Below are positions 1 through 64,000 of a stretch of DNA of 64,000 nt, piece by piece. The stretch's first letter is position 1. Each line of letters starts with the position of its first letter. This stretch comes from Streptococcus mitis subsp. hohhotensis (GTDB lineage Bacteria; Bacillota; Bacilli; Lactobacillales; Streptococcaceae), in NCBI RefSeq assembly GCF_000722775.1, contig NZ_JPFZ01000009.1, positions 372,001 through 436,000 of the forward strand, read 5' to 3'. A program made the translations under genes and the position numbers. Under the pieces are notes generated by a model. It searched no databases. It saw only the letters and a program-made list of their open reading frames with translations, and was not told the DNA's origin.

Positions 1-414
1 TGTGATGTGAGTAGCCTTGATAGAGAGTTCTCCCATATCTGTACGCATTACTTCGCCTTCGACACCAAGGAAGTCACCAAGGTCTGCTTTTTTGAAGATT
101 TCGTAGTTTTCTTCACCGACAGCATCCTTGCGAACGTAGATTTGGATTTGACCTTCGCGGTCTTGAAGGTGGGCAAAACCTACTTTACCTTTACCACGTT
201 TGGTTACCAAGCGTCCTGCGATAGTTGCTGTTTCATTTTTATCATGTAATTGTTCTTTATCGAGGTCAGCAAATTTATCTTTTAATTCTTGTGAATTTGC
301 AGTGCGTTCAAAGCGTTTTCCGAAAGGATCGATTCCTTGTTCACGGAGCGCAGCCATTTTTTCACGGCGAACGATCTGCTGGTCATTTAGTTCTTCCATA
401 TGTTCTGTTGACAT
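1..414 (-). CDS. lysS: Lysyl-tRNA synthetase, class II (N-terminal part; cut by window edge)
   Basis: Charges tRNA-Lys with lysine in the cytoplasm. Only the first 138 codons are here; the gene runs off the left edge. The protein starts [20 protein letters not shown] and carries the N-terminal helix and the start of the OB-fold anticodon-binding domain, including a segment [20 protein letters not shown] typical of LysS. The start is the ATG at 414, preceded by a strong GGAGGATCC ribosome site. No gene lies between it and the next minus-strand gene, which ends at 552, so it probably has its own promoter in the 137-bp gap. The identity rests on this conserved N-terminus; the class II catalytic motifs are outside the window. 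Confidence 0.93.
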
Positions 415-551
415 GGGATCCTCCTAGTTTTACTCAAAATTGAATACGATGAGTCATTTTTTGCGATACTTCCATTTTATCATAAATAAGCAAGAAATTC
501 ACGGATAATCTTTCAAAACTAAAAAGAACTTGACGCTATAATCAAGTTCTG

Positions 552-1169
552 TTATTGATAGGAAGTATCATTCCAAGTATCGAGAGTAAATGTTTCAAAA
601 TCATGGGTTTCTAGAATGGTTAGGCTGGCATTTGCTAGACCGCCATCTTTACGAAGAAGTGGTTCTTTATAACCTATAAGAGTACGAAGACTGGCAGTAA
701 GATTGGCGCCATGACCGACAATTAGAATACGCTCAGCAGGACTATCTTTTAATGATTTGATAAATTGGATGGTCCGTTGTGTTGTGCTATAGAGGGATTC
801 GGCGCCAAACATTTGAGTGTCAAATTGAGCAAGATTAGATCGGAAAGCCTGGATTTGTTGTGGGTAAATAGCTTCCAAGGTTGCGATTTTCAAACCTTCT
901 AATTTCCCCAGTTGCCATTCACGAAGATTAGAAACACTTTCTAAAGGACAGGGGCTCTGGAGTTGACTTTGGATAATTTCAGCAGATTTGACCGCTCGAG
1001 GTAAATCACTTGAATATATCTGATCAAAAGGAATTTCCTTGAGATACTGGCCTAGTCGTTTTAGGGTGTCAATGGATTCAGGAAGAAGGGGAGAGTCTCC
1101 ACTAGCACCTTGAAAACGACCTTCTTGGTTCCAGACAGTACGGCCGTGGCGGACAAAGTAGAGTTTCAT
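552..1169 (-). CDS. Histidine phosphatase (phosphoglycerate mutase-like) family protein
   Basis: A 205-residue protein of the histidine phosphatase superfamily. The N-terminal phosphate-pocket motif is FVRHGRT (catalytic His8 by analogy) and the second catalytic His is in IVGHGANL near residue 153. Members act on small phosphate esters; most cobC/gpmB-like proteins are phosphatases rather than glycolytic mutases, so the exact substrate is unknown. It is the last gene of a three-gene minus-strand operon. Its ATG overlaps the stop of the YbaK-type gene by one base (TAATG), which implies translational coupling. Confidence 0.85.
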   Translation of the reverse strand: MKLYFVRHGRTVWNQEGRFQGASGDSPLLPESIDTLKRLGQYLKEIPFDQIYSSDLPRAVKSAEIIQSQLQSPCPLESVSNLREWQLGKLEGLKIATLEAIYPQQIQAFRSNLAQFDTQMFGAESLYSTTQRTIQFIKSLKDSPAERILIVGHGANLTASLRTLIGYKEPLLRKDGGLANASLTILETHDFETFTLDTWNDTSYQ

Positions 1170-1651
1170 TACTTGCTGTCCTCCAAAATATCTGCAAAGT
1201 CAGCTTTTACAAAGCTAGCTAAGTCTTGGGGAGAGACTATAATGCTGTGACCAACTTCCCCAGCGGAGACAATCATTTGATCCAAGTCTAGAGCAATTTT
1301 ATCGATAAAAATGGGATAATTGTGTTTCTGACGAATTCCGACAGGATTATTGGCTCCATGAATATAACCTGTTGTCTTTTCCAAGTCCTTTTGTGGAATC
1401 ATGCTCACTTTTTTATTGCCAGAAATTTTGGCTAGTTTCTTTTCAGACAAGTGTTGGGTGATAGGTACAATTCCAATAATTGGTCCTGTTTTATCTCCCA
1501 AAAGAGCCAAGGTTTTGAAAATCTGATCTCGTTCATAATCTTGAGGAAGCTCTCCTTCCAGGGCATTGATTTGAATCCCCTGATGTGGGATACCTGCTTT
1601 AGACAGGATTTGTTCCACCAATGTTTTTTTGATTTTAACTTTTTTTGCCAT
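1169..1651 (-). CDS. ybaK: YbaK/EbsC-family Cys-tRNA(Pro)/aminoacyl-tRNA deacylase
   Basis: A 160-residue single-domain protein of the YbaK/ProX editing family, which hydrolyses mischarged Cys-tRNA(Pro) and related aminoacyl-tRNAs in trans. The fold-defining elements visible are KTLALLGDKTG, IVPITQHLS, the lysine-rich N-terminus and IHGANNPVGIRQKHNYPIF, the loop usually read as GG.SPLG in relatives. The C-terminal ISAGEVGH-like segment here reads VSAGEVGHSIIV. The gene overlaps both neighbours by single bases (TAATG junctions), so it sits inside a tight operon between the DUF368 protein and the histidine phosphatase. Family assignment is strong; substrate preference is inferred. Confidence 0.88.
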   Translation of the reverse strand: MAKKVKIKKTLVEQILSKAGIPHQGIQINALEGELPQDYERDQIFKTLALLGDKTGPIIGIVPITQHLSEKKLAKISGNKKVSMIPQKDLEKTTGYIHGANNPVGIRQKHNYPIFIDKIALDLDQMIVSAGEVGHSIIVSPQDLASFVKADFADILEDSK

Positions 1652-2493
1652 TATTTATACTTATCCTCCAATTGGCTCATCCAAATACCAAGCCATATTC
1701 CCAGTGCAAAGAAGAAGGCGATGATGACATACCCAACAAGAGAAAGGCCAGTGTATTGGATACTTTCAGCGTTTCCTGCATTTGGAATCAAGATCAAAAG
1801 AGTACTTGATAAGACGATTCCGATGATGAAATGATAGACGCGTGAGTGGTAGTTATTTAAGGCATAATCCATCAATTTTGAAAAAATGATGAGAGTTGCA
1901 CCTGCTCCAATTCCAATTGGAAAGAAGGTTCCCAAGAGATCAAAGGTTTTAAAACCTGTCAGCATAGGAGCATAGAGGCCCAAAATCAAAAGTAGATTCG
2001 ATGGACTGAGGCCAGGAACTAATACGCCAAGAGCCAGCAGTGCACCAGCTAGGACGAAACTAAGAAAGCTGGCACTTAAGGTTCCAACAACAAAATTTAA
2101 GGCATAGAGTCCTAGTCCAGAAATGATAAAGGTTGCCCAGAACCAAGCTAAATCAATCTTGTCTCGGTCAGATTCTCGAGTTGATTCTTTGAGGAGGCTA
2201 GGAACAGTACCAATAATGGCACCCGCAAAGCTCCATAATACAAAGACCTGATAATTTTCAAGCAGGTACTCAATCGGGTAGGAAAATAAGCCGATTCCCA
2301 GAAGCATACCAATGGCAACTGGTATAAAGTACAAAACATTTTCTTTAAAGTCTTTAAAGGGATGGGCCAGAAAACCAATCATTCGTTCATAAATTCCTAA
2401 GATTGCTGCTAGAACCCCTCCAGAAATTCCCGGTAGGATAAATCCAAGAGCAATTACAATCCCTTTAATAAGGCGTGCTAACCATGAGAGCAT
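1651..2493 (-). CDS. DUF368 family polytopic membrane protein
   Basis: A 280-residue integral membrane protein with about eight hydrophobic helices. The first (residues 7-28) contains the family hallmark IVIALGFILPGISGG, and a second related loop, LVPGLSPSNLLLILGLY, lies around residue 160. This internal repeat of a PG(I/L)S motif is characteristic of DUF368. Some members have been linked to polyprenyl-phosphate or lipid-carrier flipping; I treat that as possible, not shown. The ATG at 2493 follows a good GGAGG site. It is the first gene of the three-gene minus-strand operon and is probably transcribed from the 94-bp gap before the muramidase gene. Confidence 0.85.
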   Translation of the reverse strand: MLSWLARLIKGIVIALGFILPGISGGVLAAILGIYERMIGFLAHPFKDFKENVLYFIPVAIGMLLGIGLFSYPIEYLLENYQVFVLWSFAGAIIGTVPSLLKESTRESDRDKIDLAWFWATFIISGLGLYALNFVVGTLSASFLSFVLAGALLALGVLVPGLSPSNLLLILGLYAPMLTGFKTFDLLGTFFPIGIGAGATLIIFSKLMDYALNNYHSRVYHFIIGIVLSSTLLILIPNAGNAESIQYTGLSLVGYVIIAFFFALGIWLGIWMSQLEDKYK

Positions 2494-2560
2494 ATTTTTC
2501 CTCCAACTATTTCTATTTCAAAAAATCCTTACTATATTGTATCACAATCAAACACAAAAA

Positions 2561-2589
2561 TAAAAAGCAAATGCTAAACAAATGCTTTT
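2561..2589 (-). terminator. Rho-independent terminator after the GH25 gene
   Basis: On the minus strand AAAAGCA and TGCTTTT form a 7-bp stem directly at the muramidase stop codon, followed by TATTTTT. The stem is A/T-rich, so it may be weak. Confidence 0.55.
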
Positions 2590-3388
2590 AAGGTTTTAAA
2601 AAGAGTTTTCTAAAGGTTTCTTCTTTGTTTTTTAAGGAAGAGATGACGTTGATATCCAAATCGTGGTCAAAGCCAGCAATTTTTCCTTTAGAAGTGTACT
2701 GGTGGATGTCGTAATCTAAGTCCGTATTAGGTTTGCTTTCGAAAAATCCGGTATTTGAACCATAGGAAGGAATCCAAACAGAGGTAAATTTGCCTGTATC
2801 AATACTGTGTTCTTCCATGAAGTAGACACCAACGTAGATTCCGATGTTTTTAGCACCAAGTGATTCTAGCTTTGCTCGAAAGGCTTCAACACCCTCGTTC
2901 ATATTGGACATGGTTTTTTCTTCCACGTCTAGCCAATAGTAACTAGGGCTGTATGGTGAAGAGGCGTTATAAAAAACTTCAGCAGCTTTTTCCATTTCTT
3001 GGACACTTTTTCCAGCTAAATAAGCATAGACACCAACTGGGACATTTCGTTTTTGAAACTCCGTGATATGGGTTTTAAAGGCCTTATCTACCCCATTAAC
3101 AAAGGCAGCATCGTTCTCTTTGGACGTTTGAGCGCCACTATGGACGCGAACAATAGCTCCAGAAATGTTTTGGGACAGAGTATCGTAATTAATTTCCTCA
3201 GGACGCTGCCAACCAGAAACATCAATTACCGGTTTATCTATATTGTGTAGCGCTTGTGTTTCTACTTGCGCGATATTTGACTTTGTTTTTACAGGATGGT
3301 CCTCAAAACGAGGGCGATTCAGGATTAAAATGAAAATCATAATCCCAAAAAAACCAAATAAAATAAGCGGATTAATTTTCTTTCTCAT
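2588..3388 (-). CDS. Glycoside hydrolase family 25 (lysozyme/muramidase-like), membrane-anchored
   Basis: A 266-residue extracytoplasmic enzyme predicted to cleave the MurNAc-GlcNAc bond of peptidoglycan. Residues 8-24 form one hydrophobic helix followed by a charged stretch, so it looks like a signal anchor rather than a cleaved signal. The GH25 barrel starts at PVIDVSGWQ (Asp56), and the catalytic acidic strand is YYWLDVEEKT (Asp154, Glu156). A small linker separates anchor and domain, and there are no choline-binding repeats, unlike LytC. The gene is alone between two operons. It could act in cell-wall turnover during growth or division; this is inference from family. Confidence 0.88.
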   Translation of the reverse strand: MRKKINPLILFGFFGIMIFILILNRPRFEDHPVKTKSNIAQVETQALHNIDKPVIDVSGWQRPEEINYDTLSQNISGAIVRVHSGAQTSKENDAAFVNGVDKAFKTHITEFQKRNVPVGVYAYLAGKSVQEMEKAAEVFYNASSPYSPSYYWLDVEEKTMSNMNEGVEAFRAKLESLGAKNIGIYVGVYFMEEHSIDTGKFTSVWIPSYGSNTGFFESKPNTDLDYDIHQYTSKGKIAGFDHDLDINVISSLKNKEETFRKLFLKP

Positions 3389-3526
3389 ATCTCATAATTT
3401 TACCTTAAAAATGAAAAAAATCAAAAAAATACTCAAAAAATGGGTTAAGGAAAGGACTTTGGAGCATTTTCTCATTCAAGGGCGCGGAATGATTTGAAAT
3501 ATGGTATAATAAAAGGGAATTTCTAG

Positions 3527-4921
<1,395 letters not shown>

Positions 4922-4930
4922 GAGCCTATC

Positions 4931-5476
4931 ATGGAATTTGAAGAAAAAACACTTAGCCGAAAAGAAATTTATCTTGGGCCAATTTTTAAACTGGTTCAAG
5001 ATCAGGTTGAATTACCAGAAGGCAAGGGAACTGCCCAACGGGATTTGATTTTCCACAATGGGGCTGTCTGTGTTTTAGCAGTAACGGATGAACAAAAACT
5101 CATCTTGGTCAAGCAGTACCGCAAAGCTATCGAGGCTGTCTCTTACGAAATTCCAGCCGGAAAGTTGGAAGTAGGAGAAAACACAGACCCTGTCGCAGCA
5201 GCCCTTCGTGAATTAGAGGAAGAAACAGCCTATACAGGGAAGTTAGAACTCTTGTACGACTTTTATTCAGCCATTGGCTTTTGTAATGAAAAGTTAAAAC
5301 TATACCTAGCAAGCGATTTGAAAAAAGTGGAAAATCCGCGTCCGCAGGATGAGGATGAAACCTTGGAAGTCCTTGAAGTGAGCCTAGAAGAAGCTAAGGA
5401 ATTGATCCAATCAGGTCATATATGTGATGCCAAGACAATTATGGCTGTACAGTATTGGGAATTGCACAAACAATAG
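4931..5476 (+). CDS. Nudix hydrolase, ADP-ribose pyrophosphatase type
   Basis: A 181-residue Nudix protein resembling the NudF/YqkG group that hydrolyses ADP-ribose to AMP and ribose-5-phosphate. The Nudix box region is [20 protein letters not shown] followed by EETAY. It has two extra residues between the first Glu and the RE pair, and Ala in place of the usual Gly near its end. The REx4-EE metal-binding core is intact. The start ATG at 4931 follows GGAGCC, 10 bases after the glmU stop, so the two are co-transcribed. The substrate is inferred from similarity to ADP-ribose enzymes. Confidence 0.88.
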
Positions 5477-5487
5477 AGGAGGTCAAT

Positions 5488-5799
5488 ATGGGTAAACCTT
5501 TATTAACGGATGAAATGATTGAAAGAGCTAATAGAGGCGAAAAAATTTCAGGTCCCCCTTTGCTAGATGATGAGGAGACCAAGATTTTACCAACCTCTTC
5601 TTCCCGTTTTGGTTATGCCAATCCTAAGGAACATGGTTTTAGCCAGGAAACCTTGAAGATTCAGGTCGAACCGTCTATTCATAAAAGCCGTCGCATTGAA
5701 AATACCAAGAGAAATGTCTTCAATTCTAAACTGAATAAAATCTTATTTGCAGTCATCTTTCTCTTAATTTTGCTTGTCTTAGCAATGAAACTGTTGTAA
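5488..5799 (+). CDS. macP: MacP, membrane activator of the class A penicillin-binding protein PBP2a
   Basis: A 103-residue protein: a polar cytoplasmic N-terminus starting [17 protein letters not shown], then one transmembrane helix at residues 84-102, and almost no external tail. In S. pneumoniae MacP is a substrate of the Ser/Thr kinase StkP and is needed for PBP2a activity at the division site. The phosphorylated Thr corresponds most likely to Thr31 in [10 protein letters not shown] here. I chose the ATG at 5488 because it follows a perfect GAGGAGG site; an earlier in-frame ATG at 5455 lies inside the Nudix coding region and lacks one. The gene is downstream of glmU, a cell-wall precursor gene. 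Confidence 0.9.
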
Positions 5800-5815
5800 T
5801 AGAAAAGGAATTGAA

Positions 5816-6508
5816 ATGAAAATAGGAATTATTGCGGCTATGCCAGAAGAACTGGCTTATCTGGTCCAGCATCTAGAAAATGCCCAAGAGCAAGTTGTTT
5901 TGGGGAATACCTATCATACAGGCATCATTGCCTCTCATGAAGTCGTTCTTGTAGAAAGTGGAATTGGTAAGGTCATGTCTGCTATGAGTGTAGCGATTTT
6001 GGCTGATCATTTTCAAGTGGATGCTTTGATTAACACAGGATCAGCTGGGGCAGTAGCAGAGGGGATTGCTGTTGGGGATGTTGTGATTGCTGACAAATTA
6101 GCCTATCATGATGTGGATGTCACAGCTTTTGGCTATGCTTATGGACAAATGGCGCAACAACCACTTTATTTCGAATCAGATAAAACCTTTGTTGCTAAAA
6201 TCCAAGAGAGTTTATCTCAATTGGACCAGAACTGGCATCTTGGTTTGATTGCTACAGGAGATAGTTTTGTTGCAGGAAATGACAAGATAGAAGCGATTAA
6301 GTCCCATTTCCCAGAAGTTTTAGCAGTTGAGATGGAGGGAGCAGCTATTGCTCAGGCAGCGCATGCCCTTAATCTTCCAGTTTTAGTCATTCGAGCTATG
6401 AGTGACAATGCCAACCATGAAGCAAACATCTCTTTTGATGAGTTTATTATCGAAGCTGGACGTCGCTCTGCCCAAGTCTTATTAGCCTTTTTGAAGGCTT
6501 TAGATTAA
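5816..6508 (+). CDS. mtnN: 5'-methylthioadenosine / S-adenosylhomocysteine nucleosidase
   Basis: Cleaves adenine from S-adenosylhomocysteine and methylthioadenosine, feeding the methyl cycle and, with LuxS, AI-2 formation. The protein is 230 residues, the standard length. It starts MKIGIIAAMPEELAYLV, has the phosphorylase-superfamily glycine loop INTGSAGAV, and the ribose/catalytic loop AVEMEGAAIAQ and IRAMSDNAN (the catalytic Asp is the D of SDNA). It follows macP by 16 bases and probably closes the glmU operon, since a separate promoter for rocS follows. Confidence 0.96.
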   Translation: MKIGIIAAMPEELAYLVQHLENAQEQVVLGNTYHTGIIASHEVVLVESGIGKVMSAMSVAILADHFQVDALINTGSAGAVAEGIAVGDVVIADKLAYHDVDVTAFGYAYGQMAQQPLYFESDKTFVAKIQESLSQLDQNWHLGLIATGDSFVAGNDKIEAIKSHFPEVLAVEMEGAAIAQAAHALNLPVLVIRAMSDNANHEANISFDEFIIEAGRRSAQVLLAFLKALD

Positions 6509-6516
6509 GCGAAAAT

Positions 6517-6545
6517 TTGACAGTTTTTCTAGCTTATGATAAGAT
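6517..6545 (+). promoter_or_regulatory. Promoter of rocS
   Basis: A consensus -35 TTGACA (6517-6522), a 17-bp spacer and an extended -10 TGA-TAAGAT (hexamer 6540-6545). It lies right after the mtnN stop, so rocS can be expressed independently of the glmU operon. Confidence 0.75.
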
Positions 6546-6584
6546 TTAAATAAAGAAAAGCTAGAAAACGTTTCAGAGGATATT

Positions 6585-7076
6585 ATGAGTATTGAAATGA
6601 CCGTCAGTGAGATTGCAGAGGTCTTAGGATTATCTCGCCAAGCAATCAATAACCGTGTCAAAGAATTACCAGAAGAAGACACAGATAAAAATGACAAAGG
6701 GGTAACAGTCGTTACCAGAAGTGGCTTGATTAAGCTAGAAGAAATCTATAAAAAAACGATTTTTGAAGATGAGCCTGTCAGTGAAGATGTCAAGCAACGT
6801 GAACTGATGGAGATTCTAGTTGATGAGAAGAATGCAGAAATTCTTCGTCTCTATGAACAATTAAAAGCCAAGGATCGTCAGTTATCAGAAAAAGACGAGC
6901 AGATGCGTATCAAGGACCGTCAGATTGCTGAGAAAGACAAACAACTCGATCAGCAGCAACAATTGACCCTTCAAGCCATGAAGGATCAAGAAAATCTTAA
7001 GCTAGAGCTGGACCAAGCAAAAGAAGAAGTCCAATCCACTAAGAAAGGCTTTTTTGCTCGTTTATTTGGAGGATAA
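6585..7076 (+). CDS. rocS: RocS, chromosome segregation / nucleoid-associated membrane protein
   Basis: A 163-residue protein matching pneumococcal RocS, which binds DNA, interacts with the tyrosine-kinase partner CpsD and links capsule synthesis, chromosome segregation and nucleoid protection. Residues 1-35 form a helix-turn-helix (MTVSEIAEVLGLSRQAINNR). From about residue 75 to 150 there is a long coiled coil rich in Q/K/E with repeated RQ(I/L)xEKD units. The extreme C-terminus, KKGFFARLFGG, is a short amphipathic helix thought to hold the protein at the membrane. A good promoter lies 40 bases upstream and a hairpin follows. Identification is from memory of the family, supported by length and architecture. 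Confidence 0.85.
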   Translation: MSIEMTVSEIAEVLGLSRQAINNRVKELPEEDTDKNDKGVTVVTRSGLIKLEEIYKKTIFEDEPVSEDVKQRELMEILVDEKNAEILRLYEQLKAKDRQLSEKDEQMRIKDRQIAEKDKQLDQQQQLTLQAMKDQENLKLELDQAKEEVQSTKKGFFARLFGG

Positions 7077-7078
7077 TC

Positions 7079-7122
7079 AAGGAGCTGTTTAGGTTAAATG
7101 CTAACCTGATGGCTTCTTTTGT
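7079..7122 (+). terminator. Terminator after rocS
   Basis: AGGTTA and TAACCT form a small stem nested in weaker outer pairing, followed by TTCTTTTGTTTC. Confidence 0.5.
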
Positions 7123-7148
7123 TTCTAAATAGTATAGTTGCTCAAGTA

Positions 7149-7300
7149 ATACTCAATGAAAATCAAAGAGCAAACTAGGAAACTAGCCGCAGGCTGCTCA
7201 AAGCACTGCTTTGAGGTTGTAGATAAGACTGACGAAGTCAGTTACATATATCTATGGCAAGGCGACGTTGACGTGGTTTGAAGAGATTTTCGAAGAGTAT
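7149..7300. repeat. BOX element (boxA-boxC form)
   Basis: About 150 bp between the ATACTCAATGAAAATC end and the CGAAGAGTAT end, containing the conserved GGCGACG(T)TGACG boxA core and the GCCGCAGGCTGCTCAAAGCA boxC core. Three further copies in this window (9794, 44364, 56564) align along their whole length. This copy lies between rocS and the exonuclease gene. It is a non-coding, pneumococcus-type dispersed repeat. Confidence 0.9.
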
Positions 7301-7327
7301 AAAATAACAGTATAGGAGAGGTAGAAA

Positions 7328-7918
7328 ATGGAACGATTAGAAGATTACATTGCTTTTGACTTAGAATTTAATCAGCATGAAGGACAAACACACTTGATTC
7401 AAGTATCGGCAGTGCGTTTTAGAGATGGTCAGGAAATCGATGTCTATGATTCCTATGTTCATACTAGTGTGCCTCTAAAGAGTTTTATCAATGGATTGAC
7501 GGGGATTACAGCTGAGACCTTAAAAGATGCTCCCCCAGTGGAGGAAGTCATAAAAGAATTCCAAGATTTTGTGGGTTCTTTGCCGATGGTAGGTTACAAT
7601 GCTGCTAAAAGTGATTTGCCTATTCTAGCAGAGCATGGTTTAGACTATGGCCAGCAGTACAAAGTGGATCTGTATGATGAAGCTTTTGAACGCCGCAGTT
7701 CGGATTTACACGGTATTGCCAATCTCAAATTGCAAACTGTTGCCTCATTTCTGGGATTTCAAGGTCAGTCTCATAATAGCTTAGAGGATGCTCGGATGAC
7801 AGCGCGTGTTTACGAGTCCTTCTTAGAGTCAGATCGAGCTAGAGAATTGTTAGAAACAGAAAGTAGCCTATCAAACAATCCTTTTGGAGGCCTGGATTTA
7901 TCTCAATTATTTGACTAG
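7328..7918 (+). CDS. DEDDh 3'-5' exonuclease (DnaQ/epsilon-like)
   Basis: A 196-residue stand-alone exonuclease domain. The first acidic motif is IAFDLEFNQ (Asp-x-Glu at residues 10-12). The later motifs are YNAAKSDLPIL and HNSLEDARMTA, giving the His and last Asp of the DEDDh set. Such proteins proofread or process nucleic acid ends; which process is not evident here. The C-terminal 25 residues, ending NNPFGGLDLSQLFD, are low-similarity and may be a docking tail. The start at 7328 follows TAGGAGAGGT. The next gene begins 8 bases after the stop, so the pair is an operon. Confidence 0.85.
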   Translation: MERLEDYIAFDLEFNQHEGQTHLIQVSAVRFRDGQEIDVYDSYVHTSVPLKSFINGLTGITAETLKDAPPVEEVIKEFQDFVGSLPMVGYNAAKSDLPILAEHGLDYGQQYKVDLYDEAFERRSSDLHGIANLKLQTVASFLGFQGQSHNSLEDARMTARVYESFLESDRARELLETESSLSNNPFGGLDLSQLFD

Positions 7919-7926
7919 GAGTGCCT

Positions 7927-9690
7927 ATGAAACATGAAAAACCTAAAAATCTAGGTTTTAGGAAAATCTACTTTAATCTAGATAAAATTCTCTTTCTCTT
8001 TTTCTTGATATTCATGATGATTGAGTTTGTCTGGTTACCACTTAATTCTTGGATTGCTGGACTTTTACTCCGTCAGACAGGTTATCTCTTTCTTTCCTAC
8101 AACAATATTTTTGCAATTATAAAGGATTCTCCCTTTGTTAGTCTTGCTTTATTTGTTTTGGTAATCGTTAATTTACTGATCGCCTATTACCAGATAGGAC
8201 TTCTCTTTATCGGAGCTCGACACCTCCTCTATCACGAAAGGAGGACCTTGCTGGAGTACAGTCGCAAGGTCTTTCGCCAAAGTTTCTTGTTTATGAAGCA
8301 AGTCACGCTTGCAAAGATAGCCTTTATCTTCTTTTATGTCATGATGCTCTTTCCATTGATTCGAAAGATTTTAAAGATTTATTACCTCAATAAAATTGTC
8401 ATTCCGGAATTCATAGTAGCCTATATAGAAGATAAGTACTGGTTGGTCGGTTTGGTAATCACTGTTCTAGCCTTGTTGCTGTTCTACATTTCAATACGTT
8501 TGATGTTTGCCCTACCCCAGCTTTTATTTGAGAAAAAAACAGTCAAAGAAGCAGTCAGATACAGTCTAGAGAAGACAAGAAAGCACTCCTGGTTTTATAT
8601 CTGGAACTTGCTTTGGATTATCGTCAAAACGTACCTATTTTTCATTCTTTTACTGATTCCAATCTTGGCAAGTCAGACACTGATGGATGGTTTGACCCAT
8701 AGGGAATCTCTTGTGCTGGGAATGATCAACTTTGTCTTGATTAAGAATTTCCACTATATGGCCTTGACTTACTTTCTCATTAAGTTTGTTTCCTTTTTGA
8801 CAGGGGAGGAACTAGAAATCACACCAAGGAGAAAGAAAGACCACTGGATGAGATGGGGAGTGATGGGCTGTGCTTGTATCTTTTTCACTCTTGAGGGTTA
8901 TGTTTATTTAGAAGCTCCAGTTGCCAATAAACCTTTGATTATCTCTCACAGGGGAGTATCCAATAAGAATGGTGTACAAAATACTGTTCAATCTCTAGAA
9001 AAGACAGCCCAACTAAGTCCAGATTTCGTTGAGACAGATGTTCAGGAAACAAAAGATGGTCAGTTTGTCATGATGCATGATGCCAATATCAAGAATCTGA
9101 CAGGAGTTAATGCCAATCCTCAGGATCTCACTTTGGAAGAATTAACCAAACTTGATATTTCTGAAAATGGCTATCATACCAAGATATCTAGTTTTGATGA
9201 CTACCTTAACAAAGCCAATGAATTGCATCAAAAACTTCTTATTGAGATTAAAACCAGTCGAAAAGATAGTTCAGATATGATGAAACGCTTTATGGAAAAA
9301 TATGGAACAGTTCTTAAGCAGAATGGTCACCAAATGCAATCCTTGGACTATCATGTGATTGACCAGGTGCTAGCCTACGATTCTCAAATTCCAGTCTATT
9401 TCATCCTACCTTATAATAGTATTTTTCCAAGAACCAAGGCTACAGGTTATACCATGGAGTATTCAACTTTAGATGAAAATTTTGTTAATAAGCTTTGGAA
9501 TACCGATCAAAAATTGTACGTGTGGACCATCAATAGTTCAGAGTCCTTTGATAAATCTGTTCAGTTAGGAGCTGATGGCATGATAACAGATGACTTGGAA
9601 ATGATTCAAGATCAGGTTACCATTGCGCAAGAAGACCCAGAGTATACTGAATTGCTTTTCAAACAGGCCATGGAATTCTTTAATTTTTAG
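7927..9690 (+). CDS. Membrane-bound glycerophosphodiester phosphodiesterase (GDPD) with large N-terminal membrane domain
   Basis: A 587-residue two-part protein. Residues 1 to about 330 hold at least seven hydrophobic helices (a glycerophosphoryl-diester membrane domain). The rest is a GDPD catalytic domain starting ISHRGVSNKNGVQNT, with the His-Arg-Gly loop, FVETDVQETKDGQFVMMHD carrying the metal-binding Glu and Asp and the second His, and a later LLIEIKTS strand. The expected role is hydrolysis of glycerophosphodiesters at the membrane, releasing glycerol-3-phosphate from lipid or teichoic-acid turnover. I use the ATG at 7927, which is correctly spaced from TAGGAG; a GTG at 7921 is part of that ribosome site. 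A terminator follows. Confidence 0.88.
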   Translation: MKHEKPKNLGFRKIYFNLDKILFLFFLIFMMIEFVWLPLNSWIAGLLLRQTGYLFLSYNNIFAIIKDSPFVSLALFVLVIVNLLIAYYQIGLLFIGARHLLYHERRTLLEYSRKVFRQSFLFMKQVTLAKIAFIFFYVMMLFPLIRKILKIYYLNKIVIPEFIVAYIEDKYWLVGLVITVLALLLFYISIRLMFALPQLLFEKKTVKEAVRYSLEKTRKHSWFYIWNLLWIIVKTYLFFILLLIPILASQTLMDGLTHRESLVLGMINFVLIKNFHYMALTYFLIKFVSFLTGEELEITPRRKKDHWMRWGVMGCACIFFTLEGYVYLEAPVANKPLIISHRGVSNKNGVQNTVQSLEKTAQLSPDFVETDVQETKDGQFVMMHDANIKNLTGVNANPQDLTLEELTKLDISENGYHTKISSFDDYLNKANELHQKLLIEIKTSRKDSSDMMKRFMEKYGTVLKQNGHQMQSLDYHVIDQVLAYDSQIPVYFILPYNSIFPRTKATGYTMEYSTLDENFVNKLWNTDQKLYVWTINSSESFDKSVQLGADGMITDDLEMIQDQVTIAQEDPEYTELLFKQAMEFFNF

Positions 9691-9732
9691 TAAGCAAAAA
9701 GAGGTTGAGCAAAAAATCACCTCTAAAATATC

Positions 9733-9775
9733 AAAAAAACGAGCGATGTATCAGTTGGATATGCTCGTTTTATTA
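9733..9775 (+). terminator. Terminator after the GDPD gene
   Basis: AAAACGAGC (9736-9744) pairs with GCTCGTTTT (9763-9771), followed by ATT. The run of A on the 5' side makes it able to act in both directions. Confidence 0.7.
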
Positions 9776-9793
9776 TGCCATGGTTTATAATTG

Positions 9794-9943
9794 ATACTCA
9801 ATGAAAATCAAAGAGCAAACTAGGAAGCTGGCCGCAGGTTGCTCAAAGTACAACTTTGAGGTTGCAGATAAAACTGACGAAGTCAGTAACATACGTACGG
9901 TAAGGCGATGCTGACGTGATTTGAAGAGATCTTCGAAGAGTAT
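9794..9943. repeat. BOX element (boxA-boxC form)
   Basis: 150 bp, same orientation as the copy at 7149, with boxC end ATACTCAATGAAAATC on the left and CGAAGAGTAT on the right. It directly abuts the remnant reading frame at 9967. Confidence 0.9.
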
Positions 9944-9966
9944 GAAATAAGAATAGAACAGGAAGT

Positions 9967-10149
9967 AATGCCTATGAAGTGGTTGAACTAGGTTATTTAT
10001 GTCAGATGTAAAAGGGTTACTAACTTCTGCGTGAAGAAGGCTTTCGAATTTATGTCAAACAGAAAATGGATATTTCCCCTTTTGGGGCAGATGAGAGAGT
10101 ATTGTTGGCGTTTGCAGAGTTGATGTTAGAAATAAATAAGCTGTCATAA
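9967..10149 (+). pseudogene. Unidentified gene remnant
   Basis: A 60-codon stretch in one frame reads NAYEVVELGYLCQM, stop, KGY, stop, and then a continuous piece starting LLREEGFRIYVKQKMDISPF and ending AFAELMLEINKLS before a stop at 10147. The protein-like composition in one frame interrupted by two stops, with no start, suggests the 3' end of a decayed gene truncated at the BOX element. I do not recognise the family. The rest of 9700-10320 is A/T-rich with no other supported gene. Confidence 0.4.
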
Positions 10150-10320
10150 CATCGCTAGGATTCATCTTTATGAGTATGAATCTCACAAAATTGGTCAAGA
10201 ATCTAGTATCTAAAACATCAATTATACAAAAACACAGTCTCTCTTTAGCTTGATTGTGGTCAAGACAGAAGTTACTGCGCAGTTTTATTTTTTGAGTTGA
10301 TTTTTTCTTAGATCATGTGC

Positions 10321-10752
10321 TTACTGAGGATTGCTTTTATTTTCTGAAGTTGGCGGATTGACCTGTTTTTCATTATCAGTGGCAGGTTTACTTGGAGTAG
10401 GAGTAGAAGAATCCTGAGTTGCTGCTTTCTGCTCTTCTTTTTTCTCTTCCTTGACGCTAGATTTTGGTGTTTCCTCTTGCTGTGTTTTTTCTTGAGAAGT
10501 GTTATTTTCCTTATTGGGACTAGTGTTTTCCTGAGGGGATTCCTTTTGAATTTCTTTGACAATTGTTGTCGTCTGGCTTGTCGTAGGTTCTTTTTTAGTA
10601 TTTTTATTATTATCCAAGGCGTTCATGATAGTGATACTTGCAGTAATTAAGCCAAGGATACTACCGATAGTGGCAACAGTTTTTTGAAAGACCGTAAAGC
10701 CTTTTTTGATGTGTTCTGTTTTTGGTTTTGAAGTTCTACGATAATTAGACAT
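10321..10752 (-). CDS. Single-pass membrane protein with Ser/Thr/Pro/Glu-rich extracellular tail
   Basis: A 143-residue protein of unknown function. Residues 1-22 are basic (RRTSKPKTEHIKKGF), residues 23-45 form one hydrophobic helix (VATIGSILGLITASITIMNAL), and the last about 95 residues are a low-complexity tail rich in K, E, Q, T, S and P, ending SENKSNPQ. By the positive-inside rule the tail should face the cell wall. There is no LPXTG sorting signal. Such tails often act as wall-spanning spacers, but no enzymatic domain is present, so I assign no role. The start at 10752 follows AGGAGAG. It is divergent from the cysteine desulfurase gene. Confidence 0.65.
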   Translation of the reverse strand: MSNYRRTSKPKTEHIKKGFTVFQKTVATIGSILGLITASITIMNALDNNKNTKKEPTTSQTTTIVKEIQKESPQENTSPNKENNTSQEKTQQEETPKSSVKEEKKEEQKAATQDSSTPTPSKPATDNEKQVNPPTSENKSNPQ

Positions 10753-10829
10753 ATATTCTCTCCTTTAATTAAAATTTATTATACCGCATTTCTTTAAAAA
10801 AATCTTAAAAAAAGAGGAATTGCCCTTTC

Positions 10830-10858
10830 TTGTCGCAGACTCCGTTTCATGATACAAT
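10830..10858 (+). promoter_or_regulatory. Promoter of the cysteine desulfurase-thiI operon
   Basis: -35 TTGTCG (10830-10835), 17-bp spacer and extended -10 TGA-TACAAT (10853-10858), about 30 bp before the ATG at 10891. Confidence 0.65.
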
Positions 10859-10890
10859 AGAAGGAGTGATTTTAGAAAGCGTGAGAAAAC

Positions 10891-12033
10891 ATGATTTACT
10901 TTGATAATTCGGCGACGACCAAGCCCTATCCTGAAGCCCTTGAAACTTATATGCAGGTCGCTTCAAAAATTTTAGGAAATCCATCTAGTCTCCATCGTTT
11001 GGGAGACCAGGCAACACGAATCTTAGATGCTTCTCGCCAACAGATTGCAGATTTAATCGGTAAGAAAAGCGATGAAATCTTCTTTACTTCTGGTGGGACA
11101 GAAGGAGATAACTGGGTCATCAAGGGTGTGACCTTTGAAAAGGCTCAGTTTGGAAAACACATCATTGTATCAGCCATTGAACATCCGGCAGTCAAAGAGT
11201 CAGCCCTCTGGTTGAAAAGTCAAGGATTTGAAGTAGATTTTGCTCCAGTTGATAACAAAGGATTTGTAAATGTTGAAGCGTTATCAGATTTGATAAGACC
11301 TGATACGACCCTCGTTTCCGTCATGGCTGTGAACAATGAAATCGGCTCGATTCAACCTATTCAAGCTATTTCAGAACTATTGGCAGACAAGCCAACTATT
11401 TCCTTCCACGTTGATGCGGTTCAGGCACTTGCCAAGATTCCGACTGAAAAGTATCTGACAGAACGAGTGGATTTTGCGACTTTCTCTAGTCACAAGTTTC
11501 ACGGAGTTCGAGGTGTTGGATTTGTCTATATCAAGTCTGGCAAGAAGATTACGCCTCTTTTAACAGGTGGGGGTCAGGAACGTGATTACCGTTCGACAAC
11601 TGAAAATGTGGCAGGAATTGCAGCGACAGCCAAGGCTCTCCGTTTGTCTATGGAGAAGCTAGATTTCTTTACAAGCAAGACAGGGCAGATGAAGGCAGTT
11701 ATTCGTCAAGCACTTCTGGACTATTCGGATATATTTGTCTTTTCAGATGAGGAAGACTTTGCCCCTCATATCCTGACTTTTGGAATCAAGGGTGTTCGTG
11801 GAGAAGTCATTGTTCACGCCTTTGAAGACTATGATATTTTTATCTCAACGACCTCGGCTTGTTCGTCCAAGGCAGGAAAACCAGCCGGAACCCTAATTGC
11901 CATGGGAGTGGATAAAGATAAGGCCCATTCAGCTGTGCGTCTTAGTCTAGACCTTGAAAATGATATGAGTCAGGTCGAGCAGTTTTTGACCAAGTTAAAA
12001 TTGATTTACAATCAAACTAGAAAAGTAAGATAG
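10891..12033 (+). CDS. Cysteine desulfurase, IscS/NifS-like (ThiI partner)
   Basis: A 380-residue PLP enzyme that removes sulfur from cysteine as a protein persulfide. Visible features are the N-terminus [16 protein letters not shown], the PLP-binding strand [13 protein letters not shown], the Schiff-base Lys in [14 protein letters not shown] (around residue 204), and the active-site Cys loop [11 protein letters not shown] near residue 325. The long Cys loop is of the IscS type rather than the SufS type. The gene is followed after 8 bases by thiI, so its likely job is sulfur supply for tRNA 4-thiouridine, separate from the SufS at 26842 that serves iron-sulfur assembly. Confidence 0.93.
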
Positions 12034-12041
12034 GAGCATTC

Positions 12042-13256
12042 ATGCAATATTCAGAAATTATGATTCGCTACGGAGAATTGTCAACAAAGGGCAAAAACCG
12101 TATGCGTTTCATCAATAAACTTCGCAATAATATTTCAGACGTTTTGTCTATCTATCCCCAAGTTAAGGTAACAGCAGATCGCGACCGTGCCCATGCATAC
12201 CTCAATGGAGCAGATTACACAGCAGTAGCAGAATCGCTCAAGCAAGTCTTTGGAATTCAGAATTTTTCTCCAGTATATAAGGTAGAAAAATCTGTAGAAG
12301 TTCTGAAGTCTGCTGTCCAAGAGATTATGAAAGATATCTACAAGGAAGGCATGACCTTTAAGATTTCTAGCAAACGTAGCGACCACAACTTTGAACTTGA
12401 CAGTCGTGAACTCAACCAAACCCTTGGAGGGGCTGTATTCGAAGCCATTCCAAACGTACAAGCTCAAATGAAAAGTCCTGACATCAATCTTCAGGTGGAG
12501 ATTCGTGAAGAAGCAGCCTATCTTTCTTATGAAACCATTCGTGGGGCTGGTGGTTTGCCAGTTGGAACTTCAGGTAAAGGGATGCTTATGTTGTCAGGAG
12601 GGATTGATTCACCTGTAGCTGGTTATCTAGCTTTGAAACGTGGGGTGGATATTGAGGCTGTTCACTTTGCTAGTCCACCATATACTAGTCCCGGTGCCCT
12701 TAAAAAAGCCCAAGATTTGACTCGAAAATTGACCAAGTTTGGAGGAAATATCCAGTTTATCGAAGTTCCTTTCACAGAGATTCAAGAGGAAATCAAGGCT
12801 AAAGCGCCAGAAGCTTACTTGATGACTCTAACTCGTCGCTTTATGATGCGGATTACCGACCGTATTCGTGAGGTACGAAATGGTTTAGTTATCATCAATG
12901 GGGAAAGTCTTGGTCAAGTAGCAAGCCAGACCTTAGAAAGCATGCAGGCTATCAATGCAGTTACCAACACTCCCATCATCCGTCCAGTTGTGACAATGGA
13001 TAAGTTGGAAATCATTGACATTGCTCAGGAAATTGACACCTTTGAAATTTCTATCCAGCCTTTTGAAGACTGTTGTACGATTTTTGCACCAGATCGTCCA
13101 AAGACTAATCCTAAGATTAAGAATGCAGAGCAGTATGAAGCACGTATGGATGTTGAAGGCTTAGTTGAGCGAGCAGTGGCTGGAATTATGATTACTGAGA
13201 TTACACCTCAAGCTGAAAAAGATGAAGTCGATGACTTGATTGATAGTCTACTATAA
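12042..13256 (+). CDS. thiI: tRNA 4-thiouridine synthetase / thiamine sulfurtransferase ThiI
   Basis: A 404-residue cytoplasmic enzyme that adenylates U8 of tRNA and inserts sulfur. It has an N-terminal ferredoxin-like plus THUMP region (residues 1-165) and a PP-loop ATP pyrophosphatase domain with the signature [19 protein letters not shown] around residue 187. It is the short Gram-positive form: the C-terminal rhodanese domain of the enterobacterial enzyme is absent, so the upstream cysteine desulfurase probably delivers sulfur directly. The start is ATG at 12042 after AGGAG. A hairpin terminator follows. Confidence 0.95.
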
Positions 13257-13290
13257 TCAGAAAATCCAAAAGAATTTAGAAAATTAAATG

Positions 13291-13340
13291 AAAAAGTTAG
13301 TTTTTAATCCAAAAATGGAAGAAAAACTGACTTTTTTCTT
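13291..13340 (+). terminator. Terminator after thiI
   Basis: AAAAAGTTAGTTTTT (13291-13305) and AAAAACTGACTTTTT (13322-13336) form a stem with one G-T pair, ending in TTTTTT. It separates thiI from the esterase operon, which has its own TATAAT box just after it. Confidence 0.65.
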
Positions 13341-13390
13341 AAACTGTGATATAATAAAATAAAATTTTGAATATAGAGAGTTTTCTGACA

Positions 13391-14215
13391 ATGAATCAAT
13401 CTTACTTTTATTTAAAAATGAAAGAACACAAACTCAAGGTTCCTTATACAGGTAAGGAACGCCGTGTGCGTGTTCTTCTTCCTAAAGATTATGAGAAAGA
13501 CACGGATCGTTCCTATCCTGTTGTTTACTTTCATGACGGGCAAAATGTTTTTTATAGTAAAGAGTCCTTCATTGGCCATTCATGGAAGATTATCCCAGCT
13601 ATTAAGCGTAATCCTGATATCAGTCGCATGATTGTCGTTGCCATTGACAATGATGGTATGGGGCGGATGAATGAGTATGCGGCTTGGAAGTTCCAAGAAT
13701 CTCCTATTCCGGGGCAGCAGTTTGGCGGTAAGGGTGTGGAATATTCTGAGTTTATCATGGAGGTGGTCAAGCCATTTATCGATGAGACCTACCGTACCAA
13801 AGCTGACCGCCAGCATACGGCTATGATTGGGTCTTCACTAGGAGGCAATATTACCCAGTTTATCGGTTTGGAATACCAAGACCAAATTGGTTGCTTGGGT
13901 GTCTTTTCATCTGCCAACTGGCTCCACCAAGAAGCCTTTAACCGCTATATCGAGCGTCAGCAACTATCGCCTGACCAGCGTATCTTTATCTATGTTGGAA
14001 CAGAAGAAGCAGATGATACGGACAAGACCTTGATGGCTGGCAATATCAAACAAGCCTATATCGACTCATCGCTTCGCTATTACCATGATTTGATAGCAGG
14101 GGGAGTACACTTAGATAATCTTGTCTTGAAAGTTCAGTCTGGTTCCATCCATAGTGAAATCCCTTGGTCGGAGAATTTACCAGACTGTCTGAGATTTTTT
14201 GCAGAAAACTGGTAA
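13391..14215 (+). CDS. Putative esterase, alpha/beta-hydrolase (esterase D-like, PF00756 type)
   Basis: A 274-residue cytoplasmic hydrolase with no signal peptide. The nucleophile elbow is MIGSSLGGN (Ser about residue 150), preceded by the oxyanion region VVYFHDGQNVF. A closing His is likely in SGSIHSEIPW near the C-terminus. Proteins of this family cleave carboxyl esters or act as acyltransferases, so the substrate cannot be read from sequence. I chose the ATG at 13391, preceded by GAGAG; an upstream TTG at 13367 lacks a ribosome site. It is the first of three genes, with a second esterase and an ATP-grasp ligase 18 and 12 bases apart, suggesting a shared pathway. Confidence 0.8.
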   Translation: MNQSYFYLKMKEHKLKVPYTGKERRVRVLLPKDYEKDTDRSYPVVYFHDGQNVFYSKESFIGHSWKIIPAIKRNPDISRMIVVAIDNDGMGRMNEYAAWKFQESPIPGQQFGGKGVEYSEFIMEVVKPFIDETYRTKADRQHTAMIGSSLGGNITQFIGLEYQDQIGCLGVFSSANWLHQEAFNRYIERQQLSPDQRIFIYVGTEEADDTDKTLMAGNIKQAYIDSSLRYYHDLIAGGVHLDNLVLKVQSGSIHSEIPWSENLPDCLRFFAENW

Positions 14216-14233
14216 AGTAAGAAAGGAGAGAAT

Positions 14234-14974
14234 ATGCATATTGAACATCTTAGCCACTGGAGTGGCCACCTTAACCGTGAAATGTACCTTAACCGTTATG
14301 GTCATGCTGGGATTCCAGTTGTGGTCTTTGCTTCATCAGGTGGTAGTCACAACGAATACTATGATTTTGGCATGATTGATGCTTGTGCTTCCTTTATTGA
14401 GGAAGGCCGTGTTCAGTTCTTTACCCTATCCAGTGTAGACAGTGAGAGCTGGTTGGCCACTTGGAAAAACGGTCACGACCAAGCGGAGATGCACCGTGCC
14501 TACGAACGCTACGTGATTGAGGAGGCCATTCCTTTTATCAAGCATAAGACAGGTTGGTTTGATGGCATGATGACGACAGGTTGCTCGATGGGGGCTTATC
14601 ATGCACTCAATTTCTTCCTTCAGCATCCAGATGTATTCACCAAAGTAATTGCTCTCAGTGGTGTTTACGACGCACGTTTCTTTGTCGGCGATTACTATAA
14701 CGACGATGCTATTTACCAAAACTCGCCAGTAGATTATATCTGGAACCAGAACGACGGCTGGTTTATTGACCGTTATCGTCAGGCAGAGATTGTGCTTTGT
14801 ACGGGTCTCGGTGCCTGGGAACAAGATGGCTTGCCATCTTTCTACAAGCTCAAAGAAGCCTTTGACCAGAAACAAATTCCAGCCTGGTTTGCTGAATGGG
14901 GACACGATGTCGCCCATGACTGGGAATGGTGGCGCAAACAAATGCCTTATTTCCTTGGAAATCTCTATTTATAA
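14234..14974 (+). CDS. Putative esterase, alpha/beta-hydrolase (second, divergent copy)
   Basis: A 246-residue hydrolase related in fold to the preceding gene but with little direct similarity. The nucleophile elbow is TTGCSMGAYHALNFF (Ser near residue 118), the oxyanion strand is VVVFASSGGSHNEYYDFG, and the terminal His is in EWGHDVAHDWEWW. It has no signal peptide and so is cytoplasmic. The ribosome site GAAAGGAGAG precedes the ATG. The protein resembles esterases annotated next to ATP-grasp enzymes in other Firmicutes; the substrate is unknown. Confidence 0.78.
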   Translation: MHIEHLSHWSGHLNREMYLNRYGHAGIPVVVFASSGGSHNEYYDFGMIDACASFIEEGRVQFFTLSSVDSESWLATWKNGHDQAEMHRAYERYVIEEAIPFIKHKTGWFDGMMTTGCSMGAYHALNFFLQHPDVFTKVIALSGVYDARFFVGDYYNDDAIYQNSPVDYIWNQNDGWFIDRYRQAEIVLCTGLGAWEQDGLPSFYKLKEAFDQKQIPAWFAEWGHDVAHDWEWWRKQMPYFLGNLYL

Positions 14975-14986
14975 AAGGAGTTATCT

Positions 14987-16153
14987 ATGAATTACCTTGT
15001 TATTTCTCCCTACTATCCACAAAACTTTCAACAGTTTACCATAGAACTAGCCAATAAAGGCATCACGGTCTTGGGAATTGGTCAAGAACCATACGAGCAA
15101 TTGGATGAGCCATTGCGCAATAGCCTGACCGAGTATTTCCGTGTAGACAATCTTGAGAACATAGATGAAGTCAAACGTGCAGTTGCTTTTCTCTTTTATA
15201 AACATGGCCCGATTGACCGCATCGAATCCCACAATGAATATTGGCTAGAGTTGGACGCAAGTCTTCGTGAGCAATTCAATGTTTTTGGTGCCAAACCAGA
15301 GGATCTCAAAAAGACGAAATTTAAGTCTGAAATGAAGAAGCTTTTCAAAAAAGCAGGTGTCCCTGTGGTCCCTGGAGCTGTTATCAAGACGGAAGCAGAT
15401 GTTGATCAAGCAGTAAACGAAATCGGTCTTCCAATGATTGCCAAACCTGATAATGGAGTGGGAGCAGCCGCAACCTTTAAACTTGAGACAGAAGACGATA
15501 TCAATCACTTCAAGTCTGAGTGGGATCATTCAACTGTTTATTTCTTTGAGAAATTTGTCACCTCTAGCGAAATCTGTACCTTTGATGGGCTCGTAGACAA
15601 GGATGGTAAGATTGTCTTCTCAACAACCTTTGACTACGCCTATACACCACTTGATCTCATGATTTACAAGATGGACAATTCTTATTACGTTCTCAAGGAT
15701 ATGGATCCTAAATTACGTAAATATGGTGAGGCAATTGTCAAAGAATTTGGTATGAAAGAACGGTTCTTCCATATTGAGTTCTTCCGTGAAGGGGACGACT
15801 ACATTGCCATTGAGTACAATAACCGTCCTGCAGGTGGTTTTACAATTGATGTTTATAACTTTGCTCATTCCTTGGACCTCTATCGTGGCTATGCAGCTAT
15901 TGTAGCAGGAGAAGAGTTCCCAGCGTCAGAGTTTGAACCTCAGTATTGTTTGGCTACATCACGTCGTGCAAATGCTCACTATGTTTATTCCGAGGAGGAC
16001 TTGCTTGCCAAATACAGTCAGCAGTTCAAGGTTAAAAAAATCATGCCAGCTGCCTTCGCAGAACTTCAAGGAGATTACCTTTATATGCTGACAACTCCGA
16101 GTCGACAAGAAATGGATCAGATGATTAAGGATTTTGGTCAGCGTCAGGCTTAA
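14987..16153 (+). CDS. ATP-grasp carboxylate-amine ligase of unknown substrate
   Basis: A 388-residue ATP-grasp protein. The N-terminal domain is Rossmann-like (NYLVISPYYPQNFQQFTIEL). The central ATP-binding subdomain begins TKFKSEMKKLFKKAGVPVVP, followed by LPMIAKPDNGVGAAATFKL. The metal-binding C-terminal strand is HIEFFREGDDYIAIEYNNRP, where the Glu and Asn coordinate magnesium. Family members join a carboxylate to an amine or thiol using ATP. Together with two cytoplasmic esterases it could make and trim a small peptide-like or acyl compound; this is inference. It is the last gene of the operon and a strong terminator follows 10 bases on. Confidence 0.82.
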   Translation: MNYLVISPYYPQNFQQFTIELANKGITVLGIGQEPYEQLDEPLRNSLTEYFRVDNLENIDEVKRAVAFLFYKHGPIDRIESHNEYWLELDASLREQFNVFGAKPEDLKKTKFKSEMKKLFKKAGVPVVPGAVIKTEADVDQAVNEIGLPMIAKPDNGVGAAATFKLETEDDINHFKSEWDHSTVYFFEKFVTSSEICTFDGLVDKDGKIVFSTTFDYAYTPLDLMIYKMDNSYYVLKDMDPKLRKYGEAIVKEFGMKERFFHIEFFREGDDYIAIEYNNRPAGGFTIDVYNFAHSLDLYRGYAAIVAGEEFPASEFEPQYCLATSRRANAHYVYSEEDLLAKYSQQFKVKKIMPAAFAELQGDYLYMLTTPSRQEMDQMIKDFGQRQA

Positions 16154-16162
16154 GAGACTATC

Positions 16163-16201
16163 GGATTAAGGAAATTCACTCCCTTAATCCTTTTGTTTTT
16201 T
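16163..16201 (+). terminator. Terminator of the esterase/ATP-grasp operon
   Basis: GGATTAAGG (16163-16171) pairs perfectly with CCTTAATCC (16182-16190), followed by TTTTGTTTTTT. Confidence 0.85.
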
Positions 16202-16254
16202 ATGAGAAACACAGCGGATTGAAACAAGAGTAGGACAAAAGAGCCTCGTAAAAG

Positions 16255-16418
16255 AAAGAGTCTGGGACAAAAGTCTAACCTTAAATATAAAAAGCGAACA
16301 AAACGAGTTATCTGAAACCCAGAATTCTGTTTTGTTCGCTTTTTTTTCTAATCTATCGATTTTAAAAACTTATAATAAAGAATTCCTAAAATCAAAATCT
16401 TTTTGTCCCAGACTCTTT
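16255..16418. repeat. MITE-like element bounded by GAGTCTGGGACAAAA inverted repeats, with internal hairpin
   Basis: AAAGAGTCTGGGACAAAAG (16255-16273) returns in inverted orientation at 16400-16418 with one mismatch. Between them AAAAGCGAACAAAAC and GTTTTGTTCGCTTTT form a 15-bp stem around 16290-16348 followed by a T-run, so it can act as a bidirectional terminator. It interrupts the 3' end of the transposase relic that follows. It has no coding capacity. Confidence 0.65.
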
Positions 16419-17000
16419 TTGAGGTGCTTTTTAATATGAGCCCAGATTTTCTCAATAAGATTGTACTCAGATGAGTGGGGAGGAATAAGAAATAAAGCTA
16501 CTTTTTCTGGGGCTTATTCATAATAGGTGTGATTCGTTTTTTCGAGTGTAGCCCATAGCTTTGAGAGCATAGTGGATAGTATAGTAGATTGAAATAAGAT
16601 GTGAACAAAGTGATTGAGAAAGTCAATTTTTTCTAGAAATTTTTTAGCAACTGTAATGTACTACTCTAGATTCAATACGCTATAGTTGGATGACAGCCAA
16701 ATTCAGAAGCTATTTTAGTCAAATAAGCGTCTGGATTGTCAGTAAGATAGTTTTTAAGTCTATCTCTATCAACTTTTCTTGGTTTTGTTCCTTTTACTTG
16801 ATGGTTTAGATTACCTATTTTCTCTTTTAGATAATGGTATTACGTGAGATTTGGAAAACGTATGATGCTTCTGTTATACTACCTGTTCGCTTACAATAGG
16901 CAAGAACTTTTTTTACGTAAATCTATTGAATATGGCATAAGATGACTGCACCACATTGTGTACTATCTTTAGTTCATTTTGTCATATCTCTGTCGAAACA
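16419..17000 (-). pseudogene. Decayed IS630-family transposase relic
   Basis: Read on the minus strand, pieces of an IS630-type transposase survive. The N-terminal helix-turn-helix region reads SIDLRKKVLAYCKRTGSITE and then NPDAYLTKIASEFGCHP. After an interruption comes ALKAMGYTRK, and near 16430-16480 the C-terminal DDE-domain piece HSSEYNLIEKIWAHIKKHLK. Frameshifts, stops and a missing middle make it non-functional. A RUP-like element (16582-16682) splits it, and the GAGTCTGGGAC-bounded element cuts its end. The remaining 17000-17150 stretch shows no gene. Confidence 0.7.
16582..16682. mobile_element. RUP-like miniature element inserted at a TA dinucleotide
   Basis: A 101-bp sequence beginning TAGTAGATTGAAA and ending TCAATACGCTA (inverted-repeat ends), flanked on both sides by TA (16580-16581 and 16683-16684). 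Removing it and one TA restores a sensible transposase reading, HPTTIHYALKAMG. Size and TA target fit the pneumococcal RUP family, which is thought to be mobilised by IS630-type transposase. The family name is from memory. Confidence 0.65.
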
Positions 17001-17157
17001 GGTTACTAATATTAATGTACGGGCTCTATGTATGTCAAAAATAAGTTCAGTTATTGAATAGATTTCACTAAACGAGATAGAAGAATAATTTGAGTTCTTT
17101 ATGAATCTCTATATAGGATTCATTACGACAGATACCTTAGATTCTTTTTATTGAAGA

Positions 17158-17172
17158 AATTTTCTGAAAATT
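17158..17172. promoter_or_regulatory. CodY-binding motif upstream of ilvE
   Basis: The 15-mer AATTTTCTGAAAATT matches the low-G+C CodY consensus AATTTTCWGAAAATT at every position. It lies 11 bp upstream of the ilvE -35 element, so CodY, active when branched-chain amino acids are plentiful, could control this gene. Confidence 0.85.
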
Positions 17173-17183
17173 ACAAAATATAC

Positions 17184-17211
17184 TTGCTATTTTAGAAAAA
17201 AAGTGTAGAAT
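17184..17211 (+). promoter_or_regulatory. Promoter of ilvE
   Basis: -35 TTGCTA (17184-17189), 16-bp spacer and -10 TAGAAT (17206-17211), about 35 bp before the ATG at 17246. Confidence 0.6.
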
Positions 17212-17245
17212 ATAAGAAATAGGTTTTTAGAATAAGGAGTGGAAT

Positions 17246-18268
17246 ATGACAGTAACGATTGATTGGGAAAACCTTGGTTTCTCCTATATGAAATTACCTT
17301 ATCGCTATATTGCTCATTTTAAAAATGGACAATGGAATCAAGGAGAACTTACAGAAGATGCAACCTTGCATATTTCAGAGTCTTCTCCAAGTCTTCACTA
17401 TGGTCAACAAGCCTTTGAAGGTTTGAAAGCTTACCGTACTAAGGATGGTAGTGTTCAACTTTTCCGTCCTGACGAAAATGCTAAACGTCTGCAACGTACT
17501 TGTGATCGTCTCTTGATGCCACAAGTTCCGACAGACATGTTTGTAGAAGCTTGTAAGGCAGTTGTCCGCGCGAATGAAGAATACGTACCACCATATGGAA
17601 CAGGTGGAACCCTTTATCTTCGTCCACTTTTGATTGGTGTTGGAGATATTATCGGGGTTAAACCAGCAGAGGAATATATTTTCACCATCTTTGCTATGCC
17701 AGTTGGAAATTATTTTAAGGGTGGTTTGGTTCCAACCAACTTCTTGATTCAGGATGAATACGACCGTGCGGCTCCAAATGGTACAGGTGCGGCTAAGGTT
17801 GGTGGGAACTATGCTGCCAGTCTCTTGCCAGGGAAATTGGCGAAATCACGTCATTTCTCAGATGTTATCTATCTAGACCCATCAACTCATACAAAGATTG
17901 AAGAAGTCGGTTCAGCTAACTTTTTTGGAATTACAGCTGACAATGAGTTTGTAACACCATTGAGTCCTTCTATCTTGCCATCTATTACTAAGTATTCTTT
18001 GCTTTATTTGGCAGAACACCGCTTGGGCTTGACTCCTATTGAGGGGGATGTCCCAATTGATAACCTTGACCGTTTTGTAGAGGCAGGTGCCTGTGGTACA
18101 GCAGCAGTTATTTCGCCAATTGGTGGAATTCAGCACGGTGATGATTTCCATGTATTCTATAGTGAAACAGAAGTTGGCCCTGTGACTCGTAAACTTTATG
18201 ATGAATTGACAGGTATTCAGTTTGGTGATATTGAAGCGCCAGAAGGTTGGATTGTAAAAGTAGATTAA
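17246..18268 (+). CDS. ilvE: Branched-chain amino acid aminotransferase
   Basis: A PLP class IV transaminase of 340 residues that interconverts leucine, isoleucine and valine with their keto acids, using glutamate/2-oxoglutarate. Visible features are LHYGQQAFEGLKAYR, RLLMPQVPTDMFVEAC, the catalytic Lys loop GTGAAKVGGNYAASL and the signature EVGSANFFGI. Length and motifs are typical of the bacterial type 2 group (IlvE/BcaT). A perfect CodY box sits upstream. The gene has a GGAG ribosome site and is followed after 22 bases by a peptide-binding lipoprotein; the pair probably share amino acid control. Confidence 0.96.
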   Translation: MTVTIDWENLGFSYMKLPYRYIAHFKNGQWNQGELTEDATLHISESSPSLHYGQQAFEGLKAYRTKDGSVQLFRPDENAKRLQRTCDRLLMPQVPTDMFVEACKAVVRANEEYVPPYGTGGTLYLRPLLIGVGDIIGVKPAEEYIFTIFAMPVGNYFKGGLVPTNFLIQDEYDRAAPNGTGAAKVGGNYAASLLPGKLAKSRHFSDVIYLDPSTHTKIEEVGSANFFGITADNEFVTPLSPSILPSITKYSLLYLAEHRLGLTPIEGDVPIDNLDRFVEAGACGTAAVISPIGGIQHGDDFHVFYSETEVGPVTRKLYDELTGIQFGDIEAPEGWIVKVD

Positions 18269-18290
18269 AATAAACAAAAGGAGATTTTTG

Positions 18291-20258
18291 ATGAAATCGA
18301 AAAAGTGGCTCTTAACAGCAGGAGTGGTCCTGAGCACAACAGCTCTTTTAGTGGCTTGTGGAAAAGCTGATAAAGAAGCAGATGCACCGACAACATTTTC
18401 ATATGTCTATGCAGTAGATCCAGCATCTTTGGACTATAGTATAGCGACTCGTACATCTACAACAGATGTCATCGGGAACGTGGTTGATGGCTTGATGGAA
18501 AACGACCAGTACGGAAATGTTATTCCTTCCTTGGCTGAGGATTGGTCTGTGTCAAAAGATGGGTTGACTTATACTTACAAACTTCGTAAAGGAGTTAAAT
18601 GGTACACTTCTGAAGGTGAAGAATATGCAGAAGTAACAGCCCATGACTTTGTAACAGGATTGAAACACGTAGCTGACGGTAAGTCAGACGGTGTCTCTCT
18701 CATCCAAAATTCAATTAAGGGCTTGGATGCCTACATGACTGGTGAGACCAATGATTTCTCTACAGTTGGTGTTAAGGCCTTGGATGATTATACAGTTGAA
18801 TATACCCTAAACAAACCAGAAAGTTTCTGGAATTCTAAAGTTACAACAGCGACGATGTTGCCTGTAAATGAAGAGTTTTTGAAGGCATCAGGTAAAGATT
18901 ATGGAGCAGTTACTCCAGCAGGTATTCTTTACAATGGTCCTTATATCTTGAAGACCTTGACTTCTAAATCGTTAATCGAATACGAGAAAAATCCAAACTA
19001 CTGGGATAAAGAAAAGGTAAAAATTGAAAAGATCAAATTGACCTACTACGATGGTTCAGATCAGGAATCGTTGATTCGTAGCTTCTCTTCAGGTGCCTAT
19101 ACGACAGCCCGCCTCTTCCCAAGTAGCTCAAACTTTGCTTCTACTTTGGAACAATACGGAGATAAAATCACTTATAGTCCACAGGACTCAAGTAGCTATT
19201 ACTTCACCTTTAACGTAAATCGTCAGTCATATAATAAAACTGCGAAAACAAGTGAAGAGCAAAAGACTTCTACAAAAGAAGCTATGCTTAATAAGGACTT
19301 CCGTCAGGCTATCAACTTTGCCTTCAACCGCCATTCTTATGCTGCCCAGCTAAATGGTGAAGACGGTGCGGACAAGATTATTCGTAACAGCCTTGTTCCT
19401 GACAACTTTGTGCAAGCAGGTGGTAAAAACTTTGGTCAAATAGCTCAAGCTGAGTTGGTGAACTACGGTGACCAATGGAAAGGCGTTGAGTTAGTGGATG
19501 GTAAGGATTCTATCTACAACCCTGACAAGGCTAAAGCTGCGTTCGAAAAAGCTAAGAAAGACTTGGAATCTAAAGGGGTAACATTCCCAATTCACTTGGA
19601 TGTCCCAGTTGAACAAACAGATACCATCGCTGTTCAACAAAGCAACTCTTTCAAACAGTCAATCGAATCAACTCTTGGTGCAGAAAATGTTGTCATCGAC
19701 GTTCTTCAAATGACAGATAATGAAAAGGAAACAATCACTTCACAAGCGCGTGTTCCTTCTCAAAAAGATTATGATTTGAACAGTACAGGATGGGCTCCAA
19801 GTTATCAAGACCCAGCATCTTACTTGAATATCATGGATCCTAAATCAGGTTCTGCTATGAAACACCTTGGTATCACTAAAGGAAAAGATAAGGATGTTGT
19901 AGCGAAACTTGGTTTGGACCAGTATAAGAAATTATTGGATGATGCCGATTCAGAGACTACAAATCTTGAAGAGCGCTATGAAAAATATGCTAAGGCTCAA
20001 GCTTGGTTGACAGATAGTTCATTATTGATGCCAACAGCTTCATCTGGTGGTTCTCCAGTTGTAAGTAATGTCGTGCCATTCTCAAAACCATACTCACAAG
20101 TTGGTATTAAAGGTGACCCATATATCTTTAAAGGAATGAAATTGCAAAAAGATATTGTTACAACAAAAGAATATGAAGAAGCACTGAAAAAATGGCAAAA
20201 AGAAAAATTGGAATCAAATGGTAAGTACCAAAAAGAACTAGAAAAACACATTAAATAA
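18291..20258 (+). CDS. Oligopeptide ABC transporter substrate-binding lipoprotein (AmiA/AliA/AliB-like)
   Basis: A 655-residue family 5 solute-binding protein. The signal peptide ends in the lipobox LLVAC (Cys23), so it is a membrane-anchored lipoprotein facing the wall. The mature part has the SBP_bac_5 pattern: YVYAVDPASLDYSIATR, GLMENDQYGNVIPSLAEDW, LRKGVKWY, FRQAINFAFNR and GWAPSYQDPASYLN. In pneumococci several such proteins share the AmiCDEF permease and capture peptides for nutrition and signalling. No permease genes are adjacent, so it probably relies on that shared transporter. The start is ATG at 18291 after AAAGGAG. Confidence 0.9.
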   Translation: MKSKKWLLTAGVVLSTTALLVACGKADKEADAPTTFSYVYAVDPASLDYSIATRTSTTDVIGNVVDGLMENDQYGNVIPSLAEDWSVSKDGLTYTYKLRKGVKWYTSEGEEYAEVTAHDFVTGLKHVADGKSDGVSLIQNSIKGLDAYMTGETNDFSTVGVKALDDYTVEYTLNKPESFWNSKVTTATMLPVNEEFLKASGKDYGAVTPAGILYNGPYILKTLTSKSLIEYEKNPNYWDKEKVKIEKIKLTYYDGSDQESLIRSFSSGAYTTARLFPSSSNFASTLEQYGDKITYSPQDSSSYYFTFNVNRQSYNKTAKTSEEQKTSTKEAMLNKDFRQAINFAFNRHSYAAQLNGEDGADKIIRNSLVPDNFVQAGGKNFGQIAQAELVNYGDQWKGVELVDGKDSIYNPDKAKAAFEKAKKDLESKGVTFPIHLDVPVEQTDTIAVQQSNSFKQSIESTLGAENVVIDVLQMTDNEKETITSQARVPSQKDYDLNSTGWAPSYQDPASYLNIMDPKSGSAMKHLGITKGKDKDVVAKLGLDQYKKLLDDADSETTNLEERYEKYAKAQAWLTDSSLLMPTASSGGSPVVSNVVPFSKPYSQVGIKGDPYIFKGMKLQKDIVTTKEYEEALKKWQKEKLESNGKYQKELEKHIK

Positions 20259-20263
20259 TGCGG

Positions 20264-20302
20264 AAAACTCTATATCAGACAAGCCTGATGTAGAGTTTTT
20301 TC
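20264..20302 (+). terminator. Terminator after the peptide-binding protein gene
   Basis: AAAACTCTATATCAG and CTGATGTAGAGTTTT form a long stem with a 6-nt loop, followed by a T-run. Confidence 0.85.
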
Positions 20303-20355
20303 TTGCTAGTTTTAGGATTTTCTTGTAAAATAGAAAAAGTGAAGAGAGGTATGAA

Positions 20356-20586
20356 ATGAGTAAGAAAGATAAAAAAATTGAAATTCAAGTAGCAGATGCC
20401 AAGGTTAATGTAGGAAAAGACAGTTTTGAAGGCTATACCTTGACCATTGGTAAAAAAGTTATCGGAGAAATTGCCGAATTAGATGGACAATTTGCCATCA
20501 TAAAGAATGGGAATGTCGATAGTTTTTATAAAAAATTGGAAAAAGCTGTGGAAATTTTGATTGAAAATTATAATTTAGCAAAATAA
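20356..20586 (+). CDS. DUF2969 family small protein
   Basis: A 76-residue cytoplasmic protein of unknown function found in streptococci and relatives. It is rich in Lys and Val/Ile with a predicted beta-rich N-terminal half (KIEIQVADAKVNVGKDSFEG, IGKKVIGEIAELDGQFAII) and a C-terminal helix. It has its own ribosome site (AGAGAGG) and lies between a terminator and the tRNA genes. The small basic fold might suggest nucleic-acid contact, but nothing in the sequence proves it. Confidence 0.75.
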   Translation: MSKKDKKIEIQVADAKVNVGKDSFEGYTLTIGKKVIGEIAELDGQFAIIKNGNVDSFYKKLEKAVEILIENYNLAK

Positions 20587-20635
20587 GTCTTGTTTTTTTG
20601 AAATTTTCATGATATAATAGTCCATGTTGATTGTA

Positions 20636-20716
20636 GGAGAGATAGCGAAGAGGCTAAACGCGGCGGACTGTAAATCCGCTCCTTCGGGTTCGGGGGTTCG
20701 AATCCCTCTCTCTCCA
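20636..20716 (+). tRNA. tRNA-Tyr (GTA)
   Basis: Acceptor stem GGAGAGA pairs with TCTCTCC, with A as discriminator. The anticodon loop CTGTAAA carries GTA at 20670-20672. A long variable arm (type II, as expected for tRNA-Tyr) precedes the T-arm GGGGGTTCGAATCCCTC. A TATAAT box lies about 20 bp upstream. CCA is not encoded. Confidence 0.97.
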
Positions 20717-20725
20717 TTTTATCAA

Positions 20726-20797
20726 TGGGGTATAGCCAAGCGGTAAGGCAAGGGACTTTGACTCCCTCATGCGTTGGTTCGAATCCAGCTACCCCAG
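20726..20797 (+). tRNA. tRNA-Gln (TTG)
   Basis: Acceptor TGGGGTA pairs with TACCCCA, discriminator G. The anticodon loop is CTTTGAC (anticodon TTG) and the T-loop is TTCGAATCC. It begins 10 bases after tRNA-Tyr, so the two are co-transcribed. Confidence 0.97.
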
Positions 20798-20958
20798 TTC
20801 TTAGGTAATAATCAAGATAAAAAGCAAAATATCTTAGGGTATTTTATTTTTATAATTGAAAGACGTGAACGATATGAACATGTCCTTGCGGGTGCTTAGG
20901 AAAAAAATTATAAGTATGTCAAGTTTAAGAAAAACTTGATTGTTGGAGGATTTTTTAG

Positions 20959-22161
20959 ATGAACGAATTTGAAGATTTGCTAAATAGCGTTAGCCAAGTT
21001 GAGACTGGTGATGTTGTTAGTGCTGAAGTATTGACAGTTGATGCGACTCAAGCTAACGTTGCAATCTCTGGAACTGGTGTTGAAGGTGTCTTGACTCTTC
21101 GCGAATTGACAAACGATCGCGATGCTGATATCAATGACTTTGTTAAAGTAGGAGAAGTATTGGATGTTCTTGTACTTCGTCAAGTAGTTGGTAAAGATAC
21201 TGATACAGTTACATACCTTGTATCTAAAAAACGCCTTGAAGCTCGCAAAGCATGGGACAAGCTTGTTGGTCGCGAAGAAGAAATTGTTACTGTTAAAGGA
21301 ACTCGTGCCGTTAAGGGTGGACTTTCAGTAGAATTTGAAGGTGTTCGTGGATTTATCCCAGCTTCAATGTTGGATACTCGTTTCGTACGTAACACTGAGC
21401 GTTTTGTAGGTCAAGAATTTGACGCTAAAATCAAAGAAGTTGACGCTAAAGAAAACCGCTTCATCCTTTCACGTCGTGAAGTTGTTGAAGCAGCTACAGC
21501 AGCAGCTCGCGCTGAAGTATTCGGTAAATTGGCTGTTGGTGATGTTGTAACTGGTAAAGTTGCTCGTATCACAAGCTTTGGTGCTTTCATCGACCTTGGT
21601 GGTGTTGACGGATTGGTTCACTTGACTGAATTGTCACATGAACGTAACGTATCACCAAAATCAGTTGTAACTGTTGGTGAAGAAATTGAAGTGAAAATCC
21701 TTGATCTTAACGAAGAAGAAGGACGTGTATCACTTTCACTTAAAGCAACAACACCTGGACCATGGGATGGCGTTGAGCAAAAATTGGCTAAAGGTGATGT
21801 AGTAGAAGGAACAGTTAAACGTTTGACTGACTTCGGTGCATTTGTTGAAGTATTGCCAGGTATCGATGGACTTGTTCACGTATCACAAATTTCACACAAA
21901 CGTATTGAAAATCCTAAAGAAGCTCTTAAAGTTGGTCAAGAAGTTAAAGTTAAAGTTCTTGAAGTTAACGCAGATGCAGAGCGCGTATCACTTTCTATCA
22001 AAGCTCTTGAGGAGCGTCCAGCTCAAGAAGAAGGACAAAAAGAAGAAAAACGTGCTGCTCGTCCACGTCGTCCAAAACGTCAAGAAAAACGTGATTTCGA
22101 ACTTCCAGAAACACAAACAGGATTCTCAATGGCTGACTTGTTCGGTGATATCGAACTTTAA
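20959..22161 (+). CDS. rpsA: 30S ribosomal protein S1
   Basis: A 400-residue protein with four S1 OB-fold repeats (about residues 14-88, 105-173, 190-260 and 277-346). The last three show the GxVxxxxxFGAFV(D/E) pattern, for example GKVARITSFGAFIDLGGVDG. The C-terminal tail, rich in K, R and E, ends MADLFGDIEL. S1 helps mRNA binding at the small subunit. This is the short Gram-positive form (six repeats in E. coli). Codon use is strongly biased, as expected for high expression. The 160-bp leader after tRNA-Gln contains several small hairpins that could mediate autoregulation. Confidence 0.95.
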   Translation: MNEFEDLLNSVSQVETGDVVSAEVLTVDATQANVAISGTGVEGVLTLRELTNDRDADINDFVKVGEVLDVLVLRQVVGKDTDTVTYLVSKKRLEARKAWDKLVGREEEIVTVKGTRAVKGGLSVEFEGVRGFIPASMLDTRFVRNTERFVGQEFDAKIKEVDAKENRFILSRREVVEAATAAARAEVFGKLAVGDVVTGKVARITSFGAFIDLGGVDGLVHLTELSHERNVSPKSVVTVGEEIEVKILDLNEEEGRVSLSLKATTPGPWDGVEQKLAKGDVVEGTVKRLTDFGAFVEVLPGIDGLVHVSQISHKRIENPKEALKVGQEVKVKVLEVNADAERVSLSIKALEERPAQEEGQKEEKRAARPRRPKRQEKRDFELPETQTGFSMADLFGDIEL

Positions 22162-22178
22162 TCAAATTGAAAATTCAC

Positions 22179-22214
22179 AAAATCCTTTGTTTTCTAAACA
22201 AGGGATTTTTCTTT
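22179..22214 (+). terminator. Terminator after rpsA
   Basis: AAATCCTTTGTTT pairs with AAACAAGGGATTT across a short loop, followed by TTTCTTTT. Confidence 0.8.
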
Positions 22215-22231
22215 TGTCTGTAAGCCTTTTT

Positions 22232-22240
22232 TGATATAAT
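22232..22240 (+). promoter_or_regulatory. Extended -10 promoter for a leaderless msrC transcript
   Basis: TGA-TATAAT (hexamer 22235-22240) ends 6 nt before the ATG at 22247, and the intervening AGTTCT holds no ribosome site. The +1 would coincide with the A of ATG. Confidence 0.7.
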
Positions 22241-22246
22241 AGTTCT

Positions 22247-22744
22247 ATGTTAGAATCAGAAAAACAATCACGTTATCAAATGTTAAATGAGGAGTTCTCT
22301 TTTTTATTGGAAGGCGAAACCAATGTTTTGGCTAATCTTTCCAACGCCAGTGCTCTTCTAAAATCACGCTTTCCTAATACCGTATTTGCAGGCTTTTATC
22401 TGTTCGATGGAAAGGAATTGGTTTTAGGTCCTTTCCAAGGAGGTGTTTCCTGCATCCGTATTGCACTGGGAAAAGGTGTTTGTGGGGAGGCGGCTCATTT
22501 TCAGGAAACTGTTCTGGTTGGTGATGTAACAACTTATCCCAACTATATTTCTTGTGATAGTAGAGCAAAAAGTGAAATTGTTGTTCCGATAGTTAAGAAT
22601 GGTCAATTGCTAGGGGTTCTGGATCTGGATTCTTCAGAGATTGATGATTATGATACTATGGATCGAGATTATTTGGAACAATTTGTCGCTATTTTGCTTG
22701 AAAAGACAGAATGGGACTTTACAATGTTTGGGGAGAAAGCCTAA
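22247..22744 (+). CDS. msrC: Free methionine-(R)-sulfoxide reductase (GAF-domain fRMsr)
   Basis: A 165-residue single GAF-domain protein. It has the three conserved Cys of the free-Met-R-sulfoxide reductase group: Cys69 in GGVSCIRI, Cys79 in GKGVCGEAA and Cys103 in [12 protein letters not shown]. The enzyme reduces free methionine-R-sulfoxide, a repair task that suits hydrogen-peroxide-producing streptococci. No ribosome site precedes the ATG; an extended -10 box lies exactly six bases upstream, so the mRNA is probably leaderless. The stop overlaps the dnaX start (TAATG). Confidence 0.85.
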
Positions 22745-24399
22745 TGTATCAAGCACTTTATCGAAAATATAGAAGTCAAAATTTCTCCCAGTTGGTTGGT
22801 CAAGAAGTTGTGGCTAAGACCCTTAAACAAGCTGTAGAGCAAGAGAAAATAAGTCATGCTTATCTTTTTTCTGGTCCTCGTGGAACGGGAAAAACCAGTG
22901 TGGCTAAGATCTTTGCCAAGGCTATGAACTGTCCCAATCAAGTGGGTGGTGAACCATGTAATAACTGCTATATTTGTCAGGCAGTGACGGATGGTAGTTT
23001 AGAAGATGTCATCGAAATGGATGCAGCCTCTAATAATGGGGTGGATGAAATCCGTGAAATTCGTGATAAATCTACCTATGCCCCTAGTCTTGCCCGTTAT
23101 AAGGTTTATATCATAGACGAGGTTCACATGCTGTCTACAGGAGCTTTTAATGCCCTCCTAAAGACGCTGGAAGAGCCAACACAGAATGTAGTCTTTATTT
23201 TGGCCACTACTGAATTGCACAAGATTCCTGCCACTATTCTATCCCGTGTGCAACGTTTTGAATTTAAATCGATTAAGACACAGGATATTAAGGAACATAT
23301 CCACTATATTTTAGAAAAAGAAAATATTACTTCTGAACCAGAGGCTGTGGAAATTATCGCTAGACGAGCTGAAGGTGGAATGCGGGACGCCTTGTCTATT
23401 TTGGATCAAGCCCTGAGTTTGACACAGGGAAATGAATTGACGACTGCTATCTCTGAAGAAATTACTGGCACCATTAGCCTATCAGCCTTGGATGATTATG
23501 TGGCTGCCTTGTCTCAACAGGATGTTCCCAAGGCCTTGTCTTGCTTAAATCTTCTCTTTGAAAATGGTAAGAGCATGACTCGTTTTGTGACCGACCTTTT
23601 GCACTATTTAAGAGACTTGTTAATTGTTCAAACAGGGGGAGAAAACACTCATCATAGTCCAGTATTTGTAGAGAATTTGGCACTTCCTCAAGAAAATCTG
23701 TTTGAAATGATTCGCTTAGCGACAGTCAGTTTAGCAGATATTAAGTCTAGTTTGCAGCCTAAGATTTATGCTGAGATGATGACTATTCGCTTGGCGGAGG
23801 TTAAGCCTGAAGCAACTCTTTCTGGGGCGGTTGAACATGAAATTTCTGCATTGAGACAGGAAGTTGCCCGTCTCAAACATGAACTCGCCAATGTGGGAAC
23901 CGTAGCTAAGCCAACAAATCCAGCTCCTAGTCGTCCAACAGCAGGCAAGACAGTCTATCGTGTGGATCGTAATAAAGTCCAATCTATCTTACAAGAGGCT
24001 GTCGAAAATCCTGATTTAGCACGTCAAAATCTGATACGCTTGCAGAATGCCTGGGGAGAGGTGATTGAAAGTCTAGGAGGTCCTGATAAGGCTTTGCTAG
24101 TTGGTTCTCAACCGGTTGCGGCCAATGAACACCATGCTATTCTTGCTTTTGAGTCTAACTTCAATGCTGGTCAAACCATGAAACGAGACAATCTCAACAC
24201 CATGTTTGGCAATATCCTCAGTCAGGCAGCAGGTTTTTCACCTGAGATTTTAGCTATTTCCATGGAGGAATGGAAAGAAGTTCGCGCAGCCTTTTCAGCC
24301 AAAGCCAAATCTTCTCAAACTGAAAAAGAAGCAGAAGAAAGTCTGATTCCAGAAGGATTTGAATTTTTGGCTGATAAAGTGAAGGTAGAAGAAGACTAA
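22744..24399 (+). CDS. dnaX: DNA polymerase III subunits gamma and tau
   Basis: The clamp-loader ATPase, 551 residues. The AAA+ domain shows Walker A GPRGTGKTSVAK, a zinc module (CPNQVGGEPCNNCYIC), Walker B YIIDEVHML and sensor LSRVQRFEF, followed by the tau-like C-terminal region after about residue 370. The start is the ATG at 22744, overlapping the msrC stop by one base; an earlier in-frame ATG at 22711 lies inside msrC. I see no obvious A-run slippage site for a shorter gamma form. It is the second gene of the msrC operon. Confidence 0.95.
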   Translation: MYQALYRKYRSQNFSQLVGQEVVAKTLKQAVEQEKISHAYLFSGPRGTGKTSVAKIFAKAMNCPNQVGGEPCNNCYICQAVTDGSLEDVIEMDAASNNGVDEIREIRDKSTYAPSLARYKVYIIDEVHMLSTGAFNALLKTLEEPTQNVVFILATTELHKIPATILSRVQRFEFKSIKTQDIKEHIHYILEKENITSEPEAVEIIARRAEGGMRDALSILDQALSLTQGNELTTAISEEITGTISLSALDDYVAALSQQDVPKALSCLNLLFENGKSMTRFVTDLLHYLRDLLIVQTGGENTHHSPVFVENLALPQENLFEMIRLATVSLADIKSSLQPKIYAEMMTIRLAEVKPEATLSGAVEHEISALRQEVARLKHELANVGTVAKPTNPAPSRPTAGKTVYRVDRNKVQSILQEAVENPDLARQNLIRLQNAWGEVIESLGGPDKALLVGSQPVAANEHHAILAFESNFNAGQTMKRDNLNTMFGNILSQAAGFSPEILAISMEEWKEVRAAFSAKAKSSQTEKEAEESLIPEGFEFLADKVKVEED

Positions 24400-24411
24400 A
24401 GAAAGATTTCA

Positions 24412-24420
24412 TGATACAAT
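24412..24420 (+). promoter_or_regulatory. Extended -10 promoter for a leaderless DUF3272 transcript
   Basis: TGA-TACAAT (hexamer 24415-24420) ends 6 nt before the ATG at 24427; the spacer AAGTTT is not a ribosome site. Confidence 0.65.
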
Positions 24421-24426
24421 AAGTTT

Positions 24427-24621
24427 ATGAATAGACAACAATTTATTATCATCGCGCTGTTTACAGCTGCTGAGACCTATTTTTTCAATGAAGCTTGGAT
24501 GACTGGGCGTTATATTATGGCAGCCTTTTGGGCCATTTTGCTCTTTAGAAATTTCCGAGTTAGTTACTTGATGGGCAAGATTGTAGATGTCATTGACCAG
24601 CATTTAAAAGGAAAAGACTAG
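24427..24621 (+). CDS. DUF3272 family small membrane protein
   Basis: A 64-residue protein with two short hydrophobic segments (IIIALFTAAETYFF and YIMAAFWAILLF) and a basic, helical C-terminus (MGKIVDVIDQHLKGKD). It is of unknown function and conserved next to dnaX in mitis-group streptococci as I recall. It lacks a Shine-Dalgarno sequence and starts six bases after an extended -10 box, so it is a likely leaderless gene. A compact terminator follows and separates it from the suf operon. Confidence 0.75.
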   Translation: MNRQQFIIIALFTAAETYFFNEAWMTGRYIMAAFWAILLFRNFRVSYLMGKIVDVIDQHLKGKD

Positions 24622-24643
24622 TCCTCAGCTTCTAGACAAAATC

Positions 24644-24664
24644 AAAGCCTTTTAGGCTTTTTTT
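24644..24664 (+). terminator. Terminator after the DUF3272 gene
   Basis: AAAGCCT and AGGCTTT with a 2-nt loop core, then TTTT. It lies immediately before the TGT-TATACT extended -10 box (24667-24672) that probably drives the suf operon. Confidence 0.75.
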
Positions 24665-24770
24665 GTTATACTATAAAAGTATATTTATTGACCTTTTACC
24701 GTATTTTCTAGGGAAATCAAGTATGTTTCCAGTAAGAACTGTAAAGGTCTTAAAAAAGAAAGGAATTATC

Positions 24771-25541
24771 ATGTCAGTATTAGAGATCAAAGATCTTCAC
24801 GTCGAGATTGAAGGAAAAGAAATTTTAAAAGGGGTTAACCTGACCCTGAAAACAGGAGAAATCGCCGCTATCATGGGACCAAATGGTACTGGTAAATCGA
24901 CTCTTTCTGCCGCTATCATGGGAAATCCAAACTATGAAGTGACCAAAGGTGAAGTCTTGTTTGATGGCGTAAACATCCTTGAGTTGGAAGTGGACGAGCG
25001 TGCGCGTATGGGACTTTTCCTTGCTATGCAATACCCATCAGAAATTCCTGGCATTACTAACGCTGAGTTTCTTCGTGCAGCTATGAATGCTGGTAAAGAA
25101 GATGATGAGAAGATTTCAGTTCGTGAGTTTATCACTAAATTGGACGAGAAGATGGAATTGCTCAACATGAAAGAAGAAATGGCTGAGCGTTACCTCAACG
25201 AAGGTTTCTCTGGTGGTGAGAAAAAACGTAATGAGATTCTTCAACTTTTGATGTTGGAGCCAACATTTGCCCTTTTGGATGAGATTGACTCTGGTCTTGA
25301 TATTGACGCTCTTAAAGTTGTTTCTAAAGGTGTGAATGCTATGCGTGGTGAAGGCTTTGGTGCTATGATTATCACTCACTACCAACGTCTTTTGAACTAC
25401 ATCACACCTGATGTGGTACACGTGATGATGGAAGGTCGTGTTGTCCTTTCAGGTGGTCCAGAATTGGCTGCGCGTTTGGAACGTGAAGGATACGCAAAAT
25501 TAGCTGAAGAACTTGGCTACGACTACAAGGAAGAATTGTAA
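24771..25541 (+). CDS. sufC: Fe-S cluster assembly ATPase SufC
   Basis: The soluble ABC-type ATPase of the SUF machinery, 256 residues, which works with SufB and SufD in the SufBCD scaffold. It has Walker A GPNGTGKSTL (near residue 38), signature FSGGEKKRNEILQ and Walker B FALLDEIDSGLD. I chose the ATG at 24771 after AAAGGAATT; upstream in-frame ATGs at 24663 and 24723 lack a ribosome site and add a non-family extension. It is the first gene of sufCDSUB, all on one strand with gaps of 27, 10, -14 and 57 bases. Confidence 0.96.
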   Translation: MSVLEIKDLHVEIEGKEILKGVNLTLKTGEIAAIMGPNGTGKSTLSAAIMGNPNYEVTKGEVLFDGVNILELEVDERARMGLFLAMQYPSEIPGITNAEFLRAAMNAGKEDDEKISVREFITKLDEKMELLNMKEEMAERYLNEGFSGGEKKRNEILQLLMLEPTFALLDEIDSGLDIDALKVVSKGVNAMRGEGFGAMIITHYQRLLNYITPDVVHVMMEGRVVLSGGPELAARLEREGYAKLAEELGYDYKEEL

Positions 25542-25568
25542 TTCCCTCGTATCTTTTAGGAGAAGTAA

Positions 25569-26831
25569 ATGACTAAAGAAAATATTAAACTTTTTTCAGA
25601 AATGCACGCTGAACCAAGCTGGTTGGCTGACCTCCGTCAAAAAGCTTTTGACAAGATTGAGACTTTGGAATTACCAGTTATTGAGCGTGTCAAATTCCAC
25701 CGTTGGAATCTGGGGGATGGAACGATTACAGAAAGCGAGCCATCAGCAAATGTTCCAGATTTCACAGCTCTAGATAACCACTTGAAGTTGGTGCAAGTAG
25801 GAACTCAAACTGTTTTTGAGCAAACTCCAGTTGAGTTAGCTGAACAGGGTGTTGTCTTCACAGATTTCCATTCAGCTTTAGAAGAAATTCCAGAGCTGAT
25901 CGAAGAATTCTTCATGTCATCTGTTAAGTATGACGATGACAAGTTGGCAGCTTATCACACTGCTTACTTTAACAGTGGTGCTGTTCTCTACATTCCTGAT
26001 AATGTTGAGATTGCTGAACCTATCGAAGGAATTTTCTATCAAGACAGCGATAGCGATGTGCCGTTTAACAAGCATATTATGATTATCGCTGGTAAAAATT
26101 CTAAGATTAGTTATCTGGAACGTTTAGAGTCACGTGGTGAAGGAAGTGCCAAAGTAACTGCTAATATCACAGTAGAAGTAATTGCACGTTCTGGTGCTCA
26201 AGTGAAGTTTGCTGCGATCGACCGTCTAGGTGAAAACGTCACTGCTTACATTAGCCGTCGTGGTAAATTAGGCAACGATGCAAGCATTGACTGGGCAATC
26301 GGTGTCATGAACGAAGGGAACGTCGTTGCGGACTTTGATAGCGACTTGATTGGAAATGGTAGCCATGCGGACCTTAAAGTGGTAGCTCTTTCAAGTGGCC
26401 GTCAGGTACAAGGGATTGATACCCGAGTAACTAACTATGGTTGCAACTCAATCGGAAATATCCTACAACATGGGGTTATTCTTGAAAAAGCAACTTTAAC
26501 TTTCAACGGTATCGGTCACATTATCAAGGGTGCTAAGGGAGCGGATGCGCAACAAGAGAGTCGTGTTCTTATGCTTTCAGACCAAGCACGTTCAGATGCC
26601 AACCCAATTCTTTTGATTGATGAAAATGACGTAACTGCTGGTCACGCTGCTTCTATCGGACAAGTAGATCCAGAAGATATGTACTACCTCATGAGCCGTG
26701 GCTTGGATAAGGCAACTGCAGAACGCTTGGTTGTTCGTGGTTTCCTTGGATCTGTTATCGTTGAGATTCCAGTCAAGGAAGTTCGTGATGAAATGATTGC
26801 AACTATCGAAGAAAAATTGTCAAAACGCTAA
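25569..26831 (+). CDS. sufD: Fe-S cluster assembly protein SufD
   Basis: A 420-residue beta-helix scaffold paralogous to SufB. The conserved core includes IMIIAGKNSKISYLERLES, QGIDTRVTNYGCNSIGNILQ and the C-terminal block DENDVTAGHAASIGQVDPED followed by YYLMSRGL. With SufB and SufC it forms the complex on which Fe-S clusters are built. The N-terminal part (residues 1-120) is helical and less conserved, as usual. It follows sufC by 27 bases with an AGGAG site. Confidence 0.95.
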   Translation: MTKENIKLFSEMHAEPSWLADLRQKAFDKIETLELPVIERVKFHRWNLGDGTITESEPSANVPDFTALDNHLKLVQVGTQTVFEQTPVELAEQGVVFTDFHSALEEIPELIEEFFMSSVKYDDDKLAAYHTAYFNSGAVLYIPDNVEIAEPIEGIFYQDSDSDVPFNKHIMIIAGKNSKISYLERLESRGEGSAKVTANITVEVIARSGAQVKFAAIDRLGENVTAYISRRGKLGNDASIDWAIGVMNEGNVVADFDSDLIGNGSHADLKVVALSSGRQVQGIDTRVTNYGCNSIGNILQHGVILEKATLTFNGIGHIIKGAKGADAQQESRVLMLSDQARSDANPILLIDENDVTAGHAASIGQVDPEDMYYLMSRGLDKATAERLVVRGFLGSVIVEIPVKEVRDEMIATIEEKLSKR

Positions 26832-26838
26832 GGGGTAG

Positions 26839-28495
<1,657 letters not shown>

Positions 28496-28552
28496 GGCAA
28501 GTTTCTTTTGTCTTATGAATCAGTAGAAATGAAGAATGAAAGAAAGGATATT

Positions 28553-29965
28553 ATGGCTGAAGAAAGAGTAGAACCAAAACCAATTGATCTTGGTGAATAT
28601 AAATTTGGTTTCCATGATGATGTAGAGCCTGTCCTATCGACAGGAAAAGGATTGAATGAAGATGTCATTCGTGAACTATCAGCTGCTAAGGGAGAACCTG
28701 AGTGGATGTTAGAGTTCCGTTTGAAGTCTTATGAAACCTTCAAAAAAATGCCCATGCAAACTTGGGGAGCAGACTTGTCAGAGATTGATTTTGATGACTT
28801 GATCTACTACCAAAAACCATCTGATAAACCAGCTCGTTCATGGGATGAAGTTCCCGAAAAAATCAAAGAAACCTTTGAACGTATCGGGATTCCAGAAGCT
28901 GAGCGTGCTTATTTAGCTGGTGCCTCTGCCCAGTATGAGTCAGAAGTGGTTTACCACAACATGAAGGAAGAGTTCCAGAAATTGGGGATTATCTTTACAG
29001 ATACGGATTCTGCCCTCAAGGAATACCCAAACTTGTTTAAACAATACTTTGCTAAGTTGGTACCGCCAACAGATAACAAGTTGGCTGCCCTTAACTCAGC
29101 AGTATGGTCTGGTGGAACCTTTATCTACGTACCAAAAGGGGTCAAGGTAGATATTCCTCTTCAAACTTACTTCCGTATCAACAACGAAAATACTGGTCAG
29201 TTTGAACGTACCTTGATTATCGTTGATGAAGGAGCAAGTGTCCATTATGTAGAAGGATGTACAGCGCCAACTTATTCAAGTAACAGCTTGCATGCTGCCA
29301 TTGTAGAAATCTTTGCCTTGGATGGTGCTTATATGCGTTATACAACCATCCAAAACTGGTCTGATAACGTCTATAACTTGGTAACAAAGCGTGCTAAGGC
29401 TCAAAAGGACGCCACTGTTGAGTGGATTGATGGAAACTTGGGTGCCAAAACAACCATGAAATACCCATCTGTTTACCTAGATGGAGAAGGGGCGCGTGGA
29501 ACCATGCTTTCGATTGCCTTTGCTAATGCAGGGCAACACCAAGATACTGGAGCTAAGATGATCCACAACGCTCCACATACAAGCTCGTCTATCGTGTCTA
29601 AATCCATCGCTAAAGGTGGAGGTAAGGTTGACTATCGTGGACAAGTAACCTTTAATAAGAACTCTAAGAAATCTGTTTCTCACATTGAGTGTGATACTAT
29701 TATCATGGATGACTTATCAGCATCAGATACTATTCCATTTAATGAAATTCATAACTCGCAAGTAGCTTTGGAACACGAAGCCAAGGTTTCTAAGATTTCA
29801 GAGGAACAACTCTATTACCTCATGAGCCGTGGATTGTCAGAATCTGAGGCAACTGAGATGATTGTTATGGGATTTGTAGAACCCTTCACCAAAGAACTTC
29901 CAATGGAATATGCAGTTGAGCTGAATCGCTTGATTAGCTACGAAATGGAAGGATCAGTTGGGTAA
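28553..29965 (+). CDS. sufB: Fe-S cluster assembly protein SufB
   Basis: The 470-residue catalytic scaffold subunit of SufBCD. Typical blocks are [47 protein letters not shown] and [13 protein letters not shown]. The chosen ATG (28553) follows GAAAGGATA and gives the normal family start [16 protein letters not shown]; an upstream TTG at 28508 lacks support. It is the last gene of the operon and a long hairpin terminator follows. Confidence 0.95.
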
Positions 29966-30051
29966 AATTTGTTTTTAGATTTACCCCCAATCAAGGATCT
30001 TGAAGATGAACTTGTAACAACAAGAGACTGAGAAAAAGGTTTTAAGAACAG

Positions 30052-30100
30052 AAAATGCATGATATCAGGAGCCAAAAAACTTGATATTATGCATTTTATT
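30052..30100 (+). terminator. Terminator of the suf operon
   Basis: AAAATGCATGATATCA pairs with TTGATATTATGCATTTT with one bulge; the loop is 13-14 nt, followed by ATT. The A/T symmetry suggests function in both directions. Confidence 0.7.
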
Positions 30101-30221
30101 GTGGGAAGATTTATTGTATTCTCTCATGAAATAGAGTTTTTTCCTAAGCGCTTTTGATTTTTGATATAGTTTTGTGAGGACGAAGTAAGACAATATATAA
30201 AATAGTCAGTTCAAGCCACGA

Positions 30222-31150
30222 TATAGTTGCTTAGTTTAAAATAAGCATCTTATAATAAAGCTATGACATATAGTACAGATTTTAAACAAGGAGCATTAGA
30301 TTACATCAAAGAGGGACACAGACATGTCGAGACATACAAAGTTTTTGATGTTGGCGGCAGAACTCTCTTCACGTGGGAAAAGAAAGACGTGAGCAAGGAC
30401 ACTTAGAGCGGAAAAAGTGAGTCGTCAAAAAGTGGAAAATTCCTTTAGAGGAATTGAAAGCCTTTGTAGAGGCTCATCCAGATGCTTTTTTACGGGAAAT
30501 TGCGGCACATTTTGATTGTGCTGTTCCTTCAGTATGGGGAGCTTTAAAGCAAATTCATATCACTTTAAAAAAGATGACTAGCTTTAAGGAACAAGATTCT
30601 GAGAAAGTCGCTGAATTTCTTGATATTTTGGATAACCTAAAAGATTTACCAGTCGTATATATTGACGAAACGGGAATCGACCGCTACCTCTATCGTCCCT
30701 ATGCACGGGCTCCTAGAGGGAAGAAAGTCTATGAAAAGATTAGCGGACGGCGTTTTGAGCGGACTTCAATTGTTTCAGGACAAGTAGACGGAGAGTTTAT
30801 AGCTCCCATGATTTACAAGGAAAGTATGACGAGTGATTTCTTTGTGGAGTGGTTCAAAACGCAGCTCTTGCCTGATTTGAAGACACCTCATGTTATTGTT
30901 ATGGACAATGCTAGTTTTCGTCCCAAGCATATCTTGGATGAACTGTGTATCCAAGATAGACACTTTTTCTTACATCTAGTATCTTATTCACCAGATTTGA
31001 ATCCTATTGAGCAAACTTGGGCTATCTTGAAAAAGAAAGTGACGGATTTATTAAGGGAAGTTCCAAATATTTTTGAATGTTTGGAACGCTTTTTTAAAAC
31101 TAAATGACTATAATTATAAAATGCTTATTGATTTTGATTTAAAATGAGTC
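30222..31150 (+). mobile_element. IS630-Spn1-like insertion sequence, inactivated
   Basis: About 0.93 kb. The left end includes TATAGTTGCTTAG and then AATAAGCATCTTATAAT; the right end contains the inverted counterpart AATAAGCATTTTATAAT when read in reverse, defining imperfect terminal repeats. Inside is one broken IS630/Tc1-type transposase gene. The exact right boundary is uncertain because that end is degenerate. It sits between the suf operon and the DUF2829 operon. Confidence 0.8.
30263..31107 (+). pseudogene. IS630-type transposase, frameshifted and with a premature stop
   Basis: The first 47 codons (MTYSTDFKQGALDYIKEG, then VGGRTLFTWEKK) are the N-terminal helix-turn-helix part and end at a TAG at 30404. 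The rest of the protein continues in another frame: ERREQGHLERKK, a TGA at 30418-30420, then KWKIPLEELKAFVEAHPDAF and the catalytic DDE domain. The DDE residues are visible as VYIDETGIDRYLYRPYARAP, HVIVMDNASFRPK and SPDLNPIEQTWAILKK. So there are two lesions, one frameshift between about 30375 and 30400 and one in-frame stop, while the DDE domain itself is intact. Confidence 0.85.
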
Positions 31151-31177
31151 AAAAAGCCGTTGCACAACGGTTTTTTG
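31151..31177 (+). terminator. Hairpin terminator before the DUF2829 operon
   Basis: CCGTTG-CA-CAACGG stem with flanking AAAAAG and TTTTTTG. It would stop transcription from the insertion sequence side before the downstream operon. Confidence 0.75.
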
Positions 31178-31217
31178 TTATAATTAAATGAAAAATGTAG
31201 AATAAAAGGAGAAAACC

Positions 31218-31454
31218 ATGACATTTGAAGAAATTCTGCCTGGATTAAAGGCTAAGAAAAAATATGTACGTACTGGTTGGGGAGGGGCTGAAAACTATGT
31301 CCAACTTTTTGACACCATTGAACAAAACGGGGTTGCACTTGAAGTGACACCTTATTTCCTAATCAACGTGTCTGGAGAAGGAGAAGGTTTTTCCATGTGG
31401 AGTCCGACACCTTGTGATGTTTTGGCGATAGATTGGGTAGAAGTGCATGACTAA
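31218..31454 (+). CDS. DUF2829 family small protein
   Basis: A 78-residue protein of the DUF2829 family, a single small domain often found in phages and Firmicutes. Features are FEEILPGLKAKKKYVRTGWGG, a central YFLIN strand and the terminal pattern WSPTPCDVLAIDWVEV. Function is unknown. The gene begins a five-gene run in which the start of the next (SDR) gene overlaps this one by 8 bases, so it is translationally coupled. Confidence 0.75.
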   Translation: MTFEEILPGLKAKKKYVRTGWGGAENYVQLFDTIEQNGVALEVTPYFLINVSGEGEGFSMWSPTPCDVLAIDWVEVHD

Positions 31455-32145
31455 ATGTGTACTCATTACAGGCGTGAGTTCAGGGATTGGTCTGGCTCAA
31501 GCTCGCCTCTTTTTAGAGAAGGGGTATCAAGTTTATGGAGTTGACCAAGGTGAAAATCCACTCTTAGAGGGTGATTTTCACTTTTTACAGAGAGATTTAA
31601 CCTTGGACTTGGAACCTATTTTTGACTGGTGTCCTCAGGTGGATGTTTTGTGCAATACTGCTGGAGTTTTGGATGATTATAAACCACTTTTGGAACAGAC
31701 AGCGCAGGAAATTCAAGAAATTTTTGAAATTAACTACGTGACTCCTGTTGAGTTGACTCGTTATTATTTGACACAAATGCTAGAGAATAAAAAAGGGACC
31801 ATTATCAATATGTGTTCCATAGCTTCGAGCCTAGCAGGTGGCGGTGGACACGCCTATACTTCTTCGAAGCACGCCTTGGCTGGATTTACCAAGCAGTTGG
31901 CTCTAGACTATGCAGAAGCTGGGATTCAGGTCTTTGGTATCGCTCCAGGAGCAGTCAAGACAGCTATGACTGCTGCGGACTTTGAGCCAGGTGGATTGGC
32001 TGCCTGGGTCGCTAGTGAAACACCAATCAAGCGCTGGATTGAACCAGAGGAAATAGCAGAGATTAGCCTTTTCTTAGCAAGTGGGAAAGTGAGTGCCATG
32101 CAAGGACAAATATTGACAATAGACGGTGGATGGTCTTTGAAGTAG
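31447..32145 (+). CDS. Short-chain dehydrogenase/reductase (3-oxoacyl-ACP reductase-like)
   Basis: A 232-residue Rossmann-fold SDR. The NAD(P)-binding motif is TGVSSGIGLAQA (residues 9-20), the structural NTAGVL follows near residue 76, and the active site is YTSSKHALAGF (Tyr and Lys of YxxxK) with the preceding catalytic Ser in MCSIASSLAGG. The C-terminus ends GQILTIDGGWSLK, typical of FabG-like enzymes. The substrate is not determined. A true FabG normally sits in the fatty-acid cluster, which is absent here, so this is a paralogue of other function. Confidence 0.88.
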   Translation: MTKCVLITGVSSGIGLAQARLFLEKGYQVYGVDQGENPLLEGDFHFLQRDLTLDLEPIFDWCPQVDVLCNTAGVLDDYKPLLEQTAQEIQEIFEINYVTPVELTRYYLTQMLENKKGTIINMCSIASSLAGGGGHAYTSSKHALAGFTKQLALDYAEAGIQVFGIAPGAVKTAMTAADFEPGGLAAWVASETPIKRWIEPEEIAEISLFLASGKVSAMQGQILTIDGGWSLK

Positions 32146-32154
32146 GAGGATCTG

Positions 32155-32655
32155 ATGGAAATCAAAAAATACTTTGGAGTCTACGCTGTTTGCTTTGAAA
32201 ATGGGAAGTTACTCTGCATTGAAAAAACGAGAGGCCCTTATCAACATCGGTACGATCTACCTGGAGGCAGTCAGCAACTTGGTGAAGGACTGACGGAAAC
32301 GCTGACTAGAGAAGTTATGGAAGAGACGGGATTTACTGTTAGAAGCTATTCTAATCCTCGAATCTACGATGTTTTCGTCAGGGAAGAATTAAAAAATTTT
32401 ATGGTTCACCATATCATGGCGTTGTATGATGTTGAAATGAATGAGAGTGCACCTCAAGTTACGATTTCGGAAGCTGTGTCTGATGGTGCGAATGATTCAC
32501 TTGGATATATTTGGAGGGATATTCAAGAGATCACAGAAGAAAATGCATCGCCATTAGTCTTGAAGATCAAAGCAGAATTATTAGGATTTCCAGAATTGGA
32601 CAAGACATCTTACATGAATTGGAAGGTGAATGATGAGAAATCAACTTGCCCTTAG
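32155..32655 (+). CDS. Nudix hydrolase of unknown substrate
   Basis: A 166-residue protein with a complete canonical Nudix box, GSQQLGEGLTETLTREVMEE followed by TGF, around residues 41-63, carrying the metal-binding Glu residues. It starts MEIKKYFGVYAVCFENGKLL after GGAGG. The remainder does not point to a known substrate. It overlaps the downstream PEP-enzyme-like gene by 26 bases. Confidence 0.85.
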   Translation: MEIKKYFGVYAVCFENGKLLCIEKTRGPYQHRYDLPGGSQQLGEGLTETLTREVMEETGFTVRSYSNPRIYDVFVREELKNFMVHHIMALYDVEMNESAPQVTISEAVSDGANDSLGYIWRDIQEITEENASPLVLKIKAELLGFPELDKTSYMNWKVNDEKSTCP

Positions 32656-33481
32656 TGGCGAAAAACATGATGAAAAAGTTTACCCACAACTATTTCATCA
32701 TGTTGGCATGATTCGTGGGGAATATTTGTTGAGAGAGCTTAATCAAAACATCATATTAGCAAGTTGTCAGCAATTTGTAAAAGATTATCTAGAGACTATC
32801 TGCTCCCTGTACTCAGATGAAGAAGTTTGGTATCGTTTTACTGAATTAACGAATACAGAAGCTAATTGTTTAGAGGGGACTAAAGAGTATTTTGATGAAA
32901 ATCATCCCTTATTTGGATATAGAGGGACTAGGCGTTTGCTGGCGTGTCTGGATGAATTTCAGGCTGAAGCACATGTCGTTACAGAAGTTTATCAAACCAA
33001 TCCCAATCTGTCTCTTATTTTTCCTTTTGTCAATGATGCTGAGCAGTTAAAGCAAGCTATTACAGTATTGCGTCAGCAGGGTTTTACTGGGAAAATTGCC
33101 ACGATGATTGAATTACCGTCAGCATATTTTGACTTAGACAGCATACTGGAAACGGGAATTTCAAAGATTGTAGTTGGAATGAATGATTTGACTTCTTTTA
33201 TTTTTGCCACTGTGAGAAACAGTCAATGGCATGATATGGAAAGTCCAATTATGTTAGATATGTTAATACAGATGCAGGATAAAACAAGGATGAAAAAGAT
33301 TGATTTTGCTGTAGCAGGCTATCTGAATACTTCTTTCATACAAAAAATGAATCAGATGGGTATCGAATGCATTATCCACTACAGTTCTATTCCAGAGATT
33401 TTTAATTTAGAGATTGACCATCCAGACCACCTCAAACGTGTAAAAGAAGTAAGTAAAAAATTACAAAGGAGCAACCCATGA
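32630..33481 (+). CDS. Stand-alone PEP-utilising enzyme C-terminal (TIM-barrel) domain protein
   Basis: A 283-residue protein matching the PEP-binding barrel of enzyme I (PtsI), PEP synthase and pyruvate phosphate dikinase, but without the swivelling phospho-His domain. Aligned pieces are ENHPLFGYRGTRRLL (the Gx(R)G substrate loop), LIFPFVNDAEQL, KIATMIELPSAYFDLDSI and VVGMNDLTSFIFATVRNS. At the position of the catalytic Cys (CGE in PtsI) it reads FAVAGYL, so that Cys is absent. There are two possible ATG starts (32630, 32633) after GGAAGGTG. It overlaps the Nudix gene by 26 bases. Function unknown; possibly a PEP-binding or lyase-like activity. Confidence 0.7.
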   Translation: MMRNQLALSGEKHDEKVYPQLFHHVGMIRGEYLLRELNQNIILASCQQFVKDYLETICSLYSDEEVWYRFTELTNTEANCLEGTKEYFDENHPLFGYRGTRRLLACLDEFQAEAHVVTEVYQTNPNLSLIFPFVNDAEQLKQAITVLRQQGFTGKIATMIELPSAYFDLDSILETGISKIVVGMNDLTSFIFATVRNSQWHDMESPIMLDMLIQMQDKTRMKKIDFAVAGYLNTSFIQKMNQMGIECIIHYSSIPEIFNLEIDHPDHLKRVKEVSKKLQRSNP

Positions 33482-33918
33482 CACCGCAGGAAATGTGGAA
33501 TGCATACAAGAAAATTAATCCCTCTATAGGAGATGAGATAGATGCCTGGGCTTTTGGAGTAGATGCCGATCTCTTGGCAGATTTGGTCTTAGGAGGCGAA
33601 AAGACGGCAACGGCCTCAGCCTACGACCTCTACGCACTAGAAGACGAACCTCTTCCACAAGAAGGGACCTTCGATGTTATTTTAGATAGTCAAAATCAGG
33701 CTGTCTGCATTGTCGAAATTAACAAGGTTTCCGTTGAACCCTTTCATCAAGTTTCTGCTCAACATGCCTTTAAGGAAGGGGAAGGTGACAAATCTTTAGC
33801 CTATTGGCGTCAGGTTCATGAGGACTTTTTCACAGACTGTTTGGGTGAAGCAGGACTGACTTTTACACCTGACAGTAAGGTTGTTTTAGAAGAATTTCGC
33901 AAGGTCTACCCACTGTAG
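33478..33918 (+). CDS. ASCH domain protein
   Basis: A 146-residue ASCH-domain protein, a fold related to PUA that binds RNA or modified nucleosides and in some bacteria acts as an amidohydrolase on N4-acetylcytidine. Visible motifs are the GxKTATASAYDLY-like segment (VLGGEKTATASAYDLYALED), CIVEINKVSVEPFHQVSAQ and the C-terminal FRKVY. The start overlaps the preceding stop (ATGA). It is the last gene of the DUF2829 operon, followed by an intergenic region with a TATAAT box for pepN. Confidence 0.82.
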   Translation: MTPQEMWNAYKKINPSIGDEIDAWAFGVDADLLADLVLGGEKTATASAYDLYALEDEPLPQEGTFDVILDSQNQAVCIVEINKVSVEPFHQVSAQHAFKEGEGDKSLAYWRQVHEDFFTDCLGEAGLTFTPDSKVVLEEFRKVYPL

Positions 33919-34039
33919 ACTGTTAGATGGAAGAAAGTTTTGGAAATCGCTGTCCAATCCTTTTTTCTCAAGCAAAACATGATATAATAAGTTTGTTTGA
34001 AGAAGAGCTCTAGCTCTTAAACTTAGATAGGAGAAAACT

Positions 34040-36586
34040 ATGCAAGCAGTTGAACATTTTATTAAGCAATTTGTTCCTGAACATTATGATTTATTTTTAG
34101 ACTTGAGTCGTGAGACCAAGACTTTTTCAGGAGAGGTGACTATTAGTGGTCAAGCACAGAGTGACCGCATTTCCCTTCATCAAAAAGACTTGGAAATCGC
34201 TTCTGTAGAAGTTGCAGGGGTAGCTTGTCCATTTACAGTTGACCATGAAAATGAAGCCCTTCATATTGAACTTGCGGAAGCAGGTCAAGTTGAAGTGGTT
34301 ATCGCTTTCTCAGGAAAAATTACAGACAACATGACAGGGATTTACCCATCTTACTACACAGTTGATGGAGTGAAGAAGGAAGTCTTGTCTACTCAGTTCG
34401 AGAGTCATTTTGCGCGCGAAGCCTTCCCATGTGTGGATGAACCAGAAGCCAAAGCAACTTTTGACCTCTCTCTACGTTTTGACCAAGCAGAAGATGAATT
34501 GGCCTTGTCTAACATGCCAGAAATCGATGTTGAAAAACGTAAGGAAACAGGTATCTGGAAGTTTGAGACAACACCTCGCATGTCTTCTTACTTGTTAGCC
34601 TTTGTAGCAGGTGATTTGCAAGGTGTGACCGCTAAAACTAAAAATGGTACCCTCGTAGGTGTTTATTCAACCAAAGCCCACCCACTATCTAACCTTGATT
34701 TCTCACTGGATATCGCTGTTCGCTCTATCGAGTTTTACGAAGATTACTATGGAGTTAAGTACCCGATCCCTCAATCTCTCCACATCGCCCTTCCTGACTT
34801 CTCAGCTGGAGCTATGGAAAACTGGGGTCTTGTGACCTACCGTGAAGTTTACTTGGTTGTGGATGAGAACTCTACCTTTGCCAGCCGTCAACAAGTTGCT
34901 CTTGTTGTGGCACATGAATTGGCTCACCAATGGTTTGGTAACCTTGTTACTATGAAATGGTGGGATGACCTTTGGCTCAATGAAAGCTTTGCTAACATGA
35001 TGGAGTACGTCTGTGTGGATGCTATTGAACAAAGCTGGAATATCTTTGAAGATTTCCAAACAGGTGGAGTACCTCACGCTCTTGAACGTGACGCAACTGA
35101 TGGCGTGCAGTCTGTTCACGTCGAAGTCAAACACCCAGATGAAATCAATACGCTCTTTGACGGAGCTATCGTCTATGCCAAAGGAAGTCGCCTCATGCAC
35201 ATGCTTCGTCGTTGGCTAGGTGATGCCGATTTTGCCAAAGGTTTGCATGCCTACTTTGAAAAACATCAGTACAGAAATACAATTGGTCGTGACCTTTGGG
35301 ATGCTCTTGGTCAAGCATCTGGCCGTGATGTTTCAGCCTTCATGGATTCTTGGTTGGAACAACCTGGTTATCCAGTTCTCACTGTCAAAGTTGAAAATGA
35401 TGTTTTGAAGATTTCACAAAAACAATTCTTTATCGGTGAGCACGAAGACAAGAACCGTCTCTGGGTTGTGCCACTAAACAGCAACTGGAAAGGCTTGCCT
35501 GATACACTTGAAACTGAAAGCATCGAAATTCCAGGCTACGCAGCTCTTCTTGCTGAAAACAAAACAGCACTTCGTCTCAACACTGAAAATACAGCCCACT
35601 ACATTACAGACTATCAAGGAGACTTGTTAGATGCTGTTCTTTCTGACCTAGTTGAGCTTGATAACACAAGCAAATTGCAAATCGTCCAAGAACGTCGTTT
35701 GCTTGCTGAAGCAGGGCACATTTCTTATGCTGACTTGCTCCCAGTTCTTGATAAACTTGCTAAGGAAGAATCTTACCTTGTCGTTTCAGCTGTTTCTGAA
35801 GTAATTTCTGCTCTTGAGCGCTTTATCGATGAAGGAACAGAAGCTGAAAGAGCCTTCAAAGCCTTGGTTGCTAAATTGGCTCGTCATAATTATGACCGTC
35901 TTGGTTTTGAAGCTAAAGACGGAGAATCAGATGCGGATGAATTGGTTCGTCAGTTGGCTGTTTCTATGATGATTCGCTCAAATGATGCAGAAGCTAGTCA
36001 AGTCGCTAGCCAAATCTTCGCGGCTCACAAGGAGAATCTTGCAGGACTTCCAGCAGCTATTCGCTCACAAGTCCTGATCAATGAGATGAAACATCATGAG
36101 ACCAAAGACTTGTTAGCACTTTATCTTGATACTTATACTCACGCAACAGATGCTGTCTTTAAACGTCAGTTGGCAGCCGCTCTTGCCTATAGTAAAGATG
36201 CGGACAATATCCAAACCTTGATTGCTTCTTGGAAGGACAAATTTGTGGTTAAACCACAAGACTTGTCTGCATGGTATTACCAATTCCTAGCTCATCAAGC
36301 AACTCAGGAAACAGCTTGGTCTTGGGCTCGTGAAAACTGGGCTTGGATTAAGGCAGCTCTTGGAGGAGATATGAGCTTTGATAGCTTTGTTATCCTTCCT
36401 GCTCACGTATTTAAGACTCAGCAACGCTTGGCAGAGTACAAGGAATTCTTTGAGCCACAACTTTCTGACCTTGCTCTTAGCCGTAACATCAGTATGGGAA
36501 TCAAGGAAATTGCAGCGCGTGTTGACTTGATTAACCGTGAAAAATCAGCAGTGGAAGTAGTCGTTCTTCAATACGGAAACGCATAA
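34040..36586 (+). CDS. pepN: Aminopeptidase N (lysyl-aminopeptidase, M1 family)
   Basis: An 848-residue cytoplasmic zinc aminopeptidase removing N-terminal residues, the main general aminopeptidase of lactic streptococci. It has the exopeptidase motif GAMENWG, the zinc site VAHELAHQWFGN (His292, Glu293, His296) with the downstream Glu in WLNESFAN, and the long alpha-helical C-terminal ERAP1-like domain. Size and motifs are as in pneumococcal PepN. It has a TATAAT box and an AGGAG ribosome site, and stands alone before ciaRH. Confidence 0.97.
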   Translation: MQAVEHFIKQFVPEHYDLFLDLSRETKTFSGEVTISGQAQSDRISLHQKDLEIASVEVAGVACPFTVDHENEALHIELAEAGQVEVVIAFSGKITDNMTGIYPSYYTVDGVKKEVLSTQFESHFAREAFPCVDEPEAKATFDLSLRFDQAEDELALSNMPEIDVEKRKETGIWKFETTPRMSSYLLAFVAGDLQGVTAKTKNGTLVGVYSTKAHPLSNLDFSLDIAVRSIEFYEDYYGVKYPIPQSLHIALPDFSAGAMENWGLVTYREVYLVVDENSTFASRQQVALVVAHELAHQWFGNLVTMKWWDDLWLNESFANMMEYVCVDAIEQSWNIFEDFQTGGVPHALERDATDGVQSVHVEVKHPDEINTLFDGAIVYAKGSRLMHMLRRWLGDADFAKGLHAYFEKHQYRNTIGRDLWDALGQASGRDVSAFMDSWLEQPGYPVLTVKVENDVLKISQKQFFIGEHEDKNRLWVVPLNSNWKGLPDTLETESIEIPGYAALLAENKTALRLNTENTAHYITDYQGDLLDAVLSDLVELDNTSKLQIVQERRLLAEAGHISYADLLPVLDKLAKEESYLVVSAVSEVISALERFIDEGTEAERAFKALVAKLARHNYDRLGFEAKDGESDADELVRQLAVSMMIRSNDAEASQVASQIFAAHKENLAGLPAAIRSQVLINEMKHHETKDLLALYLDTYTHATDAVFKRQLAAALAYSKDADNIQTLIASWKDKFVVKPQDLSAWYYQFLAHQATQETAWSWARENWAWIKAALGGDMSFDSFVILPAHVFKTQQRLAEYKEFFEPQLSDLALSRNISMGIKEIAARVDLINREKSAVEVVVLQYGNA

Positions 36587-36605
36587 ATAAGCCTAAAATA
36601 AAAAG

Positions 36606-36651
36606 AAAACTCAGCTATCTCATGTAAAATGCAGAGAGTTGAGTTTTTTTT
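36606..36651 (+). terminator. Terminator after pepN
   Basis: AAAACTCA and TGAGTTTT enclose a longer partly paired loop and are followed by a T-run. It separates pepN from the ciaR promoter. Confidence 0.7.
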
Positions 36652-36670
36652 AAGGCAAATTTGGTATAAT
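36649..36670 (+). promoter_or_regulatory. ciaR promoter with a possible CiaR direct repeat
   Basis: Extended -10 TGG-TATAAT (hexamer 36665-36670). Upstream is TTTAAG-N5-TTTGGT (36649-36665), a near match to the CiaR direct repeat TTTAAG-N5-TTTAAG; only the first half-site is exact. No good -35 element is present. Confidence 0.4.
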
Positions 36671-36694
36671 GGTTTTAATAAGGAGGAGTTTCTC

Positions 36695-37369
36695 ATGATA
36701 AAAATCTTATTGGTTGAGGATGATCTAGGCCTGTCAAATTCAGTATTTGACTTTTTAGACGATTTTGCGGATGTCATGCAGGTATTTGATGGGGAAGAAG
36801 GTCTCTATGAAGCTGAAAGTGGCGTCTATGATTTGATTTTGCTCGATTTGATGTTACCTGAAAAAAATGGTTTCCAAGTCTTGAAAGAATTGCGTGAAAA
36901 GGGAATTACGACTCCAGTTCTGATCATGACTGCCAAGGAAAGTTTGGATGACAAGGGACATGGATTTGAATTGGGTGCAGATGATTATCTGACCAAACCT
37001 TTCTACCTAGAAGAACTCAAAATGCGGATTCAAGCCCTTCTCAAACGTTCAGGTAAATTTAATGAAAACACCTTGACTTATGGAAATATTGTGGTTAATT
37101 TGTCAACAAATACTGTTAAGGTTGAAGATACTCCAGTCGAATTACTGGGGAAAGAGTTTGATTTACTAGTTTATTTCCTTCAAAATCAAAATGTGATTTT
37201 GCCGAAGACTCAGATTTTTGATCGTCTATGGGGATTTGATAGTGATACAACGATTTCAGTTGTCGAAGTTTACGTTTCAAAAGTCCGTAAGAAATTAAAA
37301 GGAACCACTTTTGCAGAGAATTTACAAACCTTGCGCAGTGTTGGGTATATTTTAAAAGATGTTCAGTAA
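36695..37369 (+). CDS. ciaR: Response regulator CiaR (OmpR/PhoB type)
   Basis: A 224-residue regulator with an N-terminal receiver domain (phospho-acceptor Asp51 in [13 protein letters not shown], Lys in DDYLTKPF) and a winged-helix DNA-binding domain (RSVGYILKD at the end). In pneumococci CiaRH controls competence, cefotaxime tolerance, htrA and several csRNAs. The start at 36695 follows AAGGAGGAG; an upstream in-frame ATG at 36629 lacks one. The gene overlaps ciaH by 11 bases. Confidence 0.95.
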
Positions 37370-38693
37370 ACTAAAAAAAACATGGTATGCGGATGACTTT
37401 AGTTATTTTATCCGTAACTTTGGTGTCTTCACTCTGATTTTTTCCACCATGACTCTTATTATTTTGCAAGTCATGCATTCGAGTCTTTATACTTCGGTGG
37501 ATGATAAGCTTCATGGACTGAGTGAAAATCCTCAAGCAGTTATTCAGCTGGCGGTAAATAGGGCAACAGAAGAGATTAAAGATTTAGAGAATGCCGCTAC
37601 AGATTCTAGCAAGACTGAGATAAAACCCAATGTCAGTTCCAACACAGAAGTCATTCTTTTTGATAAGAATTTTACCCAGCTCCTTTCTGGAAATCGATTT
37701 TTGGGATTGGATAAGATTAAGTTAGAAAAGAAAGAACTAGGCCATATCTATCAGATTCAGGTTTTTAATAGCTATGGACAAGAAGAAATCTATCGCATGA
37801 TTTTGATGGAAACCAATATCAGTTCGGTTTCAACCAATATCAAGTATGCAGCTGTCTTGATTAATACCAGTCAGTTGGAGCAGGCCAGTCAAAAGCACGA
37901 GAAATTGATTGTGATTGTGATGGCTAGTTTCTGGATTTTGTCTTTGCTCGCCAGTCTCTATCTAGCTAGGGTCAGTGTTCGTCCTCTGCTTGAGAGCATG
38001 CAGAAGCAACAGTCCTTTGTGGAAAATGCCAGTCATGAGTTACGAACTCCACTTGCAGTTTTGCAAAATCGCTTAGAGACCCTTTTCCGTAAGCCAGAGG
38101 CAACCATTATGGATGTGAGCGAAAGCATTGCATCGAGTTTGGAAGAAGTCCGAAATATGCGCTTTTTGACAACGAACTTGTTGAACTTAGCTCGTAGAGA
38201 TGATGGGATTAAGCCGGAACTTGCAGAAGTTCCAACTAGTTTTTTCAATACGACTTTCACAAACTATGAAATGATTGCTTCTGAAAATGACCGTGTCTTC
38301 CGTTTTGAAAATCGGATCCATCGAACGATTGTCACGGATCAGCTTCTCTTGAAGCAGTTGATGACTATCCTATTTGATAATGCTGTCAAGTATACTGAAG
38401 AGGATGGTGAAATTGATTTTCTTATCTCGGCGACTGATCGCAATCTGTATTTACTGGTTTCCGACAATGGAGTCGGTATTTCAGCAGAAGATAAGAAGAA
38501 AATTTTTGATCGTTTTTATCGAGTGGACAAGGCTAGAACCCGACAAAAAGGTGGTTTTGGTTTAGGATTATCTCTGGCCAAGCAAATTGTAGATGCGCTT
38601 AAAGGAACCATTACTGTTAAAGATAATAAACCCAAGGGAACAATCTTTGAAGTGAAGATTGCTATCCACACACCATCGAAAAAGAAAAAATAA
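37359..38693 (+). CDS. ciaH: Sensor histidine kinase CiaH
   Basis: A 444-residue membrane kinase with two transmembrane helices (about residues 20-40 and 183-203) enclosing an extracellular sensor segment, then the HisKA domain with the phospho-His in [17 protein letters not shown] (His226) and the ATP-binding domain with NAVKYT, DNGVGIS and [10 protein letters not shown]. It phosphorylates CiaR. It overlaps ciaR by 11 bases and is followed at once by a terminator. Confidence 0.95.
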
Positions 38694-38722
38694 AAATATC
38701 GCTCCAGACGGGGCGATATTTT
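38693..38722 (+). terminator. Terminator of ciaRH
   Basis: AAAATATCGC and GCGATATTTT form a 10-bp stem around the loop TCCAGACGGG directly after the ciaH stop. Confidence 0.85.
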
Positions 38723-38818
38723 GGATTACGTGACTTTCAGTCCGTTTCGCTAAGTCAGGTGTGATACAGGCAAACCACCCGTTTTAGGGGTGGTCATGAT
38801 TAAAATAACATAAAAATC

Positions 38819-38872
38819 TTGACAGATGAACTTAAAAAATGTAAACTATTTACTGGTTAATTAATTGGTTAA
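38819..38872 (+). promoter_or_regulatory. pht promoter with tandem AdcR-type zinc boxes
   Basis: -35 TTGACA (38819-38824), 17-bp spacer and -10 TAAACT (38842-38847). Immediately downstream lie two back-to-back motifs, TTTACTGGTTAA (38849-38860) and TTAATTGGTTAA (38861-38872), each close to the AdcR consensus TTAACYRGTTAA. Their position over the transcription start suits zinc-dependent repression. AdcR control of pht genes is established in S. pneumoniae. Confidence 0.8.
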
Positions 38873-38950
38873 ATAGCCAATTTAGAAAACTATTTAATCA
38901 AGTAAAGGAAGTTAAGAAAAAGCTTCATCATTTATTGAAATGAGGGATTT

Positions 38951-41900
38951 ATGAAATTCAGTAAAAAGTATATAGCAGCTGGATCAGCTGTTATCGTATC
39001 CTTGAGTCTTTGTGCCTATGCACTGAACCAGCATCGCTCGCAGGAAAATAAGGACGATAATCGTGTCTCTTATGTGGATGGCAGCCAGTCAAGTCAGAAA
39101 ACTGAAAACCTGACACCAGATCAGGTTAGCCAGAAAGAAGGAATTCAGGCTGAGCAAATTGTCATCAAAATTACAGATCAGGGCTATGTGACGTCACACG
39201 GTGATCACTATCATTACTATAACGGGAAAGTTCCTTATGATGCCCTCTTTAGTGAAGAACTCTTAATGAAGGATCCAAACTACAAACTTAAGGATGGAGA
39301 TATTGTCAATGAGGTCAAGGGTGGTTATATCATCAAGCTCGATGGAAAATATTATGTCTACCTGAAAGATGTAGCTCATGCTGATAATGTTCGAACTAAA
39401 GATGAAATCAATCGTCAAAAACAAGAACATGTCAAAGATAATGAGAAGGTCAGCGCTGATGTTGCTGTAGCAAGGTCTCAGGGACGCTATACGACAGATG
39501 ATGGTTATGTCTTTAATCCAGCTGATATTATCGAAGATACGGGTGATGCTTATATCGTTCCTCATGGAGGTCACTATCACTATATTCCAAAAAGTGATTT
39601 ATCTGCCAGTGAGTTAGCAGCAGCGAAAGCTCATCTAGCGGGCAAAAATACGCAACCGAGTCAGTTAAGCTATTCTTCAACAGCTAGTGACAATACTACG
39701 CAAGCAATAGAGCAAGGATCAACTAGCACGTCAGAAAGTAAGACTGAAAATCTCCAAAGTCTTTTGAAAGAACTCTATGATTCACCTAGCGACCAACGTT
39801 ACAGTGAATCAGATGGTCTGGTCTTTGACCCTGCTAAGATTATCAGTCGTACACCAAATGGAGTTGCGATTCCGCACGGCGACCATTACCATTTTATTCC
39901 TTACAGCAAGCTCTCTCCTTTAGAAGAAAAGATTGCTAGAATGGTGCCTATCGGTGGAACTGGTTATACGTTCTCTACAAATGAAAAACCTAATAAAGTA
40001 GCGTCTAGTCTAGGAAGTCTTTCAAGCAATCCTTCTTCTTCAACGACAAGTAAGGAACTCTCTTCAGCATCTGATGGTTATATTTTTAATCCAAAAGATA
40101 TCGTTGAAGAAACGGCTACAGCTTATATCGTCAGACATGGTGATCATTTCCATTACATTCCTAAGGCGAATCAAATTGGGCAACCGACTCTTCCAAATAA
40201 TGGGTTAACAACACCTTCGCCATCTCTTCCAGTCAATCCTGGTGTTTCACATGAGGAACATGAAGAAGGTGGACACGGCTTTGATGCTAATCGTATTATT
40301 GCGGAAGATGAGTCAGGATTCATCATGTCACATGGTGACCATAATCATTACTTCTTCAAGAAGGACTTGACAGCAGACCAAATCAAGGCAGCGCAAGACC
40401 ACTTGAAAGGGGCAAATACAGCAACACCAAATCCAGCTCATGATGACGATCACGATGAAGATCATCATGGACACCATCATGGGAAAGACCATGATCACGG
40501 TTTTGATGCCAATCGTGTCATCAGTGAGGATGAGCAAGGATTTGTCATGAGTCATGGAGACCACAATCATTACTTCTTCAAGAAAGATTTGACAGCTGAA
40601 CAAATTAAGGCAGCTCAGGATCATTTGAAAACACATCATGATGCAGAGCCTGTAAAACCTCTTGCTAAAACGGTAGAGTCTTTCTCAAGAGATGCTAGCG
40701 ATGAAGAAAAAATAGCTTACATTTCTAAGACCTATGGTGTTCCACTTGAAGCGATTAGAATTTCAAACGGATTCTTTGTTTTTGGAAATCCAGACCAAGC
40801 CTACGATCCAACTCATATCCATCCCTATGCTGTTCGTAAGGAACACGTTCGTTTGCCACTTCAAACTGGCAATCCAGAGCTTGATTTCCTAAATGAACTC
40901 TATACCACTGCTTTGCGAGATGGTGTGTCTCCTTATAGCTTACAGGTAGAAAATGGTAGTTTTGTGATTCCTCATGGCGACCACAATCACTACATCAAGG
41001 TTCAAACGAAGGGCTATGAAGTAGCTTTGAAAAACAAGATTCCAGCCCTACAATCCAATTATCAACCTGGAGCTTTTGATGAGAAGGCAGTCTTGGAAAA
41101 AGTAGATCAACTTCTAGCTGATAGCAGAAGTATCTACAAAGACAAGCCTATCGAACAAAGACAGATTGAGTTAGCCTTAGGTCAGTTTACTGAGAACATG
41201 AAGAAACTGGCAACTAACTCTACAGCAGGTTATCTTGCAACCCTTGATCTCTTTGATAAGCAATATATCCATATTGATGAAAGTGTTAAGCCTGTTAAAA
41301 CAAGCGCTCTAGATAAGAAATATCAAGCCTTGATTGATAAAATCAATACACTAGATACAGATTCTTATGGACTTCCTAAGAAGGACCTTCTCGTTCGACT
41401 ACAGGAAGCTAAGTTGGCTAAAGATGAGGCTGCTTTAGCAGCGGTTGAATCACAACTTCAAGCTCTTCAAGACTTTAATGACCGAACAGGTGTTACAACT
41501 GTAGAATACATCAAGTACTTCTACGAACACGTAAATGACGGTCGTTTGAGTGATGAACTTCGAAACAAAGTAGCTCAGTTGACTTGGACTTTGTATCAAT
41601 CACAATCCTTCCTTAAGGCAGCAGAATTGAACAAATTATTCCCAAGCATCTATCAAGCAAAACAAGAAGTAGAAGAAGCTTTGAAAGCTCAACCAACTAC
41701 TGCTAAATCGACTAAGACAGTTCTAGATACTGAAAAAGTTGATAATCAAAGTGCCAAGACAGCTATTTATGGCTTCTTGAAAGAATTGTACGGAGACTTT
41801 ATGCCTGAAGAACATGTCAATCATGTTAGCAAGGAAGAAGTAGAAAGCCTCTTGAGCAAGGCAACTCAACTCTTGGAACAAATCCAAGAAGAAGGAATCA

Positions 41901-42469
41901 GACAATCCTTGGCAGAAGAAGTAGAAAATCTTAAAGCTGCTACAAACAAGGCTGATGCAGACTTGGATGAAGTAAACAGTCAGGTGAAAGATGTCTTGAC
42001 TCGTATCGCTAGCGCCCTTCAACAAGAGAAGGAAAATACTGAGCAAGATCCTCAGACACTTGTACTCTATCAAAAACTCTATGATATCCTCATGTCGCTT
42101 CACGCTTACTTAGAAAACAATAAGGGTTCTGATGAGGACTTTGACAAGGTAGATGCTTTACTAGATCAACTTTCTGCCAAGAGTAAAGATAAGGCTGCTT
42201 TACTTGAATTGACAAAAGCTATTCTGGTCTTGAATCAAGAAATCAAGTCAAAATCAAGCGTAACTGAAGAAGCAACTCCAGCAGCAAAGTCTGAGAAGAC
42301 CAGTACTGAAACTGAAACATCAGCAGCTGCGGAATCTAACAGTGAAACTGCAAATGACGAAAACAAACCAAGCAACACAACAGATTCTAAACCTGCTGAA
42401 TCAACTTCAGAAAAGGGAACAACAGAATCTACAACAAGTACTGGAAATCAAGAAAAACCAGTAGAATAA
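38951..42469 (+). CDS. Pneumococcal histidine triad (Pht) family surface protein, PhtE-like N-terminus
   Basis: A 1172-residue surface protein that binds zinc and, in pneumococci, aids zinc scavenging and adhesion and is an antigen. The N-terminal signal contains SLSLC (Cys21), a possible lipid-attachment site. Seven HxxHxH triads are visible, starting at residues 83, 205, 309, 396, 461, 535 and 675, plus a His/Asp-rich linker at about 497-516 (HDDDHDEDHHGHHHGKDHDH). Residues 442-488 and 516-562 are a near-duplicate unit around HGDHNHYFFKKDLT. From about 700 on it is helical, and it ends in a Ser/Thr/Glu-rich tail without LPXTG. The N-terminal 480 residues resemble PhtE; the rest resembles other Pht proteins. 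Next to ciaH, it has a strong zinc-box promoter. Confidence 0.85.
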   Translation: MKFSKKYIAAGSAVIVSLSLCAYALNQHRSQENKDDNRVSYVDGSQSSQKTENLTPDQVSQKEGIQAEQIVIKITDQGYVTSHGDHYHYYNGKVPYDALFSEELLMKDPNYKLKDGDIVNEVKGGYIIKLDGKYYVYLKDVAHADNVRTKDEINRQKQEHVKDNEKVSADVAVARSQGRYTTDDGYVFNPADIIEDTGDAYIVPHGGHYHYIPKSDLSASELAAAKAHLAGKNTQPSQLSYSSTASDNTTQAIEQGSTSTSESKTENLQSLLKELYDSPSDQRYSESDGLVFDPAKIISRTPNGVAIPHGDHYHFIPYSKLSPLEEKIARMVPIGGTGYTFSTNEKPNKVASSLGSLSSNPSSSTTSKELSSASDGYIFNPKDIVEETATAYIVRHGDHFHYIPKANQIGQPTLPNNGLTTPSPSLPVNPGVSHEEHEEGGHGFDANRIIAEDESGFIMSHGDHNHYFFKKDLTADQIKAAQDHLKGANTATPNPAHDDDHDEDHHGHHHGKDHDHGFDANRVISEDEQGFVMSHGDHNHYFFKKDLTAEQIKAAQDHLKTHHDAEPVKPLAKTVESFSRDASDEEKIAYISKTYGVPLEAIRISNGFFVFGNPDQAYDPTHIHPYAVRKEHVRLPLQTGNPELDFLNELYTTALRDGVSPYSLQVENGSFVIPHGDHNHYIKVQTKGYEVALKNKIPALQSNYQPGAFDEKAVLEKVDQLLADSRSIYKDKPIEQRQIELALGQFTENMKKLATNSTAGYLATLDLFDKQYIHIDESVKPVKTSALDKKYQALIDKINTLDTDSYGLPKKDLLVRLQEAKLAKDEAALAAVESQLQALQDFNDRTGVTTVEYIKYFYEHVNDGRLSDELRNKVAQLTWTLYQSQSFLKAAELNKLFPSIYQAKQEVEEALKAQPTTAKSTKTVLDTEKVDNQSAKTAIYGFLKELYGDFMPEEHVNHVSKEEVESLLSKATQLLEQIQEEGIRQSLAEEVENLKAATNKADADLDEVNSQVKDVLTRIASALQQEKENTEQDPQTLVLYQKLYDILMSLHAYLENNKGSDEDFDKVDALLDQLSAKSKDKAALLELTKAILVLNQEIKSKSSVTEEATPAAKSEKTSTETETSAAAESNSETANDENKPSNTTDSKPAESTSEKGTTESTTSTGNQEKPVE

Positions 42470-42573
42470 AAAAGTTGGTAGATAAAAAAGTTTGTGGTCG
42501 TAGATCTAGGAGATTTTCCAATTCAAGGCTGTTTCCTATTTCTCATTGTAATTATAAACCATGGCAACATAAG

Positions 42574-42611
42574 AAAACGAGCATTTCCAACTGAGGAGGT
42601 GCTCGTTTTTT
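42574..42611. terminator. Terminator between pht and the ABC-F gene
   Basis: AAAACGAGC (42574-42582) pairs with GCTCGTTTT (42601-42609). The T-run favours the plus direction (pht), while the A-run on the left could serve the opposite strand. The remaining 42470-42754 has no gene. Confidence 0.75.
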
Positions 42612-42754
42612 GATAGTTAGAAGTAGTTTTTACCCGTCTATTTAGAGTTGATTACAAGAAATTATTGACTTGAATGTGGATATAAGATTTATTCACTGAT
42701 TATAATGTTTAAATAGTGTTCCAAAGCAAAGAATTATCCTCATGAGTATGAATC

Positions 42755-44272
42755 TTATAAATTAACTACCTCCAGACCGTGTTCTGTCAGGCGGTAGATG
42801 GTCGAACAGACCTCTTTTAAGAAACGACGGTCATGTGAAACAGTGATGAGACCGCCTGGATAGGTTGCAAAGAGTTTTCTGATTTGGGGTTGAGAAGTGG
42901 GAGAAAAGTTTCGTGTGGGTTCATCGAGAAGGAGAAAGTTTGGTTTTCGTAGCACTAAATCCAAAAGCAGGAGTTTTCCCTGTTGTCCGCCAGATAAGGA
43001 GCGAATTTGATGCTGCATTTCTGGATAACTGAAATTGAGACTGGCTAAGTGGGATTGGATTTTCTGCAGTTCCTCTTTTTCCCCAGTTTTGCTGAGATAG
43101 GCTATTGGTGATAAATCCAATTGCAGTTTTTTGTGGTAATCTTGTGGCATAAAACCAAGCGAAATCTCTCTTTTATCATTAAGAAGTTGCTGTAACTTGG
43201 CTAACAGAGTTGATTTCCCAATACCATTTGGGCCGATGATACCGATTTTTTCTTGGCCACGGACAGTTAGTTGTAGTCCCTGAGACAAAATTCGCTCGCC
43301 GATGGACAAATTTTCTTTTTCCAGTTGGATTAAGACTTTAGAAGCCGGTAATGGCTGTATATCTGAGAAGAAAAGTCTGATTTCTTCCTCTTCAAGTGGT
43401 TTTTGGGTCATAGACTGAGCTGCCTTTTCAATACGTTTTTCTTGAGAGAGAACATTTTTCATCTTTTTAGCTAATAAGCGACCGGCAGTACTGTCTTTAG
43501 TAGCTCGAAGCGCAGTTTCTACATTTTGCTTGACTCGTCGATGTTTTTCCATGGTTTTATCGTAGGCTCTTTGGTCATTAGCAGCTTGCTGGCTTTGTTT
43601 GGCAAAATTAGCCTTTCTCTGCTCACTATAGCGATCATAGTCTAAATGCTCTACTAGCGTTTCCGCTTCTTTACGGTGCTTGACCAGTCGCAAGTGGACA
43701 ATAGTGTCTGCCGTTTGAGACAGAAAGTCCTCGTCATGGGAAATGAAAATAACGGTTTGCCTCATCTTCTGTATCTGTCTTTTTAGCCAATCAACCGTCT
43801 CAAGGTCTAGGTCATTTGAAGGTTCATCTAAAAATAGAATCTCAAAGGGTTTGGCTAACTCATGGATGAGCTGAATTTTCAAAGCTTCGCCCCCTGATAG
43901 ACTGCCAATCTCTTGGTTGCTAGCGAAACGATTGCTATCAAAATGCAATTCCTCAGCCAAACGATAGAGGACACTGTAATCTAAATCGATAGTATCTAAA
44001 AAGAAGTAGTCGTGTAGAGTTTTCTTTTTCAGGTCCTCAGGGACTTTTTGAGGAATGTAGGCTATTGATTGATAATCAGATTGAATGTCTCCCCTGATAG
44101 TGAAATCAGGCAAAGCTTCCCCCATTAAAGTTTTAAGTAAGGTTGATTTGCCATTTCCTTCCTCTCCAATAATAGCTACCTTTTCCCCATCCTGGATGGT
44201 CATGCTTAGATCAGAGACAAGGTCTCGTAAATCTTTGTTTTGTGTGATGGTCAGGTGATTGATTTTTATCAT
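42755..44272 (-). CDS. ABC-F family ATPase (ribosome-acting; possible antibiotic-resistance or translation factor)
   Basis: A 505-residue soluble protein with two ABC domains and no membrane helices. Walker A motifs are IGEEGNGKSTLL and IGPNGIGKSTLL, signatures are LSGGEALKIQL and LSGGQQGKLLL, and Walker B pairs are ILFLDEPSNDLD and FLLLDEPTRNF. A charged linker of about 90 residues joins them. ABC-F proteins act on the ribosome, and some give resistance to macrolides, lincosamides or streptogramins; this one cannot be placed in a resistance class by eye. The ATG at 44272 follows AGAAAGGAC. A terminator-like hairpin and a long leader lie upstream, suggesting attenuation control. Confidence 0.85.
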   Translation of the reverse strand: MIKINHLTITQNKDLRDLVSDLSMTIQDGEKVAIIGEEGNGKSTLLKTLMGEALPDFTIRGDIQSDYQSIAYIPQKVPEDLKKKTLHDYFFLDTIDLDYSVLYRLAEELHFDSNRFASNQEIGSLSGGEALKIQLIHELAKPFEILFLDEPSNDLDLETVDWLKRQIQKMRQTVIFISHDEDFLSQTADTIVHLRLVKHRKEAETLVEHLDYDRYSEQRKANFAKQSQQAANDQRAYDKTMEKHRRVKQNVETALRATKDSTAGRLLAKKMKNVLSQEKRIEKAAQSMTQKPLEEEEIRLFFSDIQPLPASKVLIQLEKENLSIGERILSQGLQLTVRGQEKIGIIGPNGIGKSTLLAKLQQLLNDKREISLGFMPQDYHKKLQLDLSPIAYLSKTGEKEELQKIQSHLASLNFSYPEMQHQIRSLSGGQQGKLLLLDLVLRKPNFLLLDEPTRNFSPTSQPQIRKLFATYPGGLITVSHDRRFLKEVCSTIYRLTEHGLEVVNL

Positions 44273-44308
44273 ATGATTGTCCTTTCTAGAATGTTGATAT
44301 TGCATAAC

Positions 44309-44335
44309 AAAAAGCTCTACTTTACCTAGTAGAGC
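44309..44335 (-). terminator. Attenuator-like terminator before the ABC-F gene
   Basis: On the minus strand GCTCTACT-AGGTAA-AGTAGAGC is a perfect 8-bp stem with 6-nt loop followed by TTTTTG, ending about 24 nt before the AAAGGA ribosome site. Nothing else ends here, so it probably controls the ABC-F gene itself. Confidence 0.7.
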
Positions 44336-44363
44336 CAAAGTTTATGTCAAAAAAACTCTATTA

Positions 44364-44559
44364 ATACTCTTCGAAAATCTCTTCAAACCACGTCAGCGTC
44401 GCCTTACCGTAGGTATGGTTACTGACTTCGTCAGTTCTATCCACAACCTCAAAACAGTGTTTTGAGCTGACTTTGTCAGTTCTATCTACAACCTCAAAGC
44501 AGTGCTTTGAGCAACCTGCGGCTAGCTTCCTAGTTTGCTTTTTGATTTTCATTGAGTAT
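44364..44559. repeat. BOX element (boxA-boxB-boxC form)
   Basis: 196 bp, about 46 bp longer than the other three copies, because it carries one boxB unit (TCAAAACAGTGTTTTGAGCT followed by GACTTTGTCAG) between boxA and boxC. Orientation is opposite to the copies at 7149 and 9794. It lies inside the ABC-F leader. Confidence 0.9.
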
Positions 44560-44644
44560 AAAATGCCAGAAAAAGAGCACAAAAGAGCACACAAAAAGAG
44601 ACAAAAACAAGATCTACTAAATAAAGGTTCTTTATTTGATAGGC

Positions 44645-44656
44645 TTAGTTGTTCAT
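44645..44656 (-). CDS. Three-codon upstream ORF (Met-Asn-Asn)
   Basis: ATG-AAC-AAC-TAA, preceded on the minus strand by GGAGG (10 nt upstream) and a closer GGGAG. It starts about 25 nt after the predicted transcription start. Very short leader ORFs of this kind sense ribosome-targeting antibiotics in some ABC-F and erm leaders; here the function is inferred from position only. Confidence 0.45.
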   Translation of the reverse strand: MNN

Positions 44657-44687
44657 GTCTCCCTTACCTCCGAGTATTAGTATCTTT

Positions 44688-44716
44688 ATACTATACCTTT
44701 AAGGAAATTTTGTCAA
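44688..44716 (-). promoter_or_regulatory. Consensus promoter for the ABC-F leader
   Basis: On the minus strand: -35 TTGACA (44716-44711), 17-bp spacer and -10 TAGTAT (44693-44688), giving a start near 44681. It lies just after the 3' end of the upstream minus-strand gene. Confidence 0.8.
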
Positions 44717-44739
44717 CAGAAAACTGGAAATTCCAAGTT

Positions 44740-45069
44740 CTAAAATCCAAAAACAGGTCCATAAAGAGTCAGTACGTGTTTGACATGCTCGTAATGGAAT
44801 TTGTCGTAGTTTCGCCAAGCAATGCGTGCTTGGTCGTTCAGTTTTAGGCTACCTAATCCAATCAGAAGACTGGTGCGTTGGTAAAATTTCTCAAGGTCGA
44901 TTAAGATACTGTTGTTCAACTTTTCCGCTTTTTTGAGCTCTTGCAGAGTAGTATTTAGCAGCTCTTGCAGTCGAATATCATCTGCCGTACCTTGTTTACA
45001 GTTTTGGTAGCTTTTATTTAACTCGGATAGGAGTTGGGTTGCATTTGTAATGAGTTCTTTGTTTTCCAT
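44740..45069 (-). CDS. Small helical cytoplasmic protein of unknown function
   Basis: A 109-residue all-helical protein without signal peptide or membrane segment. It reads MENKELITNATQLLSELNKS at the start and ends with an aromatic/His-rich tail (YDKFHYEHVKHVLTLYGPVF). Size and four-helix appearance are reminiscent of bacteriocin immunity proteins, but no bacteriocin gene is near and I see no signature, so I leave it unassigned. The ribosome site is AGGAGG. It is divergent from the DUF177 gene and precedes the ABC-F promoter on the same strand. Confidence 0.6.
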   Translation of the reverse strand: MENKELITNATQLLSELNKSYQNCKQGTADDIRLQELLNTTLQELKKAEKLNNSILIDLEKFYQRTSLLIGLGSLKLNDQARIAWRNYDKFHYEHVKHVLTLYGPVFGF

Positions 45070-45231
45070 GTGAGCATCCTCCTTGCTATCATGTATTATT
45101 GCCTATAGTATAGCACCAAAAAATATAGTGATAAATATATTAAAAAATCGAATTTTAATTACAAAGTTTGATGTGCTGATTTGTAGCCTTTTCATGGTAT
45201 AATCAAGAGAGTAAATCTTTATGGAGGAAGT

Positions 45232-45774
45232 ATGAAATTAAATATTCAAGAAATTCGTAAGCAGTCTGAAGGCTTGCATTTTGAACAAACGTTAGACCTA
45301 GCCACAGACTTGCGTGCACGCAATCAAGAAATTTTAGATGTAAAAGATATCCTTGCAGTTGGGAAAGTACAGTACGAAGACCGTATGTATTTTTTAGATT
45401 ATCAACTATCTTATACCATTGTTCTTGCTTCAAGTCGCAGTATGGAGCCAGTTCAGTTAGTTGAATCTTATCCAGTAACGGAAGTTTTCATGGAAGGAGC
45501 AACTAACCAACTAGATCAGGAAGTTTTAGACGATGATTTGGTCTTGCCTATCGAAAATGGAGAACTTGATCTTGCTGAGAGCGTATCAGACAATATCCTA
45601 CTAAACATTCCTATCAAGGTCTTGACGGCTGAAGAAGAGGCTGGTCAAGGATTTGTGTCAGGAAATGACTGGCAAATCATGACAGAGGAAGAATACCAAG
45701 CTCAACAAGCAGTTAAGAAAGAAGAAAACAGTCCTTTTGCTGGCTTACAAGGACTATTTGATGGAGACGAATAA
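45232..45774 (+). CDS. DUF177 (YceD) family protein
   Basis: A 180-residue acidic cytoplasmic protein of the YceD/DUF177 family, in many bacteria encoded next to rpmF and linked to ribosomal RNA processing. Here the neighbour is nth instead. The family core is visible as LASSRSMEPVQLVESYPVTE and the segment around residues 115-140. The C-terminal tail EENSPFAGLQGLFDGDE is acidic. The ribosome site is GGAGG and a TATAAT box lies about 30 bp upstream. Its stop overlaps the nth start (TAATG). Confidence 0.8.
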   Translation: MKLNIQEIRKQSEGLHFEQTLDLATDLRARNQEILDVKDILAVGKVQYEDRMYFLDYQLSYTIVLASSRSMEPVQLVESYPVTEVFMEGATNQLDQEVLDDDLVLPIENGELDLAESVSDNILLNIPIKVLTAEEEAGQGFVSGNDWQIMTEEEYQAQQAVKKEENSPFAGLQGLFDGDE

Positions 45775-46403
45775 TGGTCTTGTCAAAAAAACGAGCACGA
45801 AAGGTGCTAGAAGAAATCATTGCTCTTTTTCCAGATGCCAAGCCAAGTCTTGATTTTACCAATCATTTTGAACTCTTGGTTTCGGTCATGTTGTCAGCCC
45901 AGACAACGGATGCAGCGGTAAATAAGGCCACACCAGGTCTCTTTGCTGCCTTTCCAACGCCACAAGCCATGTCTGTTGCGACAGAGGGTGAGATTGCTTC
46001 ACACATTTCTCGCCTGGGACTGTATCGGAATAAAGCTAAATTCCTTAAAAAATGTGCCCAACAGTTACTAGACGATTTCGATGGTCAAGTCCCTCAAACA
46101 CGTGAGGAATTGGAGAGTTTAGCAGGTGTTGGTCGCAAGACAGCTAATGTTGTCATGAGTGTAGGATTTGGGATTCCAGCTTTTGCAGTAGATACTCATG
46201 TGGAGCGTATTTGCAAACACCACGATATCGTCAAAAAATCAGCGACACCGCTTGAGGTTGAAAAGCGGGTCATGGATATCTTGCCACCTGAAAAATGGTT
46301 AGCAGCCCATCAGGCCATGATTTATTTCGGACGGGCTATCTGCCATCCTAAAAATCCAGAGTGTGACCAGTACCCACAATTATATGATTTTAGCAATTTA
46401 TAA
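45774..46403 (+). CDS. nth: Endonuclease III-like DNA glycosylase/AP lyase with incomplete Fe-S cluster motif
   Basis: A 209-residue base-excision-repair enzyme removing oxidised pyrimidines. The helix-hairpin-helix is LAGVGRKTANVVMS with catalytic Lys122, and the catalytic Asp140 is in FAVDTHVERI. The [4Fe-4S] motif C-x6-C-x2-C-x5-C is only half present: Cys190 and Cys197 exist (CHPKNPEC), but the next two expected positions are Tyr200 and Phe206. The cluster is therefore unlikely to form. The start codon overlaps the preceding stop, so it is co-translated with the DUF177 gene. Confidence 0.92.
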   Translation: MVLSKKRARKVLEEIIALFPDAKPSLDFTNHFELLVSVMLSAQTTDAAVNKATPGLFAAFPTPQAMSVATEGEIASHISRLGLYRNKAKFLKKCAQQLLDDFDGQVPQTREELESLAGVGRKTANVVMSVGFGIPAFAVDTHVERICKHHDIVKKSATPLEVEKRVMDILPPEKWLAAHQAMIYFGRAICHPKNPECDQYPQLYDFSNL

Positions 46404-46426
46404 GATGGAGTTTCAAAAGTTTTTGC

Positions 46427-46455
46427 TTGATTTTAAGCATGCTTTGTGCTATAGT
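46427..46455 (+). promoter_or_regulatory. Promoter of the pyrR operon
   Basis: -35 TTGATT (46427-46432), 17-bp spacer and -10 TATAGT (46450-46455), upstream of the PyrR-responsive leader. Confidence 0.65.
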
Positions 46456-46471
46456 AATTGATAACTAAATA

Positions 46472-47135
<664 letters not shown>

Positions 47136-47153
47136 AAAGCTAAAGGAGTAGCC

Positions 47154-48077
47154 ATGTCAGAAAATCAACAAGCATTGAACCATGTGGTGTCCATGGAAGA
47201 CCTCACTGTCGATCAAGTCATGAAATTGATCAAGCGAGGAATTGAGTTTAAAAACGGAGCTCAGCTTCCCTATGAAGACCATCCGATTGTTTCCAATCTT
47301 TTCTTTGAGGATTCTACACGGACGCATAAGTCCTTTGAAGTGGCAGAGATTAAACTGGGGCTGGAACGACTGGACTTTGATGTGAAGACTAGTTCAGTTA
47401 ATAAAGGGGAGACACTTTATGATACCATCCTGACTCTGTCTGCTTTAGGAGTGGATGTTTGTGTGATTCGTCACCCAGAGGTTGACTACTACAGAGAGTT
47501 AATTGCAAGTCCAACGATTACGACTTCCATTATCAATGGTGGAGATGGTTCGGGCCAACACCCTAGCCAGAGCTTGCTTGATTTGATGACCATTTATGAG
47601 GAATTTGGCCACTTTGAGGGGCTAAAGGTTGCGATTGCAGGTGACTTGGACCACTCACGTGTTGCTAAATCCAATATGCAGATTTTGAAACGCTTGGGAG
47701 CTGAACTTTATTTTGCTGGACCTGAGGAATGGAGAAGTCAAGAGTTTGCAGACTATGGACAGTTTGTAACCATTGATGAAATCATTGATCAGGTGGATGT
47801 CATGATGTTTCTCCGTGTGCAACATGAACGCCATGATAGTGGTGCAGTATTTTCAAAAGAAGACTACCATGCCCAACATGGCTTGACTCAAGAACGTTAC
47901 GATCGTTTGAAAGAAACAGCAATCCTCATGCACCCAGCTCCAGTCAACCGTGATGTAGAAATTGCAGACCACTTGGTTGAAGCACCAAAATCACGGATTG
48001 TCCAACAAATGACCAATGGTGTCTTTGTTCGAATGGCAATCTTAGAATCCGTACTGGCGAGTAGAAACGCCAACTAA
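47154..48077 (+). CDS. pyrB: Aspartate carbamoyltransferase, catalytic chain
   Basis: Condenses carbamoyl phosphate and aspartate in UMP synthesis. The 307-residue chain has the carbamoyl-phosphate motif [13 protein letters not shown], the HPxQ-like loop ([17 protein letters not shown]) and the aspartate site LRVQHERH, with [11 protein letters not shown] near the end. No pyrI regulatory chain is present, as in Bacillus. It lies 18 bases after pyrR with AAGGAG. Confidence 0.96.
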
Positions 48078-48126
48078 AACACAAGACGTTAAAAGACGCC
48101 AGTGAGCGTCCACGAGAGGTGAAAAT

Positions 48127-49206
48127 ATGACAAAAAGACTTCTAGTATTAGAAGATGGCACAGTTTTTGAAGGCAAGGCCTTCGGAGCAGATATTGATGT
48201 AACAGGCGAAATAGTCTTTAATACAGGGATGACCGGCTACCAAGAATCCATTACAGATCAGTCTTATAATGGACAAATCTTGACCTTTACCTATCCTTTG
48301 GTAGGAAATTATGGAATTAACCGTGATGATTATGAATCCATTATTCCAACTTGTAAGGGAGTCGTTGTTTTCGAAGAAGCACGTAGAGCAAGCAACTGGC
48401 GCAACCAAATGACCTTGGATGAATTTTTGAAAGCCAAGAAAATTCCTGGTATTTCAGGAATTGATACGCGTGCCCTTACCAAGATTATCCGTAAGCATGG
48501 TACCATGCGAGCAACCCTGACCCATGTTGGGGACAGCATGGATCATGTGACGGACCAGCTTCAAGCAACAGTCTTGCCGACAGATAATATCAAGCAGGTT
48601 TCTACTAAAACATCCTATCCAGCTCCAGGAGTTGGTTTGAGCGTGGTGCTAGTGGACTTTGGTCTCAAGCACTCAATCTTACGTGAGCTTTCTAAGCGTA
48701 ACTGTAACGTGACCGTCGTTCCTTATTCGACAACGGCTGAAGAAATTCTACATCTCAACCCTGACGGAGTTATGTTATCAAATGGTCCGGGTAACCCAGA
48801 AGATGTTCCACAAGCACTCGACATGATTCGTGGTGTACAAGGAAAAATTCCAATCTTTGGTATTTGTATGGGGCATCAACTCTTTGCAATGGCAAATGGT
48901 GCTAAGACTTACAAGATGAAGTTTGGTCACCGTGGCTTTAATCATGCAGTACGTGAAATCGCAACAGGACGAGTAGACTTCACAAGCCAAAACCACGGTT
49001 ATGCAGTTAGCCGTGAGGATTTGCCAGAGCATTTGATCATTACCCATGAAGAAATCAATGACAAGTCAGTTGAAGGTGTACGTCACAGATACCAACCTGC
49101 TTTCTCTGTTCAATATCACCCAGATGCAGCCCCTGGTCCACATGACGCTAGCTACCTATTTGACGAGTTTATCGAGATGATGGAAGCTTTTAAACAATCA
49201 AACTAA
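48127..49206 (+). CDS. carA: Carbamoyl-phosphate synthase, small (glutaminase) subunit
   Basis: A 359-residue subunit that hydrolyses glutamine and passes ammonia to CarB. The N-terminal CarA domain ([15 protein letters not shown]) is followed by the class I glutamine amidotransferase domain with the nucleophile Cys in [11 protein letters not shown] and the His/Glu pair in [12 protein letters not shown]. It follows pyrB by 49 bases. Unusually, carB begins only 448 bases later. Confidence 0.96.
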
Positions 49207-49654
49207 GAACGAGTAAAAGCTCGTCGGAGAATTTATGTAACTGAACACGGACGGAAAGTTCGGAATTTAGAGAAATCAACTTGGATTGTCAATCCTTCCT
49301 TGGTTTCCTAAAATTCAATCGCTTTCTATTCGTCCTTTGTATCTTATTTAATGTCGCTCTGTGAGGCGACGAATAGAAAGGCAGGTCGTTTCTTTTAGTC
49401 GCTATCAGGCGAACTAAAAACTCCCTGCACTAGGTTTTTTACCGAAAAGTATCGTTTCGCTAAAAAATCGTCGGAGAATTTATTTAATGGCAACCCGAGA
49501 GTTGCCGAATAGAAAGGAGAAGGGTGCTCCGTATTTGCTGAACTGAATACGGGCTACGGACGGTGCTAAAAAGATAGTTATTCCTAGAACTGACAGTTCT
49601 TCGTCATAACTCCTATTTTAGCTTTGTCCGCTTGACGCCCTTAATATCTTATAT
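49207..49654 (+). ncRNA. Structured intergenic RNA between carA and carB (uncharacterised)
   Basis: 448 bases without a gene but full of inverted repeats. There is a stem-loop at 49263-49316, a perfect 13-bp inverted repeat CTTTCTATTCGTC (49322-49334) / GACGAATAGAAAG (49368-49380), and a hairpin at 49381-49428 followed by T6. Two 38-nt modules of form TTATTTAATG-hairpin-GAATAGAAAGG lie at 49344-49381 and 49480-49517. A closing imperfect long stem (about 49556-49630) follows. carB has no clear ribosome site, so this RNA may control its translation or transcription. This is inference from structure only. Confidence 0.5.
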
Positions 49655-52600
49655 ATGCCTAAACGTACTGATATTCAAAAAATTATGGTGATTGGTTCTG
49701 GTCCGATTATTATTGGTCAGGCTGCTGAGTTTGACTACGCTGGGACCCAGGCTTGCTTGTCGTTGAAAGAGGAAGGTTATGAGGTTGTCTTGGTTAACTC
49801 AAACCCTGCCACCATCATGACGGACAAGGAGATTGCGGACAAGGTTTATATTGAACCGATTACACTTGAGTTTGTAACGCGTATTCTTCGTAAGGAACGT
49901 CCAGATGCCTTGCTACCAACCCTTGGTGGTCAGACAGGGCTCAACATGGCCATGGAATTGTCTAAAAATGGTATCCTAGATGAACTTGGTGTTGAGCTTT
50001 TGGGAACTAAATTATCTGCCATTGATCAAGCGGAGGACCGTGACCTCTTTAAACAATTGATGGAAGAGCTCAACCAACCAATTCCAGAATCTGAAATTGT
50101 CAACACAGTCGAAGAAGCTGTTGCCTTTGCAGCAACAATTGGCTACCCAGTCATCGTCCGTCCAGCCTTTACACTTGGTGGTACTGGTGGTGGTATGTGT
50201 GCCAACGAGGAAGAATTGCGTGAAATCGCTGAAAATGGTTTGAAATTGTCACCTGTTACCCAATGTTTGATTGAACGTTCAATCGCAGGTTTCAAGGAAA
50301 TCGAGTATGAAGTCATGCGTGACTCAGCTGACAATGCTTTGGTTGTTTGTAACATGGAAAACTTTGACCCAGTTGGGATTCACACAGGGGATTCCATTGT
50401 ATTTGCCCCTGCGCAAACCATGTCAGACTATGAAAACCAAATGCTTCGTGACGCGAGCTTGAGCATCATTCGTGCCCTTAAGATTGAAGGGGGATGTAAC
50501 GTTCAGCTAGCCCTTGATCCCCACAGCTTCAAGTACTATGTCATCGAAGTAAACCCTCGTGTATCACGTTCGTCAGCCCTTGCTTCTAAAGCGACAGGTT
50601 ACCCAATTGCTAAGTTGGCAGCTAAGATTGCCGTCGGTTTGACCTTGGATGAGGTCATCAACCCAGTTACGGGTTCAACCTATGCCATGTTTGAACCAGC
50701 TCTTGACTACGTTGTTGCCAAGATTCCTCGTTTCCCATTTGACAAGTTTGAAAAGGGTGAGCGCCGTCTTGGGACACAGATGAAGGCCACTGGAGAAGTC
50801 ATGGCAATCGGTCGAAACATCGAAGAATCTCTCCTTAAAGCTTGTCGTTCCCTTGAAATTGGTGTGCACCACAATGAAATGCCTGAACTTGCAGCAGTTT
50901 CTGATGATGCCTTGATTGAAAAAGTAGTCAAAGCCCAAGATGACCGTCTCTTCTATGTGTCAGAAGCTATTCGTCGTGGTTATACACCTGAAGAGATTGC
51001 TGAATTGACCAAGATTGATATCTTTTATCTTGATAAACTCTTACATATCTTTGAAATTGAGCAAGAGTTGGGTGCCCATCCACAAGATCTAGAAGTCTTG
51101 AAAACTGCAAAATTGAATGGATTTTCAGACCGTAAGATTGCTGAACTATGGGAAACGACCGCTGATCACGTTCGCCAACTTCGCTTGGAAAACAAGATTG
51201 TTCCAGTTTATAAGATGGTTGATACTTGTGCGGCAGAATTTGACTCTGAAACACCATATTTCTATTCAACCTATGGTTGGGAAAACGAGTCTATCAAGTC
51301 TGATAAAGAATCTGTACTTGTCCTAGGTTCTGGTCCAATCCGTATCGGTCAAGGGGTTGAGTTTGACTACGCAACTGTTCACTCGGTTAAGGCTATTCAG
51401 GCTGCTGGCTACGAAGCCATCATCATGAACTCAAACCCAGAGACCGTTTCTACAGACTTCTCTGTATCAGATAAGCTTTATTTTGAGCCATTGACATTCG
51501 AAGATGTTATGAACGTCATTGACTTGGAGCAACCAAAAGGGGTTATCGTTCAGTTCGGTGGTCAAACAGCCATCAACCTTGCGGAGCCATTGGCAAAAGC
51601 AGGTGTGACCATCCTTGGTACGCAAGTAGCTGACTTGGACCGTGCCGAAGACCGTGACCTCTTTGAACAAGCACTCAAAGATTTGGATATTCCACAACCA
51701 CCAGGACAAACGGCTACAAATGAAGAAGAAGCAGTTCTTGCAGCTCGCAAGATTGGTTTCCCAGTCCTCGTTCGCCCATCTTATGTCTTGGGTGGACGCG
51801 CCATGGAAATCGTAGAAAATGAAGAAGACCTTCGTTCTTACATGCGTACCGCTGTTAAGGCCAGTCCTGACCATCCAGTCCTTGTAGACTCTTATATCGT
51901 TGGACAAGAGTGTGAAGTTGATGCCATTTCAGACGGGGAAAATGTTCTCATTCCTGGTATCATGGAGCATATCGAACGTGCCGGTGTCCACTCAGGTGAC
52001 TCAATGGCCGTTTACCCACCACAAACCTTGTCTCAAAAGGTGCAAGAAACAATCGCAGACTATACGAAACGTCTAGCAATCGGTCTTAACTGTCTTGGTA
52101 TGATGAACATCCAGTTTGTCATTAAAGATGAAAAAGTCTACGTTATTGAGGTCAATCCACGTGCCAGCCGTACGGTTCCATTTCTTTCTAAAGTGACCAA
52201 TATCCCTATGGCTCAAGTAGCAACCAAGCTCATTCTTGGTCAAAAACTTGAAGAACTTGGCTACCAAGATGGACTTTACCCTGAAAGCACCCGCGTTCAT
52301 ATCAAGGCACCTGTCTTCTCCTTTACCAAACTAGCTAAGGTAGACAGCTTGCTTGGTCCTGAAATGAAGTCAACAGGGGAAGTTATGGGTTCTGATACGA
52401 CTTTGGAAAAAGCTCTCTATAAAGCCTTTGAAGCTTCTTACTTACACTTGCCAACTTTTGGTAACGTTGTATTTACCATCGCTGATGATGCCAAAGAAGA
52501 AGCCTTGGACTTGGCTCGTCGTTTCCAAAATATTGGCTATGGAATCCTCGCGACAGAAGGGACAGCAGCCTTCTTTGCCAGTCATGGATTGCAAGCCCAA

Positions 52601-52831
52601 CCTGTTGGTAAGATTGGTGATGACGATAAGGATATTCCAAGTTTTGTTCGTAAAGGAAGAATTCAAGCTATCATTAATACAGTTGGAACAAAACGAACTG
52701 CTGACGAAGATGGTGAGCAGATTCGCCGTTCAGCTATTGAACACGGAGTGCCCCTCTTCACAGCGCTAGATACAGCTAATGCTATGCTTAAGGTACTTGA
52801 AAGTCGTAGCTTTGTCACAGAAGCGATCTAG
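49655..52831 (+). CDS. carB: Carbamoyl-phosphate synthase, large subunit
   Basis: A 1058-residue enzyme with two duplicated ATP-grasp synthetase halves: the first starts [20 protein letters not shown] and the second [19 protein letters not shown] near residue 557. The C-terminal MGS-like allosteric domain (about residues 930-1058) binds UMP and ornithine-type effectors. It makes carbamoyl phosphate for pyrimidines and arginine. The ATG at 49655 gives the normal family start [11 protein letters not shown], but upstream sequence (TAATATCTTATAT) has no ribosome site. A clean terminator follows. Confidence 0.96.
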
Positions 52832-52855
52832 TTGAGAAAAAATTTTCACAGTTTT

Positions 52856-52884
52856 AAAGCCAGCGTTTTCTGACGCTGGCTTTT
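52856..52884 (+). terminator. Terminator of the pyrimidine genes
   Basis: AAAGCCAGCG pairs with CGCTGGCTTT, loop TTTTCTGA, followed by T. The remainder of 52885-53133 has no supported gene. Confidence 0.85.
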
Positions 52885-53058
52885 GCGATATTAGTGCAGG
52901 CTATTCAACTATCAGTTCTTCACTCAAGGATGATTATGAATTGTGATACGATAAGAATAAATTGGGAATGGCTTATGATGTTAATCGTTCACCTTTTTTG
53001 TAATTCTAGTATATCAGAGTCAATATATATTTGCATGGTACTCCCTTTTGAAAAAATG

Positions 53059-53110
53059 GCTATTTCAGGTGAAAAAAACGACATTTTAGATTTTCTGTTC
53101 CAGAAATAGC
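53059..53110. repeat. Inverted repeat flanking the ribF promoter region
   Basis: GCTATTTCAGG (53059-53069) and CCAGAAATAGC (53100-53110) are inverted copies with one mismatch, 30 bases apart. They lie just upstream of the ribF -10 box where an activator or repressor could bind. No known motif is recognised. Confidence 0.4.
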
Positions 53111-53118
53111 TATCGCTA

Positions 53119-53127
53119 TGATATAAT
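53119..53127 (+). promoter_or_regulatory. Extended -10 promoter for a leaderless ribF transcript
   Basis: TGA-TATAAT (hexamer 53122-53127) ends 6 nt before the ATG at 53134; the spacer TATTTT holds no ribosome site. Confidence 0.7.
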
Positions 53128-53133
53128 TATTTT

Positions 53134-54051
53134 ATGATTATTACTATTCCTATAAAAAACCAAAAAGATATTGGCACACCATCTGATTCAGTCGTTGTTC
53201 TCGGCTATTTTGATGGTATACACAAGGGGCATCAAGAATTATTTCGCGTTGCCAATAAGGCTGCGAGAAAGGACTTATTGCCTATCGTCGTTATGACCTT
53301 TAATGAATCTCCAAAGATCGCTTTAGAGTCTTATCATCCTGATCTGTTTTTACATATTTTGAACCCTGCTGAACGTGAGAGGAAACTAAAGCGTGAAGGC
53401 GTAGAAGAATTATATCTCCTTGATTTTAGTAGTCAATTTGCTAGTCTCACGGCAGAAGAATTTTTTGCAACTTATATCAAGGCTATGAATGCCAAAATTA
53501 TTGTTGCAGGTTTTGATTATACATTTGGTTCTGACCAAAAAACGGCAGAAGACTTAAAGGATTACTTTGATGGAGAAGTCATTATCGTTCCACCTGTAGA
53601 AGATGAGAAAGGAAAGATTAGTTCAACTCGTATCCGTCAAGCTATTTTAGACGGAAATGTAAAAGAAGCAGGAGAACTTTTGGGGGCACCGCTTCCATCA
53701 AGAGGTATGGTGGTTCATGGCAATGCTCGTGGTCGTACGATTGGTTATCCAACAGCTAATTTGGTGCTTTTAGACCGTACTTATATGCCAGCAGATGGTG
53801 TTTATGTCGTTGATGTTGAGATTCAAAGACAGAAGTATCGTGCTATGGCTAGTGTCGGGAAAAATGTGACCTTTGATGGAGAAGAAGCACGTTTTGAAGT
53901 CAATATTTTTGATTTTAATCAAGATATTTATGGGGAAACCGTCATGGTTTATTGGCTTGATCGCATTCGAGATATGACCAAATTTGACTCAGTTGACCAA
54001 TTAGTGGATCAGTTAAGGGCTGATGAAGAAGTAGCTCGGAATTGGTCTTAA
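53134..54051 (+). CDS. ribF: Bifunctional riboflavin kinase / FAD synthetase
   Basis: Converts riboflavin to FMN and then FAD. The 305-residue protein has the N-terminal nucleotidyl-transferase domain (VVVLGYFDGIHKGHQEL with the GxFDGxHxGH motif, and the later ISSTRIRQAI) and the C-terminal kinase domain from about residue 185 (GRTIGYPTANLVL). It has no Shine-Dalgarno and starts 6 bases after an extended -10 box, so it is probably translated from a leaderless mRNA. No FMN riboswitch is visible upstream. Confidence 0.93.
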   Translation: MIITIPIKNQKDIGTPSDSVVVLGYFDGIHKGHQELFRVANKAARKDLLPIVVMTFNESPKIALESYHPDLFLHILNPAERERKLKREGVEELYLLDFSSQFASLTAEEFFATYIKAMNAKIIVAGFDYTFGSDQKTAEDLKDYFDGEVIIVPPVEDEKGKISSTRIRQAILDGNVKEAGELLGAPLPSRGMVVHGNARGRTIGYPTANLVLLDRTYMPADGVYVVDVEIQRQKYRAMASVGKNVTFDGEEARFEVNIFDFNQDIYGETVMVYWLDRIRDMTKFDSVDQLVDQLRADEEVARNWS

Positions 54052-54065
54052 GAGTTTGGGTAATT

Positions 54066-54141
54066 AAAAAAGAGGCTGTTTGTAACCCAAAAGATAGATG
54101 AATAAGTCTAACTTTTGAGGTCACTACACTACCTCTTTTTA
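54066..54141. terminator. Bidirectional terminator between ribF and the YitT gene
   Basis: AAAAAGAGG (54067-54075) pairs with CCTCTTTTT (54132-54140), with an inner CAAAAG/CTTTTG pairing. It serves two converging genes and overlaps the end of the minus-strand gene. Confidence 0.65.
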
Positions 54142-54987
54142 TTCTTTTTCAAAGGTGAATCCTTCTCCAAGGATTTCATGGGCTTCTGTAATGGTTATAA
54201 AGGCTTGAGGATCGATTCGATGAATCATTTCCTTCATTTTCACAATCTCATTTCTACCGACAATACAGTAAATGATTTTCAAATTTTCTTTACTATAGTA
54301 GCCTTGACCAGAAATAAAAGTAACGCCTCTTCCTAGGTCATCATTAATCGCTTTAGCAAGTTGGTCAGGACGTTTTGTAATAATCATAAATCCTTTACCA
54401 GCATAGCCACCTTCTCCAATCAAATCAATGACACGCGAAACGATAAAATCAAATAAGAGCGTGTAGGAAACCAATCTCAAGTCCTTGAAGATTAGGAGAA
54501 TGAGCATGAGAATACAAAAATCTAAGATAAAGAGCAGTTTTCCCATGGATATATGAGTGTATTTGTTGAGAATACGAGCTAGAATATCAGTACCACCAGT
54601 TGTACCTCCAGCATTAAAGATAATTCCAAGACCAATTCCCAATAGAATTCCCGCTATAAGTGCAGTAATCAGTAAATCACCTTGAAGGTCAATATGAAGG
54701 GGAATACGCTCAAAAAAAGCCAACCAAGCTGACAAAGCTAAGGTTCCAAGCAAACTAGAATAGAGAGATTTTGCTCCAAATATTTTCCAAGCTAGGATGA
54801 AAAGGGGAATATTAATCAGCAGGTTCATGAGGGAAACAGGGATTTTAAAAAGATAAAAGGTGATGAGGGTAATACCTGTCGCCCCTCCTTCAAAGAGATG
54901 ATGGGGAACTACAAAATAAGTCAGTCCAAAAGCATAAATAGCAGCACCTAGTAAAATGGTAAAAATGGGGTAAATTTTTTTAATCAT
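54139..54987 (-). CDS. YitT family membrane protein (DUF161/DUF2179)
   Basis: A 282-residue protein with about five transmembrane helices in the N-terminal 200 residues (for example IYPIFTILLGAAIYAFGLTY, ALIAGILLGIGLGIIFNAGG) and a C-terminal cytoplasmic DUF2179 domain (MIITKRPDQLAKAINDDLGR, ending IHRIDPQAFITITEAHEILG). The GGTTGGTDILARIL motif after the third helix is typical. Function of the family is uncertain; transport or regulation has been suggested. The ribosome site is AGAGGTG. It converges with ribF. Confidence 0.85.
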   Translation of the reverse strand: MIKKIYPIFTILLGAAIYAFGLTYFVVPHHLFEGGATGITLITFYLFKIPVSLMNLLINIPLFILAWKIFGAKSLYSSLLGTLALSAWLAFFERIPLHIDLQGDLLITALIAGILLGIGLGIIFNAGGTTGGTDILARILNKYTHISMGKLLFILDFCILMLILLIFKDLRLVSYTLLFDFIVSRVIDLIGEGGYAGKGFMIITKRPDQLAKAINDDLGRGVTFISGQGYYSKENLKIIYCIVGRNEIVKMKEMIHRIDPQAFITITEAHEILGEGFTFEKE

Positions 54988-55128
54988 AGGACACCTCTTT
55001 TCTTATAAGTTGATTATATCAAATTTTTACGGAAAATTTGATTGACTCCATTAGGATTTTTAATCTTTTTTTGATATAATTAGAAGTAAGAAAACCAATC
55101 TGAATCCTAAAATAGAAAGATTGATACT

Positions 55129-55968
55129 ATGACAAAAATTAAGATTGTAACCGATTCATCTGTTACTATTGAACCAGAACTAGTAAAACAATTAGATATT
55201 ACAATTGTTCCATTATCTGTAATGATTGATAATGTTGTTTATTCTGATGCGGATTTGAAAGAAGAAGGTAAATTTCTTCAGTTGATGCAAGCAAGTAAGA
55301 ATCTTCCTAAGACAAGCCAACCGCCTGTAGGTGTCTTCGCTGAAGTTTTTGAAGACCTATGCAAAGATGGTAGCCAGATTCTTGCTATTCATATGTCCCA
55401 TGCTCTTTCGGGGACTGTAGAAGCAGCACGCCAAGGTGCCAGCCTATCTACTGCCGACGTGACAGTTATCGATAGTTCCTTTACTGACCAAGCCTTGAAA
55501 TTCCAAGTTGTTGAGGCTGCGAAATTAGCACAAGAAGGCAAAGATATGGCGGAAATTTTATCTCACGTTGAAGAGGTAAAAAAACATACGGAGCTCTATA
55601 TTGGCGTTTCAACTTTGGAAAATCTTGTCAAAGGTGGACGAATTGGCCGTGTAACTGGATTGTTGAGCTCACTTCTCAATATCCGTGTTGTCATGCAAAT
55701 GAAAGACCATGAATTGCAGCCAATTGTTAAAGGTCGTGGAGCTAAAACCTTTAAAAAATGGTTGGATGAGTTGACAACATCTCTCTCTGAACGTTCTGTA
55801 GCAGAGATTGGAATTTCATATTCAGGTAATGCTGACTGGGCAAAAGAGATGAAAGAAAGTTTACAAGCTTATGTTGAAAAACCAATTTCTGTTTTAGAAA
55901 CGGGTTCTATTATTCAGACTCATACAGGCGAGAATGCGTGGGCTATTTTGGTACGTTACCATTCCTAA
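55129..55968 (+). CDS. DegV family fatty-acid-binding protein (FakB-like)
   Basis: A 279-residue DegV protein. Members bind a fatty acid and present it to the kinase FakA for phosphorylation, feeding exogenous fatty acids into phospholipids. Visible motifs are [48 protein letters not shown] and the lipid-binding C-terminal [17 protein letters not shown]. Which FakB class it belongs to cannot be read here. A TATAAT box lies about 55 bp upstream and the ribosome site is weak (AGAAAGATTG). Confidence 0.88.
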
Positions 55969-56075
55969 AAAAATAAAGAAAATGCGAATAAATAGCGTTT
56001 TTAACTTGACCTATAAGGGATTTTAGGATATGATTATATTTGTTAATTAGAAATTAATTTGGAGGAATCATTAAC

Positions 56076-56351
56076 ATGGCAAACAAACAAGATTTGATCG
56101 CTAAAGTAGCAGAAGCTACAGAATTGACTAAGAAAGACTCAGCAGCAGCAGTTGAAGCTGTATTTTCAGCAGTAGCTGACTACCTTGCAGCTGGTGAAAA
56201 AGTTCAATTGATCGGTTTTGGTAACTTTGAAGTTCGTGAGCGTGCTGCACGTAAAGGTCGCAACCCACAAACTGGTAAAGAAATCACAATTGCAGCTTCT
56301 AAAGTTCCAGCATTCAAAGCTGGTAAAGCTCTTAAAGACGCTGTTAAATAA
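56076..56351 (+). CDS. hup: Histone-like DNA-binding protein HU
   Basis: A 91-residue HU/IHF-family protein, the only HU in streptococci and essential there for nucleoid structure. It starts [20 protein letters not shown]; the DNA-binding beta-ribbon arms contain the signature [20 protein letters not shown], and it ends [18 protein letters not shown] precedes the ATG. Strong codon bias fits high expression. Confidence 0.96.
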
Positions 56352-56360
56352 TTAGTCTTT

Positions 56361-56409
56361 AAAAAGCCTATTGTATCAAGCTTTCTAGCTTGGTCAGTAG
56401 GCTTTTTTT
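56361..56409 (+). terminator. Terminator after hup
   Basis: AAAAAGCCTA (outer) pairs with TAGGCTTTTT, with an inner AAGC...GCTT stem, followed by a T-run. Confidence 0.85.
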
Positions 56410-56563
56410 GTGTATAGGGGGCAAAAAAGGGGCAAAATACTATTTTTTCACTTGTTTTAGGATGATGTCAACCAGCATTTTCGTTATTTTCTAAGAGAGA
56501 TGAGTTTTTATTGTTTATCCGTAGGATGATCGACTATTTTAAATAATACTGTATTTCTAGCTT

Positions 56564-56713
56564 ATACTCTTCTAAAATCTCTTCAAACCACGCCAGCTTC
56601 ACCTTGGATTATATATGTGACTGACTTCGTCAGTCTTATCTACAACCTCAAAGCAGTGCTTTGAGCAACCTGCGGCTAGCTTCCTAGTTTTCTCTTTGAT
56701 TTTTATTGAGTAT
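56564..56713. repeat. BOX element (boxA-boxC form)
   Basis: 150 bp, in the same orientation as the 44364 copy, with ATACTCTTCTAAAATC at the left and TTTTTATTGAGTAT at the right. It is the most divergent of the four copies. The 56410-56563 stretch before it may hold a short decayed coding remnant (see findings); 56714-56870 shows nothing recognisable. Confidence 0.85.
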
Positions 56714-56874
56714 TATTTGTCTCAAAATTAACCCTTGAAAGTGGATAATCGCATTCTATGATATTTTATTAATTTTCAGTTGAAGACATATCAAATATTT
56801 AAGTAGAAAGAAAAGTTATATACTATCTATTGAAAATATTATAAATCAGATAAAAAGACAGGTGAAATCTTCTG

Positions 56875-56883
56875 TGTTATACT
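56875..56883 (+). promoter_or_regulatory. Extended -10 promoter for a leaderless mutY transcript
   Basis: TGT-TATACT (hexamer 56878-56883) ends 6 nt before the ATG at 56890; the spacer AGAGAT is not a usable ribosome site at that distance. Confidence 0.65.
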
Positions 56884-56889
56884 AGAGAT

Positions 56890-58065
56890 ATGTTAGATTT
56901 GAAAGAATACGGTATCGTCATGTGGCCGGAGGAGAAGATCATTTCTTTTCGTGAGAAACTTCTCAACTGGTACGATGAAAATAAAAGAGATTTACCCTGG
57001 CGAAGAAGTAAAAATCCTTATCATATCTGGGTATCTGAAATCATGCTCCAGCAGACCAGAGTGGATACGGTTATTCCTTACTACGAACGATTCTTGGACT
57101 GGTTTCCAACAGTAGAAAGTTTGGCGAATGCGCCTGAAGAGCGTTTGTTGAAGGCTTGGGAGGGACTGGGATATTATTCTCGAGTTCGTAATATGCAGGC
57201 TGCAGCCCAGCAGATTATGATTGACTTTGGTGGTCAATTTCCAAATACCTATGAAGGAATTTCCAGTTTGAAAGGAATTGGTCCCTACACAGCAGGAGCG
57301 ATTACCAGCATTGCTTTTAACTTGCCTGAGCCAGCTGTAGATGGTAATGTTATGCGTGTTTTGGCCCGTCTGTTCGAAGTCAACCATGATATTGGGATTC
57401 CAAGTAATCGCAAAATTTTTCAGGCAATGATGGAAATCTTGATTGACCCAGAAAGGCCTGGTGACTTTAATCAAGCTTTGATGGACTTAGGATCTGATAT
57501 TGAGGCGCCAGTTAATCCTAGGCCAGAAGAGAGTCCAATTAAGGACTTCAGTGCGGCATATCAGAATGGCACAATGGACCGTTATCCAATTAAGGCTCCC
57601 AAGAAAAAGCCAATTCCCATTTATCTTAAATCCTTAGTGGTCAAAAATACTCAAGGACAATTTTTACTTGAAAAAAATGAAAGTGAAAAGCTATTGGCAG
57701 GTTTTTGGCATTTCCCACTGGTAGAAGTAGATGACTTTTCGCAAGAGGAGCAGTTTGACCTCTTCCATCAGGTTGCAGAAGAAAGTGTAAACTTTGGCCC
57801 CAGTCCAGAAGAGAGTTTCGAGCAGGACTATGACCTAGAAGTTGATTGGCTTGATGTTTGTTTTGAGACTGTCAAGCATGTCTTTAGCCATCGAAAGTGG
57901 CATGTACAGATTGTAGCAGGTCAGGTGAGTGACTTTCATGATTTTTCAGATAGGGAAGTTCGCTGGCTTTCACCAGAAGAGTTCAAGGATGTTCCACTTG
58001 CCAAACCCCAACAAAAAATCTGGCAGACTTATGCACAAGCCAACTTAGACAGTAGCAAAGACTAG
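56890..58065 (+). CDS. mutY: Adenine DNA glycosylase MutY, Fe-S cluster-less form
   Basis: A 391-residue enzyme removing adenine opposite 8-oxoguanine. The catalytic Glu50 is in [12 protein letters not shown], the helix-hairpin-helix is [14 protein letters not shown] and the catalytic Asp151 is in [11 protein letters not shown]. The C-terminal Nudix-like 8-oxoG recognition domain (residues 240-380) is present. The four cluster Cys expected at residues about 205-225 are entirely absent: that stretch reads [20 protein letters not shown]. Cluster-less MutY is known in some lactic acid bacteria and protists. No ribosome site precedes the ATG; the mRNA looks leaderless. Confidence 0.93.
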
Positions 58066-58120
58066 CTATTGTGTCTTCTTGCTATTTTTTTGGTATAATA
58101 GTAGAGAAAAAGGTGAACAA

Positions 58121-58828
58121 ATGAAAAAAATATTAATTGTAGATGATGAAAAACCAATCTCAGATATTATCAAGTTTAATATGACCAAGGAAGGTTACGA
58201 GGTTGTAACTGCTTTTAACGGTCGTGAAGCTCTAGAGCAATTTGAAGCAGAGCAGCCAGATATTATTATTTTGGATTTGATGCTTCCAGAAATTGATGGT
58301 TTAGAAGTTGCGAAGACTATTCGCAAGACTAGTAGTGTGCCTATTATCATGCTGTCAGCTAAGGATAGCGAATTTGATAAGGTTATCGGTTTGGAGCTTG
58401 GAGCGGATGACTATGTAACCAAACCCTTCTCAAATCGTGAGTTGCAGGCGCGTGTTAAAGCTCTCCTTCGTCGCACGGACTTGGCTTCTGTAGATAATCA
58501 AGAATCAGATGAAAATAAAACTCAACCCTTGCAAATTGGGGACTTGGAGATTGTTCCAGATGCCTATGTTGCTAAGAAATACGGTGAAGAACTAGACTTA
58601 ACTCACCGTGAATTTGAGCTTTTGTATCACTTGGCTTCTCATATCGGTCAAGTAATTACGCGTGAACACTTGCTTGAAACGGTCTGGGGGTATGATTATT
58701 TCGGAGATGTTCGAACAGTTGACGTAACCATCAGACGTTTGCGTGAGAAGATTGAAGATACACCAAGTCGTCCTGAATATATCCTAACACGTCGTGGTGT
58801 TGGTTATTATATGAGAAATAATGATTAA
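58121..58828 (+). CDS. vicR: Response regulator VicR (WalR/YycF)
   Basis: The essential cell-wall response regulator, 235 residues. The receiver domain has phospho-acceptor Asp52 ([13 protein letters not shown]) and Lys in [10 protein letters not shown]; the winged-helix domain ends [12 protein letters not shown]. The linker (residues about 122-140) is the least conserved part. In pneumococci it controls pcsB, lytic proteins and fatty-acid genes. I use the ATG at 58121 after AAAAGGTG; an in-frame TTG/ATG-like extension at 58079 lies over the TATAAT promoter. The gene overlaps vicK by 8 bases. Confidence 0.96.
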
Positions 58829-60170
58829 ACTAATAAAAGACACAGTTTTAACTAGTGATTTTATCTTTATCCTCATTCTACTTGGCTTTATTTTAGTCGT
58901 GACCTTACTTTTGCTAGAAAATCGTCGGGATAATATTCGGTTGAAGCAAATCAATCAAAAGGTAAAAGACCTGATTGCAGGAGATTATTCTCAGGTATTG
59001 GATATGCAGGGAAGCTCTGAAATTACTAATATTACTAATAATCTCAATGATTTATCAGAAGTAATTCGTTTAACCCAAGAAAATCTGGAACAAGAGAGTA
59101 AACGATTACATAGTATCCTCTCTTATATGACAGACGGCGTCCTTGCGACCAATCGTCGTGGCAAGATTACCATGATTAATGACATGGCTAAGAAACAGTT
59201 AGGTGTTCAGAAAGAAGACGTTCTCAACAAGAGTATCCTAGAGTTGCTTAAGATTGAAGATGAGTATGAACTTCGTGATTTAATTACCCAAATTCCTGAA
59301 CTCATCATTGATTCTCAGGATGCTAATGGTGAGTATCTGAGCCTTCGTGTTCGCTTTGCCTTGATTCGTCGAGAGTCTGGCTTTATTTCGGGTCTGGTTG
59401 CTGTTTTGCATGATACGACGGAGCAGGAGAAGGAAGAACGCGAACGAAGACTCTTTGTTTCCAATGTTAGCCATGAGTTACGGACGCCCTTAACCAGTGT
59501 TAAATCTTATCTTGAAGCCTTGGATGAGGGGGCTTTGTGTGAAACTGTAGCACCAGACTTTATCAAGGTATCTCTAGATGAAACCAACCGTATGATGCGG
59601 ATGGTGACTGATCTCCTCCATCTCTCACGGATTGATAATGAGACCAGTCATCTGGATGTGGAACTGATTAACTTTACTGCCTTTATTACTTTTATCCTCA
59701 ACCGTTTTGATCAGATAAGAGGGCAGGATGAAGAGAAGAAATACGAACTGGTGCGAGATTACCCAATTACTTCAGTTTGGATTGAGATTGATACAGATAA
59801 GATGACACAGGTGATTGATAATATTCTCAACAATGCTATTAAGTATTCGCCAGATGGTGGAAAAATCACAGTGACCATGAAGACGACTGATGATCAGATG
59901 ATTTTATCCATCTCAGACCAAGGTTTGGGTATTCCTAAGCAGGATTTACCACGTATCTTTGACCGTTTTTATCGTGTGGATCGCGCTAGAAGTCGTGCCC
60001 AAGGTGGAACAGGTCTGGGACTGTCTATTGCCAAGGAAATTATCAAACAACATAAGGGCTTTATTTGGGCCAAGAGTGAATACGGTAAGGGATCAACTTT
60101 CACAATTGTGCTCCCTTATGATAAGGATGCAGTGAAAGAAGAAGTATGGGAGGACGAAGTAGAAGACTAG
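58821..60170 (+). CDS. vicK: Sensor histidine kinase VicK (WalK/YycG)
   Basis: A 449-residue kinase with a single transmembrane helix (residues 13-33), the short streptococcal type, followed by HAMP (about 34-86), PAS (90-200), HisKA with phospho-His218 in [14 protein letters not shown], and HATPase_c ([25 protein letters not shown]). It phosphorylates VicR. The absence of an extracellular sensor loop is normal for streptococci. It is the middle gene of vicRKX. Confidence 0.96.
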
Positions 60171-60171
60171 A

Positions 60172-60981
60172 ATGAGTGAAACAGGCTTTAAATACAGTAT
60201 TTTAGCGTCGGGTTCCAGTGGAAATTCCTTTTATCTGGAAACTCCAAAAAAGAAGCTTTTAGTGGATGCAGGCTTATCTGGTAAGAAAATTACCAGCCTA
60301 CTTGCTGAAATTAATCGCAAGCCAGAAGACTTGGATGCCATCTTGATTACCCATGAGCATTCAGATCATATCCATGGAGTAGGCGTTTTGGCTCGCAAGT
60401 ATGGTATGGATTTGTATGCCAATGAAAAGACCTGGCAGGCTATGGAAAATAGCAAGTATCTCGGCAAGGTGGATTCTTCGCAAAAGCATATCTTTGAAAT
60501 GGGCAAAACCAAAACATTTGGAGATATTGACATCGAGAGTTTTGGTGTAAGCCATGATGCAGTCGCACCGCAGTTCTATCGCTTTATGAAAGATGATAAA
60601 AGTTTTGTCCTTTTGACAGATACAGGTTATGTCAGTGACCGTATGGCAGGGATTGTCGAAAATGCGGACGGCTATCTTATCGAGTCCAACCATGATGTAG
60701 AGATTTTGCGAGCAGGTTCTTACGCTTGGCGGCTCAAACAACGAATCTTATCGGATCTGGGTCACCTTTCTAATGAAGATGGTGCTGAAGCTATGATTCG
60801 GACGCTAGGAAATCGCACTAAGAAAATCTACCTTGGTCACTTGTCCAAGGAGAACAATATCAAGGAACTAGCTCACATGACCATGGTCAATCAGCTAGCG
60901 CAAGCTGATCTAGGAGTTGGAGTAGACTTTAAGGTTTATGATACCTCACCAGACACCGCAACACCATTGACAGATATATAA
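60172..60981 (+). CDS. vicX: VicX (YycJ-like) metallo-beta-lactamase fold hydrolase
   Basis: A 269-residue cytoplasmic protein of the metallo-beta-lactamase superfamily. The metal motif is ITHEHSDHIHGVGVLA (HxHxDH), with further ligands in FGVSHDAVAP, LLTDTGYVS and YLGHLSKENN. Homologues (YycJ/WalJ) are proposed to act on DNA ends in replication or mismatch repair. It starts one base after the vicK stop, so it belongs to the vic operon. The stop is followed by the ISL3 relic. Confidence 0.92.
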   Translation: MSETGFKYSILASGSSGNSFYLETPKKKLLVDAGLSGKKITSLLAEINRKPEDLDAILITHEHSDHIHGVGVLARKYGMDLYANEKTWQAMENSKYLGKVDSSQKHIFEMGKTKTFGDIDIESFGVSHDAVAPQFYRFMKDDKSFVLLTDTGYVSDRMAGIVENADGYLIESNHDVEILRAGSYAWRLKQRILSDLGHLSNEDGAEAMIRTLGNRTKKIYLGHLSKENNIKELAHMTMVNQLAQADLGVGVDFKVYDTSPDTATPLTDI

Positions 60982-61011
60982 AAGAGGCTGGAAAAAGTCT
61001 TTAAAATTAAA

Positions 61012-61781
61012 GGCTCTTTGTCAACTGTAGTGGGTTGAAGAAAAGCTAAGATCTAGAAAGGGCAAATTTTGTCCTTTCTTTTTTGATATTGCGAATCGTG
61101 GAAATCTGTTTTTTGAAGTTTTCAAAGTTCCGAAAATCAAAGGTATTGTATTGGATAAGATTATTAGTCTCTCCTAATTTTATGTTGGAATAAGGTAATT
61201 GCAGGGCGGTGATGCTTTCTTTAGAAAGATTCTAAAAAAGCCTGAAAGCAAGAATGAGCTAGCTCTAAATTCTTCTCAATGAGTACGCAAAACCTTACTC
61301 TAGAAGTAAAAATGTAAGAGATTATAGTGGTGCTTTCATTCTTCTTAGCAACTCAAGAGTGCCTCCACAATCTCTTTAGTAGTTAAGCACACACGAAAAG
61401 TATCTTTACTACTATGCTGTTAGTAGGGTTTGATGACCATGTACTCATGAAATCTTTGATTAAATTGCTTCATGGTTTGCCATGACTTACAACTTGCCTT
61501 AAGTATTGAAATAGAACAGTCTGGTGGACTATTTTAGCCGGAATTTAGGAATATAATAACAAATGGTAAAAAAGATTAAGAATGATTTTAGCGTTTAGGA
61601 CTTAGTATGAGAAAAAAGTTTTCAATATCAAGCAGTTGTAATAAAATGTAATTGTTCCATAGGATTCTTTCTAATGATTGTTTGATCGCTTTTCATTATA
61701 GATTTTATGGGACTTTTTCTACATCAAAATAGGCTCCATAATATCTATATGGGATTTACCCACTATAAATATTACAGAGCC
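61012..61781 (-). pseudogene. ISL3-family (IS1167-like) insertion sequence relic
   Basis: A 770-bp element bounded by GGCTCTTTGTCAACTGTAGT on the left and, in reverse at the right, GGCTCTGTAATATTTATAGT; both continue GGGT, the ISL3 terminal repeat. On the minus strand a decayed transposase C-terminus is readable (YSNIKLGETNNLIQYNTFDF then FRNFENFKKQISTIRNI, about 61085-61200), and another fragment MKQFNQRFHEYM near 61480. The transposase N-terminal half is missing and many stops occur. It fills the gap between vicX and ybaB; no other gene is visible there. Confidence 0.75.
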
Positions 61782-61786
61782 TTTTT

Positions 61787-62086
61787 TTAGAATGGCAATT
61801 TCCCGGCGAAAGCACCTAATTTTTTCTTGGTCGTTTCATCGATTTGTTCAAGAGCAGAGTTGATGGCTTGAACAGTCATATCAGAAAGGGTTTCGAGGTC
61901 TTCTGGGTCAACGACAGCTGGATTGAAGTCAATGCTGACAACTTTCTTATCGCCAGTTAAGGTCGCTTGGACAAGATCTTGAGCAGATTTGCCAACAAAT
62001 TGCATAGCTGCAAGTTCAGCTTGACTTTGTTCCATTTGTTTTTGAAGTTTTTGTGCTTGGCGCATCATGTTTTGCATGTTCATCAT
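61787..62086 (-). CDS. ybaB: YbaB/EbfC family nucleoid-associated protein
   Basis: A 99-residue small DNA-binding protein forming dimers with a tweezer-like shape. It starts [20 protein letters not shown], contains the family core [20 protein letters not shown] and [16 protein letters not shown], and ends [11 protein letters not shown]. In many bacteria it is encoded next to dnaX and recR; here dnaX is 37 kb away. Its stop is six bases from the ISL3 relic end. Confidence 0.9.
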
Positions 62087-62293
62087 GGTAATTTATAGTT
62101 TCCTTTTATCTTATTTTTCTTCTTATTTTATCAATTTTGAGGTTAAAAGTCTAATCTTTTTTGAGTGAATTCATCTAGTAGCGAAAGGAATGTAGAGGAA
62201 ATAAAAATATAGGATAGATATTCTAAGAGAATAAGAATATTTATCCTATATAGATACTAGATATTCTATGGCAACTTTAAGGGGTTACCGTCA

Positions 62294-63340
62294 TTATTTT
62301 ACCTTGTAGAAAAATCCCTCAGTACTACCATTGATAAGTTGGTGTCCAAACCATAAGCGGTCTTGTGTGATATCAGATGAGTCGGTATAGCTATCATCTG
62401 TAGAAGAGGTGACAGACATGGTTATAGGGATTCCTGCTGGTAAAAAGGCAATAGCTGCACCAGCACCTCCATCTTTAGAAACAGAATTTGCCTTAAGATA
62501 GTGGTCAATTTCTTTAGCATGTTCAATTGAAATTTTGGACTTATCACTTACTAAACCATTTTTGTCGAAAGTAAATTCAATACCTGAACGATTCCTCCAA
62601 GTGCCTGCGACACTAGAAAAATCTCCATTTTGAATTGCAGAAATATCCATTCCTTTACTTTCTGACGGAAGGGTTATTTCTCCATTTATGAGACTTGTCA
62701 CAGATTTCCAAGAGAAATATCTTATGTCAAGGGAAGGTGGTTTTGTCCCCAGTCCCTCTTCTGTATCTGATTCGATAACTAAGTCTAATCGTGTTCCATT
62801 CTGATTTAACTTGTATAGTTTAAGTTGGATTTGATTAATAGATACTCGGGTAGATAATTGAAAATAACCATTTTCTAAAGGATTAAAATGTACTCGCTCT
62901 CCAATAAAATCCAGATTGTTTTCTGCATTGGTCAGTCGAATAACTTCACCATTTTTAAGAGTTCGAATATCTAATAAATCGTAATAGTTAGAATACGTTT
63001 TTAGGGCAATCAAAAGTTCGTCCGTACCGTCTTGGTCTAAATCATACAAGCTATACTGTAATCCAGAATATTCGTTAGGATAACCATTTTTTAAGTTTGC
63101 TTTTGAATTGACCTCTGTATGTGAAGTTGATGAACCATCTAGTACTTTGGCATATTCTTTAAGGACAGGATTATATAGGGTGTAATCAGGTTTCTTCTCT
63201 TCCGATGTAGAAGAAGTTGAACTAGTACTTGAAGCAATTGCTTCAGAACTTGTTGCAGAAGTGTTTTCACTCTGATGTTGGCAAGCCGTTAAAATAGAGA
63301 TAGCTAAAATACTAATACTGAATAGAAATAATTTTTTCAT
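62294..63340 (-). CDS. Putative lipoprotein with Ser/Thr-rich linker, unknown function
   Basis: A 348-residue exported lipoprotein: signal peptide MKKLFLFSISILAISILTAC with lipobox Cys20, then a 30-residue Ser/Thr/Glu spacer, then a soluble domain. One segment, SGLQYSLYDLDQDGTDELLI, resembles the calcium-binding-like DxDxDG loop seen in FG-GAP and related bacterial proteins, where it reads as LYDLDQDGTDELLI. The C-terminal part (WRNRSGIEFTFDKNGLVSD) looks like a small lipocalin-type module seen in Firmicute lipoproteins of unknown role. The start is 4 bases after the end of the TM2 gene, so they are co-transcribed. Confidence 0.75.
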   Translation of the reverse strand: MKKLFLFSISILAISILTACQHQSENTSATSSEAIASSTSSTSSTSEEKKPDYTLYNPVLKEYAKVLDGSSTSHTEVNSKANLKNGYPNEYSGLQYSLYDLDQDGTDELLIALKTYSNYYDLLDIRTLKNGEVIRLTNAENNLDFIGERVHFNPLENGYFQLSTRVSINQIQLKLYKLNQNGTRLDLVIESDTEEGLGTKPPSLDIRYFSWKSVTSLINGEITLPSESKGMDISAIQNGDFSSVAGTWRNRSGIEFTFDKNGLVSDKSKISIEHAKEIDHYLKANSVSKDGGAGAAIAFLPAGIPITMSVTSSTDDSYTDSSDITQDRLWFGHQLINGSTEGFFYKVK

Positions 63341-63344
63341 ATAT

Positions 63345-63809
63345 TTAATCTTGTAATTCTAAGCCTTGGGCATCTTGGTGCCATTTACTACCAGTTTTAG
63401 ACGTTAAAACTTGAATAGTAATCATAATATTCCAAATAGCATTTGCCAGTAAAACAAATGGCATTAAAATAGGAATGATAACTAGCAGAGTTAGAACGAT
63501 ACGCTTGTATCCTTGTTTAGTATTTCCAATGTAAAAATCGTAGGCACCAAACGCCCCTAAAAATAGGGCAAATAAGGCTGCGGCCAGTTTAGATTTATCA
63601 CTTACTCCATTTGAATGTTGACTAGAGGCGGCTGGAGATGTGTTATCTATTTTTGAAACAATATAGTCGTCACCATTTTGATAAAATTCTACATAATCAC
63701 CTACTTGTGGTTCAAAACCAAAACTTTTTCTTGAAATTGCAGTAAATTGACCATTATTACCTTTTCCAACATAAACTGTTTCATCTTCAATTTTTATAAC
63801 TTTGTTCAT
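63345..63809 (-). CDS. TM2 domain-containing membrane protein
   Basis: A 154-residue protein. Residues 1-65 form a soluble N-terminal part (VYVGKGNNGQFTAISRKSFG, DYVEFYQNGDDYIVSKID), then a Ser-rich linker, then a TM2 domain with two helices: LAAALFALFLGAFGAYDFYI, GNTKQGYKRIVLTLLVIIPI. TM2 domains are small two-helix modules of unknown function. It is upstream of, and probably co-transcribed with, the lipoprotein gene. Confidence 0.8.
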   Translation of the reverse strand: MNKVIKIEDETVYVGKGNNGQFTAISRKSFGFEPQVGDYVEFYQNGDDYIVSKIDNTSPAASSQHSNGVSDKSKLAAALFALFLGAFGAYDFYIGNTKQGYKRIVLTLLVIIPILMPFVLLANAIWNIMITIQVLTSKTGSKWHQDAQGLELQD

Positions 63810-63842
63810 ATAATTGTCTCCTTAATTTATTCCTATTGTATG

Positions 63843-64000
63843 TTAAACCCACTCACCGTTGTAATTGACACGATAGCCATCAGGTGTAGTCGTGTTGATT
63901 GCGAGTGCACCAGAGTTATAAGCATAGTACCATTTACCAGCTACTTTCATCCAACCAGTTTTCATTGCACCTGAGTCTTGAAGATAGTACCAGTTACCGT
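63843..64000 (-). CDS. Choline-binding protein, C-terminal repeats (cut by window edge)
   Basis: The last 52 codons of a gene running off the right edge. They encode choline-binding repeats with the GW pattern: NWYYLQDSGAMKTGWMKVAG and KWYYAYNSGALAINTTTPDG, ending YRVNYNGEWV. Such repeats attach surface proteins (autolysins, CbpA/PspA family) to phosphocholine on teichoic acids, supporting assignment to the pneumococcus/mitis group. The catalytic or functional N-terminal domain is outside the window. Confidence 0.85.
   Translation of the reverse strand, partial: GNWYYLQDSGAMKTGWMKVAGKWYYAYNSGALAINTTTPDGYRVNYNGEWV

What the first reader, a model, noticed from the sequence alone, without database searches (positions are those of the whole stretch)
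44273..44716. Antibiotic-type attenuation leader in front of an ABC-F gene, with a 3-codon upstream ORF and an embedded BOX repeat
Seen: on the minus strand a consensus promoter (TTGACA-N17-TAGTAT), then GGAGG and ATG-AAC-AAC-TAA, then a perfect 8-bp hairpin 7 nt after that stop, a 196-bp BOX element, and a terminator hairpin plus TTTTT placed just before the ABC-F ribosome site. Known: several ABC-F resistance genes (such as vmlR and lmo0919) and erm genes are controlled by very short leader ORFs and attenuators that respond to ribosome-stalling drugs. Inference: this ABC-F gene is drug-inducible and the BOX repeat has become part of its switch.
Basis: partly seen in the sequence, partly recalled or inferred. 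Interest (0 to 1): 0.75.

Follow-up and report, generated by a model that had tools for sequence, protein, structure and literature searches.

The report
Drug-sensing RNA leader of ribosome-protection gene
An RNA that has been listed for years as a pneumococcal small RNA is most likely the front end of a gene for a probable ribosome-protecting protein, acting as a switch in which a ribosome held on a three-codon mini-gene lets transcription of the protein gene continue.

Summary
The window's minus strand carries a promoter, a Met-Asn-Asn mini-ORF, a hairpin, a BOX element and a terminator before an intact ABC-F gene. The first 99 nt match Rfam SpF43_sRNA.

Found here: (1) 146 of 149 fetched SpF43 loci lie directly before this ABC-F gene, and those 146 keep the uORF (MNN or MKN) down to 52% protein identity; the other 3 are cut by contig ends. 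(2) The 3' arm of the uORF hairpin (44626-44613) is complementary to the terminator's 5' arm and loop (44333-44320), an antiterminator. Masking the bases under a ribosome on the uORF flips the modelled window leader from terminator 0.999 to antiterminator 0.967. (3) Published pneumococcal RNA ends fit two predicted terminators: F43 (99 nt) ends about 10 nt past T1; srf-19 (178 nt, "alternative terminator present") ends at T2.

Best reading: a VmlR-type, ribosome-mediated attenuator, probably induced by drugs that stall initiating ribosomes. I found no induction data. The BOX is a mostly self-folding insert that relatives lack, not the switch. SpF43 is better filed as a cis-acting leader: a new variant of a known kind.

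The parts
44688..44716 (-). sigma-70-type promoter, TTGACA-N17-TAGTAT; expected start at 44681
   Evidence: Read directly; promoter-like pairs at a similar place in 157 of 172 loci, no shuffled control; scan of the stretch alone 2 sites against 1.2 expected; first base of the Rfam SpF43 match is 44681.
44583..44681 (-). match to Rfam RF02436 SpF43_sRNA, here read as the early-terminated leader of the ABC-F mRNA
   Evidence: 112.2 bits, gathering 70; directly before the ABC-F gene in 146 of 149 fetched loci, the other 3 cut by contig ends.
44667..44671 (-). Shine-Dalgarno GGAGG of the uORF, just 5' of hairpin P1
   Evidence: Read directly; unpaired when the P1 stretch is folded alone, but on average 0.67 paired in the free full-length fold.
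44645..44656 (-). uORF ATG-AAC-AAC-TAA (Met-Asn-Asn)
   Evidence: MNN or MKN in 146 of 146 SpF43 loci; short uORFs in 172 of 176 loci against a mean of 10.1 in shuffles.
44594..44665 (-). hairpin P1 / possible terminator T1: uORF start codon in the 5' arm; base AAGGGAGACA:TGTCTCTTTT with T5 at 44597-44593; anti-antiterminator and probably first terminator
   Evidence: Folds; encloses the uORF start in 166 of 172 loci, U4 or more at its 3' base in 94 of 96 at >=80% identity; P1+T2 double-changed cells 27 against 9.2 shuffled. T1 was not called by the simple terminator scan.
44613..44626 (-). alpha: 3' arm of P1, CTTTATTTAGTAGA, antiterminator strand
   Evidence: 14 consecutive pairs with beta; own-versus-foreign permutation 0 of 20000.
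44362..44560 (-). BOX element (boxA, two boxB, boxC), mostly self-folding insert between P1 and T2
   Evidence: 58 matching pieces in the host genome including this copy; same two-boxB class in 3 of 97 main-clade loci; absent from close relatives such as L037, 96% identical protein.
44309..44336 (-). terminator T2: stem GCTCTAC:GTAGAGC plus T5, just before the ABC-F ribosome site
   Evidence: Read directly; called by the scan; T2-like hairpin in 167 of 172 loci; all cells of its 7 pairs paired, 3 pairs with double changes; in pneumococcal 19F T2's U-tract is nt 173-177 and srf-19 ends at nt 177 counted from F43's start.
44320..44333 (-). beta: 5' arm and loop of T2, TCTACTAGGTAAAG, partner of alpha
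   Evidence: As for alpha.
42755..44272 (-). ABC-F ATPase, 505 aa, regulated gene
   Evidence: ABC_tran in 2 stretches; NCBIfam ribosomal-protection-like ABC-F 305.4 bits, below its cut-off of 380; best profile matches among solved chains 8buu and 6ha8 (both labelled ExpZ) and 7p48.

Best explanation
This is a ribosome-controlled transcription attenuator for an intrinsic ABC-F gene. RNA starts at 44681. Without stress a ribosome reads Met-Asn-Asn and leaves; hairpin P1 closes, and RNA polymerase stops at T1 (P1's own U-tract) or at T2. When a ribosome is held on the mini-ORF (most likely by drugs that block the first peptide bonds: lincosamides, pleuromutilins, streptogramin A), it covers the 5' arm of P1. 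T1 cannot form, and P1's freed 3' arm (alpha) pairs with the 5' arm of T2 (beta), so T2 cannot form and the ABC-F mRNA is completed. The BOX folds largely on itself between the two strands and is tolerated.

Shown: the sequence parts, their conservation, double changes that keep P1 and T2 paired, alpha:beta complementarity across diverged species. Reported by others in pneumococcus: an RNA start and two 3' ends. Inferred: ribosome control, drug trigger, T1 acting as a terminator, protection function of the protein.
For: uORF in 146 of 146 SpF43 loci and 172 of 176 orthologue loci, shuffled mean 10.1. At most 10 of 200 shuffles gave as good an alpha:beta duplex in 40 of 40, 10 of 10, 13 of 14 and 4 of 9 distinct pairs, by falling protein identity. 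Own-versus-foreign permutation 0 of 20000 over 14 representatives that I chose. Window folding: free T2 0.999, antiterminator 0.000; masked to +16, antiterminator 0.967, T2 0.023. Same flip in 86 of 92 leaders at >=80% identity; equal-size mask in the spacer 0 of 137; hairpin stretch shuffled 1 of 156. P1+T2: percentage paired, double-changed cells and covariation score reached by 0 of 500 shuffles. Pneumococcus: F43 (99 nt, Northern) and srf-19 (178 nt, alternative terminator) start within about 1 nt of each other and end about 10 nt past T1 and at T2. Precedent: vmlR uORF(MIN) in a bulge of SL-1, an anti-antiterminator; CplR MR[I/M], VmlR2 MK[L/Q], LsaA MAGN.
Against: No expression data with drugs were found for this gene. 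Outside the window's clade the equilibrium model does not flip for most leaders (4 of 22, 5 of 33, 0 of 9). In RNAs cut before T2's 3' arm, masking adds 5 or more antiterminator pairs in 151 of 155, but a shuffled hairpin with the mask also shows 5 or more pairs in 111 of 155, so that measure is weak. Masking to +14 gives only 0.185 antiterminator. On A2 the alpha:beta pairs do not covary beyond column shuffles (183 of 500 reach the paired percentage, 487 of 500 the covariation score), though sliding the partner drops pairing from 88.5% to 30-53%. For P1+T2 two measures are not exceptional (pairs changed on both sides 34 of 500, further pair types 269 of 500). T1 is not called by the simple scan. 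The D39V paper set aside most of the F43 study's validation reports because of discrepancies. [quoted passage not shown] F43's own result I did not see. The protein meets no NCBIfam cut-off among the 25 families shown, and EttA (215.1) scores above any named resistance family. srf-19 changes in competence and in blood/CSF samples, not drug conditions.
Confidence: 0.8

Rival explanations
1. SpF43 is a free-standing small RNA acting on other mRNAs, as sRNA catalogues list it, and its position before the ABC-F gene is incidental.
For: Rfam type 'Gene; sRNA'; Northern signal; still listed as candidate M52, 385 of 385 pneumococcal genomes, in a survey that removed M8 and M12 as cis elements.
Against: Same-strand position directly before the same gene in 146 of 149 loci, the other 3 cut by contig ends; conserved uORF and terminator before the gene; the scan found no promoter-like site between T1 and the gene's ribosome site, only a weak one (9 of 12) overlapping the gene start. 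[quoted passage not shown]
Confidence: 0.07
2. The uORF senses something other than drugs: shortage of charged Asn-tRNA or initiator tRNA, or general translation stress; the ABC-F would then be a housekeeping rescue factor.
For: Asn codons recur (MNN, MKN, MRN, MIN, MDNNK). srf-19 varies in competence and in blood/CSF samples. The protein falls below named resistance cut-offs and EttA scores higher than any of them.
Against: Variants without Asn exist (MYI; MKI and MDK). The codons are also constrained by pairing in P1. Published relatives with equally short uORFs sense drugs.
Confidence: 0.13
3. The BOX element is an active part of the switch.
For: It lies inside the leader in the window and in 15 of 97 main-clade leaders. 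Its 3' end can pair with the RNA's 5' end (1.2 expected pairs), and the uORF ribosome site is somewhat more paired in free folds with inserts (median 0.67 of 15 BOX leaders, 0.74 of 48 with another element) than without (0.51 of 30). BOX parts can change expression of downstream genes (PMC3049150 passages).
Against: 30 of 97 leaders have no insert and the model flips equally (L037, 204 nt: T2 0.98 to 0.03; window, 399 nt: 0.98 to 0.02). 62.9 of 65.6 BOX pairs are internal.
Confidence: 0.05
4. T1 and T2 are ordinary terminators giving fixed low expression, without control by the uORF.
For: RNA ends near both are published from cultures without ribosome drugs as far as I saw.
Against: The uORF sits in P1's arm and is conserved with it; P1's 3' arm matches T2 across diverged clades.
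Confidence: 0.04

Closest known systems
Bacillus subtilis vmlR leader (uORF MIN, SL-1 anti-antiterminator, SL-3 terminator)
   Same: Three-codon uORF in a bulge of the first hairpin, SD before it, alternative antiterminator, terminator before an ABC-F gene (PMC9226507 passages). One streptococcal orthologue here has MIN (L169).
   Different: Different ABC-F; here P1 itself carries a U-tract and may terminate (T1), and T2 lies about 280 nt downstream of P1's 3' arm across a BOX. No SD-sequestering hairpin at the main gene was looked for in the window.
Clostridioides difficile cplR, N. vireti vmlR2 and Enterococcus faecalis lsaA leaders
   Same: Very short uORFs (MR[I/M], MK[L/Q], MAGN) before ARE-ABCF genes; the cplR leader was tested with reporters (PMC10201436 passages).
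   Different: Other peptides and genes; cplR also hides its SD in the terminator.
msrD/mefA macrolide leaders of streptococci
   Same: Streptococcal ABC-F controlled by ribosome stalling that blocks an intrinsic terminator (PMC10314930 passages).
   Different: MsrDL is six residues and senses cladinose macrolides through the exit tunnel; MNN is too short for that (inference).
Rfam RF02436 SpF43 / F43 / srf-19 / Spd_sr63 / M52
   Same: F43, Spd_sr63 and M52 are one entry; srf-19 shares its start within about 1 nt by coordinate arithmetic.
   Different: Catalogued as an sRNA or ncRNA of unknown function; here read as a cis-acting attenuator.
BOX element in a composite with two T-box riboswitches (Croucher et al. 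2011)
   Same: A BOX inside a regulatory leader (PMC3049150 passages).
   Different: Other leader type; here the BOX is an optional spacer.

Membership tests
Short-uORF attenuators of ARE-ABCF genes (VmlR type) | Conserved very short uORF with its own SD in the leader | tested here: met
   146 of 146 SpF43 loci with the gene; 172 of 176 orthologue loci, shuffled mean 10.1.
Short-uORF attenuators of ARE-ABCF genes (VmlR type) | First hairpin that holds the uORF and can act as anti-antiterminator | tested here: met
   P1 encloses the uORF start in 166 of 172 folds; P1+T2 pair counts. The anti-antiterminator role itself is in silico.
Short-uORF attenuators of ARE-ABCF genes (VmlR type) | Intrinsic terminator before the gene | tested here: met
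   T2-like hairpin with U-tract in 167 of 172; published srf-19 end falls on it by coordinates.
Short-uORF attenuators of ARE-ABCF genes (VmlR type) | Alternative antiterminator freed when the uORF is occupied | tested here: met
   In silico only, for the window: 0.000 to 0.967; 86 of 92 in its clade, 9 of 64 outside; A2 pair count inconclusive.
Short-uORF attenuators of ARE-ABCF genes (VmlR type) | Read-through induced by ribosome-targeting drugs | not testable with these tools
   No expression data at hand; none seen in the searches.
Short-uORF attenuators of ARE-ABCF genes (VmlR type) | Downstream protein gives drug resistance | not testable with these tools
   Sequence only; see NCBIfam row.
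Named ARE-ABCF resistance families (Sal, Vga, Msr, Lsa, CplR, OptrA) | Score above the curated NCBIfam cut-off | tested here: not met
   Sal 207.1 of 725 needed, Vga 195.7 of 725, Msr 194.7 of 680, CplR 178.9 of 780, Lsa 154.4 of 750, OptrA 143.2 of 1450; general NF000355 305.4 of 380; EttA 215.1 of 599.
Rfam RF02436 SpF43_sRNA | Score above gathering | tested here: met
   112.2 bits against 70.
Trans-acting sRNA | Acts on other mRNAs | not tested
   No target test made.
BOX element | boxA-boxB(n)-boxC, dispersed in the genome | tested here: met
   58 matching pieces in the host genome; loci with 0, 1 and 2 boxB at this site, judged by motif.

The most novel reading that the evidence does not exclude
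One three-codon mini-gene governs two terminators in a row: T1 carries the mini-gene in its own 5' arm, and T1's 3' arm is the antiterminator of T2, so a single held ribosome opens both gates at once. The two terminated by-products are the 99-nt F43 and the 178-nt srf-19 already reported in pneumococcus. The loop between the gates is an insertion site where repeats (BOX, and another element of about 95 nt) come and go because they fold on themselves.
Probability: 0.45. Interest if true: 0.66.

Novelty: new variant of a known kind. Interest (0 to 1): 0.6.

Why it matters
If true, it corrects a curated RNA family (SpF43 becomes a cis-acting leader) and explains an RNA counted among putative sRNAs in 385 of 385 pneumococcal genomes. 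It would give many streptococci a probable intrinsic, drug-responsive ribosome-protection gene: 247 of 284 genomes have a match to the protein at E <= 1e-90, though the leader was checked only in fetched loci. It also shows how repeats can settle inside a working RNA switch. Inducible tolerance of streptococci to lincosamides and pleuromutilins becomes testable at a named locus.

Tried and rejected
Considered and rejected: BOX as switch part; free sRNA as main role; masking of the ABC-F ribosome site by T2 (by reading, the site lies outside T2). Antisense matches of RF02436 in G034, G007 and G029 (L020-L022) were dropped before counting because P1 is nearly palindromic.

Led nowhere: Dar et al. 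2016 (PMC5756622) is not held, so I could not see whether its oral-microbiome Term-seq already shows this leader; I saw only what a review says. Of the TIGR4 Term-seq paper (PMC6296669) I saw passages only. Two ncRNA discovery papers (PMC8632094, PMC11109978) had no 'ABC-F' or 'ABCF' in the main text. The alpha:beta count on A2 was inconclusive; MAFFT misplaces alpha in the suis-type rows. A SNP '61 bp upstream of SP_1282' was not pursued.

Weak points: uORF and T2 were found by regular expressions and simple stem rules; five loci had no T2 by that rule. Some regex uORFs may be chance or in the wrong frame (VLN; two VH, where TTG-AAA-AAY-TAA is read by eye in L168 and L174). L153 counts as a miss but shows MDSNK with another SD by eye; L157, L176 and L177 are misses. 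Of 181 genomes with an RF02436 match I hold 149 loci; the other 32, mostly weak matches, were not fetched. The 30 extra orthologues were my choice among genomes without a strong SpF43 match; one, G105, had a weak match (E 0.00363). The 14 representatives were my choice. The hairpin shuffle was a plain letter shuffle.

Full report
Observation. Rfam's SpF43_sRNA model matches 44681-44583 with 112.2 bits, gathering score 70. Its first base is the start that the promoter predicts. A simple scan of the stretch called the promoter and T2 but not T1; its counts, 2 promoter-like sites against 1.2 in shuffles and 1 terminator-like site against 0.3, would prove little alone.

What SpF43 is in print. F43 was found in TIGR4 at 1216148-1216246, 99 nt, plus strand, between SP1281 and SP1282, confirmed by Northern according to the table (PMC3395615 passages). 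It was one of 15 deleted; [quoted passage not shown] It is candidate M52 (F43/Spd_sr63) in a 2025 survey, matched in 385 of 385 genomes; that survey removed M8 and M12 as cis elements but still lists M52 (PMC12323649 passages). The D39V annotation lists srf-19 at 1170746-1170923 as 'ncRNA of unknown function' with the footnote 'alternative terminator present', and says that most validation reports of the F43 study were set aside because of discrepancies (PMC6212727, section 27). [quoted passage not shown] With a D39W-to-D39V shift of 458 taken from one listed SNP, whose column order I inferred, F43 starts at 1170747 in D39V, one base from srf-19's start.

Two terminators and published ends. 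In the pneumococcal 19F leader (L208) the ABC-F ATG is 213 nt from the start, T1's U-tract is nt 85-89 and T2's U-tract is nt 173-177. F43 spans 98-99 nt and srf-19 ends at nt 177 counted from F43's first base. So srf-19's end falls on T2, and F43's end lies about 10 nt past T1. L208 is strain 19F, while the ends are from TIGR4 and D39, so this assumes equal leaders. I did not see primary reads, nor where the D39V paper puts its alternative terminator.

Conservation. RF02436 was found in 181 of 284 Streptococcus genomes at E <= 0.1, 125 of them over cut-off. I hold 149 of these loci on the sense strand (L001-L019 and L023-L152). In 146 of 149 the ABC-F gene follows directly on the same strand, 52-100% identical over the part read. 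The other three (L005, L023, L073) are cut by contig ends; their genomes carry the gene on another contig. All 146 keep ATG-A-x-x-AA[C/T]-TAA after GGAGG, read as MNN or MKN. Thirty further orthologues were chosen, 40-56% identical. Over the 176 loci a short uORF was found in 172: 134 MNN, 23 MKN, and MDNNK, MDSNK, MRN, MIN, MYI and others; shuffled upstreams gave a mean of 10.1. Promoter-like pairs precede it in 157 of 172, by a permissive pattern without shuffled control. Of 78 named loci, many from species already counted, 54 of 54 streptococcal ones showed a short uORF by the strict pattern and 3 of 24 others did. Of 20 upstreams from other Lactobacillales, 18 gave no hit with either pattern, although by eye several show four-codon ORFs such as ATG-TAC-ACT-ATC-TAA.

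The hidden pairing. The 3' arm of the uORF hairpin, 44626-44613 (alpha), pairs over 14 nt with 44333-44320 (beta), the 5' arm and loop of T2. The pairing recurs with quite different letters in other clades, for example L134, L164, L178 and L161. At most 10 of 200 shuffles of the hairpin region were as good in 40 of 40 distinct pairs at >=80% protein identity, 10 of 10 at 60-80%, 13 of 14 at 50-60%, and 4 of 9 below 50%. Over 14 representatives that I chose, own alpha with own beta beat all 20000 random pairings in total energy; own beta ranked first in 8 of 14 and own alpha first in 8 of 14. On 20 naturally insert-free leaders (A2), P1 and T2 together show 27 double-changed cells against 9.2, a covariation score of 0.168 against 0.097 and 86.1% paired against 81.3%, each reached by 0 of 500 shuffles; pairs changed on both sides (34 of 500) and further pair types (269 of 500) are not exceptional. 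The alpha:beta pairs on A2 do not exceed column shuffles. A2 misplaces alpha in the suis-type rows, so I rate that test inconclusive, but it does not help.

The switch in silico. Folding 44681-44305 gave T2 0.999 and antiterminator 0.000. With the bases from -20 to +16 around the uORF start masked, as under an initiating ribosome (the vmlR toeprint is 16 nt downstream of the A), the result was antiterminator 0.967 and T2 0.023; masked to +14 it was 0.185 and 0.812. Over 156 distinct leaders the flip (T2 above 0.5 free, below 0.5 masked) occurred in 86 of 92 at >=80% identity, 4 of 22, 5 of 33 and 0 of 9 in the outer bands. An equal mask in the spacer lowered T2 below 0.5 in 0 of 137, and a shuffled hairpin stretch with the ribosome mask in 1 of 156. 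When the RNA ends before T2's 3' arm, masking adds 5 or more alpha:beta pairs in 151 of 155, against 17 of 136 for the spacer mask; shuffled hairpins also show 5 or more pairs in 111 of 155, so the raw count is not specific. Equilibrium folding ignores the order of transcription, which may be why stronger T2 hairpins in outer clades do not flip; that is inference.

T1. P1 encloses the uORF start in 166 of 172 folds. It has four or more U at its 3' base in 94 of 96, 25 of 28, 10 of 35 and 1 of 13 loci by falling identity. T1 as a terminator would thus be a feature of the window's clade and its nearest relatives, while the anti-antiterminator role is wider. In the window the uORF ribosome site is unpaired when P1 is folded alone but 0.67 paired on average in the free full-length fold.

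BOX. The host genome holds 58 pieces matching this BOX, itself included. Among 97 main-clade leaders, 30 have no insert, 15 a BOX and 52 another element of about 95 nt in the same stretch, judged by length and motif. BOX-bearing leaders carry 0, 1 or 2 boxB. From the RNA start, 62.9 of 65.6 expected BOX pairs are internal in the free fold and 60.2 of 66.7 in the masked fold; 1.2 link the BOX with the RNA's first 15 bases. Mean pairing of the uORF ribosome site has a median of 0.51 in 30 insert-free leaders, 0.67 in 15 BOX leaders and 0.74 in 48 with the other element, so inserts may tune the switch a little. PMC3049150 (passages) describes a BOX in a composite with two T-box riboswitches, so a BOX in a leader is not new.

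The protein. Pfam finds ABC_tran in two stretches. NCBIfam's general ribosomal-protection model scores 305.4, cut-off 380; EttA follows with 215.1 of 599, then Sal with 207.1 of 725; none of the 25 families shown reaches its cut-off. A profile of 12 orthologues (A1) matches 8buu, 6ha8 and 7p48 best among solved chains, ahead of YheS and Uup; 8buu is the accession given in the VmlR2 paper (PMC10201436), and 6ha8 is VmlR by recall. A single-sequence search had put YheS first. Resistance is plausible but unproven.

Mechanism and filing. The parts correspond with the vmlR leader: SD before the hairpin, uORF in a bulge of the first hairpin, anti-antiterminator, antiterminator, terminator. In vmlR lincomycin and retapamulin induce strongly, erythromycin and linezolid weakly, and I expect the same order here. 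That is analogy, not a test. It works like a VmlR-type attenuator. For membership, drug induction and resistance remain untested. What differs is the likely second terminator T1, whose 3' arm serves as the antiterminator of T2, and the tolerated insertion site.

Novelty search. Names searched: SP1282, SPD1137, spr1160, Spd sr63, SpF43; SPV1137 and SPD1137 with drugs; Spdsr63, SPV1137, RF02436; Srf-19; F43; ABC-F with leader and Term-seq; oral microbiome with Term-seq; uORF with ABCF; pneumococcal ABC-F with lincosamide. Nothing that I saw there describes the uORF or the attenuator at this gene; of these papers I read passages or single sections, and of many only the listing. The library lacks most subscription papers, and Dar et al. 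2016 could hold it.

Noticed in passing
window 44305-44272 (-): An in-frame ATG lies 33 nt upstream of the ABC-F start used here. The 19F locus L208 has an in-frame stop just after it, so the downstream ATG with AGAAAGG is the likelier start; D39 coordinates in PMC6212727 imply that a start 33 nt upstream was annotated there.
   Followed up: partly
window 44361-44594 (-) and 44473-44847 (+): Open frames of 77 and 124 codons cross BOX sequence on both strands; BOX-encoded ORFs are described in PMC3049150.
   Followed up: no
L002, L029, L079 and others, between P1 and T2: A different element of about 95 nt sits in the same stretch in 52 of 97 main-clade leaders.
   Followed up: partly
window 44679-44672 and 44369-44362 (-): The RNA's 5' end TAATACTC is complementary to the BOX 3' end GAGTATTA in the full-length minimum-energy fold, with low probability in the ensemble (1.2 pairs).
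   Followed up: partly
L183-L195, L199 (of 20 fetched upstreams of other Lactobacillales): By eye, several ABC-F orthologues outside Streptococcus have four-codon ORFs (such as Met-Tyr-Thr-Ile) and complementary stretches; the theme may be wider than the genus.
   Followed up: partly
L135-L137: The ABC-F ribosome site lies in a small palindrome GACCTAGGAGGTC, suggesting added translational control in that clade.
   Followed up: no
window 46470-46602 (+): PyrR binding element (Rfam RF00515) before a pyrR-like ORF at 46614-47135; gene name from the Rfam match and recall.
   Followed up: no
window 61673-61781 (+): Match to Rfam Srn266, another streptococcal RNA listed as an sRNA; it may deserve the same cis-leader check.
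   Followed up: no
window 38951-42469 (+): Long protein with repeated HGDHYH-type motifs, like streptococcal histidine triad proteins (recalled, not searched).
   Followed up: no
pneumococcal leader of SP_1282 / SPV_1137: Others report srf-19 changing in competence (PMC6560143) and in blood/CSF samples (PMC9812572), and a SNP upstream of SP_1282 in a paired-isolate study (PMC4243769); none was linked to drug sensing in the passages seen.
   Followed up: partly
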